DNA of 38,198 nt, from NCBI GenBank assembly GCA_017937885.1, contig JAGBCS010000013.1, positions 1 through 38,198 on the forward strand. Direction: 5' to 3'. Of this stretch, positions 1-38,198 are shown piece by piece. Position numbers and translations under genes: made by a program. The notes below the pieces were generated by a model. The model was not told where the DNA came from and did no database searches. It saw nothing but the letters and a program-made list of their open reading frames with translations. This stretch comes from Bacteroidales bacterium (GTDB lineage: Bacteria > Bacteroidota > Bacteroidia > Bacteroidales > UBA932). The first letter of the stretch is position 1, and every line of letters starts with the position of its first letter.

Positions 1-72
1 AACTCAGACATGGATATGGATGCACAGATGGAGTGGCTTAAAGGTATAATTTCCGAACGTTTCGGAGACTAA
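1..72 (+). CDS. C-terminal tail of a probable cytidylate kinase (partial)
   Basis: An open frame enters from the left edge of the window and stops with TAA at 70-72, giving only the last 23 residues, ending in ...SERFGD. It runs in the same direction as ispH and ends 10 bases before the ispH start, so the two are probably cotranscribed. The tail has the pattern Asn-Ser-Asp followed by an acidic stretch and QMEWLK, which fits the last strand and helix of bacterial cytidylate kinase. cmk is commonly found directly before ispH in Bacteroidales. Both arguments are indirect: there are too few residues to see any catalytic motif. The frame is probably a real gene end, but its identity is an inference from context. 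Confidence 0.5.
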   Translation, partial: NSDMDMDAQMEWLKGIISERFGD

Positions 73-82
73 AGACATTATT

Positions 83-1081
83 ATGCTTACAGTAGACATC
101 GACAGCAACTCTGGATTTTGCGCAGGCGTAATAAGAGCAATCAGCAAGGCAGAACAGTTCCTCGGCAACCGCAAGAGTGACGAAAGCGTCAGGCTTTACT
201 CGCTTGGAGCCATCGTGCATAACGATGCTGAACTTACCAGACTTGTGGACAAAGGACTGGTCACCATCGACAAGGAAGACCTGAATGAAATGGTTGATGC
301 TCAGGGAGAGGCTCTTCTTATACGTGCACACGGCGAGCCTCCTGCAACATATATGACAGCAGAGAACCTGGGATTCGAGATCATAGACTGCACATGCCCT
401 GTGGTACTGCAGCTTCAGCAGAGCATACGTAGGGCTTATGAAAAACAGGCCCGGACAGGTCAAGGTCAGATCATCATATTCGGCAAGATAGGCCACGCTG
501 AGGTGCTGGGACTTATGGGACAGACAGACGGGAATGCTATCGTAGTGGAGAATGTGATCATGTTGGAAGAGGCTATCGAGGATGGCACCGTCAGACTTGA
601 TGTCTCCACAGAGGTATTCAGCCAGACGACAAAAAGTCCTGCGGAGTATTCCATGCTATGCAGCAGACTGGAAGAGGAGATGGCAAAAGCCAATGAACTT
701 TCTGTGGAAAAGTTCCGGGGCAGGGGCATGCTAGTCATACACAACACTATATGTTCTCAGGTCGCGACCCGGCATGAGAGGCTGTCAAGATTTGCTTTGG
801 AGCACGATGTGATTATCTTTGTATCCGGAAAGGCAAGTTCCAATGGAAAAGTATTGTGCGACCTATGCAAATCATTGAACATCAGGACATACCACATAGA
901 CTCAGCATCAGAGATCAAACGCGAATGGTTCAGAGCAGATGACCGTGTAGGTATATGCGGAGCCACTTCCACTCCGAAATGGCTGCTGGAAGAAGTAGCA
1001 AAACACATACTTGACCTGAACCAGTACGTTCCTGCATGGGAGGAGAAATTCGCTGCAGGCGAAAACACTGATAATCAGTAA
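83..1081 (+). CDS. ispH: 4-hydroxy-3-methylbut-2-enyl diphosphate reductase (IspH/LytB)
   Basis: Last enzyme of the MEP isoprenoid pathway, a cytoplasmic [4Fe-4S] enzyme that reduces HMBPP to IPP and DMAPP. The three cluster cysteines are visible: C13 in NSGFCAGV, C105 in DCTCP and C224 in HNTICSQ. The substrate-pocket residues expected for the family are also present: H46 (IVHN), H83 (RAHG), H138 and E140 (GHAE), the QTT at 181-183 and the SSN at 252-254. The start chosen gives the family's typical N-terminus, with a short strand before the first cysteine. At 332 residues it is longer than the roughly 290-320 usual for the family. The extra length appears to lie in surface segments (around 121-128 and 195-215) and in an acidic C-terminal tail. 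It probably belongs to an operon with the preceding gene; efp downstream has its own promoter. Confidence 0.96.
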   Translation: MLTVDIDSNSGFCAGVIRAISKAEQFLGNRKSDESVRLYSLGAIVHNDAELTRLVDKGLVTIDKEDLNEMVDAQGEALLIRAHGEPPATYMTAENLGFEIIDCTCPVVLQLQQSIRRAYEKQARTGQGQIIIFGKIGHAEVLGLMGQTDGNAIVVENVIMLEEAIEDGTVRLDVSTEVFSQTTKSPAEYSMLCSRLEEEMAKANELSVEKFRGRGMLVIHNTICSQVATRHERLSRFALEHDVIIFVSGKASSNGKVLCDLCKSLNIRTYHIDSASEIKREWFRADDRVGICGATSTPKWLLEEVAKHILDLNQYVPAWEEKFAAGENTDNQ

Positions 1082-1084
1082 AAA

Positions 1085-1116
1085 TTTGGCAGTAAGCATA
1101 CATTTTTATAATTTTG
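1085..1116 (+). promoter_or_regulatory. Bacteroidota-type promoter for efp
   Basis: TTTG at 1085-1088 and TAATTTTG at 1109-1116 are separated by 20 bases. This matches the Bacteroidota housekeeping promoter pattern (TTTG, about 19-21 bases, TAnnTTTG). It begins just after the ispH stop and would place transcription start near 1122, leaving a 5' leader of about 38 bases before efp. Confidence 0.75.
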
Positions 1117-1159
1117 CAGCCGCTTATCGGAAAGAAAATTTTTAATAAACTTTATATTT

Positions 1160-1726
1160 ATGGCAACAACAGCTGATTTCAAGAACGGACTTTACCTCAA
1201 CTTCAACGGCAAGCCATGCCAGATCGTATGGTTCCAGCACGTGAAGCCGGGAAAGGGTCCTGCTTTCGTAAAGAGTAAACTAAGAAACCTCGAGAACGGA
1301 CGTATCCTCGAGAATACATTCACCGCTGGTGCAAAGATCGAGACCATCAACGTGGAGAGAAGGCCTTACCAGTTCCTTTACAAGGATGAGGACGGATTCA
1401 ACTTCATGCATGAGGAGACTTATGAGCAGATCCACCTCGATACTGACCTCGTAGACAACGCAGACCTCATGAAGGAGGGCCAGCATGTAGAGATGATGTT
1501 CCTCGCTGACGAGGAGCGCTGCCTCACTTGCGAGCTCCCTACATACGTAGAGCTCGAGGTGACCTACACCGAGCCTGCAGTAAAGGGTGACACAGCATCT
1601 ACAAACGCCCAGAAGGAGATCACTCTCGAGACCGGCGCCATCATCATGGCACCTCTCTTCATCAACATCGGAGAGAAGATCCGCGTGAACACAACTGACC
1701 GTTCATACGGCGAGCGTGTGAAGTAA
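1160..1726 (+). CDS. efp: Translation elongation factor P
   Basis: EF-P enters the ribosomal E site and rescues ribosomes stalled at polyproline stretches. At 188 residues it has the normal length and the three-domain layout: an N-terminal KOW-like barrel (about 1-63) and two OB-like domains. The conserved loop in domain I is PGKG at 30-33, with K32 at the tip in the position that is post-translationally modified in many bacteria. No modification enzyme (EpmA/EpmB or EarP type) is encoded in this window. Codon use is biased as in highly expressed genes (frequent CTC, GAG, GAC, ATC). The gene stands alone between its own promoter and a bidirectional terminator. Several proteins here have proline-rich linkers (the DnaX linker and the nuclease PE-repeat) and would be plausible clients. 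Confidence 0.97.
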   Translation: MATTADFKNGLYLNFNGKPCQIVWFQHVKPGKGPAFVKSKLRNLENGRILENTFTAGAKIETINVERRPYQFLYKDEDGFNFMHEETYEQIHLDTDLVDNADLMKEGQHVEMMFLADEERCLTCELPTYVELEVTYTEPAVKGDTASTNAQKEITLETGAIIMAPLFINIGEKIRVNTTDRSYGERVK

Positions 1727-1743
1727 TTCCTGCTCAGCAATAC

Positions 1744-1783
1744 AAAAAATCGCCTGCGTCATCCAACTCAGGCGATTTTTTTT
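1744..1783. terminator. Bidirectional intrinsic terminator between efp and lptB
   Basis: AAAAAATCGCCTG at 1744-1756 pairs with CAGGCGATTTTTT at 1769-1781 around a 12-base loop. The A-run on one side and T-run on the other let it terminate both efp (+) and lptB (-), whose ends converge here. Confidence 0.88.
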
Positions 1784-1798
1784 GCATTTATCCGTGTG

Positions 1799-2626
1799 CT
1801 ATTCTGCTGGAGTTTCAAGGATGGACGCGGCTGCGTCGTGCTCGGCCTTGGTGTTGATGCGCTGAGGGCCGCCCTTTTCTGCGCGGAGGAAGGCTGCGGA
1901 GCGCTTGAGGACGAAGTTCGAGCCAAGGTACTTGGTGCGGACCTCGTCGTCGGCAGCAAGGGCCTCCGGGGTGCCGCTCTGAAGGATGGAGCCCTCATAA
2001 AGCAGATATGCGCGGTCGATGATGGCGAGGGTCTCTCCGACATTATGGTCGGTGATGATCACGCCTATGTTCTTGTATTTGAGCTTTGCGATGATGTACT
2101 GGATGTCCTCGACGGCGATCGGGTCGACACCGGCAAAAGGTTCGTCGAGAAGGATGAACTTAGGGTCGATGGCAAGGGCGCGGGCGATCTCGCAGCGGCG
2201 ACGCTCTCCTCCGGAAAGCTGGATACCCTTGCTCTTGCGCACCTTGTGCAGGTTGAACTCATCGAGAAGGTCCTCAAGGCGCTGCTTTCTCTCCTCCTTG
2301 GTGAACTGGTTCGACATCTCCATCACGGACATGATGTTGTCTTCCACGCTCATATGTCTGAACACCGAAGCCTCCTGGGCCAGATAGCCGACGCCCTTCT
2401 GGGCTCTCTTGAACATCGGGAGTCCAGTAATCTCCTCATCATCAAGGAATATCCTGCCGGCATTAGGCACGATAAGACCCGTGATCATATAGAAACTCGT
2501 GGTCTTTCCTGCGCCGTTCGGGCCGAGAAAGCCTACGATCTCTCCCTGATTAACTTCCATGGACACTCCCTTCACGACTGTCCTCGGACCATATTTCTTA
2601 ACCAGATTTTCGCAACGTAATTTCAT
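1799..2626 (-). CDS. lptB: LPS export ABC transporter ATP-binding protein LptB
   Basis: ATPase of the LptB2FG complex, which extracts lipopolysaccharide from the inner membrane and feeds the Lpt bridge. Complete ABC motifs are present: Walker A GPNGAGKT at 35-42, Q-loop Q84, signature LSGGE at 137-141, Walker B ILLDEP at 158-163 with catalytic E162, and the switch histidine H194. The sequence around TSFYMITGL, DHNV and YLGSNFVLKR is characteristic of LptB rather than a general ABC ATPase. LptB proteins usually end soon after that last motif at about 240-245 residues. This one continues for about 30 more residues, an Ala/Glu-rich polar tail of unknown function. It lies 36 bases downstream of dnaX on the same strand and is probably cotranscribed with it. 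Confidence 0.93.
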   Translation of the reverse strand: MKLRCENLVKKYGPRTVVKGVSMEVNQGEIVGFLGPNGAGKTTSFYMITGLIVPNAGRIFLDDEEITGLPMFKRAQKGVGYLAQEASVFRHMSVEDNIMSVMEMSNQFTKEERKQRLEDLLDEFNLHKVRKSKGIQLSGGERRRCEIARALAIDPKFILLDEPFAGVDPIAVEDIQYIIAKLKYKNIGVIITDHNVGETLAIIDRAYLLYEGSILQSGTPEALAADDEVRTKYLGSNFVLKRSAAFLRAEKGGPQRINTKAEHDAAASILETPAE

Positions 2627-2662
2627 TGTAGTATATTGTATGCCGGATTGCCGGACTTGGTT

Positions 2663-4408
2663 CTACTTTATATCAAGGTCAAAAGATTTCACAAGGTTCT
2701 CGACCTCAGGATTCTGCGCCATCAGTTCCTTCGCCTGATCGCTCGGCATGTATATCTTCTTCTGTACCGGCGCATCATCCGGCACTACTGCCACACGGAG
2801 ATAGACCTTCATTGATCCGACCACCGTGCGGTACTTTCCTTCGAGTTCATGGAGGAGCTTGGACTCCACCCAGTCCTTCTGTGCATCGTTGACCACACGG
2901 AAGGTCACGGTCTTGAATCCGTCTGCCTCGACTATTTCGAGAGTCGTGGTCGTGAGCATGCTTGCAAGACGCGGTTTGTCGCCGTACAGCTTCGCCAGTT
3001 CGGGCCATTTAGCCTTGAGGACCTCGTCAGCAGGGGCCTTGTCATCTGCCTGTGGTGCCGGTGCAGCTGCCTGCGGTTCGTCAATCATGGCTTTGATGGA
3101 CATGCCGGCACCGCGCGAAGCGCGTGAGCGGCGCTCGCGAGGCTGGGCCTCTGCAGCAGGCTGAGCTGCTGCTGCCGGCTGCGCCGGAGCTGGAACTGGC
3201 GCCGGAGCAGCTGTGGCTGCCGGAGCGGCAGGAGCGGCCGAAGGCTGAGGCTGTGCGGCGGGCTGAGGTGCAGCAGCAGGCTGAGCCTGTGCCGCCGGCG
3301 CAGGTGCGCTCAGCTTGCCGCTGAGGAAGCTCAGGCGCATGAGCGCGAATTCGATATGCAGACGCGGGTTCACGCTTGCCCTGTATCCGGCTTCGCACTG
3401 GGTCGTGATGGCGAGAGCGTCGTACAGGAACTGGAGCTGGCATCTGTCAGCCTGCTCCTTATATCTGACCTTCAATGACTGCGGAAGTTCGAGCAGAGCA
3501 TCAAGGCCACCGCTTCTGCTGACAATCAGGTCACGCAGATGCGACGAAAGCGCCGCCACGAAATGCAGGGCATTGAAGCCCTTGGTAAGGATCTCGTCAA
3601 AAGCAAGGAGAGCGGAAGGATAGTCACCCTTCAGGAAGGCGTCCACGAGAGAGAAGCTGTACTCGTAATCGAGCACATTCAGGTTGCGAAGCACATCCTG
3701 ATACTTCACGTCCGTGCCGCAGAAGGCGACGGTCTGGTCAAAGATGGTCAGAGCGTCACGCATCGCGCCGTCGGCCTTATGGGCGATCACATGGAGCGAC
3801 TCGTCATCTATCGTCACGCCTTCGTTCGACGCCACCATCCTCAGGTTCTTCACTATGTTCTCGACCGTAATCCTGTTGAAGTCGTATGTCTGGCAACGGG
3901 ACAGGATGGTAGGAAGGATCTTGTGCTTCTCGGTTGTCGCAAGGATGAAGATCGCATGTGCAGGCGGTTCCTCGAGCGTCTTGAGAAAGGCGTTGAATGC
4001 GGCCTGCGAGAGCATGTGCACCTCGTCGATGATGTATACGCTGTAGCGTCCCACCTGCGGAGGTATGCGCACCTGGTCCATCAGGGTCTTGATGTCCTCG
4101 ACGCCGTTATTTGACGCAGCGTCAAGCTCATGGATACAGTATGAACGGCCCTCGGCGAAGGACTGGCAGGATTCGCATGTGCCGCATGGCTCCATTTCCG
4201 CAGAAGGGTTCGAGCAGTTGATCATCTTCGCGAAGATGCGCGCCGTCGTGGTCTTGCCCACTCCGCGCGGTCCGCAGAAAAGGTATGCATGCGCCAGCTG
4301 GCCTCTCAGGATGGAGTTCTTGAGAGTCTGAGCGATATTGTCCTGGCCGATCAGCGTCCCGAAGGAGTCCGGCCTGTACTTTCTTGCTGAAACTATATAC
4401 TGAGCCAT
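2663..4408 (-). CDS. dnaX: DNA polymerase III subunit gamma/tau
   Basis: Clamp-loader ATPase that loads the sliding clamp and organises the replisome. The AAA+ core shows Walker A GPRGVGKT at 46-53, the zinc-binding cysteines C65, C75, C78 and C81, Walker B IIDEVH at 126-131 and the SRC arginine-finger motif near 170. Domain III follows to about residue 365. A low-complexity Ala/Pro/Gln linker (about 367-423) then leads to a tau-like C-terminal domain ending near 581. No obvious slippery A-run was noticed that would yield a short gamma form. The start is the usual MAQYIVSARKYRP, immediately downstream of a promoter. lptB follows after 36 bases. Confidence 0.96.
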   Translation of the reverse strand: MAQYIVSARKYRPDSFGTLIGQDNIAQTLKNSILRGQLAHAYLFCGPRGVGKTTTARIFAKMINCSNPSAEMEPCGTCESCQSFAEGRSYCIHELDAASNNGVEDIKTLMDQVRIPPQVGRYSVYIIDEVHMLSQAAFNAFLKTLEEPPAHAIFILATTEKHKILPTILSRCQTYDFNRITVENIVKNLRMVASNEGVTIDDESLHVIAHKADGAMRDALTIFDQTVAFCGTDVKYQDVLRNLNVLDYEYSFSLVDAFLKGDYPSALLAFDEILTKGFNALHFVAALSSHLRDLIVSRSGGLDALLELPQSLKVRYKEQADRCQLQFLYDALAITTQCEAGYRASVNPRLHIEFALMRLSFLSGKLSAPAPAAQAQPAAAPQPAAQPQPSAAPAAPAATAAPAPVPAPAQPAAAAQPAAEAQPRERRSRASRGAGMSIKAMIDEPQAAAPAPQADDKAPADEVLKAKWPELAKLYGDKPRLASMLTTTTLEIVEADGFKTVTFRVVNDAQKDWVESKLLHELEGKYRTVVGSMKVYLRVAVVPDDAPVQKKIYMPSDQAKELMAQNPEVENLVKSFDLDIK

Positions 4409-4429
4409 AAACGTTATTTCGTCAACTTA

Positions 4430-4437
4430 CAAAGGTA
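4430..4437 (-). promoter_or_regulatory. Promoter -7 element for dnaX
   Basis: Read on the minus strand this is TACCTTTG, a match to TAnnTTTG, 21 bases upstream of the dnaX start codon. No clear TTTG -33 box is seen. It lies 14 bases from the divergent element at 4452-4459. Confidence 0.55.
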
Positions 4438-4451
4438 GCATTATTTTTGTT

Positions 4452-4459
4452 AACTTTGC
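4452..4459 (+). promoter_or_regulatory. Promoter -7 element for the 4500-5351 operon
   Basis: TAACTTTG matches TAnnTTTG and would give a leader of about 35 bases before the secreted-protein gene at 4500. It is divergent to, and nearly overlapping with, the dnaX promoter, so polymerase binding at one could exclude the other. Confidence 0.55.
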
Positions 4460-4499
4460 ATTCGAATCCAAAGATACGAATTTAATCCCTGATACATTC

Positions 4500-5351
4500 A
4501 TGAAAAAAGCATATGTCTTTATCATAGCGATAATGCTGCCCCTCCTGTCGTGGGGACAGGCGCAGATCAACACAAAGAAGATGAAGATCAACGACTTCAC
4601 TCAGAAGGTGACGAAAGTCGTGCTGAGCGGAAACGAGTTCATGGACAGCGCGCTTCAGAATGAAGTCGCAGCCATATGGCGTGTCTCTCCATACGAATTC
4701 TGCACACATGAGGAATTCACTTCGCTGATGACGAGCGACGAGTATTACTTCCTGCTTATCACATACGGCCAGTTCAAGAAGGAAAGCAAGGCCAGCATCC
4801 AGTTCCTGAGCCTGCTCAAAGGAGGAGCTGAAGCCCAGAAAGGGCTGGACGAGATGCTGGAAGTGGTCTCGATCCCGTTTGCATCGGCACAGAATCCGTC
4901 AGGAAGAGAGATCGTCTTCCTTCCTGCACTGCTCAACATCGTGCAGGACTTCACCTTGACAGCAATGGAAAAGGACGCAGTAGGCTATGGCGGCTTAAGC
5001 AGCTATGTCTCACGCTTGTCTCCTGACGAAAGTACGAACATCGTATTTTCGGAATATGACCTCTGTTTTGATGTCGGCGCAGACGCACGCCAGATGTATT
5101 TCAATGACAGGATATTCTCTGTTCCGGAGGAAGCGGCTGACCAGTACCTGCTTGAGAATGCTGACAACACCGTTGTCAGCTACGTTGTGACGCCTTCGAT
5201 CCCCGTTCCGGGGGCATATTGCTACAAGATGCTGATCAACACGACTGACAACAGACTCCATTATTTCAAGAGACATAAGATCACCAAGAAGGTCGGCCCC
5301 GGCTTCCTCGTAGACGACCTCAGTATAATTCATAACGCAGCTGAGAAGTAG
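4500..5351 (+). CDS. Secreted protein of unknown function
   Basis: I do not recognise a functional family. The 283-residue product begins with a clear signal peptide (KK, then a hydrophobic stretch to about residue 18, then WGQAQ as a probable signal peptidase I site; no lipobox), so it is exported, probably to the periplasm. The rest is a globular mixed alpha/beta sequence without membrane segments and with few cysteines (C68, C190, C237 by approximate count). It is the first gene of a plus-strand set with an M16 peptidase 3 bases downstream and an O-methyltransferase after that. The spacing implies one transcript and probable translational coupling, but gives no direct clue to function. It may be a Bacteroidales conserved hypothetical. 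Confidence 0.85.
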   Translation: MKKAYVFIIAIMLPLLSWGQAQINTKKMKINDFTQKVTKVVLSGNEFMDSALQNEVAAIWRVSPYEFCTHEEFTSLMTSDEYYFLLITYGQFKKESKASIQFLSLLKGGAEAQKGLDEMLEVVSIPFASAQNPSGREIVFLPALLNIVQDFTLTAMEKDAVGYGGLSSYVSRLSPDESTNIVFSEYDLCFDVGADARQMYFNDRIFSVPEEAADQYLLENADNTVVSYVVTPSIPVPGAYCYKMLINTTDNRLHYFKRHKITKKVGPGFLVDDLSIIHNAAEK

Positions 5352-5354
5352 AAG

Positions 5355-6611
5355 ATGATAAGCGGAAGAGCAGAATGCGGCATGCAGTATGCCGTCAGGA
5401 AGAGCGGATCGGCAGTGGGATACTGCGCGCTGAGCATCCGGTGCGGAACAAGGGATGAGGAGGGCTATCACAGCGGCATTGCCCATTTCGTGGAGCACAC
5501 GATATTCAAGGGTACGGCCCGACGGAGTGCATCAGTGATCAACGGATACCTCGACAGACTCGGTGGAGAGCTGAACGCCTTCACGACGAAGGAGGAGATC
5601 GTTTTCCATGCAACGGTGCTGAAGGAGGATCTCCCGAAGGCCATGTCTCTCCTGCTTGAGCTGGCCACTTGCCCGACCTTCCCGGAACATGAGATCAATA
5701 CGGAAAAAGGCGTCGTGATCGATGAGATCCATTCATACAAGGACACTCCTTCCGAGGATATCTACGACAGGTTCGAGGAGATGCTTTTTGCCGGTCATCC
5801 TCTCAGCGGGCCGATTCTCGGCACTACGGCATCAGTAAAGAAGATAACGAGGGAAGAGCTGCTGAAGTTTGTCAGAGAGAAGTTCTTGCCATGCCGGATG
5901 GCATTCACGATTGTAGCGGACATAGATGAGGCCCGTATGGAAAAGGATGTGCTGAAACTGGCGCAGAAGCACTTTCCGGACATGACGGCTCCGGAATGCA
6001 TTTCTGAGTGCATGTCAGACAATCTGCCCTGCATCAGGCATGGGATTCCCGGTGCAGAGCCTTTTGACAAGACCCTCAACAAGAGGAACCATCAGGCTAA
6101 CTGCATAATTGGAGGTCTGGCTCCGTCGCTTTATCAGGAGAGGGAAAGACTTGCGACCATCCTTCTGTGCAATATCCTGGGAGGTCCCGCAACGAATTCG
6201 ATCCTGAACTCCGTCCTGAGAGAAAAGAACGGATGGGTCTACGGGGTGGAATGCAGCTATACTCAGTTTTCCGATACGGGCATGGCCGTCATCAGCCTCG
6301 GATGCGACAAGAGCAATCTTGAAAAATGCCTGAAGGCAATAGACAAGGAAATAGGCAAGCTTCAGACGACTCCGATGTCGGAGCGCAAGCTCAAGGCCGC
6401 GAAGAAGCAGATGCTCGGCCAGCTCGCGATAAGCAGCGACAATGGGGAGACGCAGTGCCTGTCGATGGGAAAGAGCCTCATGGCATACGGAAAGATCACA
6501 GAAGGCAAGGAAACCAGGGAGCTGATCGAAAGGATCACTTCGGAAGACGTAATGGAGATGGCCAGGACCATCTTCGCTCAGGACAGACTATCTAAGCTCA
6601 TATACATCTGA
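5355..6611 (+). CDS. M16 family zinc metallopeptidase (processing-protease-like)
   Basis: Inverzincin-type peptidase related to pitrilysin and the mitochondrial processing peptidase beta subunit. The inverted zinc motif HxxEH is HFVEH at 44-48. The third ligand is E124, 76 residues after the motif, in the helix around GVVIDEIHSYKD, exactly as in the family. The N-terminal catalytic half (1-200) is followed by the inactive M16C half (about 200-418) containing the VYGVECSYTQFSDTG segment. At 418 residues it is a single M16 unit and probably works as a dimer or clam-shell with a second copy. There is no signal peptide, so it is probably cytoplasmic, although its upstream partner is exported. The start lies 3 bases after the preceding stop. 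The alternative identity, an inactive partner subunit, is unlikely because the zinc site is intact. Confidence 0.93.
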   Translation: MISGRAECGMQYAVRKSGSAVGYCALSIRCGTRDEEGYHSGIAHFVEHTIFKGTARRSASVINGYLDRLGGELNAFTTKEEIVFHATVLKEDLPKAMSLLLELATCPTFPEHEINTEKGVVIDEIHSYKDTPSEDIYDRFEEMLFAGHPLSGPILGTTASVKKITREELLKFVREKFLPCRMAFTIVADIDEARMEKDVLKLAQKHFPDMTAPECISECMSDNLPCIRHGIPGAEPFDKTLNKRNHQANCIIGGLAPSLYQERERLATILLCNILGGPATNSILNSVLREKNGWVYGVECSYTQFSDTGMAVISLGCDKSNLEKCLKAIDKEIGKLQTTPMSERKLKAAKKQMLGQLAISSDNGETQCLSMGKSLMAYGKITEGKETRELIERITSEDVMEMARTIFAQDRLSKLIYI

Positions 6612-6613
6612 TC

Positions 6614-7255
6614 ATGGAAAAGATATACCAGTATATTAAGGATCATGCGACTTCTCCTGACCCGGCTCTCGAGTGGGTCGAGAAGCAGACACACATCAGG
6701 ACCAACCATCCTAGGATGCTTTCCGGTTCCGTACAGGGACAGGTGATGAGGATGCTGGCGCAGATAAGCGGTGCATCACGCATCCTTGAACTAGGCACAT
6801 TTACTGGCTATTCGGCCATCTGCCTCGCATCAGCCCTGCCTTCGGACGGTCATCTTGATACCCTGGAGATCAACGACGAGCTGGAAGACCTCATCCTCGA
6901 AGGCTTCGAACGTGCCGGTCTTGCCGACAGGATCAGTCTCCATATCGGGGACTGCAAGGAAACCCTGCGCAGATTCCGAGAGGAAGGAAGGGAATACGAT
7001 CTTGTGTACATGGATGCCAACAAGAGGGAGTACTGCGAGTATTACGAGCTTATCTTCGACATGGTCCGTCCCGGCGGCCTCATCCTCGCAGACAACGTGA
7101 TCTGGGACGGAAAGGTCTGCCAGGATCCGCTCCCGCAGGACAAGCAGACCCTCGGAATCGCCCGGTTCAACGACATGGTGTCTGCCGACCCACGCGTTGA
7201 ATCCGTGATCCTCCCCCTCCGCGACGGTCTCAACCTTATCCGCCGCAAAATGTAA
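6614..7255 (+). CDS. Class I SAM-dependent O-methyltransferase (family 3; TrmR-like)
   Basis: A 213-residue protein of the catechol/caffeoyl-CoA O-methyltransferase fold. SAM motif I is ILELGTFTGYS at 57-67, followed by the acidic ribose-binding DTLEIND at 82-88. The divalent-metal site is visible as D134 (YMDANK) and D160-N161 (LILADN), typical for metal-dependent members. Bacterial proteins of this size and type include TrmR (YrrM), which methylates 5-hydroxyuridine in the tRNA wobble position; that is the most likely role, but small-molecule methylation cannot be excluded. It starts 2 bases after the M16 peptidase stop and ends the operon before a strong hairpin. Confidence 0.9.
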   Translation: MEKIYQYIKDHATSPDPALEWVEKQTHIRTNHPRMLSGSVQGQVMRMLAQISGASRILELGTFTGYSAICLASALPSDGHLDTLEINDELEDLILEGFERAGLADRISLHIGDCKETLRRFREEGREYDLVYMDANKREYCEYYELIFDMVRPGGLILADNVIWDGKVCQDPLPQDKQTLGIARFNDMVSADPRVESVILPLRDGLNLIRRKM

Positions 7256-7280
7256 CGCCCTATATACCAGCCGCTTACAC

Positions 7281-7314
7281 AAAGTGCGTGCTCCCGTTGG
7301 GGAGCACGCACTTT
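7281..7314. terminator. Hairpin terminator between the methyltransferase and murA
   Basis: A perfect 15-bp stem (7281-7295 with 7300-7314) closes a 4-base loop in the 96-bp gap between two convergent genes. The stem is flanked by AAA and TTT but lacks a long T-run, so termination may be incomplete in either direction. Confidence 0.75.
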
Positions 7315-7351
7315 ACGTTATTCGCTGAGAATCAAGCGATTGCTGATTGCG

Positions 7352-8665
7352 CTATTGTCTGGTGATTCTGGCACCGAGGGCATTAAGGCGGAGGTCGATG
7401 TCCTCGTAGCCACGGTCGATCTGCTCGATGTTGCTGATGACGCTGGTGCCTTTGGCCGACATGGCGGCGATAAGCAGGGCGATGCCGGCACGGATGTCCG
7501 GAGATGACATATTGCCGGACCGGAGCTGGTATCTGTGGTCGTGACCTATCACGACAGCCCTGTGAGGATCACAGAGGATGATCTGGGCCCCCATGTCGAT
7601 AAGCTTATCGACAAAGAACAGTCGGCTCTCGAACATCTTCTGATGTATAAGCACGCTTCCGCGGCACTGCGTAGCCATCACAAGGATGACGCTGATCAGG
7701 TCAGGCGAAAGTCCGGGCCATGGAGCGTCAGCGATGTGCAGGATGGAGCCGTCAAGGAAAGAGTCGATCACATAGCTCTCCTGCTCAGGAATGAAGATGT
7801 CATCTCCTCTTCTCTCCAGGTTGACGCCCAATCTGCGGAAGCATTCCGGTATCATGCCGAGCTCGTCATAGGCTACATCCTTGATGGTGATGGAACTCCT
7901 GTTCATGGCAGCGAGAGCGATGAATGATCCTATCTCGATCATGTCAGGAAGGATCTTGTGAACCGTTCCGCCGAGACGCTCCACTCCCTTGATCTTCAAG
8001 AGATTCGACCCTACTCCCTCAATATGCGCACCCATGTTGTTCAGCATTCGGCAGAGCTGCTGGAGATACGGCTCGCAAGCCGCATTGTATATCGTCGTCT
8101 CACCTTTTGCGAGACAGGCTGCCATCACGATATTGGCCGTACCAGTCACGGATGCCTCGTCGAGAAGCATGTATCTTCCTTCGAGGGACCTTCCTTCCGG
8201 AACATGGAGGAAGAAAGCCTTCTTCTCGATGTCATACTCCTGTTCGGCACCGAGATTCATGAAGCCGAGTATATGCGTGTCTACCCTGCGGCGGCCGATC
8301 TGATCTCCGCCCGGCTTAGGGAAATAAGCTCTTCCGAAACGCGCCAGAAGCGGTCCCACGACCATCACAGATCCACGCAGCTTGGCACATTTTGCGACAA
8401 AGTCCGCACTAGCCGCATACTCCGTATCTATCTGATCTGCCTTGAATGTGTAGCAGCCTTTCTCGTGACGCGTCACCTTTACTCCCAGTCCCTCCAGAAG
8501 AAGGATGAGGTTCTTGATATCCAGAATCTCGGGGATATTGGACACAGTCACTTCCTCTTCTGTAAGAAGCACCGCGCTGATGATCTGCAGGGCCTCATTC
8601 TTCGCGCCCTGCGGCCTTATCGTGCCACTAAGCTTGTGGCCGCCTTCTATTACGAACGAACTCAT
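7352..8665 (-). CDS. murA: UDP-N-acetylglucosamine 1-carboxyvinyltransferase MurA
   Basis: First committed step of peptidoglycan synthesis, in the cytoplasm: transfers enolpyruvate from PEP to UDP-GlcNAc. The substrate residues K22-N23 (GAKNEAL), the RGS at 97-99 and D322 in the LSPD segment match the family; length (437) is normal. The active-site loop normally reads PGGC with the catalytic Cys at position 115 in E. coli. Here it is PGGDQIGRRRVDTH, so D121 replaces the cysteine. Asp at this position is known to keep activity while preventing covalent inactivation by fosfomycin, as in Mycobacterium and Chlamydia. murB lies 68 bases upstream on the same strand, so two consecutive Mur-pathway enzymes are together. 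The gene is the end of the cluster starting at DUF308. Confidence 0.96.
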   Translation of the reverse strand: MSSFVIEGGHKLSGTIRPQGAKNEALQIISAVLLTEEEVTVSNIPEILDIKNLILLLEGLGVKVTRHEKGCYTFKADQIDTEYAASADFVAKCAKLRGSVMVVGPLLARFGRAYFPKPGGDQIGRRRVDTHILGFMNLGAEQEYDIEKKAFFLHVPEGRSLEGRYMLLDEASVTGTANIVMAACLAKGETTIYNAACEPYLQQLCRMLNNMGAHIEGVGSNLLKIKGVERLGGTVHKILPDMIEIGSFIALAAMNRSSITIKDVAYDELGMIPECFRRLGVNLERRGDDIFIPEQESYVIDSFLDGSILHIADAPWPGLSPDLISVILVMATQCRGSVLIHQKMFESRLFFVDKLIDMGAQIILCDPHRAVVIGHDHRYQLRSGNMSSPDIRAGIALLIAAMSAKGTSVISNIEQIDRGYEDIDLRLNALGARITRQ

Positions 8666-8733
8666 ATCTGGTCATATAACGTCTCCGGATCCGTAGGCTC
8701 CGGAGCATGATTATCTGTTTTCGGTATCATTGA

Positions 8734-9894
8734 TCATACGTGCTCCACCTCAGGATGGAGATCTACGTCGAACTTTGCCTTGACTGATGCCATGACTCGC
8801 TTCTCAAGGCCGACGATCTCTTCCGGATAGGCTTCGCCCGTATAGTTGACTATGACGAGAGGCTGCTTGTCATATACGGCTGCACCTCCGCTGCGTCTGC
8901 CCTTCCATCCGCACTGCTCGATCATCCATGCCGCAGGCACCTTGACCATACCGTCAGGCAGATCATAATGCGGGACCTTGCAGTCAGGTCCGAGCTCAGC
9001 CTTCGCAGCCGCTTCTATACGCTTGAAATGCTCCACCGTGATGACAGGATTCTTGAAGAAACTGCCCGCACTGCCCATGACAGAAGGCTCCGGCAGCTTC
9101 TCCTTCCTGATCTTTATGATCACCTTCCTGATCAGCCCCGGCGTCACTTCCTGCATGGATGCGGCTACCGCATCCTTCAGATGACCGTAGTCCAGTCTCG
9201 GCTGCGGCGTGCGTGACAAGACGAACACCACATGCGTCACGACATAACGTCCCTTGACTTCCGGATCCTTGAAGATCGAATCACGATACCCGTACCGGCA
9301 CTCCGCCACATCGAAATGCACGAACTCCTCCTCGACTGTATCATAGCAGTAGACGGTCCTGATGACATCCTTGACCTCGACGCCATACGCTCCGATATTC
9401 TGCACAGCGGAAGCTCCGACCTCGCCAGGAATATAAGACAGGTTCTCCACACCCCACAGGCCTTCCTTGGCCGCCCACGCACAGAAATCATCGAAAATCA
9501 CTCCTGCACCGACCGAAACCAGAACCGGGCGGGAAGATTCCTCCGACGATGTGCCATGGGGATGGCTTGAAAAACCGTGGCCGCCCGTGGCCTCGTGAAC
9601 GGGAGGGGCCCACGACTCGTCGTGGGAGGGATTTAGTTTTTCAACACCATCCCCATGGCACTCTTCCAGTATTTCTATGAAATCTATCTTAGAGTGCAGG
9701 ACCGTCCCTTTGAAATCGTCCGTGAAGAGCAGATTGCTGCCGCCGCCGATATGCAGAACCGGACGCGCCAGTTCCTCAAATTCGATATCGACAAGATCAG
9801 CCACAGAATCATATTCCATGAAACAGCGGGCCTTCACCTTCATTCCGAAGGTGTTCATCTTCGTAAGATCCTTATAGTATTCTGTCTTGATCAT
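8734..9894 (-). CDS. murB: UDP-N-acetylenolpyruvoylglucosamine reductase MurB with an in-frame palindromic insert
   Basis: FAD enzyme that reduces the MurA product to UDP-MurNAc. Type I MurB features are present: FAD-binding GGGSNLL at 50-56, IPGEVGASAVQNIGAYGVEVKD at about 155-176, catalytic R204 in YGYRDS, proton-donor S278 in GSAGSFF and the C-terminal HPEVEH with E382. The protein is 386 residues, about 40 longer than typical relatives. The surplus lies at about 78-121, between the strand IDFIEILEE and the motif RPVLVSVGAGV, where relatives have a short turn. This segment is His/Gly/Ser/Pro-rich with no family similarity, and most of it is encoded by a palindromic repeat element (9551-9661). 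All catalytic residues are intact, so the enzyme is probably functional with an exposed loop. The start is in a 41-base gap after metG. Confidence 0.94.
   Translation of the reverse strand: MIKTEYYKDLTKMNTFGMKVKARCFMEYDSVADLVDIEFEELARPVLHIGGGSNLLFTDDFKGTVLHSKIDFIEILEECHGDGVEKLNPSHDESWAPPVHEATGGHGFSSHPHGTSSEESSRPVLVSVGAGVIFDDFCAWAAKEGLWGVENLSYIPGEVGASAVQNIGAYGVEVKDVIRTVYCYDTVEEEFVHFDVAECRYGYRDSIFKDPEVKGRYVVTHVVFVLSRTPQPRLDYGHLKDAVAASMQEVTPGLIRKVIIKIRKEKLPEPSVMGSAGSFFKNPVITVEHFKRIEAAAKAELGPDCKVPHYDLPDGMVKVPAAWMIEQCGWKGRRSGGAAVYDKQPLVIVNYTGEAYPEEIVGLEKRVMASVKAKFDVDLHPEVEHV
9551..9661. repeat. 111-bp palindromic element inserted in frame in murB
   Basis: The outer arms are a perfect 15-bp inverted repeat (9551-9565 and 9647-9661). 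They continue, after a small internal loop, with a further 9 bp (9567-9575 and 9636-9644). Inside are two smaller hairpins: CCCACGA/TCGTGGG around a CTCG loop (9609-9626) and CCCGT/ACGGG (9584-9603). The whole could fold as a branched cruciform. Its length is a multiple of three and it is read through as about 37 codons of murB without a stop. No target-site duplication is apparent. It has the form of a non-autonomous palindromic mobile element, comparable in behaviour to Rickettsia palindromic elements, but I cannot show other copies within this window. Confidence 0.75.
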
Positions 9895-9905
9895 AGTGTT
9901 TTCAG

Positions 9906-9926
9906 ATCCCCGGTCAAGCCGGGGAT
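9906..9926. repeat. REP-like palindrome between metG and murB
   Basis: ATCCCCGG (9906-9913) and CCGGGGAT (9919-9926) form an 8-bp stem around TCAAG in the 41-base metG-murB gap. Palindromes built on this CCCCGGTCAAGCCGGGG core are scattered as interspersed repeats in many bacterial genomes. It may attenuate or stabilise the transcript between the two genes. There is no T-run, so it is not a classical terminator. Confidence 0.6.
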
Positions 9927-9935
9927 GACTGGTGA

Positions 9936-12101
9936 TTATCCTATCTCAGCTCCGTTGCAGAGAGTCTCGGCAGGAGTTACGAAACGCATCTTGCCGTCAT
10001 TCTGACGTGCCATCAGAATCATTCCCTTGGACTCGATGCCACGTATCTTGCGCGGCGCAAGATTGGCAAGGATACATATCTGCTTGCCTACCATCTCCTC
10101 AGGAGAATACTGCTCGGCAATGCCCGAAACGATCACTCTCTTGTCAATTCCCGTGTCGATCGTAAGCTTGAGAAGCTTGTCGGTCTTCGGCACGCGCTCT
10201 GCCTCAAGAACAGTTGCGGTCCTGATGTCCATCTTCTGGAAGTCATCGAAGGTACACTCTTCCTTCTGAGGTGTCACGACTGCCGCCTCAGCAGCCTTGG
10301 CAGCTGCCTCGCGCTCAGCGCGGATCGCCTCAAGACGGGCGATCTGAGCATCCACAACCTCGTCTTCGATCTTGGCGAAGAGAAGGGTCGGCTGATTGAG
10401 CTGATGTCCCTCCGGAAGAAGAACCGCCTTGCCGAGATCATCCCATGACAAAGAGAGTCCCTCATATGCCGTACCGGTATGAAGGGCTGCGCCCTCGCCG
10501 GCCTTATAGATGTTCTCGCTTGTAGCTCCCTCCTCACCGGCACGGTGGTCTGAACCGGCCGCGATGCCTACATTCAGGATGCCGCGGAGCTTTTCTGAAG
10601 AGAACGGAAGGAAAGGCTCGAACGCGATCGCAAGTGATGCGCAGATCTGAAGCGAAACATTCAGGATCGAAGCAGTTCTGTCCATATCGGTCTTCGCCAC
10701 CTTCCATGGCTCTGTATCAGTAAGATACTTGTTTCCGAGACGCGCGATGTTCATCGCCTCCTTCAGAGCCTCACGGAACTTGTATCCGTCGAGATAACGC
10801 TGCATCTCTTCCTTGAGAGGCTGGATCTGAGCGAGCGTCTCTGCATCGACCGCCTCCGGCTTGAGGTCCGCAGGGACCTTGCCTCCGAAATACTTATGCG
10901 TAAGCACAACCGCACGGTTGACGAAGTTTCCGAGGATAGCCACAAGCTCGCTGTTGTTGCGTGCCTGGAAGTCCTTCCATGAAAAGTCGTTGTCCTTTGT
11001 CTCAGGCGCATTCGCAGTAAGCACATATCGGAGCACGTCCTCCTGTCCAGGGAACTGCTCGAGATATTCGTGGAGCCATACGGCCCATCCGCGCGATGTC
11101 GAGATCTTGTCTCCCTCGAGGTTGAGGAACTCGTTTGCAGGCACATTGTCCGGAAGGATGTAGCTTCCGTCGGCCTTCAGCATTGACGGGAAGACGATGC
11201 AGTGGAACACGATGTTGTCCTTTCCGATGAAGTGCACGAGCTTCGTATCCTCGCTCTTCCACCACTTCTCCCAGCTCTGAGGAAGAAGCTCCTGAGTATT
11301 CGAGATGTATCCGATAGGAGCATCGAACCACACATAGAGGACCTTGCCTTCCGAGCCTTCGACAGGCACAGGGACACCCCAGTTGAGGTCACGGCTCACG
11401 GCACGCGGCTGGAGACCGCCGTCGATCCAACTCTTGCACTGGCCGTACACATTGCTTCTCCACTCCTTATGTCCGTCGAGAATCCACTCAGAGAGCCATC
11501 CTTCGTATTTGTCCAGAGGAAGGTACCAGTGCTTGGTCTCCTTCTTCACGAGTTCGCCGCCGCTGAGGGCTGACTTAGGATTGATGAGTTCGTCGGGGCT
11601 GAGGGTCGCTCCGCACTTCTCGCACTGGTCGCCGTATGCACCTTCTGCTCCGCAACGCGGGCATGTGCCTGTGATGTAACGGTCTGCAAGGAATGTCTTT
11701 GTCTCCTCATCATAATACTGTTCGCTCACCTTCTCGATGAACTTGCCCTCGTCATAGAGCTTGCGGAAATAGTCTGAAGCATTCTTATGGTGGGTCTTTG
11801 ACGACGTCCTCGAATAGATATCGAAGTTGATGCCGAGTCCTGTAAACGAATCCTTGATAATCCTGTGGTACCTGTCCACGATATCCTGAGGCGTGCATCC
11901 CTCCTTCTGGGCCTTGATGGTGATAGGCACACCATGTTCGTCAGAACCGCAGATGTAAAGGACATCCTCTCCCCTCATCCTCAGATACCTCACATAGATA
12001 TCTGCTGGTACGTAAACACCGGCCAGGTGGCCGATATGCACAGGACCGTTTGCGTATGGAAGCGCACAGGTCACAAGCGTTCTGTTGAATTTCTTTTCCA
12101 T
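9936..12101 (-). CDS. metG: Methionyl-tRNA synthetase with C-terminal tRNA-binding domain
   Basis: Charges tRNA-Met in the cytoplasm. From the chosen start the protein has 721 residues. HIGH is at 22-25, a zinc knuckle has cysteines C147, C150, C160 and C163, and the second class I signature is KISTS at 332-336. The anticodon-binding helical domain follows. A C-terminal EMAP/Trbp111-type OB domain (about 615-721, with [14 protein letters not shown] and [17 protein letters not shown]) adds tRNA affinity and allows dimerisation. The frame is open back to 12170, but the start at 12101 ([20 protein letters not shown]) fits the family and has AAGGAT a few bases upstream; the upstream extension would run into dnaG. 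It lies 65 bases after dnaG. Confidence 0.96.
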
Positions 12102-12166
12102 TATATCCTTGTTTTTACATTTTTTATCCATTTTCATTTTCCCGGGCAGTCCGGACACGACGGGAA

Positions 12167-14215
12167 TCACACCCGGCCCAGTTCATTGTTCAGGCGGGTA
12201 CGTGCGCGGTTATAGTCTCCTATCTTTGTCATTATGGCAATCTGGGCATCCATGTCCTGCTCCTTCGAAAGCTCTGAGGTAAGCTGCTTAAGGATGAGCT
12301 CAACCTTCTTGCACTGATATGTCAGGAGCGTCTTAGGCACATACATCACGAGCCGGGTCGATGCCGCCGTCAGGGACTGCTCGTAGTTCTTGACCGTCAG
12401 CTGATGCTTCTCGATCAGCAGGTCCCTTGCAACTGCCGCCACTTCCTGGTCCATGCTGTTCAGCAGCCTAGTCTGTATCTGCTGCTGAGTCAAGCCTTCG
12501 TCATACAAGGCGAAGTATTCGTCGTAGACCTTCCTGTAAGAAGGATTCACGAAGTCCTCCTCATCATCCGCAAGCGTGCCGTCGATGAATTCGGCCACAT
12601 TGAGCGTCTCGCCTTCAATGTAGTATTTGGAGTCTCTGTCAAATTCCAGAGGAGTGCATCCCTCTTCAAGGATGAATCCGAGAAGTTCCTTTTCACATGG
12701 TGCCAGATACGGTTCCGTTATAACGACTCCTTCGACACGGATATCCACTGGCATTTCCGGCATTACATTGTCATAACCTCCGGCATCCGGTCCGAAATCC
12801 TCTTCTGACGGTGGCGGAGGCACATCCTGCCCCGCAGTGGCTTGCGGCAGCGGATACGCCTGAGCGGCTTCCCTCTGCCTTGCGCGTTCGCGTTCCTTCT
12901 GCTCCGCAAGAAGCATGTCCGTCCTCGAACGGCTCACCCTGTCCGTCAGGATCTGCTCGTCTATGTCGAACTTGTCCGAACATGTCCGGACATAGACCGC
13001 ACGGACCACCGCATCCGGAATCAGAGCGATCGTGTCGGCTACATCATTTATCAGCGAAGCCCTCTTCAACGGGTCGTTTCCGGCCTCCCCGAGAAGCAGG
13101 TCCGTCTTGAATCCTATGAAGTCCTGCTCGTTCTGTGCGATATGGTCCTGCACCTCCTCGAGCGTATGCCTGCGGGCGAAATCGTCCGGGTCCTGACCCT
13201 CCGGCAGGAGCACGATCTTGACGTTCATACCTTCCTTCAGCACAAGGCCGATACCCCTGAGAGCTGCCTTTATGCCGGCGCTGTCGCCGTCGTAGATGAT
13301 TGTTATATTGCTGGTGAACCTGCGGATCAGACGGATCTGCTCGACCGTGAGCGACGTTCCGCTGGAGGCTACGACATTCCTGATGCCGAGCTGGTGCATC
13401 GACAGCACGTCGAGATAGCCTTCGACGAGAATGCACTTGTCCTGACGCGATATCTCATTCTTGGCGAAATATATTCCGTAGAGCGACTTGCTCTTGACAT
13501 AGATCTCCGTTTCCGGAGAATTCACATACTTGGCGACCGTCTTGTCCGTCTTGAGTGTACGGCCTCCGAACGCTATGACACGTCCGTTCGCGGAATGGAT
13601 AGGGAAGATCACGCGGTCATGGAAACGGTCGGCCAGACGGCCGTCGTCATACTTGATGCAGAGTCCCGTCTCGATCAGGAACTCCTCCTTGTATCCAGCC
13701 GCACGTGCAGCCTCCGCCAAGGCCTTGCGGCCGATCGGCGCCCATCCGAGCCCGTATTTCCTTATCGTTTCATCCTCGAGCCCACGGCTCTTGAAGTACT
13801 GCCACGCAATCGCCTGTCCTTCAGGCGTCTGCAGGCTTTCCTGGAAGAATTTTCCGGCATACTCCGAAACCAGCAGAAGGCTCTCGTTGCGTTGTCTTTG
13901 CGCTATGTCTTCTGCACTTTCCTCCTTCTCGACGACCTCGATATGATATTTCTTCGCCAGATACTTCAGCGCCTCGGTATACGACATGTTCTCATGTTCC
14001 ATGACAAAGCCGACAGCCGTGCCGGACTTGCCGCAGCCGAAGCATTTGAATATGCCCTTCGATGCCGAAACGGAAAACGAAGGTGTCTTCTCGTTGTGGA
14101 ACGGGCAGCATGCGACATGGTTGGCTCCGCGCTTCTTCAGAGTCACGAAGTCACCCACGACGTCCACAATCTGCGCCGCATCGAGAATCCTGTTTACCGT
14201 TTCCTGAGGAATCAT
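12167..14215 (-). CDS. dnaG: DNA primase
   Basis: Synthesises RNA primers at the replication fork. The CHC2 zinc finger is C37-P-F-H40 with C58 and C61. The RNA-polymerase core follows, with the Toprim motifs in [16 protein letters not shown] (catalytic Glu) and IIYDGDSAG (Asp-x-Asp). The C-terminal third (from about 430), a low-complexity Gln/Pro linker and then a helical region, corresponds to the helicase-interaction domain. The 682-residue length is normal for Bacteroidota. The ATG at 14215 lies one base after the stop of the DUF308 gene, so translation is probably coupled. The antisense strand has a long open frame (12842-14323), which I regard as a codon-bias shadow. Confidence 0.96.
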
Positions 14216-14216
14216 C

Positions 14217-14855
14217 CTACTGTTCGTCTACCTTTTCGTATTCGACATCCTTCACGCCTGCAAGAGGATCCACAGTCTCGGCTGGCTTTGCCGGCGCCTG
14301 ACGGATCTCATACTCGTCAATAGCCTTCTTCATCTTCCATGAAGAATACAGCTCGGATGCGCCATAGATGACCAGGGCGATACCCGCGATGATGCTCATC
14401 GCCGATTCTGCGAAAGGATTGAAGAGCATGAACGCTCCGGCGAAGGTCACGATGCCGGGAAGGACGAACGCTCCGGCTCCCATAGGCACGACCTTACGTG
14501 CACTCAAGAGGCCGAAAAGCTGTATCAGACCGAAACCGAAAAGGACAAGGCCGATCAGATAGATTATGAACTTGGCCACAAAGCCCGGGAACATGAAGAG
14601 CACCAGACCCAGAGCCACATCGACGAGGGCATTGAAAGACATCAGAGGCAGTGCGCCGTTCTGCTTGTCCTTGAGGCCGAGAAAGAGCGAGACAAGACCC
14701 GATGCGAGCAGGAAGGCCGCAATCACCTTCACCACCGTACGCATGGCCTCGCTTGGGCTCACGACCATGATCACACCTACCGCGAGAGCCACGAGAGCTC
14801 TCAAAGGGCCATTGAACTTGTTCTTATAACCGAATGTTATCATTTTCTTTATCAA
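14217..14855 (-). CDS. DUF308 (HdeD-like) integral membrane protein
   Basis: A 212-residue protein with about six hydrophobic membrane segments arranged as three helical hairpins (about 17-35, 40-60, 70-90, 92-112, 125-147 and 150-168). It ends in a charged cytoplasmic tail rich in Lys, Glu and Pro. The repeated pattern (GxxxxxxP at segment ends, then helix, glycine-rich turn, helix) is that of DUF308, the family of the acid-resistance membrane protein HdeD. The biochemical function of Bacteroidota members is not established. It is the first gene of the minus-strand cluster dnaG-metG-murB-murA; dnaG starts one base downstream. A start at the second Met (residue 5) is also possible. Confidence 0.85.
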   Translation of the reverse strand: MIKKMITFGYKNKFNGPLRALVALAVGVIMVVSPSEAMRTVVKVIAAFLLASGLVSLFLGLKDKQNGALPLMSFNALVDVALGLVLFMFPGFVAKFIIYLIGLVLFGFGLIQLFGLLSARKVVPMGAGAFVLPGIVTFAGAFMLFNPFAESAMSIIAGIALVIYGASELYSSWKMKKAIDEYEIRQAPAKPAETVDPLAGVKDVEYEKVDEQ

Positions 14856-14917
14856 TTGGATAGATTACACTTCCGGGCACACCGGTTCACAATCTGCAAA
14901 AATAACAAAAAATTTGC

Positions 14918-14925
14918 TATTTTTG
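14918..14925 (+). promoter_or_regulatory. Promoter -7 element for the PHP phosphatase gene
   Basis: TATTTTTG matches TAnnTTTG and lies 22 bases before the ATG at 14948, giving a very short leader. No convincing -33 TTTG is seen. Confidence 0.5.
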
Positions 14926-14947
14926 CGGCCGTTTCACGATATATGCA

Positions 14948-15784
14948 ATGGTTTTATTCGACAATCACAATCACAGCCAGTTTTCATTTGACGGCAAGAG
15001 GACTTCCGTAGAGAAGAGCGCCCGTCAGGCGATCGCATCCGGCCTCGGCGGACTGGCATTCACCGACCATTGCGACTTCTTCGTCCCGGAGATGAAGGCG
15101 GCTCAGGAGAACCTTGTATCCGAAGTGTTCGACGTTGCGCCTCAGCAGGCTGAGATAGACCGCGTGCAGACTGTCCTTGCCGGAGAAGGCAGGGCACTGA
15201 AGATTCTCAAGGGCATCGAAGTAGGCATGCATGAAGACTGTCACGAACAGATACGCAAGACACTGAAGGACAACAGATTCGACCAGATCATAGCTTCTGT
15301 CCACTACCTTGACGGCATCGACCCGTTCTATGGAGGATATTACGAAGGGAAGACATGGAGGGAGGCATACGGACATTATCTCGAGACCATATGGAAGGAA
15401 ATGAGATGGCTCGAGGACTTCGACATCATGGGACATTTCGACTATGTCGTGCGTTATGCTCCATATCCTGAAACCTGTCTCCGCTATCGCGACTTCTGCG
15501 ATCTTCTCGACGAGATGCTCCGCTATCTCATCCATAACGGGAAAGCCCTGGAAATCAACACAAAGAGCTATCAGCCATATCACGGACGCGAAGTGACCCT
15601 CGACAAGGACATCCTCTGCCGTTACAGGGAGATGGGCGGCGAGATCATAAGCCTTGGCTCCGATTCACACGACGCAGACCGCGTGGGACACAATTTCGTG
15701 CAGGCCGCAGAAATGCTGAAATCTCTGGGATTCCGATGGACTGCCCACTACGAAAGCCGAAAGCTCGTACAGCTTCCGCTGTAA
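14948..15784 (+). CDS. PHP-domain phosphoesterase, HisJ-type histidinol-phosphatase family
   Basis: Metal-dependent phosphatase of the PHP fold, 278 residues. The trinuclear metal ligands expected for the family are all visible: H7 and H9 (DNHNHS), D15, H41 (TDH), E91 (KGIEVG), H119 (ASVHYL), H163 (MGHFDYV), D239 and H241 (GSDSH). Its size and motif spacing match HisJ/HisK histidinol-phosphatases (step 8 of histidine synthesis). No other his genes are nearby, so the substrate remains uncertain; some relatives act on other phosphomonoesters. It is a single-gene transcript with its own promoter upstream and a 21-bp hairpin terminator downstream. The start codon is the second of two nearby ATGs; the first (14943) is out of frame. 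Confidence 0.9.
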   Translation: MVLFDNHNHSQFSFDGKRTSVEKSARQAIASGLGGLAFTDHCDFFVPEMKAAQENLVSEVFDVAPQQAEIDRVQTVLAGEGRALKILKGIEVGMHEDCHEQIRKTLKDNRFDQIIASVHYLDGIDPFYGGYYEGKTWREAYGHYLETIWKEMRWLEDFDIMGHFDYVVRYAPYPETCLRYRDFCDLLDEMLRYLIHNGKALEINTKSYQPYHGREVTLDKDILCRYREMGGEIISLGSDSHDADRVGHNFVQAAEMLKSLGFRWTAHYESRKLVQLPL

Positions 15785-15812
15785 CTGAATCAATATACCG
15801 GACCCATAAAAT

Positions 15813-15858
15813 GCGAGTGATGTGCCGGAAATCGTCTGATTTCCGGCACATCACTCGC
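15813..15858. terminator. Bidirectional terminator with a perfect 21-bp stem
   Basis: 15813-15833 is exactly complementary to 15838-15858 around a 4-base loop. It sits between the convergent ends of the PHP gene and the DUF3127 gene. There is no long T-run, but a short AAAA precedes the stem, which would act as a T-run for the minus-strand transcript. Confidence 0.8.
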
Positions 15859-15875
15859 TGAATTATCGTATAAGC

Positions 15876-16343
15876 CTAGAACGGCAGGTCGTCGTCTGAA
15901 AGCGGAGCGCTCATGTCGTCTGCCGAAGGCATCGGAGCACTCTGAGGCGCGCTGTATGCACCTGCGCTTGCCTGGTAATGATGCGGCTGTTCCGGAGCCA
16001 CGCCCTGCACGCCTGTCGGAGCGCCGTAGCTGCCGGCCGAAGCGGCATAGTCCGTCTGGGCGGCGCCTGCAGGCTCGATCCTCCATGCCCTTACGTCAGT
16101 GTACCAGCGTCCGTTATACTCACGGCTGCTGAGGTTGAAGGACACCTTCACCTTGTCACCGACCTGATACTTGTCCAGTTCCTTCACCTTGTCGTCGCCC
16201 CATACATTCATGCAGACCTGAGACGGGAAGTTTCCTTCCTGATACTCGAAGATGAACTCCTGCTTTGCCCATGCTCCTCTTGCCGAGGTGCCGGTCTGGA
16301 CGTTGAGCTTGCGGGCGATTCTGCCCTCGAGTTCCATTGCCAT
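15876..16343 (-). CDS. DUF3127 OB-fold protein with an SSB-type C-terminal tip
   Basis: A 155-residue cytoplasmic protein. Residues 3-92 form the DUF3127 domain, a predicted OB fold (ELEGRIARKL, then a QEFIFEY strand, VGDKVKVSFNLSSREYNGRWYTDVRAWRIE). Next comes a flexible Ala/Gly/Gln/Pro/Tyr-rich linker (about 93-143) and the acidic tip DDDLPF at 150-155. That architecture (OB fold, disordered linker, acidic tip ending in Pro-Phe) is the hallmark of bacterial single-stranded DNA-binding proteins, whose tip recruits repair and replication partners such as RecQ. I therefore infer a single-stranded nucleic-acid-binding protein or SSB paralogue; this is not proven for the family. Its ATG overlaps the stop of the FKBP gene by one base (TAATG), implying coupled translation. 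Confidence 0.85.
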   Translation of the reverse strand: MAMELEGRIARKLNVQTGTSARGAWAKQEFIFEYQEGNFPSQVCMNVWGDDKVKELDKYQVGDKVKVSFNLSSREYNGRWYTDVRAWRIEPAGAAQTDYAASAGSYGAPTGVQGVAPEQPHHYQASAGAYSAPQSAPMPSADDMSAPLSDDDLPF

Positions 16344-17089
16344 TACTTGCTCTCCTTTGGCATGTACTTGCCTACCTTGAGGACCTCTACGTCGAAGATG
16401 AGAGTAGAGTTAGGAGCGATAGAACGGTTTCCTCTAGGACCGTAAGCAAGGTTTGCAGGGATGTAGAGAGTTGCCTTTCCGCCCTCACCGAGGAGGCCGA
16501 GACCCTCTGTCCAACCCTTGATCACGCGGTTAGCGACGAACTTGGTAGAGTCGTTCTGATCGAACACAGTACCGTCAAGGAGAGTACCCTTGTAGTTCAC
16601 CCATACTGTATCCTGTGGAGTCACCTTCTCAGCTGCACCCTCTGCGATGATGGTATACTGCAGACCGCTTGCTGTAGTGTCGACGTCAGCTCTCTTCGCG
16701 TTCTTCTTGAGGAATGCCTTCTCAGCTGCAAGGTTTGCCGCAGCCTTGTAGTTCTGTCTCTTGGTGATGAATCCCTGGAATACTGTATTCATTGTGTTTG
16801 GATCCACCTTGAACTGCTTGCCGAAATCAGGATCGTATGGAGTACCCTCAGCCTTGAGGAAATCTGTCATACCCTTCTTGAACTCAGCCATGTTGAGCTC
16901 GCTGAGATCCTCTGCGAAGTTGCTGCCCTTGAGGAATGATCCGATGTTCACACCGAGAAGGTAGCTGACTGTGTCAACCTCTGCTGATGAAGGGAGCTCT
17001 ACGTCTACACCCTCGATCTTCTTTGATCCTGTGCATGACAGCGCGAAAGATGCCACGAGCGCTGCTGCGATGATTTTGATTGCTTTCAT
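16343..17089 (-). CDS. FKBP-type peptidyl-prolyl cis-trans isomerase lipoprotein
   Basis: Envelope chaperone of the FkpA/Mip type, 248 residues. The signal peptide ends at a probable lipobox with C19 (FALSC), so it is a lipoprotein. The region from about 35 to 130 resembles the alpha-helical dimerisation domain (SYLLGVNIGSFLKG, FGKQFKVD). The FKBP domain follows at about 140-243, with hallmarks VNYKGTLLDGTVFD, VIKGWTEGL and YGPRGNRSIAPNSTLIFDVEVL. It catalyses proline isomerisation in exported proteins, presumably outer-membrane proteins and lipoproteins. It is transcribed divergently from recQ from its own promoter, and its stop codon overlaps the DUF3127 start. Confidence 0.94.
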   Translation of the reverse strand: MKAIKIIAAALVASFALSCTGSKKIEGVDVELPSSAEVDTVSYLLGVNIGSFLKGSNFAEDLSELNMAEFKKGMTDFLKAEGTPYDPDFGKQFKVDPNTMNTVFQGFITKRQNYKAAANLAAEKAFLKKNAKRADVDTTASGLQYTIIAEGAAEKVTPQDTVWVNYKGTLLDGTVFDQNDSTKFVANRVIKGWTEGLGLLGEGGKATLYIPANLAYGPRGNRSIAPNSTLIFDVEVLKVGKYMPKESK

Positions 17090-17130
17090 TTCTTGAATAT
17101 TTGTTAGTTAATAATTGTCAATACAACCCA

Positions 17131-17138
17131 CAAAGATA
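17131..17138 (-). promoter_or_regulatory. Promoter -7 element for the FKBP/DUF3127 operon
   Basis: On the minus strand this reads TATCTTTG (TAnnTTTG), 42 bases upstream of the FKBP start. No clear -33 TTTG was found. It lies in the region divergent from recQ. Confidence 0.55.
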
Positions 17139-17272
17139 TAGTTTTTTTTGATATGGTCCAAGAAGTCTTGTCCTGCAAAATCCACGCCATAAAAAATAAC
17201 GCTGATCTGTACTGGTTTTATTTTGCAGAGTCGGAAAAATCATTTAATTTAGTATGCCAAATTTTTCGGGAC

Positions 17273-19477
17273 ATGAAAACAGATACCGCAACATTGCATG
17301 CCAAGCTTAAGGAATTCTTCGGATTCGACTCCTTCAAGGGCGACCAGGAGAGGGTGATCACCCATCTGGTCAGCGGAAAGAACGCCTTCGTTCTGATGCC
17401 TACCGGAGGAGGAAAATCTCTATGCTACCAGCTTCCGGCTCTTGTGATGGAAGGCACGGCGATCGTGATATCGCCGCTGATAGCCCTCATGAAGAATCAG
17501 GTCGATGCGATCCGCGGTTTCGTGGCAGGGAACGACGGCATAGCGCACTTCCTGAACTCATCGCTCAGCAAGGCGCAGATCGCAGAGGTCCGCAAGGACC
17601 TGATGAGCGGAGCGACAAAGCTTCTGTATGTTGCACCGGAGTCCCTCACAAAGGCAGAGAATATAGCGATGCTGAAGGAAATAAAGATATCCTTCTACGC
17701 AGTCGACGAAGCGCACTGCATCTCCGAATGGGGACACGACTTCAGGCCTGAGTACAGACGCATCAGAAACATAATCGAGCATATCGGGGTATCCCCTATC
17801 ATAGCCCTCACGGCGACCGCCACCCCAAAGGTCCAGAGCGACATCATCAAGAATCTGGGAATGACAGACGCGGTGGTCTTCAAGTCATCGTTCAACAGGC
17901 CGAACCTCTATTATGAAATAAGGGACAAGTCAGACCCTAAGAGGGACATAATCAGATACATAAAGCAGAACCCCGGCAAGTCCGGCATCATCTACTGCCT
18001 CAGCAGGAAGAAGGTCGAGGAGCTTGCCGAACTGCTGAACATCAACGGCATCAAGGCCGCGCCATACCATGCTGGACTGGACGCAAAGACCCGCGCAGAG
18101 AATCAGGACATGTTTCTGATGGAAGAGATTGATGTGATAGTTGCGACCATTGCCTTCGGTATGGGCATCGACAAGCCTGACGTGCGTTTCGTCATTCATT
18201 ATGACATACCCAAGAGCATCGAGGGATATTATCAGGAAACCGGCCGTGCAGGACGCGACGGACGCGAAGGTCAGTGCATTACATTCTACAGTTACAAGGA
18301 TATCCAGAAGCTGGAAAAGTTCATGCAGGGCAAGCCTGTCGCAGAGCAGGAGATCGGAAAGCAGCTGCTCATGGAGACCGTGGCTTACGCAGAATCCAAC
18401 TCATGCCGCAGAAAGCTGCTGCTGAGTTATTTCGGCGAAGATTACGGCGTCGGAAACTGCGGTGCGTGCGACAACTGTCTGCATCCAAAGAAGCAGTTTG
18501 ACGGAAGGGAGGAGATGGCGATGGTCATAGAGCTCATCCAGACCCTGCCCGAGCGTTTCAAGATGGAGCATCTTGCTAACATTCTCGCCGGCGAGATGAA
18601 CTCGCTGATCAAGTCATACAAGCACGACAAGCTGGAGCTTTACGGCGCAGGCAAGGACCATTCTGTCCGCTTCTGGAATGCGGTGATCCACCAGGGAATG
18701 ATCCTGGGACTCCTGTACAAGGACATCGAGTCATATGGCCTTATATCTGTCACAGGAAAGGGACAGGAGTTTTTTGAAACGCCTTACGAACTGATGCTGA
18801 CGGAGGACAGGGAGTTTGCAGAAGGAGAGGACGATGACGACGATGTTGCCGCCAATGCCGCTGCAGCCCGAGGCGGCGGAGGAGGAGATCCGCAGCTGCT
18901 GAGCATGCTCAAGGACCTCAGGAAGGATGTGGCAAGGAAACTCAGTCTCCAGCCATGGGTGATATTCGGAGACCCTTCGCTCGAAGACATGTCGATAATG
19001 TATCCTGTATCGGTCGAGGAACTCAAGAACTGCCAGGGCGTCGGCGAAGGCAAGGCGCGCAAGTTCGGCAAGCCTTTCATCGAGCTTATCGCAAGGTATG
19101 TCGAGGAGAACGAGATAATACGTCCTGACGACTTCGTGATGAAGTCGATGGTCAACAAGTCTGTCAACAAGATCTTCATCATCCAGAGCGTCGACCGTAA
19201 GCTTCCTTTGGAAGACATCGCGGATGCAAAGGGAATGGAAATGGAAGAACTTCTTGAAGAGATCGAAGCGATCGTACTGTCCGGTACGAAGCTGAATCTC
19301 GACTATTATATCGAGCAGACGCTTGACGAGGATGTCGTCGACGAAATATTCGACTATTTCAAGGAAGAGGCCGAGTCAGACTCTCTCGAAGCCGCGATGG
19401 AGGATCTTGGAGGAGATTACGACGAACAGGAAGTCCGTCTTGTCCGCATCAAGTTCCTCTGCGACGTCGCTAATTAA
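17273..19477 (+). CDS. recQ: ATP-dependent DNA helicase RecQ
   Basis: 3'-5' DNA helicase of recombination and replication repair. From the chosen start it has 734 residues. The helicase core shows Walker A PTGGGKS at 43-49, DEAH at 145-148, TATAT near 180 and motif VI QETGRAGRDG at 321-330. The RecQ zinc site has C378, C396, C399 and C402. A winged-helix RQC region follows (about 410-515), then an acidic and poly-Gly hinge, an HRDC domain (about 538-612) and a further helical C-terminal region (about 615-734) seen in Bacteroidota RecQ. The frame is open back to 17153, but those 40 residues are not RecQ-like and overlap the promoter region; MKTDTATLHAKLKEFFGF is the family-like start. A near-consensus TATTTTG lies at about 17219-17225. 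Confidence 0.96.
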   Translation: MKTDTATLHAKLKEFFGFDSFKGDQERVITHLVSGKNAFVLMPTGGGKSLCYQLPALVMEGTAIVISPLIALMKNQVDAIRGFVAGNDGIAHFLNSSLSKAQIAEVRKDLMSGATKLLYVAPESLTKAENIAMLKEIKISFYAVDEAHCISEWGHDFRPEYRRIRNIIEHIGVSPIIALTATATPKVQSDIIKNLGMTDAVVFKSSFNRPNLYYEIRDKSDPKRDIIRYIKQNPGKSGIIYCLSRKKVEELAELLNINGIKAAPYHAGLDAKTRAENQDMFLMEEIDVIVATIAFGMGIDKPDVRFVIHYDIPKSIEGYYQETGRAGRDGREGQCITFYSYKDIQKLEKFMQGKPVAEQEIGKQLLMETVAYAESNSCRRKLLLSYFGEDYGVGNCGACDNCLHPKKQFDGREEMAMVIELIQTLPERFKMEHLANILAGEMNSLIKSYKHDKLELYGAGKDHSVRFWNAVIHQGMILGLLYKDIESYGLISVTGKGQEFFETPYELMLTEDREFAEGEDDDDDVAANAAAARGGGGGDPQLLSMLKDLRKDVARKLSLQPWVIFGDPSLEDMSIMYPVSVEELKNCQGVGEGKARKFGKPFIELIARYVEENEIIRPDDFVMKSMVNKSVNKIFIIQSVDRKLPLEDIADAKGMEMEELLEEIEAIVLSGTKLNLDYYIEQTLDEDVVDEIFDYFKEEAESDSLEAAMEDLGGDYDEQEVRLVRIKFLCDVAN

Positions 19478-19518
19478 ACGGCCTTCATATGCAGCTGTTC
19501 TGTCGGTGACCTTAATTC

Positions 19519-19695
19519 TTACTCGGCAGGAGTCCATTTGCACCTTACCGGCGAAACGATCCCACCTGTCTTCTTGAGTTCCGCAAACACCTTATCGACC
19601 ACCTTTCTGTCAAGTCCTGAAAGTGTTGCAACCTCACCTGCCGCAACAGGCCTTCCAGCCTCTCTCATTGTCTTAAGTACAAGTTCCTTTTCCAT
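19519..19695 (-). CDS. Small winged-helix DNA-binding protein
   Basis: A 58-residue protein that is essentially one winged-helix unit: helix 1 (ELVLKTMREAG), a GRPVAAGEVATLSG turn and helix, the recognition helix DRKVVDKVFAELKKTG, and a short wing ending IVSPVRCKWTPAE. The start at 19695 is chosen because the longer open frame (to 19908) reads through the desulfoferrodoxin gene out of frame and looks non-natural. It begins 25 bases after the desulfoferrodoxin stop on the same strand and is probably cotranscribed. It may be a transcriptional regulator, perhaps redox-sensing through its single Cys near the wing, but it has no sensor domain. Function is inferred only from fold. Confidence 0.8.
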   Translation of the reverse strand: MEKELVLKTMREAGRPVAAGEVATLSGLDRKVVDKVFAELKKTGGIVSPVRCKWTPAE

Positions 19696-19720
19696 ATCTA
19701 TCCGTTTATATCCATTGATA

Positions 19721-20095
19721 TTACAGTTCTGTCTTCCAGAGCCCATGAAGATTGCAGTATTCATAAACTGCCACAGCCTTCTCATCTCCAAGAGATATGA
19801 CTGCCTCAGGCTTTTCATTGAGATCCACACGGATTCCGCCATTCTCAGTCTCGACGTAGATGAATGAAATGTGATGCTCCTCCAGCATCGGGTGGGCCAC
19901 ACTTCCAACCTCGACCTTCATGGTCTTATCATCAAGCCAAGTCACAATCGGGAGGTGCTTCTCTATGCTGGCCTCTACTGTTCCAGGAACGAGTTCCTGC
20001 ATCCTTTGTCCACAGCATACTACCGGAACCTTCTTATCTACAACCTTCTGTATAACATTGCCGCAATGAGGGCATTTATAAAATTTCGTTGCCAT
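19721..20095 (-). CDS. dfx: Desulfoferrodoxin (class I superoxide reductase)
   Basis: Non-haem iron enzyme that reduces superoxide to peroxide in anaerobes. Both iron sites are visible in its 124 residues: the desulforedoxin-like Fe(Cys)4 centre with C8, C11, C27 and C28, and the catalytic Fe(His)4Cys centre with H47 (EKHLP), H68 (AHPM), H74 (EEHHI), C114 and H117 (YCNLHGLW). E45 and K46, next to the first His ligand, are the usual mobile Glu-Lys pair. It is cytoplasmic and indicates an anaerobic organism with occasional oxygen exposure. It has its own promoter and is followed by a small winged-helix gene. Confidence 0.96.
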   Translation of the reverse strand: MATKFYKCPHCGNVIQKVVDKKVPVVCCGQRMQELVPGTVEASIEKHLPIVTWLDDKTMKVEVGSVAHPMLEEHHISFIYVETENGGIRVDLNEKPEAVISLGDEKAVAVYEYCNLHGLWKTEL

Positions 20096-20127
20096 AGCCT
20101 TTTGTTTTGAATAATTATAATTTAATG

Positions 20128-20135
20128 CAAATATA
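20128..20135 (-). promoter_or_regulatory. Promoter -7 element for desulfoferrodoxin
   Basis: The minus strand reads TATATTTG, 33 bases upstream of the dfx start. A CTTG (20155-20158 on the plus strand reads CAAG) 19 bases further upstream is a near match to the -33 TTTG element. Confidence 0.6.
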
Positions 20136-20328
20136 GGAATATATTTCGGATATGCAAGCGAACAACTGAAAAAAGTGCTACCCCCATTTATTACTCCTAA
20201 CGGTGTAAAAGCACAGTCCTGAAAGCAGGTTACAGAAGAACAAGAAATCTTATTCGATTAAGAGAGTCGTAAATTGAATATATTTAATGACACATAAAAA
20301 GGAAGTCATTCCCTTAAACAATTGAAAC

Positions 20329-21249
20329 ATGAAGAAAGAATTCAAGGAAACGGTCGTCCTATGGAAGGCCGACAAGGAACCGTATGTAAAGAAGTCGACG
20401 TTCGCAGCATACTCACTCATCATCGAGAATCACCTCTTGCCGTCCTTCGGCCGCCATTCAGAAATAACGGAAGAAGATGTCCAGGATTTCGTCATACGAA
20501 AGATCAGACAGGGACTCAGCAACAAAAGCGTCAAAGACATTCTGGTCGTGCTGAAGATGATTCTCAGCTATGCTGACAAGCATGGGATGATGAAATACCC
20601 CAGATTCGATATCCGCTACCCGGCAGAAGCGGACAGGCAGGAGATCGAAGTACTCAGCAAGGCGGACCAGAAGAAGCTTATGGCCAAGCTGAAGGAACAG
20701 TTTTCATTCAGGAACATGGGCATCCTCATCTGCCTGAGTGCAGGCTTGAGAATCGGTGAGATATGTGCCCTGACGTGGGATGACCTCGATATCGAAAGGG
20801 GCATAATAAAAGTGACGAAGACCATCCAGAGGATCTATCTGGTCGACGGCAAGGAGCGGCATACAGAACTGATGATAGACCGAGCGAAGACAAGGAATTC
20901 GATAAGGGAAATTCCCATGGCCAGAGAGCTCAAGTCAATCATACGTCCTTGGAAAAAGATCGTGAACGGATCGTTCTACATATTGTCGAACAGTCCGAAT
21001 CCTATGGAGCCTCGGAGCTACCGGAACTATTACAACCGTCTGCTTGACAACCTGGGAATCCACCGCCTGAAGTTCCACGGGCTGCGCCACAGCTTCGCCA
21101 CCCGATGCATCGAAAGCAAATGCGACTACAAGACAGTCAGCGTCCTGCTGGGACATTCGAAGATAAGCACGACACTCGACCTGTACGTCCACCCGAACAT
21201 GGACCAGAAGCGTCTATGCGTCGAGCAGATGTTCAAGGCACTCAAATAG
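20329..21249 (+). CDS. Tyrosine recombinase / site-specific integrase
   Basis: A 306-residue integrase of the phage-integrase family. The N-terminal SAM-like core-binding domain covers about 1-100 and the catalytic domain about 105-306. All catalytic residues are present: R141 (AGLRIGE), K187 (RAKTRNS), H250 and R253 with H254 (KFHGLRHSF), H276 (LLGHSKI) and the nucleophile Y286 (LDLYVHP). It therefore looks active. No phage or conjugation genes, tRNA or clear att repeats are next to it, so it is either a solitary recombinase (shufflon or invertase type), a remnant of an island, or a XerCD-like housekeeping relative. A TATATTTA element around 20279-20286 and a 6-bp inverted repeat (20286-20291 and 20305-20310) precede the start. 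Its 3' end overlaps the convergent gene at 21214-21765 by 36 bases. Confidence 0.92.
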   Translation: MKKEFKETVVLWKADKEPYVKKSTFAAYSLIIENHLLPSFGRHSEITEEDVQDFVIRKIRQGLSNKSVKDILVVLKMILSYADKHGMMKYPRFDIRYPAEADRQEIEVLSKADQKKLMAKLKEQFSFRNMGILICLSAGLRIGEICALTWDDLDIERGIIKVTKTIQRIYLVDGKERHTELMIDRAKTRNSIREIPMARELKSIIRPWKKIVNGSFYILSNSPNPMEPRSYRNYYNRLLDNLGIHRLKFHGLRHSFATRCIESKCDYKTVSVLLGHSKISTTLDLYVHPNMDQKRLCVEQMFKALK

Positions 21250-21765
21250 CCTCTGATGCACACCCGGGCGGATCTTGTAAGACACGTCCGCGGAGAATAC
21301 CGCCTGCTGGGCCTGGGCAAAACGGGCCTGAGCCTCATTCATGAGGTCGAAGGTCTTGGCCACATAGTTGCCGATGCGGTGACTTTCGAGACGGAATCCT
21401 GCGCGCTCACGAAGCTCGCGCAGTGCGCGTCTGCGCGCAAAGACGCCGGAGGTCTGCCAGACCTCGAAGGTCTCCTTTGCAAATTCATGCAGGCTCGCTG
21501 CGGCTGCCGCCTCAAAGCGGGCCTCCTCAAGCTTCTCCTGCAGAGGTTTGAGCCTTTCCGCAGCCTCCTGCTTCAAGGCTGCCTCATCATAACGGGCGGC
21601 ATCGCATCCATGCTCACTGCAGAACGCGCGAGCCCTCCCTGCCAGTTCTGCCGGAAGCGGCAGCCCTGCCTCCTGAACGGCCAGAACGGCATCGAGCAGG
21701 TCATAAGCCATGACCTGCTCGTCGAGTGTTACGGGCATCTTGTCCCTCAATTCTTCAGATATCAT
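21214..21765 (-). CDS. Unknown Ala/Glu-rich, probably coiled-coil protein
   Basis: I do not recognise this 183-residue product. It has no signal peptide or membrane segment. Residues about 60-100 (DEAALKQEAAERLKPLQEKLEEARFEAAAAASL) form an Ala/Glu/Lys/Leu heptad-like helix, and most of the rest is predicted helical with many Arg residues. It begins 14 bases after the VWA lipoprotein stop on the same strand, which suggests cotranscription. Its 3' end overlaps the 3' end of the integrase gene on the other strand by 36 bases. GC content is visibly higher than in the adjacent integrase. It could be a partner or cytoplasmic accessory of the VWA protein, or an unrelated gene whose end was trimmed by insertion of the integrase; neither is testable here. 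Confidence 0.7.
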   Translation of the reverse strand: MISEELRDKMPVTLDEQVMAYDLLDAVLAVQEAGLPLPAELAGRARAFCSEHGCDAARYDEAALKQEAAERLKPLQEKLEEARFEAAAAASLHEFAKETFEVWQTSGVFARRRALRELRERAGFRLESHRIGNYVAKTFDLMNEAQARFAQAQQAVFSADVSYKIRPGVHQRLFECLEHLLDA

Positions 21766-21779
21766 ATTTCTCAGAACTA

Positions 21780-23282
21780 TCAGAATCCTGCGGCAATTCC
21801 CTGAGCCGCGGCAATCATCTCAAAAAGCTGCTGGCGATAGCCGTGCGGATCATACGAAAGTCCCGATCCGACCAGATCAAAGGCCAGTTCGTATGTCGAC
21901 AGCCCCTTATACTGCGAATTGCGAAGTACCATCCCGTACGCAGCCACACCAGCCGCGAAACAGAAATTTTCAGACATCGTCTCGGTCTCCGCATCAGACG
22001 GTATGATCTCCATGCTGAGATGCAGGCTTTCCTCGCCAAGGGCCTTCTTGTAGCGGAAATCGAATGTCGCATAAGCACCTTCAGCATAGTCCTCCGCAAG
22101 AACGAGCTCGTAAAGGGCTGTAATGGTCTGGCCGGCACCGATCTCTCCCGCATCCTTCTTGTCGTTCTCGAAATCTTCCTCCGAAAGCATCCTGTTCTCG
22201 TATCCTACAAGACGATATTTCTCGACCTTTGTTGAATCAAAGGTGATCTGCACCTTCGAATCGTTCGCCACCGAATAGAACTTCGAGCGCTCATTGACGA
22301 AGACTTTAGTCAGCTCGTCCTCAGAATCTATATATTCGTATGTTCCATTACCGTGATTCGAGATCTGCTCCATCATGCTGTCGTTCAGATTACCGGTTCC
22401 GAAGCCGCATACGGTCAGGTAGATGCCCTTAGACGCATAATCCTGCACCATCTCGACAAGCTGCTCGGTCGAAGTCACGCCGACATTGAAGTCGCCGTCT
22501 GTTCCCATGATGACGCGGTTGTTTCCGCCTTCGATGAAGTTTGCAAGCGCTTCTTCATATGCCATCTTCATAGCCTCTCCTCCTGCTGTGGATCCGCTCG
22601 CTACGAGCTTTGAGACCGCAGCCCTTATTGTCTCGGCATCGCTCGCGAGAGTCGATTCGAGAATGCGCTCCACGGAACCCGAATAGGTGATGACAGACAC
22701 TCTGTCCGTAGGCTTGAGATATCCGACCATGGTCTTGAGGCCGCTTTTGAGGAGGCCGAGCTTATCGTCGGAATTCATTGATCCTGAAACATCTATAAGG
22801 AAAACATAGTTCGCATCGGGGATCTGCGTAGACTTCAGTGACTTTCCCTTTATGCCCAGTCTCATGAGTTTGTTCTGCGGATTCCATGGGCAGGTCCCGA
22901 CCTCGGCATTGATGGCTACCGAATGATCATCCTGGGGATCCGGATAATCAAATGTGAAATAATTCAGATATTCCTCGATACGTACGGAATTCTTGTCCGG
23001 AAGATATCCGTTCCTCAGGCAACGGCGCATATAAGCGTAGGAAGCGCCGTCCGCATCGATCGAGAAGGTCGATACATTCTGCTCTTTCGTACTGATGAAG
23101 CCGTTTTCCGTGATCTCGTCAAAGCTGTTTCCTTCCTGCGGTCCGCCAGGGGAAGAAGGCTCATAGTATCCGCCGTTGAGCCCCGGCATGTCTGCCATGC
23201 CGTAATCAAATTTTTCTGCTGAACAGGCTGCCAGAATAACCGCTGACGCAGAAATAAGAAGTGTCCTGTAAATCCGTTTCAT
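21780..23282 (-). CDS. VWA-domain lipoprotein (YfbK type)
   Basis: A 500-residue exported lipoprotein: signal peptide with lipobox ILAAC (C20), then an N-terminal region (about 60-130, STFSIDADGASYAYMRRCL, NYFTFDYPDP) that matches the domain preceding VWA in YfbK-like proteins. The VWA domain (about 157-330) has a complete MIDAS metal site: DVSGS at 164-168, T232 and D262 (GTDGD). A C-terminal DUF3520-like domain follows (about 345-490). Such proteins bind ligands through a divalent metal and act in envelope assemblies; the ligand here is unknown. It lies divergent from gpmI, and an unknown gene follows after 14 bases. No perfect TAnnTTTG was found upstream. Confidence 0.92.
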   Translation of the reverse strand: MKRIYRTLLISASAVILAACSAEKFDYGMADMPGLNGGYYEPSSPGGPQEGNSFDEITENGFISTKEQNVSTFSIDADGASYAYMRRCLRNGYLPDKNSVRIEEYLNYFTFDYPDPQDDHSVAINAEVGTCPWNPQNKLMRLGIKGKSLKSTQIPDANYVFLIDVSGSMNSDDKLGLLKSGLKTMVGYLKPTDRVSVITYSGSVERILESTLASDAETIRAAVSKLVASGSTAGGEAMKMAYEEALANFIEGGNNRVIMGTDGDFNVGVTSTEQLVEMVQDYASKGIYLTVCGFGTGNLNDSMMEQISNHGNGTYEYIDSEDELTKVFVNERSKFYSVANDSKVQITFDSTKVEKYRLVGYENRMLSEEDFENDKKDAGEIGAGQTITALYELVLAEDYAEGAYATFDFRYKKALGEESLHLSMEIIPSDAETETMSENFCFAAGVAAYGMVLRNSQYKGLSTYELAFDLVGSGLSYDPHGYRQQLFEMIAAAQGIAAGF

Positions 23283-23316
23283 AGTTTCTTCATTTTTCCC
23301 CTTATAGATGCAAACT

Positions 23317-23348
23317 CTTGCTCAAATGTTGCAGATATTGTATATTTG
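23317..23348 (+). promoter_or_regulatory. Promoter for gpmI
   Basis: CTTG at 23317-23320 and TATATTTG at 23341-23348 are separated by 20 bases, a close match to the Bacteroidota promoter. The leader to the ATG at 23420 is about 65 bases and contains a 10-bp perfect palindrome CGCGTACGCG at 23363-23372. Confidence 0.65.
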
Positions 23349-23419
23349 TGCGGCTTTTTGCGCGCGTACGCGTAGGGGCCGGAAGTTTTGCAAATGAATA
23401 ATAAAAACAGAATAATACC

Positions 23420-24943
23420 ATGGACAAGAAAGTTCTTCTCATGATCCTCGACGGATGGGGCGAGGGCAGACAGGATGAGTCAAACGTCATCTACACACAG
23501 GGAGCGCCTTACATCGAGTCGCTCCGCAAGCAGTACCCCATGAGTACGCTCAAGGCATGCGGCGAGGCCGTAGGTCTTCCTGAGGGCCAGATGGGCAACT
23601 CGGAGGTAGGCCACCTCAACCTCGGCGCGGGACGCGTAGTATACCAGGACCTTGTAAAGATCAACATCGCGGCACGCGAGCACAAGTTCCTTCAGAATGC
23701 AGAGATCAAGGCAGCATACGACTATGTGAAGGCGAACAACAAGCAGCTGCACCTCATGGGCCTCGCTTCGATGGGCGGCGTGCACAGCTCTCTCGAGCAT
23801 GTATACGAGTTCCTCAACGTAGCAAAGGAGTATGGCCTCGAGAAGGTGTTCGTACACTGCTTCATGGATGGCCGCGACACAGACCCTAAGAGCGGAAAGG
23901 GCTTCGTGGAAGGCCTTGAGGCTGAAATGGCGAAGTCAACCGGCAAGGTTGCGACCGTATGCGGACGTTTCTACGCCATGGACCGTGACAAGAGATGGGA
24001 GCGCGTGAAGGAAGCATACGACATGCTCGTTGACGCAAAGGGCAACTACGCCACTTCAGCCACTGAGGCTATCCAGGCTTCTTACGACGAGGGCGTGACC
24101 GACGAGTTCATCAAGCCTATCGTCCTGACTGACGCAGAAGGCGCACCTCTCACAAAGATCGAGGAAGGCGATGCCGTAATCTTCTTCAATTTCCGTAACG
24201 ACCGCGCACGCGAGCTTACAGCAGTGCTCACACAGCAGGATATGCCTGAGCAGGGAATGCATACCATTCCTCTCTATTTCTGCTGTCTCACTCCATATGA
24301 CGCATCATTCACCGGCGTACATATCCTCTTCGACAAGGAAAATGTACAGGAGACCCTCGGAGAGGTGGTTTCAAAGGCTGGCAAGAACCAGCTCCGCATC
24401 GCCGAGACAGAGAAATATGCGCATGTCACCTTCTTCTTCAACGGCGGTGCAGAGTCTCTCTTCGAGAACGAGGACCGCATCCTCGTCAACTCTCCTAAGG
24501 TAGCGACATATGACCTTCAGCCGGAGATGAGCGCACCTGAGGTGACAGAGAAGCTCGTAGAGGCAATCAACACAGGCCGCAACGACCTCATCATCCTCAA
24601 CTTCGCAAACGGCGACATGATCGGCCACACAGGCGTATACGAGGCTATCCGCAAGGCCGTTACCGCAGTTGACTCATGCGTTGAGAAGGTCGTAGAGGCT
24701 GCTAAGGCACAGGGATATACAGTCCTCATCACTGCAGACCACGGAAACGCAGACTATGCAGTAAACGAAGACGGCACCCCTAATACAGCACACTCGCTCA
24801 ACGACGTACCTTTCATCGTTGTCAACGCAGGCGACGAGGTGAAGGAAGTGAAGGACGGCAAGCTTGCCGACGTAGCTCCGACAATCCTCAAGCTCATGGG
24901 CATCGAGCAGCCGGCGGCGATGACAGGACAGGCGCTTGTATAA
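23420..24943 (+). CDS. gpmI: 2,3-bisphosphoglycerate-independent phosphoglycerate mutase
   Basis: Glycolytic/gluconeogenic enzyme interconverting 3- and 2-phosphoglycerate through a phosphoserine intermediate. It is an alkaline-phosphatase-superfamily fold with two Mn ions. The first metal ligand is D11 (MILDGWG), the nucleophile S61 lies in [12 protein letters not shown], the substrate-binding GGVHS and DGRDTDP segments follow, and the second metal cluster is in TADHGNADY with the downstream AHS histidine. Length (507) is normal. Codon use is strongly biased (CTC, GAG, AAG, GAC), as in efp, suggesting high expression. The ROK-family gene starts 21 bases downstream and is probably cotranscribed. 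Confidence 0.97.
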
Positions 24944-24964
24944 ACAGAAACACAACCACATATA

Positions 24965-26089
24965 ATGGCAAACTTCAGAACTGACTCGCGCATTGTCCTG
25001 ACGCTTGACGCCAGCGGCACCACAATGATGTTCGGAGCAATGCAGAGCGGCGAATTCATCGTCGACCCTATCATCACAGCGTCAAACGCGCATGACCTCG
25101 ACCTCTGTCTCCAGACTATGGTCAACGGCTTCCGCACGATCAGGGAACAGCTCGACAGGGAGCCCGTGGCGATAAGCTTCGCCTTCCCGGGCCCAGCCGA
25201 CTATCCGAACGGCATCATCGACGGCTACCTCCTGAACTTCCCTTCGTTCAGAAACGGAGTCGCTTTGGGACCTTACCTGAGGAAGAAGTTCGGTATCCCG
25301 GTCTTCATCAACAATGACGGAGACCTCTTCACATACGGAGAGGCTATCGGAGGTGTCCTGCCGGACATCAACGAAAAGCTGGAGCTCGCAGGAAGCGCAA
25401 AAAGATACAAGAACCTGCTCGGATGTACTTTCGGTGCAGGATTCGGCGTCGGAATGATCGTGAACGGGATGATGAACAGAGGCGACAACTCTTCCGTGGA
25501 GATCTGCTACCTCCCTCATTGCAAGCATAAGGACATCATCGTCGAGGAAGGTGTGTCGATCAGAGCAGTGAAGCGTGTGTACGCGGAACTGTCAGGCGAC
25601 CGCAGGCCGCTTGAGCCGAAGGATATCTTCGAGATAGCCGAAGGCGTGAGCGAGGGCAAGCAGGAGGCGGCGATCCAGGCCTTCGCCGAGATGGGCGAAG
25701 TGGCCGGCGAGGCGATTGCAGCGGCAGTCAATCTGACTGACGGTCTGATCGTCCTCGGAGGCGGAATGACCGGAGCGCATGAATACATCATGCCTTCGCT
25801 CCTGAAGGTCCTCCGCGGAAAGATCGGCACGCTTGAAGGCAAGCAGGTAGGAAGGATGCCGATGAAGGTATATGACCTTGACAACGAGGAGGAATTCAGG
25901 CAGTTCGTGAAGGGAGAGCAGAAGAAGATGAAGATCTACGGCAGCGAGATCGAGGTGGATTACGATCCGCAGAAGCGAATCGGAATCACGATCTCGAAGA
26001 TGGGAGCCAGCAAGGCCATTGCAGTCGGAGCCTATATCTTCGCCCTCGACCAGCTCGACCGCAAGAACGGTCACCACAGCATCTATTGA
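24965..26089 (+). CDS. ROK-family protein (putative sugar kinase)
   Basis: A 374-residue cytoplasmic protein of the ROK/hexokinase-like ATPase superfamily. The N-terminal phosphate-binding segment is IVLTLDASGTTMMFGA (about 10-25). The substrate region has FPGPADYPNGII and NNDGDLFTYGEA with the likely catalytic Asp. An adenosine-binding GCTFGAGFGVGMIVNG follows, with a C-terminal IVLGGGMTGA. The cysteine/histidine stretch CYLPHCKHKD resembles the zinc-binding region of ROK proteins. It has no helix-turn-helix domain, so it is kinase-like rather than a NagC/XylR-type repressor. Glucokinase is plausible given cotranscription with gpmI, but the sugar specificity cannot be read from sequence. It ends 16 bases before a strong terminator. 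Confidence 0.88.
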   Translation: MANFRTDSRIVLTLDASGTTMMFGAMQSGEFIVDPIITASNAHDLDLCLQTMVNGFRTIREQLDREPVAISFAFPGPADYPNGIIDGYLLNFPSFRNGVALGPYLRKKFGIPVFINNDGDLFTYGEAIGGVLPDINEKLELAGSAKRYKNLLGCTFGAGFGVGMIVNGMMNRGDNSSVEICYLPHCKHKDIIVEEGVSIRAVKRVYAELSGDRRPLEPKDIFEIAEGVSEGKQEAAIQAFAEMGEVAGEAIAAAVNLTDGLIVLGGGMTGAHEYIMPSLLKVLRGKIGTLEGKQVGRMPMKVYDLDNEEEFRQFVKGEQKKMKIYGSEIEVDYDPQKRIGITISKMGASKAIAVGAYIFALDQLDRKNGHHSIY

Positions 26090-26105
26090 TATACCATATT
26101 ATGGA

Positions 26106-26141
26106 AAGCGAGTCCTGCACCGGCCGGTGCAGGACTCGCTT
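26106..26141. terminator. Bidirectional terminator, 36-bp perfect palindrome
   Basis: 26106-26123 is exactly complementary to 26124-26141. It separates the convergent ends of the ROK gene and the M3 peptidase gene, and is followed on the plus strand by CTTTT. It closes both the gpmI operon and the long minus-strand locus. Confidence 0.85.
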
Positions 26142-26156
26142 CTTTTATCTGTATCA

Positions 26157-28166
26157 TTAAAGGCCGCGGCCACGAAGGAGAGCTCCTGAGTCAGGATCAG
26201 CTCCACGGAAGCGTCTGTAGAGGACCATCGGTTCCTCGCTTCCACCCATCTCGAGGACATTGCGACGGAAAGACATTGCAGTCTCCTTGTCGTAGATTCC
26301 CTTCTGCATGAAGAGTTCGAATGCGTCCTTGTCAAGCACCTCTGCCCAAAGATAGCTGTAATATCCGGCGCTGTATCCGCCGCTGAAGATATGAGCGAAA
26401 TAAGTGCTGCGGTAGCGTGGGATGATCTCGTCTATAAGTCCCATATCCTTGCAGGCCTGAGCCTCGAAAGCCATCGGATCAAGTCCCTCTACGCTGTCAA
26501 GCATATGCCACTTGAGGTCGAGGAGCGATGCGGCCGCAAGCTCTGTGGTCATGAAGCCCTGATTGAAGGTTCCGGCAGCCTCGATCTTGGCCACAAGAGA
26601 GTCAGGAATGACTGCACCTGTCTCATAATGACGGGCATAGTCTGCAAGAACATCCTTCTGGAATGCCCAGTTCTCCATGATCTGTGAAGGGAGCTCGACG
26701 AAGTCACGAGCGACTGAAGTACCGCTCACGCTCTTGTATGTACACTTGCTGAGAAGGCCGTGAAGGGCATGACCGTACTCATGGAAAAGAGTCTCGACGT
26801 TGTCAAGAGAAAGAAGGGACGGCTTGCCGTCTGAAGGCTTTGCAAAGTTGCCTACATTCACGATTACAGGGCGGATGTCCTTACCCTCTGCATTGACCTC
26901 CTGGTTCACGAAATTAGTCATCCAGGCTCCGCCTCTCTTCGTGCTGCGAGGGAAGTAGTCTGTCATGATGACACCGATGAGCGAGCCGTCAGCATCAGTC
27001 ACCTTGAAGCCCTCTACCTCCGGATGATATACAGGAATGTCCTCAAGCTTCTCATACTGAAGGCCGAAGAGCTTGGTCGTAAGGTCGAAGACGCCCTGAC
27101 GAACATTCTCCATCTGGAAATATGGCTTCGTCTGCTCCTCGTCGAGAGCGTACTTAGCCTTACGTACCTTTTCCGCGTAATATGCCCAGTCCCATGGCTC
27201 AATCTCACTTCCCTCAGGAAGAAGACCAGCCTTGATATCCTCGTTCATGATCTGCTGCATGTCTGCGATCTCTGCCTTTGCCTTGGCTACCGCAGGTTCC
27301 ATAAGGCCTGAAAGGAAGGTATCCACAGCCTCAGGAGTGCCGGCCATCTTGTCATGGAGAATCATATGGGCAGGAGTCTCGTAACCGAGAAGCTTCGCCT
27401 TCTCTATGCGGAGAGCCATGATCTTGACGATAAGGTCCTTGTTGTCATATGCATTGCCGTTGTTGCCTCTTGAAGCATAAGCCTTGAACATCTTCTCTCT
27501 GAGAGCGCGGTCTTCTGTAGAAGCCATTGCCTCAGGATACTCTGAGATCGAAAGACCGAACTCCTCGGCAAAGGCGTTGTTCTCCGCAAGGAGGTTGTTG
27601 CCGAAGGTGTTTGCAAGAGATGAAAGCTCCATGTTGATCTCGCGCATGCGTGCCTGCTCAGCCTCACCAAGTGCGATACCGTTGTTCACGAATGCGTCAT
27701 AGAGTTTCTTGAGGGCCATCTTCTGCTCCTGATTCAGTCCAAGGTTGTCGATGTCCTTATAGAGTTTCTCCACCTTGGCGAAGAAATATGGGTTCATGAA
27801 GATATTGTCGCTGTGCTCCGACATCATCGGAAGAACCTCCTCGACGATCTTCTGGAGAGACTCTGTCGCATCTGACTCGGAAACGTTGAAAAGCACCATT
27901 GTCACACGGTCGAGGATGGCGCCGGAACGCTCGTATGCAACGACAACATTCTCGAAAGTAGGAGCCTCGGAATTGGCGATGATCGCATCGATCTCGCTCT
28001 GCTGCTGGAGAATACCCATCTCAACAGCCGGTACATAATGTTTTTCCTTGATCTGCTCGAAATCTGGAATTCCATACGGAGTATCCCACTCGGTAAGGAA
28101 AGGATTGATCCTGTTGCAGGAAACTGCTGCCATAATAACAGTCAAAATAAGTAAGATTCTTTTCAT
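26157..28166 (-). CDS. dcp: M3 family zinc peptidase, peptidyl-dipeptidase Dcp type, lipoprotein
   Basis: A 669-residue oligopeptidase that removes C-terminal dipeptides from short peptides. The zinc site is HEYGH at 462-466 with the third ligand E491 in FVELPSQIMENW. The C-terminus (RRFRGADPDSGALLRGRGL) is diagnostic for Dcp within M3. Unlike cytoplasmic Dcp it begins with a lipoprotein signal (lipobox AAVSC, C17), so it acts in the envelope. It lies 22 bases after the DUF5689 lipoprotein and is probably the last gene of the minus-strand operon, ending at the 36-bp palindromic terminator. Whether it belongs functionally to the nuclease/receptor locus (for example, trimming peptides from nucleoprotein) or is only a neighbour is unclear. 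Confidence 0.93.
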   Translation of the reverse strand: MKRILLILTVIMAAVSCNRINPFLTEWDTPYGIPDFEQIKEKHYVPAVEMGILQQQSEIDAIIANSEAPTFENVVVAYERSGAILDRVTMVLFNVSESDATESLQKIVEEVLPMMSEHSDNIFMNPYFFAKVEKLYKDIDNLGLNQEQKMALKKLYDAFVNNGIALGEAEQARMREINMELSSLANTFGNNLLAENNAFAEEFGLSISEYPEAMASTEDRALREKMFKAYASRGNNGNAYDNKDLIVKIMALRIEKAKLLGYETPAHMILHDKMAGTPEAVDTFLSGLMEPAVAKAKAEIADMQQIMNEDIKAGLLPEGSEIEPWDWAYYAEKVRKAKYALDEEQTKPYFQMENVRQGVFDLTTKLFGLQYEKLEDIPVYHPEVEGFKVTDADGSLIGVIMTDYFPRSTKRGGAWMTNFVNQEVNAEGKDIRPVIVNVGNFAKPSDGKPSLLSLDNVETLFHEYGHALHGLLSKCTYKSVSGTSVARDFVELPSQIMENWAFQKDVLADYARHYETGAVIPDSLVAKIEAAGTFNQGFMTTELAAASLLDLKWHMLDSVEGLDPMAFEAQACKDMGLIDEIIPRYRSTYFAHIFSGGYSAGYYSYLWAEVLDKDAFELFMQKGIYDKETAMSFRRNVLEMGGSEEPMVLYRRFRGADPDSGALLRGRGL

Positions 28167-28188
28167 GATATAGGTTTATAGTACATTA

Positions 28189-29229
28189 TTATTTGTTTAC
28201 CTTGACACCGTCGAGGTCTATCAGAGTGAACTGAGACTCCCCGTCATATTCTGTAAGGATGCCTGTGAAGTCTACGGTAGCCTTGCCTGCCAGCACATCC
28301 GGATCGATCTGCTCGTCAGAGAAGCGGCAGAAACCGCTTGATCGGACCTGTACCGATGACTTTCCCATCTTGAAGTACTGGCTCACGGCATATGCCGTAG
28401 GGATGATCGAATATGTGCCGTCCGGATTCTTGAATTCGCTGACCTTCCTGGAGTCATCCTGAAGGGCTGCGTCGTCAAAGTTTCCGGCTTCGAGATAGCT
28501 CTTGAAAAGAGTCTCGGACATAGCCCATGTGGTAACACCCCAGTTGGTCGGCTCCTGATCATAGTCGGTCGAGATGAAGATACGGTTGGTCGCAGCCTTC
28601 TTCGCCTCGCCGGAAAGGTTCGGATTCACATAGATCAGGCAGAATATCTCGTTGCCGTAAGTAAGTCCCTTGATGGTCACCAGACGTCCGAGATTCGACT
28701 TCTTCCTGAGATCAGCCTCAGTGATCGTCACCGGCTCGACCGGATCATCATAAGGTCCCTTGAAGACATGCGTGTCGATGATTGAGGAATGTTCCATATA
28801 CGAAGTCTCGTACTCCCCTGTCGGATCACTGTATCCTATCTGGATCATGCCGTTATAGTCACCTACGGTCAGACCTTCACAATCCACATATATCCACTGC
28901 CCCAGTCTGTATTCGTTATAAAGGCCGTTCTTGCCGATCTTGACTTCTATGCCGGCTGTCTCGTCCTGGATGTACAGGCTCTTGTATAGGTTGCCCACCT
29001 TGTCTGATGTCGTCACCTGGCCTGCGATCACCACATTACCTGTAATGGTTATCGGCTTCCTGCCGTTTGCCGTATACATATCCTTGAGCTCGGAGATTGT
29101 GACGGTAGCCTTCATCTCCACCGGCTCGACATATTCCGGATCATCATACTGGCCTGTGAAGACCGGCTGGAACTCCTCGCATCCCGCGAGAAGGGCCATA
29201 GCCAATAGTATTGTAGATATCTTTTTCAT
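28189..29229 (-). CDS. DUF5689-type OB-like surface lipoprotein
   Basis: A 346-residue lipoprotein: signal peptide with lipobox LLAGC (C17), followed by an acidic stretch typical of Bacteroidota surface-exposed lipoproteins. Residues about 40-135 (ATVTISELKDMY, ITITGNVVIAGQVTT, NLYKSLYIQDETAGIEVKIGKNGLYNEYRLGQWIYVDCEGLTVGDYNGMIQIGY) follow the DUF5689 pattern. That pattern resembles the OB-fold module of the Bacillus nuclease YhcR (strand, IQDETGGI-like hairpin, VGD-like turn). A second OB-like segment lies at about 170-330. Its ATG overlaps the stop of the TonB-dependent receptor by one base, so it is probably made in a fixed ratio with the receptor, as SusD is with SusC. It is not SusD-like. 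I infer a ligand-binding partner of the receptor. Confidence 0.82.
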   Translation of the reverse strand: MKKISTILLAMALLAGCEEFQPVFTGQYDDPEYVEPVEMKATVTISELKDMYTANGRKPITITGNVVIAGQVTTSDKVGNLYKSLYIQDETAGIEVKIGKNGLYNEYRLGQWIYVDCEGLTVGDYNGMIQIGYSDPTGEYETSYMEHSSIIDTHVFKGPYDDPVEPVTITEADLRKKSNLGRLVTIKGLTYGNEIFCLIYVNPNLSGEAKKAATNRIFISTDYDQEPTNWGVTTWAMSETLFKSYLEAGNFDDAALQDDSRKVSEFKNPDGTYSIIPTAYAVSQYFKMGKSSVQVRSSGFCRFSDEQIDPDVLAGKATVDFTGILTEYDGESQFTLIDLDGVKVNK

Positions 29230-32192
29230 TAGAATCTGAAATAGAGGTTCAACATATAGTTAAAGCCCTGCATGTAGAAGTACTTCGAGTCAAACCTGTA
29301 ATACCTCTCGCAGCTCTTGCTGTCGATCAGACGTGTCTGCTCGTATCCTCCTGTCTTGACGGCCTTGTTGTTGGTGATGTTCTGAAGATTCAGAGAGAAG
29401 CCGAAATTGTACTTGCGGTTGATATACCACGACTTGCCGATGCTCGCATTGAGGACGAACATAGGATCGAACTTCTCCTGAGCCGTCATGTACTCTACCT
29501 CGACAGGAGTGATGATTCCGTCCGGTCCGGCCACAGCCATATCGGTCCTGTAAAGAGGGTTCATGTCAAGATATGAGTTTGCAAAGTACTGTGCATCAAG
29601 CTCGAAGAACCAGTAAGAGTTAGTACGGTAACTGAGACCGAGATCCGCAGCAAACTGAGGTGTCGACGGTACGTAATGCTTGTTGTATCCCACCACGACA
29701 GGATTTCCGTTCTCGTCGTAGTCATAGCTGACTTCGCCGTTGATTTCAGTCTTGCTGTATACAGGAGCCGAAGCCCAGTAAGGCACCATCTGATTGTCGA
29801 AGATCACCTCGGCGCTGTTGTCAACGGTCTGCGTCATGCGCGGAGTAGAAGTATAGATATACTCACCCCAGCTGAGCGCTCCCTGAAGCGATAGGTTCTT
29901 CACGAAGAACGGTACGCTGAAACCGAGCTCCATACCCATATGCCTCTGGTCAATGCCGCTCATGGCGAAGTTGGTGAATGAGTTCTGCGAGTCATCGTAG
30001 AAGCTCATCATGTCGGTCTGGTCCTTGATCTTGGTATAGAATCCCGTCACACGGACGTTGTATCCGTTGCTGCTGTACTGGTAGTTGAGATCAGCAGACA
30101 TGGTCTTCATCGTCTCCAGATTTGGCACGAGAGAATTCCTCGTACGAGGAGAGATGAAAGACTGAGCGAATGTAGGGGCGTCGTTGAAATAGCCAGCATT
30201 AGCATAGATACGGTGGCCTCCCGTGATCTGGTACTGAAGACCGAGCTTCGCAGAATAAGTCAGGAAGTCCGCGATTTCGGAATTGCCCTTCGAGGTGATC
30301 GGCTTGAGTTCGCCGTTCACCTTCTCATAGGTCGTGAGGACCTGGCCGTTATAGACGAATTCACTTCCGTCGTCATTCAGACCGGCAAACATACCCTTAC
30401 GCACAAGACCTTCCCTCCAGAACTTCACATAGCCCCCTTCGAGCGCAAGATTCGCCTTGAAGGCACCGAGATCCCAAGCACCGTTCGCCCAGACATTTGC
30501 ATTACGGACATGTGCATAATAGTCATATCCGTACTTGTCGCCTTTGTAAAGGGTCTGGGCCTGGCCGTACCTGATATAGTAATCGAGGTCGTTCTGGACC
30601 ATGGCAGGAGACGACGCGAAATCACGCTCCGCGAACTGGTCTATGTTCATGTAGTATTCGCCGCCGAGCAGATCGTCAAGTCTCTTGTAGTACTCTGTAC
30701 GGTTCCACTTGTAGGTCACTCCGCCGGTAAGGGTGAATGCCCTGCTTGCCGTCCATTTCAGGCTGGCGTTGAGGTTGATGTCGTTCTGGTCGACGCGACG
30801 CTCCTCGATGACGTACTTCGAACGAAGATATCCGGCATCGTCATAGCTGTTGTAGTTGACGTTATAGAGACGGTCCCAGTTGATGTGAGCGTATTCCGGG
30901 ACGTCATTCTCCCATGCATCCTTCGCCCAGAAGTACTTCTCCCTGTTCTGACGGTTGTAGTCCTCGTCCTCCATCCAGAAATAGCTCGGGAGATTGCGGT
31001 AATAGTCAGGACGCGGATCCGGTGCATCATACCAGTCAAGAGCGGTATAGCCGTTCTTTCCGGTACGCCAGAGAAGGGTTGCGGATGCCTCAAGGTCATC
31101 GTTCGGCGTCGCCGTATACTTGAGTATCGTCACAGGCTCGAAGGTCTTGCGGACACGCGCGTTACGTACCTTGCCGTTCTGATATCCCCAGTTGCTGTTG
31201 TACATGTTGTCGCCCATCAGGTCATAGACCTCCTGGGTCGATGCGTTCTGCGCTCCTCGCTGTCCCGGAGCCGCAAAGGTGATCAGGCTTATGCGGTGCT
31301 CGTCACCGATCTTCTTCTCCACTCCTGCATAATATGCGAAGTTGCGGTAGTAAACTCCCTTCACCCAGTCGTTTCCACCGAGACGCGCTGACACGTTGAA
31401 CGCATATGACCATCCGTTGTCAAGTTCGCCCGACGCATAGCTTGCCATAAGGCGGAGACGGTAGAGCGCACTGTTGGAAAGGGCGCTGAAACGCCAGCCG
31501 GTGCGGACGCTTGAAGGATTCGCATGGATATTGGTCACACCGTTGTAGCCTCCGAAACCGTAATCGGAAACCTCGTTTCCGATAGTCGTCTCCTTGCTTC
31601 TCATCGCCTCATTGAGACCGCTCCAGAGCGAATACGGCGAATATCCCGTTATCGCGTCATTCATCCTGATGCCGCTCAGGTACACATCCTGCGATTCGCT
31701 GGTGTAGCCTCTGTTCTTGAAGCGGACGTTGCTGAAGCCGAAGCTGACGATCTCGTTGTAAGGGTCATTCGTTCCGAAAAGAATGGTCGGTGTATCATCG
31801 TATCCCGAATCATCCATATCGAATTCTGCAAAGCTTGAGTCATCGACGTCATCCACCACCTGTTCCGCAACCATGCCGACAAAGATCAGGTCCTTGACAT
31901 AGCCTTCGATGGTAACGTTCACATGAGCTTCCAGAAAGCCCGGCGCACTTATCGTCATGTCGTACATGCCGTTCGGCATGTCATCGATGAGGAACTTTCC
32001 CTCAGCATCAGACACTGTCTGTGCCACGGTCTCGCCGCTCTGTGAAAGAACGACCGTCGCCTCTGCAATCGGCGCCCTGCCGGCACGGTTGACCACAGTA
32101 CCCTTGACGCCTCCCCAATCGCCTGATTGAGCGACAAGGGCAGAAGTGCACAGCAGCACAGCCGCAATTGTCAGTAATATCTTCTTCATCAT
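29229..32192 (-). CDS. TonB-dependent outer-membrane receptor with carboxypeptidase-regulatory-like domain
   Basis: About 987 residues. A signal peptide (KKILLTIAAVLLCTSALVAQ) is followed by a carboxypeptidase-regulatory-like beta domain (about 25-110, VKGTVVNRAGRAPIAEATVVL, YDMTISAPGF) and an acidic hinge rich in Asp. A plug domain then leads into a 22-strand-type barrel that is very rich in Tyr, Asn and Trp. The chain ends in an aromatic-terminated strand (LNLYFRF), as outer-membrane barrels do. It imports ligands across the outer membrane using TonB. There is no SusD partner; instead a DUF5689 lipoprotein gene overlaps its stop by one base, and exported nuclease and EEP genes lie directly upstream. 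The frame opens at 32207, but the first codons fall within an intergenic repeat; the Met at 32192 (or 32189) begins a normal signal peptide. Confidence 0.92.
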   Translation of the reverse strand: MMKKILLTIAAVLLCTSALVAQSGDWGGVKGTVVNRAGRAPIAEATVVLSQSGETVAQTVSDAEGKFLIDDMPNGMYDMTISAPGFLEAHVNVTIEGYVKDLIFVGMVAEQVVDDVDDSSFAEFDMDDSGYDDTPTILFGTNDPYNEIVSFGFSNVRFKNRGYTSESQDVYLSGIRMNDAITGYSPYSLWSGLNEAMRSKETTIGNEVSDYGFGGYNGVTNIHANPSSVRTGWRFSALSNSALYRLRLMASYASGELDNGWSYAFNVSARLGGNDWVKGVYYRNFAYYAGVEKKIGDEHRISLITFAAPGQRGAQNASTQEVYDLMGDNMYNSNWGYQNGKVRNARVRKTFEPVTILKYTATPNDDLEASATLLWRTGKNGYTALDWYDAPDPRPDYYRNLPSYFWMEDEDYNRQNREKYFWAKDAWENDVPEYAHINWDRLYNVNYNSYDDAGYLRSKYVIEERRVDQNDINLNASLKWTASRAFTLTGGVTYKWNRTEYYKRLDDLLGGEYYMNIDQFAERDFASSPAMVQNDLDYYIRYGQAQTLYKGDKYGYDYYAHVRNANVWANGAWDLGAFKANLALEGGYVKFWREGLVRKGMFAGLNDDGSEFVYNGQVLTTYEKVNGELKPITSKGNSEIADFLTYSAKLGLQYQITGGHRIYANAGYFNDAPTFAQSFISPRTRNSLVPNLETMKTMSADLNYQYSSNGYNVRVTGFYTKIKDQTDMMSFYDDSQNSFTNFAMSGIDQRHMGMELGFSVPFFVKNLSLQGALSWGEYIYTSTPRMTQTVDNSAEVIFDNQMVPYWASAPVYSKTEINGEVSYDYDENGNPVVVGYNKHYVPSTPQFAADLGLSYRTNSYWFFELDAQYFANSYLDMNPLYRTDMAVAGPDGIITPVEVEYMTAQEKFDPMFVLNASIGKSWYINRKYNFGFSLNLQNITNNKAVKTGGYEQTRLIDSKSCERYYRFDSKYFYMQGFNYMLNLYFRF

Positions 32193-32202
32193 ATTCTTAA
32201 AT

Positions 32203-32226
32203 GTCATCTCGACCGAAGCCGAGAGT
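32203..32226. repeat. Short interspersed-type repeat between the EEP and receptor genes
   Basis: The sequence GTCATCTCGACCGAAGCC followed by GAGAGT contains a 5-bp inverted repeat (TCTCG/CGAGA). It resembles the GTCAT-TTCGACCG-AG family of short dispersed repeats that I associate with many Bacteroidota genomes. Only one copy was noticed in this window, so the assignment rests on memory of the motif rather than on copies seen here. Confidence 0.4.
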
Positions 32227-32229
32227 CTT

Positions 32230-33312
32230 CTATTTGCTGATTACAATATAAGTCGGATAATGGTCACTGTAGCCTCCTATGAAGGCGCCATTCGAGAAAG
32301 TACGGTAAGGAGTACCCTTGTACTGTCCCTTCTGGTTGGTCAGGAACTTCTTCTTGTACACATGACCATGATAGCCCTTCTTTCCGAGAGGAGTTATCTT
32401 AAGACCTCCGTCCGGTGCGTTCGCAAGAGCATTGTTGACAAGCAGGAGGTCATATATGCTCCATACACCGCGATATGCCAGAGAACCGTGACCATCCTTG
32501 AGCATCTCGATGAACGGGCTGTAGAAGTCCTTGTCCGTCACGTCTTCGATATTCTCCTTTCCATGGAGATACTCCGCCATGCTCGGGTCGGTCGGATTGT
32601 CGTTCATGTCACCCATGCAGACGATCTTGATGCCAGGATACTTCTTCTGCATCATCATCGCATGGTCATACATGATCTCGCCGCCACGGTCGCGAAGCTG
32701 ATTGCTTCCCTTCTTGTCTCCGGCGCGGGACGGAAGATGCGCGACATATATCGCAAAGTGCTCACCGTCAATGAGTCCATGCACCATGAGGATATCTCTG
32801 GTCTTGAAATAGTCCTGTTCGCTCTCTGACATCACGAAATCAATCGAACTGCCTTCGAAGGTATACGGGATAGACTCGCTGTCGAGATACTTGAACTGCT
32901 TCGGGTTATACAGGAGGGCCACATCGACGCCTCTTCTGTCCGGACCGTCATAATGGATGATCTGATAATTTGCATCTGCTATCTGCGGATCCGCGACGAG
33001 ATCCTCAAGCACAAGACGGTTCTCGATCTCGCTCACGCCGAGAAGCGTATGGTAACGGCCGTTGTCGTTTGCCATTTCCTTGATGACCTTGGCCATGTTC
33101 GAGACCTTCTTCTGGTATTTAACCTCAGTCCATTTGTTGGCACCGTCAGGCAGGAACTCGCCATCGTTCTTGACCGGATCGTCATAAGTGTCGAACAAGT
33201 TCTCGAGATTATAAAATCCGATCACATATGCCCTTTCGCCCTGCTGGGCGCATGCGCTCAGACAGAATGCCACAAGGGCTGTAAGGATAATTGCTATCTT
33301 TTTCATTTTCAT
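32230..33312 (-). CDS. Exported endonuclease/exonuclease/phosphatase (EEP) family lipoprotein
   Basis: A 360-residue member of the DNase I/exonuclease III/sphingomyelinase fold. The active-site set is complete: N35 (FYNLENLFD), E95 (GVSEIEN), the substrate-contact segment YDGPDRRGVDVALLY, H192 (AHLPSR), D235 and N237 (GDMNDNP), and D350-H351 (YSDHYP). It is exported through a signal peptide with lipobox LSAC (C21). The fold cuts phosphodiester or phosphomonoester bonds, so DNA, RNA, nucleotides or phospholipid head groups are all possible. Its position 11 bases after a DNA/RNA non-specific endonuclease gene and 37 bases before the receptor favours nucleic acid or nucleotides. A start two residues later (second Met) is equally possible. 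Confidence 0.92.
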   Translation of the reverse strand: MKMKKIAIILTALVAFCLSACAQQGERAYVIGFYNLENLFDTYDDPVKNDGEFLPDGANKWTEVKYQKKVSNMAKVIKEMANDNGRYHTLLGVSEIENRLVLEDLVADPQIADANYQIIHYDGPDRRGVDVALLYNPKQFKYLDSESIPYTFEGSSIDFVMSESEQDYFKTRDILMVHGLIDGEHFAIYVAHLPSRAGDKKGSNQLRDRGGEIMYDHAMMMQKKYPGIKIVCMGDMNDNPTDPSMAEYLHGKENIEDVTDKDFYSPFIEMLKDGHGSLAYRGVWSIYDLLLVNNALANAPDGGLKITPLGKKGYHGHVYKKKFLTNQKGQYKGTPYRTFSNGAFIGGYSDHYPTYIVISK

Positions 33313-33323
33313 TGAGTTTCAGA

Positions 33324-34553
33324 TTACCACCACAAAGACAGAGATGCAGGATCCTGAGATTCGATCTTTGCCGCCTGGTCATCTCCCAGCTTTGCCGGCA
33401 GATTCACGAACAGATCAAGATCGAGGATTTCCTCAAGCTCATCGATGGACATCACTGCCTCGTGAGTCTTCGTTATGTTCGCCTCAGCATCCTTATATGC
33501 CCTGTGCTCCAGATAGAACGCCGCTCCGGACCATTTGCTGATGGTAGAAGCCTTGTGATATCTTACGAGAGCCTTGTAATAGGCTACCGGAACAGTCATC
33601 TTCTTTCCGTCAGAGTCCTCTGTAAAGATCTTGCTTCCCTCCACGACACAGCCTGTGATGACATAAGTCGTATCGGAAGTATTCGCCCATGTACGGACCT
33701 GGTTCTCGAGATTGGCCCAGACGCCTTCATTATGGGCATTGAGCTGAGGTGTCAGATTCGTGCCATAGAAAGTCTGTTCGTTTGCCTCGCGGCAGCACAG
33801 ACGGTCTGCCGACGGCAGCTGATGGCCGCGGGCATAGCTTCCTCCGTAACCGCCGAAAGGTGCCGACGAATATTCGGATCCGAGAAGCGGGTCATAATCC
33901 CATTCATCCGTCCTGCTCACAGTCTTGTTCGTATACATCTTGCACAACGGATACGCCACCCATAAGGCCACAAGGTCATTCTGACTCCAACCGAAGGTGT
34001 AGTTCCTGTATGTGCTTCCGTTCATTTCGAAGCTATGACTGTAATATCCGAGATCCGGATTGTCCATGGCAGGAAGCTCCAGCCAATCGGTATTGGAAAC
34101 CTCCGGCGTAGGAGTCGGTTCTGGTTCCGGTTCTGGTTCTGGTTCCGGCTCGGGATCCGGCTCGGGATCCGGCTGTGGTTCCTGAGCGGCCGCAGCCTGC
34201 GTCATTGAACAGGACACCCACTTCGAACCGTTGTCAAGCACAACGGAAAGCATGCGGTCCTTGCCGGTAGTATTCTCCTTATAAGTCAGGACTACATCCG
34301 CATTGCCTTGCCCGGAAGCCATGCTCAGAGAAGCCCAGTCCATACCGTTGCTGTCTCCGGTCAGGCCGATAGTCCAGCTGCCGCTGCATCTGACAGTGAC
34401 AAACTGCGCTCCGGATGTGGCAGGTACCGAAGTCGATACAAGAGATATCTCCAGCACGCTGTCCTTGACAGGCTTTTCGCAAGAGGTCACAAACAAGGCG
34501 CAGATGGCCAGGACGGCCACTGCAACCTTGCATATTGAAGACTTCATCATCAT
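33324..34553 (-). CDS. DNA/RNA non-specific endonuclease lipoprotein with BACON domain
   Basis: A 409-residue surface or periplasmic lipoprotein (lipobox VTSC, C25). A BACON-type Ig-like domain (about 31-118) and a Pro-Glu repeat linker (about 125-150) lead to a beta-beta-alpha-metal nuclease domain of the NucA/Serratia family (about 155-400). Aligned to Serratia nuclease, H244 (general base, RGHQ), N275 (metal ligand, AHNEGVW) and E283 (NLENQ) are present with the correct 8-residue N-to-E spacing. R242 is also kept. The Asp that usually precedes RGH is Ala (ARGH). Flanking PSADR and FYGTNLTPQ are family-typical. The start overlaps the previous stop by one base, and the EEP gene follows after 11 bases. 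It is predicted to degrade DNA and RNA outside the cytoplasm. Confidence 0.92.
   Translation of the reverse strand: MMMKSSICKVAVAVLAICALFVTSCEKPVKDSVLEISLVSTSVPATSGAQFVTVRCSGSWTIGLTGDSNGMDWASLSMASGQGNADVVLTYKENTTGKDRMLSVVLDNGSKWVSCSMTQAAAAQEPQPDPEPDPEPEPEPEPEPEPTPTPEVSNTDWLELPAMDNPDLGYYSHSFEMNGSTYRNYTFGWSQNDLVALWVAYPLCKMYTNKTVSRTDEWDYDPLLGSEYSSAPFGGYGGSYARGHQLPSADRLCCREANEQTFYGTNLTPQLNAHNEGVWANLENQVRTWANTSDTTYVITGCVVEGSKIFTEDSDGKKMTVPVAYYKALVRYHKASTISKWSGAAFYLEHRAYKDAEANITKTHEAVMSIDELEEILDLDLFVNLPAKLGDDQAAKIESQDPASLSLWW
34117..34173. repeat. Short tandem repeat encoding the Pro-Glu linker
   Basis: Six-base units (GGTTCT/GGTTCC) and two 12-base CTCGGGATCCGG units, read on the minus strand as alternating Pro-Glu and Pro-Asp codons. 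Changes in unit number would alter linker length without breaking the reading frame. Confidence 0.7.
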
Positions 34554-36679
34554 TACTCTGTATATACAGCGATGCTCTTGATATATACTGCAGCCGCTGT
34601 CAAGGTCCAGTTCAGCTCAATCGCCCCTGAAGCCGAGCCCTCAAATGTATAATCTGCAGCTGAATTGGTTGTCTGGATCGAAGAGCCGAAATTCTCGCCG
34701 CCGACCTTGACTACAAGTGTGGCATCTGTACCGGAAGCGCCGGATGTATTGATCACGATCTTCTTGACCGTTCCGGAGATTCCCGAAGTAGACAAGGTGA
34801 TCGATGAAGCCGGATCTGCCTTCTTGCCCATCTGCAGGCCACGTCCGTTAGAGCTGTCCCATCCGAGATAGTCAGCGTCATTCATCACAAAAGACCATTC
34901 GATGCCATTCAATGTGACAGAACTGCTGAGGTTTCCTGTCGTTCCCAAATCGCCTTCGGCAAACGTATATGCCCATGTCGCGTCAGAAACATCGCCATTT
35001 TCATCATTTCCTCCTTCCCCTGGAACATGGCTGATGTAGTAAGCCGGAACTGCGCTTCCGCCACCCTGAGGCGAGCCGTTGTATTCGCCGCGAAGAGTAC
35101 CGATGGTGACAGTGTCACCTACCTTGAGGCCGATGCTGTCGAAAGACTTGTCATTGTATCCGACCCAACCGTTTGTGAGGCCGTAGATGTACACTTCACC
35201 AGTGCCGTCGTTTATGTAGAGATTGCCGTATGCGTTGCCTGAAACTATGGAAGTGATCTCTCCTGTGAGTTCATACCATACGTCTGAGCTCACCTCGGCT
35301 GCGAGGAACTCTTCCACAGTAGCCTTGGTCAGACTTGCCGGCTTGCCTGATTCGTCGTTTCCCGGATCATTTCCCGGATCGCCGCTGCCTGGGGTAAAAC
35401 TTTCAATATATGCTTCGAGGACTTCGATCTTGCCATTGTAGTCACCGCGCTGGCCGACAACGGTAACGGTGCCTCCCTCTGCAAATATAGAAGAATATTC
35501 AGACCAGTTTGAAATGCCATATACATATACTTTACCTGTCTCATCGATAAGGTCAAAGTTGCCATATGTCATATTAACCGGTCCTCCGACAGTTCCGGAA
35601 AGCCTATACCAGTCAGATGTGCTGACAGGCTTCTCGTTGAACTCCGCTACAGTCACATCCGTGATGTTTGACGGCGGTGTCACAGGCTCACCTGAAGAGC
35701 TTCCGCCCGCAGTGAAATCCATCTCCTTCGCAGCAGAGAAATCGACAGCGGTTCCCTGCTTGTCGGAAATGACGAGCTTGAGGTCATCCATTCTGTATGA
35801 GCTTGCCACATCTACAGCCATGCAGACAGAAAGAGTCTCTGTGCCTGCAGGCACGCTGAAGTTTGCAGAAGCCACATTCCAGCGTCCCTCCGTAGTACCT
35901 CCTGCGAATGTATAGTCCTTAAGCTCCACCCACTTCTCGCCATCGTTGCTGAGATATACGTGGAACTCTGAATTTGTGAACACGCTTCCGTTGTCCTGTG
36001 AATACTTCTCAGTACCGAAAGTCAGTTCGAAGCTTGTCGCATCTCCTAGAGCGATGCCTTTAGTCGCAAGATATGCGCTCTTTCCGAAGAACATGTTGTT
36101 CATTCCGGAACCGGCATAGTCCGAATAGTTGCTGTCAGATGTCGAATTCGCACGTGCAGACATTCCGCTATAGTTGTAAGTCACTGAAGCTGCGCCTGTT
36201 CCGGTCTGGTTCATCCAGCCGTCGAACAGGTCGAGATAAGGCCAGCTTCCGCCGCTTGATCCATACGATTTAGTCGCTTCCTCCTTGTCGAAGTCATTGA
36301 AGAAGACGATAAGCTGCTCTGCAGAGCCGCCCGGACCCGCCTGAACGACCTTAAGATACTTGCTTGTCATGCCGATGGTGAACTTCACCTCGACCTCGCG
36401 GTCCATGCCGTCATTAGGAAGGACCGTAAGGACCACATCCTGAACGACTGACGAGGCTGTTCCCTCATTCGGAGAGACTGCCAGCCAGTCCGCATTCTCT
36501 TCCACAGCCCAGTCACGGGTAGCGACTACTGTTATGGTACGACTTCCGCCATCCTTGTCGAAAGCCAGTTCACTTTCGCTGAGTGCAATCTTCGGGGTTC
36601 CGAGATTCTCCTCCATCTCGCATGCGGTCATGAACCCGACAGCTGCGAGCGCGCCAATGAGTAAATTTCTCAATTTCAT
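34553..36679 (-). CDS. BACON / double OB-fold surface lipoprotein
   Basis: A 708-residue lipoprotein (lipobox MTAC, C20). In order: a BACON Ig-like domain (about 28-113, ending VVQAG), a beta-rich jelly-roll-like module (about 122-305, FFNDFDKEEATKSYG, FHVYLSNDGEKWVELKDY), two DUF5689/YhcR-type OB-like repeats (about 340-428 and 451-552), and a C-terminal beta-sandwich (about 565-708, TWAYTFAEGDLG). The OB units show the pattern YRLSGTV, YGNFDLIDETGKVYVYGI, VTVVGQRGDYNGKIEV and its counterpart. No catalytic motif is seen, so it is probably a binding protein. It is the first gene of the operon, with its own promoter, and its stop overlaps the nuclease start by one base. A paralogue with the same OB pair lies directly upstream. 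Confidence 0.85.
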   Translation of the reverse strand: MKLRNLLIGALAAVGFMTACEMEENLGTPKIALSESELAFDKDGGSRTITVVATRDWAVEENADWLAVSPNEGTASSVVQDVVLTVLPNDGMDREVEVKFTIGMTSKYLKVVQAGPGGSAEQLIVFFNDFDKEEATKSYGSSGGSWPYLDLFDGWMNQTGTGAASVTYNYSGMSARANSTSDSNYSDYAGSGMNNMFFGKSAYLATKGIALGDATSFELTFGTEKYSQDNGSVFTNSEFHVYLSNDGEKWVELKDYTFAGGTTEGRWNVASANFSVPAGTETLSVCMAVDVASSYRMDDLKLVISDKQGTAVDFSAAKEMDFTAGGSSSGEPVTPPSNITDVTVAEFNEKPVSTSDWYRLSGTVGGPVNMTYGNFDLIDETGKVYVYGISNWSEYSSIFAEGGTVTVVGQRGDYNGKIEVLEAYIESFTPGSGDPGNDPGNDESGKPASLTKATVEEFLAAEVSSDVWYELTGEITSIVSGNAYGNLYINDGTGEVYIYGLTNGWVGYNDKSFDSIGLKVGDTVTIGTLRGEYNGSPQGGGSAVPAYYISHVPGEGGNDENGDVSDATWAYTFAEGDLGTTGNLSSSVTLNGIEWSFVMNDADYLGWDSSNGRGLQMGKKADPASSITLSTSGISGTVKKIVINTSGASGTDATLVVKVGGENFGSSIQTTNSAADYTFEGSASGAIELNWTLTAAAVYIKSIAVYTE
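35024..35659 (-). repeat. Double OB-fold repeat unit, copy 1
   Basis: Coding segment for two consecutive OB-like domains. It is strongly similar, in protein and DNA, to copy 2 at 37328-37951; for example both encode GEVYIYGLTNGWVGYND, then KSFDSIGLKVGD. Third-codon differences are frequent while residues are kept, which implies selection on the protein after duplication. Confidence 0.85.
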
Positions 36680-36740
36680 GATTGTAAGTATAAAAATGTT
36701 TATCTCTATTGCTTATGTTTCAACACACATAATGAACTTA

Positions 36741-36771
36741 CAAAAATAATAAAAGTAGGAAAATATCCAAT
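36741..36771 (-). promoter_or_regulatory. Promoter for the lipoprotein-nuclease-receptor operon
   Basis: On the minus strand ATTG (36771-36768) is followed after 19 bases by TATTTTTG (36748-36741), a good fit to the Bacteroidota promoter with one mismatch in the -33 box. The leader to the ATG at 36679 is about 55 bases, A/T-rich and without a clear Shine-Dalgarno sequence. Confidence 0.65.
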
Positions 36772-36788
36772 GAATAAGGCAAAAAATA

Positions 36789-36812
36789 GCCGGCGGCCAA
36801 ATGGCCGCCGGC
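36789..36812 (-). terminator. Intrinsic terminator after the truncated BACON/OB gene
   Basis: A perfect 10-bp GC-only stem (36789-36798 with 36803-36812) around a 4-base loop is followed, in the minus-strand direction, by TATTTTTT. It lies 27 bases past the stop of the gene at 36839-38198 and before the next promoter, so the two paralogues are on separate transcripts. Confidence 0.88.
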
Positions 36813-36838
36813 AGTATCGCAAAAGCTATGTTTCTCCA

Positions 36839-38198
36839 CTACTTTGTTTCCGTTACCGGCACAAGAGTCGGAAGAACATTTGTGAATGTATCCACATATG
36901 GGTCTGCAAGCTCCCATGTACCCCAATTAGGAGACCAGCATATCGAAAGAAGAGTAGCTACGTTGTATATGTCGAGAGATGTATCGTCATATGAGTCTAC
37001 ACACCACATATAGAAACCGCATTCTTCTTCATTATCAGGGAGCTCCGTAGCAACATTAAATGAAGTGTAAGGTGTTTCACCATCGGACTTGAGAGCATTG
37101 TAAAGATACCTTCCGTAGGAATCCTGGATTGTATATCCTCCGAAGTCCGGATAGAACTGGAACGTGAATGCATCAGCTTCAGTCACGGATGCGGCATCCA
37201 CAGATGGAATATAACCGTAAGACTTGTCGGCAGAGAGAGCTGTAGCCACCTTATCTCCTGCCACGATAAAGTACTTGCCGTTTGCAAATGGTCCATCCTC
37301 TCCCGGAACAGGCGCATAAGATGATTCGTGGCTTATGTAGTAAGCAGGGAAGGAACTTCCGCCGCCCTGAGGCGTACCTTTGTACTCGGAGCGGAGAGTA
37401 CCGAGAGTGACAGTATCGCCTACCTTAAGGCCTATGCTGTCAAAAGACTTGTCATTATAGCCTACCCAGCCGTTTGTAAGGCCGTAGATGTAGACTTCGC
37501 CTGTACCGTCGTTGATATAGAGATTTCCATATGCATTGCCTTCTACGATAGAGGTAATCTCACCTGTAAGCTCATACCAGACTTCTGTGCTGACCTCTGC
37601 TGCGAGGAAGTCTGCGACAGTCGCCGCGATGAGTTCTGACGGTCTTCCGTCTGAAGGTTCGTCGTCACCGGTATCCTCGCCCGGCTCATAATACTCAATA
37701 TATCCTTCAAGGACCTCGACCTTACCGTTGTAGTCGCCACGCTGACCGACAACAGTCACCGTTCCGCCAACTGCAAATATTTCAGAATAGTCCGACCAGT
37801 TCGAAATGCCGTACACATAGACGGTGCCGGTCTCGTCGATGATGTCGAAATTGCCATAGATCGCGTTGATAGGACCTCCGACTGTTCCGGTAATCCTGTA
37901 CAAATGATCTGTGCTGACCTCCTCCTCGATGAATTCGGCTACAGTGACATCGATAATTCCGTCATCATATGAGTAGTTGCCTTCCTGACATACGGTAACA
38001 TATACAGAATGACCCTCAACATAGAACCATACATCTCCATACCTTTCGTATGCTTCTTCATTCGGAAGGACAGAGATTGTTACAGGCTGTGCCTCGGAAG
38101 AGCCCCAGCCGGAAGAAGGAGAGACAGTGATCCAGTCCTCATAAGTCTCTGCATACCAATCTGCTGTAGAAGCAAGAGCCAAAGTGAATTCTCCGCCT
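36839..38198 (-). CDS. BACON / double OB-fold surface protein, 5' part outside the window
   Basis: The reading frame stays open to the right edge, so the N-terminus (and any lipoprotein signal) is missing. The visible part is about 452 residues. It begins inside a BACON domain (GGEFTLALASTADWYAE, ITVSPSSGWGSSEAQPVTISVLPN, ending VTVCQEG). Two OB-like repeats nearly identical in pattern to those of the downstream paralogue follow. The C-terminal domain of about 150 residues (GPFANGKYFIVAGDKVATAL, YTIQDSYGRYLYN) differs from the paralogue and resembles the beta-trefoil-like carbohydrate/ligand-binding tails found on Bacteroidota surface proteins. No enzyme motif is seen. It ends at an intrinsic terminator. 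A TTG at 38182 could be mistaken for a start, but the BACON sequence continues upstream of it. Confidence 0.85.
   Translation of the reverse strand, partial: GGEFTLALASTADWYAETYEDWITVSPSSGWGSSEAQPVTISVLPNEEAYERYGDVWFYVEGHSVYVTVCQEGNYSYDDGIIDVTVAEFIEEEVSTDHLYRITGTVGGPINAIYGNFDIIDETGTVYVYGISNWSDYSEIFAVGGTVTVVGQRGDYNGKVEVLEGYIEYYEPGEDTGDDEPSDGRPSELIAATVADFLAAEVSTEVWYELTGEITSIVEGNAYGNLYINDGTGEVYIYGLTNGWVGYNDKSFDSIGLKVGDTVTLGTLRSEYKGTPQGGGSSFPAYYISHESSYAPVPGEDGPFANGKYFIVAGDKVATALSADKSYGYIPSVDAASVTEADAFTFQFYPDFGGYTIQDSYGRYLYNALKSDGETPYTSFNVATELPDNEEECGFYMWCVDSYDDTSLDIYNVATLLSICWSPNWGTWELADPYVDTFTNVLPTLVPVTETK
37328..37951 (-). repeat. Double OB-fold repeat unit, copy 2
   Basis: Second copy of the two-OB coding unit, in the same orientation as copy 1 at 35024-35659 and about 2.3 kb away. 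The regions flanking it (BACON spacing upstream, C-terminal domain downstream) differ between the two genes, so the OB pair behaves as an exchangeable module. Confidence 0.85.

Follow-up and report, generated by a model that had tools for sequence, protein, structure and literature searches.

The stretch of Bacteroidales DNA that was analyzed (38,198 nucleotides, referred to as the window) contains five tightly packed predicted genes on the minus strand, which were identified from the list of open reading frames and from Pfam. In order of transcription, these encode a BACON/OB lipoprotein, a nuclease, an EEP enzyme, a receptor, and a DUF5689 lipoprotein. The first gene (34553..36679) encodes a protein of 708 amino acids with a BACON domain and two OB-like units. 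It overlaps by 1 base the gene for a NucA/Serratia-type non-specific DNA/RNA endonuclease of 409 amino acids (33324..34553). Both products are lipoproteins, as judged by their signal peptides. A gap of 11 bases precedes the gene for an exported EEP-superfamily enzyme of 360 amino acids, a possible lipoprotein (32230..33312). A further 22 bases, or 37 from an internal start, separate it from the gene for a TonB-dependent-receptor-like outer-membrane barrel of 992 amino acids with an N-terminal CarboxypepD_reg domain (29229..32207). This overlaps by 1 base the gene for the DUF5689 lipoprotein, which has 346 amino acids (28189..29229). The coordinates and Pfam confirmed the packed locus, its families, and its spacing as given in a preliminary description. 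The next gene downstream, after 22 bases, encodes a Dcp-like Peptidase M3 (26157..28166, minus strand), and this is also the next gene in many loci of the same genus. No tRNA or Rfam matches were found in the window, and a promoter scan gave no excess over shuffled sequence (11 versus 10.9).

A second gene for a protein with a BACON domain and two OB-like units had been placed just upstream. It is present on the minus strand (36839..38197; open reading frame, Pfam, and alignment), but it is cut by the end of the window and lies 159 bases upstream, behind a terminator-like hairpin (36789..36812, minus strand, read from 36812 to 36789) of 10 G-C pairs followed by TATTTTTT. Since this strong hairpin lies between the gene and the operon, the two are probably transcribed separately. 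When the OB-like units of the two proteins are aligned, they match at 77 of 112 positions in one unit and 89 of 102 in the other. The second gene probably arose by a recent duplication and is probably transcribed on its own.

The BACON domain of the first lipoprotein was identified by Pfam (PF13004, 2.1e-9). The OB-like units had no significant Pfam match, with RMI2 (0.0025) and OB_Dis3 (0.072) both under the cut-off, and a profile of 14 homologs matched the OB part of RPA32 weakly (E=0.013). The preliminary description supposed that these units bind nucleic acid. This keeps the status of a supposition: the window lipoproteins are acidic (pI 4.05-4.51) and searches of the PDB returned no convincing nucleic-acid-binding relative. 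The residues after the lipobox cysteine are also acidic (EEFQ, EKPV, and EMEE), and none of the three equals the surface-export signal reported in PMC5080379, K-(D/E)2 or Q-A-(D/E)2. A kinship between DUF5689 and the BACON/OB protein was considered and rejected. The profile-profile comparison aligned signal peptides only, and direct alignments of the OB-like units with DUF5689 were weak.

Both nuclease families named at the outset were borne out. The nuclease matches PF01223 (6.3e-30) and Anabaena NucA (2o3b; E=6.7e-33), and the RGH, Asn, and Glu active-site residues of the NucA/Serratia family are all present. RGHQ, N266, and E283 are invariant across 11 aligned sequences, and the catalytic residues are intact as read from the alignment. 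Its N-terminus is BACON-like, at a level below the Pfam cut-off (0.0031), and there is a Pro-Glu linker. The EEP enzyme matches PF19580 (8.1e-91) over the full domain with conserved motifs, which makes it a member of Exo_endo_phos_3. Its lipoprotein signal, LSAC, was spotted by eye. It does not match the ExeM/NucH model NF033681, on which the Riemerella EEP protein scores 22 bits against a cut-off of 300.

The receptor carries PF13620 (1.7e-14). Its barrel match, 25.6 bits, is just below the cut-off of 27, and no plug domain was matched by Pfam. DUF5689 (PF18942, 1.8e-45) is the only domain in its partner lipoprotein, and no SusD-family domain was found by Pfam among the operon genes. A receptor tree places the window and Riemerella barrels in one clade of 58 of the 66 rows (SH-aLRT 100). 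The other 8 rows are distant receptor matches (L031-L033 and L123-L127), which were treated separately because their scores and their place in the tree mark them as paralog-like. DUF5689 also follows two of these, L033 and L127, so the pairing of receptor and DUF5689 is wider than the 58-row clade.

A role for the receptor and DUF5689 genes can be sought in Riemerella anatipestifer, in which deletion of RA0C_RS04915 or RA0C_RS04920 brought natural transformation below detection (PMC8459023). Deletion of tonBA is reported to cut transformation in Riemerella without a defect in iron uptake (PMC8383284). The Riemerella locus (L139) was located with a R. anatipestifer comEC primer given in PMC8383284. 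In a search of 36 small genomes that allowed up to 2 mismatches, two matched, both exactly, and a second comEC primer matched in both loci. The order at L139 is comEC, two open reading frames, EEP, and then, in the opposite direction, the receptor and DUF5689, in agreement with the tag order in PMC8459023. The window receptor is 28% identical to the Riemerella barrel end to end (338 bits, E=4e-105). The DUF5689 proteins are 31% identical over 213 columns (E=1e-17), and the window EEP is 30% identical to the product of the gene beside the transformation pair (E=1e-59). A Riemerella-type pair, taken as a PF13620 barrel in the Riemerella clade with a DUF5689 lipoprotein encoded directly downstream, is present in the window. 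A new result of the sequence comparison is that the barrel, the DUF5689 protein, and the EEP all have homologs encoded side by side in Riemerella. The view that the locus has no established name is correct only in part: its receptor/DUF5689 core was already described in PMC8459023.

There are differences in the proteins. The window proteins are all acidic (pI 4.05-5.58), whereas the Riemerella receptor (8.66) and EEP (9.16) are basic. The Riemerella DUF5689 protein possesses a C-terminal DUF5017/choice-of-anchor J part, which is not known to be required for function, and scores 599 bits on the NCBIfam model that it matches, named M949_1556. The window protein does not have this part and scores 57 bits against a cut-off of 475; short DUF5689 proteins also occur in other Bacteroidales. 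A gene named M949_1556 has been cited as affecting LPS, antigenicity, and pathogenicity, and thus the transformation phenotype in Riemerella could be indirect. The EEP gene (RS04910, assigned by gene order) was not among the 16 genes hit in a screen of 3000 mutants. It is stated in PMC8459023 that homologs are widespread in Bacteroidetes, yet also that no family other than Flavobacteriaceae was found to have the barrel. Homologs in Flavobacterium are listed there, and Flavobacterium johnsoniae is reported as not competent under the conditions used in PMC7965970.

A search for synteny outside this genome without SusD had been proposed as a check, and such synteny was found both in 80 named loci and in a phylum sample. 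In the named relatives, which are mostly metagenome-assembled genomes (MAGs) from gut and rumen, a distance of 4.5 kb around the barrel takes in the nuclease and the EEP in 77 of 80 and DUF5689 in 79 of 80, with the misses at contig ends. The arrangement is repeated in 26 loci of the same genus. For the phylum sample, 295 other genomes gave 44 strong receptor matches, of which 32 loci were read. The receptor is followed directly by DUF5689 in 31 of the 32 and has EEP as a neighbor in 27. Unrelated genes take the place of EEP in four loci (L093, L095, L109, and L122) and one (L112) is at a contig end. Values of dN/dS were 0.09-0.26 in nine of ten gene pairs between the window and a relative, and are rough because dS was >1.2 in all pairs compared; in the tenth (BACON/OB versus L035), dS was saturated. 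Conservation is strongest in the receptor and EEP (0.07-0.12, likewise rough). Given its presence in the 26 same-genus and 80 named loci, together with the low dN/dS, the arrangement goes beyond chance. A nucleic-acid system lacking SusD, with DUF5689 as the receptor partner, is supported by the Riemerella pair, which is needed for transformation, and by the wide conservation of the pairing.

The same genome also encodes DprA, a ComEC core, a NamZ/DUF1343 protein, and an open reading frame that matches HhH twice. Their presence discriminates little because they are so common (DprA in 56 of 61 genomes, ComEC in 59 of 61, and HhH and NamZ each in 24 of 25). Among genomes with the receptor, DUF5689, and EEP, G056 has no HhH match; G041 has no NamZ match. 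ComEC in this genus consists of the core only, in frames of at most 417 amino acids, and the genome's own has 370 amino acids without DUF4131. Nearly half of ComEC proteins are reported to be without the C-terminal nuclease domain, which leaves degradation of the second strand unexplained (PMC8579336). No metallo-beta-lactamase match was found in the 12 ComEC proteins scanned (E up to 0.1, 0.5, or 1), and the long forms could hold a degenerate domain of this type. The idea that the NucA-type gene goes with a ComEC that has lost its nuclease domain was examined and discarded: two f26 genomes have the gene together with long ComECs, and the metallo-beta-lactamase count was 0 of 12.

Nucleic acid as the substrate is well supported. 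The operon is somewhat more probably than otherwise a module for DNA uptake through the outer membrane to which surface nucleases have been added. The core-only ComEC, the relative (G038) that has the core genes but no ComEC match, the genomes without an HhH or NamZ match, and the acidity of the proteins weigh against this reading. DNA would be held at the cell surface by the BACON/OB and DUF5689 lipoproteins and cut by the NucA-type lipoprotein, which would create ends in the manner of an entry nuclease. It could then cross the outer membrane by way of the DUF5689/receptor pair, with TonB supplying the energy. Whether at the surface or in the periplasm, the EEP may trim the DNA or break down one of its strands, and a periplasmic HhH protein and ComEC would carry the DNA onward. 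We infer each of these steps, the surface location, and the operation of the system in the lineage of the window. The best reading is that, in the Rikenellaceae/Cryptobacteroides branch, the core module has gained an OB lipoprotein and a nuclease of the entry type. A fuller statement is rather doubtful: that uncultured gut Bacteroidales of this branch import DNA through the TonB-driven barrel and DUF5689, with a surface entry nuclease helping and EEP as the second-strand nuclease where ComEC is without a recognizable nuclease domain.

CarboxypepD_reg and BACON domains occur in polysaccharide-utilization loci. Both are present here, and a GH16 enzyme is matched in its BACON region by the BACON profile (3.4e-15), as would be expected if this were a Sus-like locus and the nucleases were there by coincidence. 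That reading was set aside as highly improbable. The operon genes include neither SusD nor a glycoside hydrolase or lyase above cut-off, the match between the receptor profile and a SusC homolog of known structure is confined to the N-terminal domain, and 77 of the 80 named loci have nuclease families as neighbors. The operon could also be a surface barrier against DNA, for instance biofilm or incoming DNA, in a lineage that has lost uptake. The reduced ComEC of the genus would suit this, as would a locus (L034) that keeps the EEP and nuclease with a short divergent receptor-like frame and without DUF5689. The strong conservation of the receptor and EEP does not fit with lost uptake, and a barrier is very unlikely.

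A more serious, although still tentative, alternative is feeding, in which surface nucleases digest extracellular DNA/RNA and the resulting oligonucleotides or nucleosides enter through the receptor as a source of carbon, nitrogen, or phosphorus. Two nuclease-family genes share an operon with a receptor, and the relatives from gut and rumen are compatible with such a diet. Lutibacter, a member of the Bacteroidota, is reported to take up carbon from DNA, and Bacteroidota MAGs to carry secreted nucleases (PMC8289736). Phosphate restriction is reported to raise transformation in R. columbina (PMC7965970). In addition, 5 of 13 aligned EEP proteins match the ExeM/NucH model (best 1.4e-8), the window's own not among them, and one 99% complete genome (G038) has the receptor, DUF5689, and EEP (L027) but no ComEC match. 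Against this, apart from the EEP, whose family includes phosphatases, the five genes encode no nucleotidase, phosphatase, or nucleoside transporter. The receptor is present in 240 of 246 genomes of one family, in which the tested role of the core pair is transformation (PMC8459023) and 0 of 10 loci read have a NucA-type gene near the receptor. The import of oligonucleotides or nucleosides, which the preliminary description took as the purpose, is not specifically supported; the genetic results for the homologs indicate DNA of a length sufficient for transformation.

If the DNA-uptake reading is right, the operon would matter for how genes spread within the microbial communities of gut and rumen. 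Transit of DNA across the outer membrane has been little studied in Bacteroidota; in the literature searched, DUF5689 or the two Riemerella gene tags occur in one paper. The barrel, DUF5689, and EEP are found in Bacteroidales as well as in Flavobacteriaceae, commonly as one module, and the EEP is a concrete candidate for second-strand degradation where ComEC has no recognizable nuclease domain.

The operon resembles several known systems in part. It shares with SusC/SusD a TonB-dependent-receptor-like barrel with an N-terminal CarboxypepD_reg domain and a partner lipoprotein, but it lacks a SusD-family domain, and none of its genes matches a carbohydrate enzyme above cut-off. The putative DNA-degradation loci of Izemoplasmatales, as reported in PMC8289736, also co-locate extracellular nucleases with import genes. 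This likeness is one of gene content, and those loci differ in carrying ABC transporters and phosphohydrolases. A Moraxella nuclease of NucA-type fold is reported as a competence entry nuclease (PMC6384898). The window nuclease shares the family, intact catalytic residues, and an export signal with entry nucleases of the bba-metal fold (pneumococcal EndA and Moraxella NucM). It differs from them as a BACON-bearing lipoprotein encoded in an operon with an outer-membrane receptor, and its role in uptake is a candidate one. At the Riemerella locus, the EEP gene is transcribed divergently, the receptor and comEC are 3.7 kb apart, and the 19.9 kb that were read yielded neither a NucA-type nor a BACON/OB gene, whereas in the window all five genes run in one direction and the genome's own ComEC is on another contig. 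In both, the homologous receptor and DUF5689 lipoprotein adjoin in the same order, with a homologous EEP beside them.

The five minus-strand genes claimed in the preliminary description are present and tightly spaced, and Pfam places them in the families named there: a BACON/OB lipoprotein (34553..36679), a NucA-type nuclease (33324..34553), an EEP enzyme (32230..33312), a TonB-dependent-receptor-like barrel (29229..32207), and a DUF5689 protein (28189..29229). The receptor has a CarboxypepD_reg domain, its barrel match is slightly below the cut-off, and no plug domain was matched in Pfam. The second BACON/OB gene described upstream does exist, but it is truncated where the window stops, and a terminator-like hairpin stands between it and the operon. 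Thus, transcription of the operon probably begins with the first BACON/OB gene. The two BACON proteins (34553-38197) have nearly duplicate OB units (77/112 and 89/102 identical), pointing to a recent tandem duplication. A Dcp-like M3 peptidase with a lipoprotein-like signal (26157-28166, minus strand) lies 22 bases after the DUF5689 gene. It is also next after DUF5689 in many same-genus loci and is possibly co-transcribed with the operon. Judging by sequence, the operon proteins are putatively located at the surface; the lipoproteins carry acidic residues after the lipobox Cys and do not exactly fit the published surface signal (PMC5080379). A tyrosine recombinase/integrase-like ORF (20329-21249, plus strand) was recognized by eye. 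No tRNA was found in the window.

The preliminary description had called for a synteny search, and the gene arrangement does recur in the same genus and among the closest relatives. The receptor was searched in 61 genomes, its own included, and 38 matched at E<=1e-20. Strong matches are present in 25 of the 36 same-genus genomes; one more, G018, has only a short and divergent match. From these 25 genomes, 26 strong loci were read, with neighbours counted within 4.5 kb. All 26 have EEP and DUF5689 genes, 25 have the NucA-type gene, and 24 the BACON/OB gene, arranged and oriented as in the window. Genome G026 has two operon copies on different contigs (C49 and C59; L055 and L057), which could be a duplication or a mixed bin. 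The G018 locus (L034; C24, 6169-11833) has a receptor-like ORF of 542 aa and keeps the EEP and NucA-type genes, with DUF5689 absent. Its NucA-type nuclease has two BACON matches and, by eye, an OB-like insert. In the named collection, the best 80 of 576 confirmed relatives were examined, which is the closest part only; most of them are Bacteroidales MAGs of gut or rumen origin. Of these 80 loci, 79 have DUF5689, 77 have EEP, 77 have the NucA-type gene (upstream in 76, downstream in one), and 71 have the BACON/OB gene (upstream in 70, downstream on the other strand in one). Where EEP, DUF5689, or the NucA-type gene is missing, the contig ends at that place, and in the nine loci without a BACON/OB gene the sequence upstream of the receptor is shorter than 3.7 kb.

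Among genomes sampled over the phylum, it is mainly the core of receptor, DUF5689, and EEP that recurs. Of 296 genomes, own included, 95 gave some receptor match (E<=1e-30) and 45, again counting its own, a full-length one (>600 bits). An additional full-length match in G282 is in two pieces, and all 46 genomes belong to the window's class. Of the 44 other strong-match loci, 32 were read, with one large genus thinned. In 31 of these, DUF5689 directly follows the receptor, and in 27 EEP adjoins it (divergently in 25, in the same direction in two); the NucA-type gene is present in two, only in family f26. Among eight order-level loci in the clade (L023-L030), five have a divergent EEP beside the receptor, two more end at the contig where EEP is expected, and L029 has neither EEP nor DUF5689. 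A receptor tree of 66 rows, made by a quick method with SH-aLRT support only, placed 58 receptors in one set (support 100) and eight paralog-like rows outside it. Rows with a NucA-type gene, 16 in number, group together, and the same-genus L044, without that gene, falls inside this group. Branches L121 and L124 are long, the joining of L124 to the 58 may be false, and six rows have odd composition. Two paralog-like receptors, L033 and L127, also have a DUF5689 match downstream, so this pairing extends beyond the 58-receptor clade.

The core can be compared with a locus of Riemerella anatipestifer. According to PMC8459023, 3000 insertion mutants were screened for natural transformation, and RA0C_RS04915 (a barrel with PF13620) and RA0C_RS04920 (DUF5689 and DUF5017) were found essential; unmarked deletions of either brought transformation below detection. 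The published comEC primer (PMC8383284) matched exactly in two of 36 small genomes of family f29, G405 and G418. Both were treated as Riemerella, either R. anatipestifer itself or a closely related sister species, and f29 was taken as its family from the primer match. In f29, the receptor was matched at E<=1e-100 in 240 of 246 genomes, the query's own among them. The G405 locus (L139) reads comEC, a 145-aa ORF, a carboxyl transferase, and EEP, followed in the opposite direction by receptor and DUF5689. This order agrees with tags RS04895 to RS04920, which would make the EEP gene RS04910. By BLASTP, the window receptor is 28% identical to the Riemerella barrel (E=4e-105), the DUF5689 protein 31% over 213 columns (E=1e-17), and the EEP 30% (E=1e-59).

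ComEC in the same genus is the core only, matched in 35 of 36 genomes and in the window's own, in frames of <=417 aa. The own copy (G000:C2:14635-15390; L229:2160-3272, minus strand) has a 370-aa Competence core, with neither DUF4131 nor metallo-beta-lactamase matched. Eleven same-genus copies, own included, share nearly the same end point, suggesting that the short form is settled. Among 24 other genomes of the order, frames are 527-771 aa in 20 and shorter in three. The match is absent from G038, which is 99% complete and has the whole core (L027); this may be an assembly gap. In the 25 genomes searched for HhH and NamZ, G056 has no HhH match and G041 no NamZ match, each with the core present. 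A 2.0-Mb genome of the window's class, G175, has two internal stop codons in its ComEC match (C1:162198-162944) and keeps receptor, DUF5689, and EEP (L098). The Riemerella comEC product (L139:6405-8213) matched DUF4131 and Competence, not the nuclease domain; the genus is reported transformable.

None of the 12 ComEC proteins scanned matched a metallo-beta-lactamase domain. Almost half of ComEC proteins are reported to lack it, leaving the fate of the second strand an open question, and in Streptococcus pneumoniae the non-transforming strand is degraded by EndA (PMC8579336). Because EEP adjoins the uptake pair and these ComEC proteins lack the match, it is a candidate for this role and would degrade the second DNA strand where ComEC has no nuclease domain. 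The ExeM/NucH extracellular endonuclease model was matched by five of 13 aligned EEP proteins, the window's own not among them, and the one case with bits shown, the Riemerella EEP, is below the curated cut-off. The nearest solved chain to the NucA-type protein is Anabaena NucA (E=6.7e-33), and its active-site residues do not vary among 11 aligned sequences. In Moraxella, an entry nuclease with this fold has been reported (PMC6384898).

Feeding on nucleic acid, the role proposed in the preliminary description, is possible, yet it is less supported than DNA uptake for transformation. The core-only ComEC of the genus, the core-bearing genomes without a ComEC, HhH, or NamZ match (G038, G056, and G041), the inexact surface signal, and the acidity of the window proteins count against DNA uptake, and one study found F. 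johnsoniae not to be competent (PMC7965970). Indirect outer-membrane effects are also possible, since the Riemerella DUF5689 protein scores above the cut-off for the NCBIfam lipoprotein model M949_1556, and citing papers describe an M949_1556 gene as affecting LPS, antigenicity, and pathogenicity. For DNA uptake, transformation was reduced in tonBA or tonBB mutants, the tonBA mutant having no iron-uptake defect (PMC8383284). The literature searched covered later Riemerella work, Bacteroidetes competence with TonB-dependent receptors, and nucleic-acid feeding with TonB, with most subscription papers and preprints outside its coverage. Within it, the titles and abstracts listed do not describe the five-gene operon, experiments on the window's lineage were not found, and DUF5689 with the two RA0C tags appeared only in PMC8459023. 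The authors of that paper propose, speculatively by their own account, that the pair binds and transports DNA. The nucleic-acid reading of the locus is upheld by a homologous Riemerella pair essential for transformation, and the window locus is a nuclease-extended variant of this described, little-known DNA-uptake pair.
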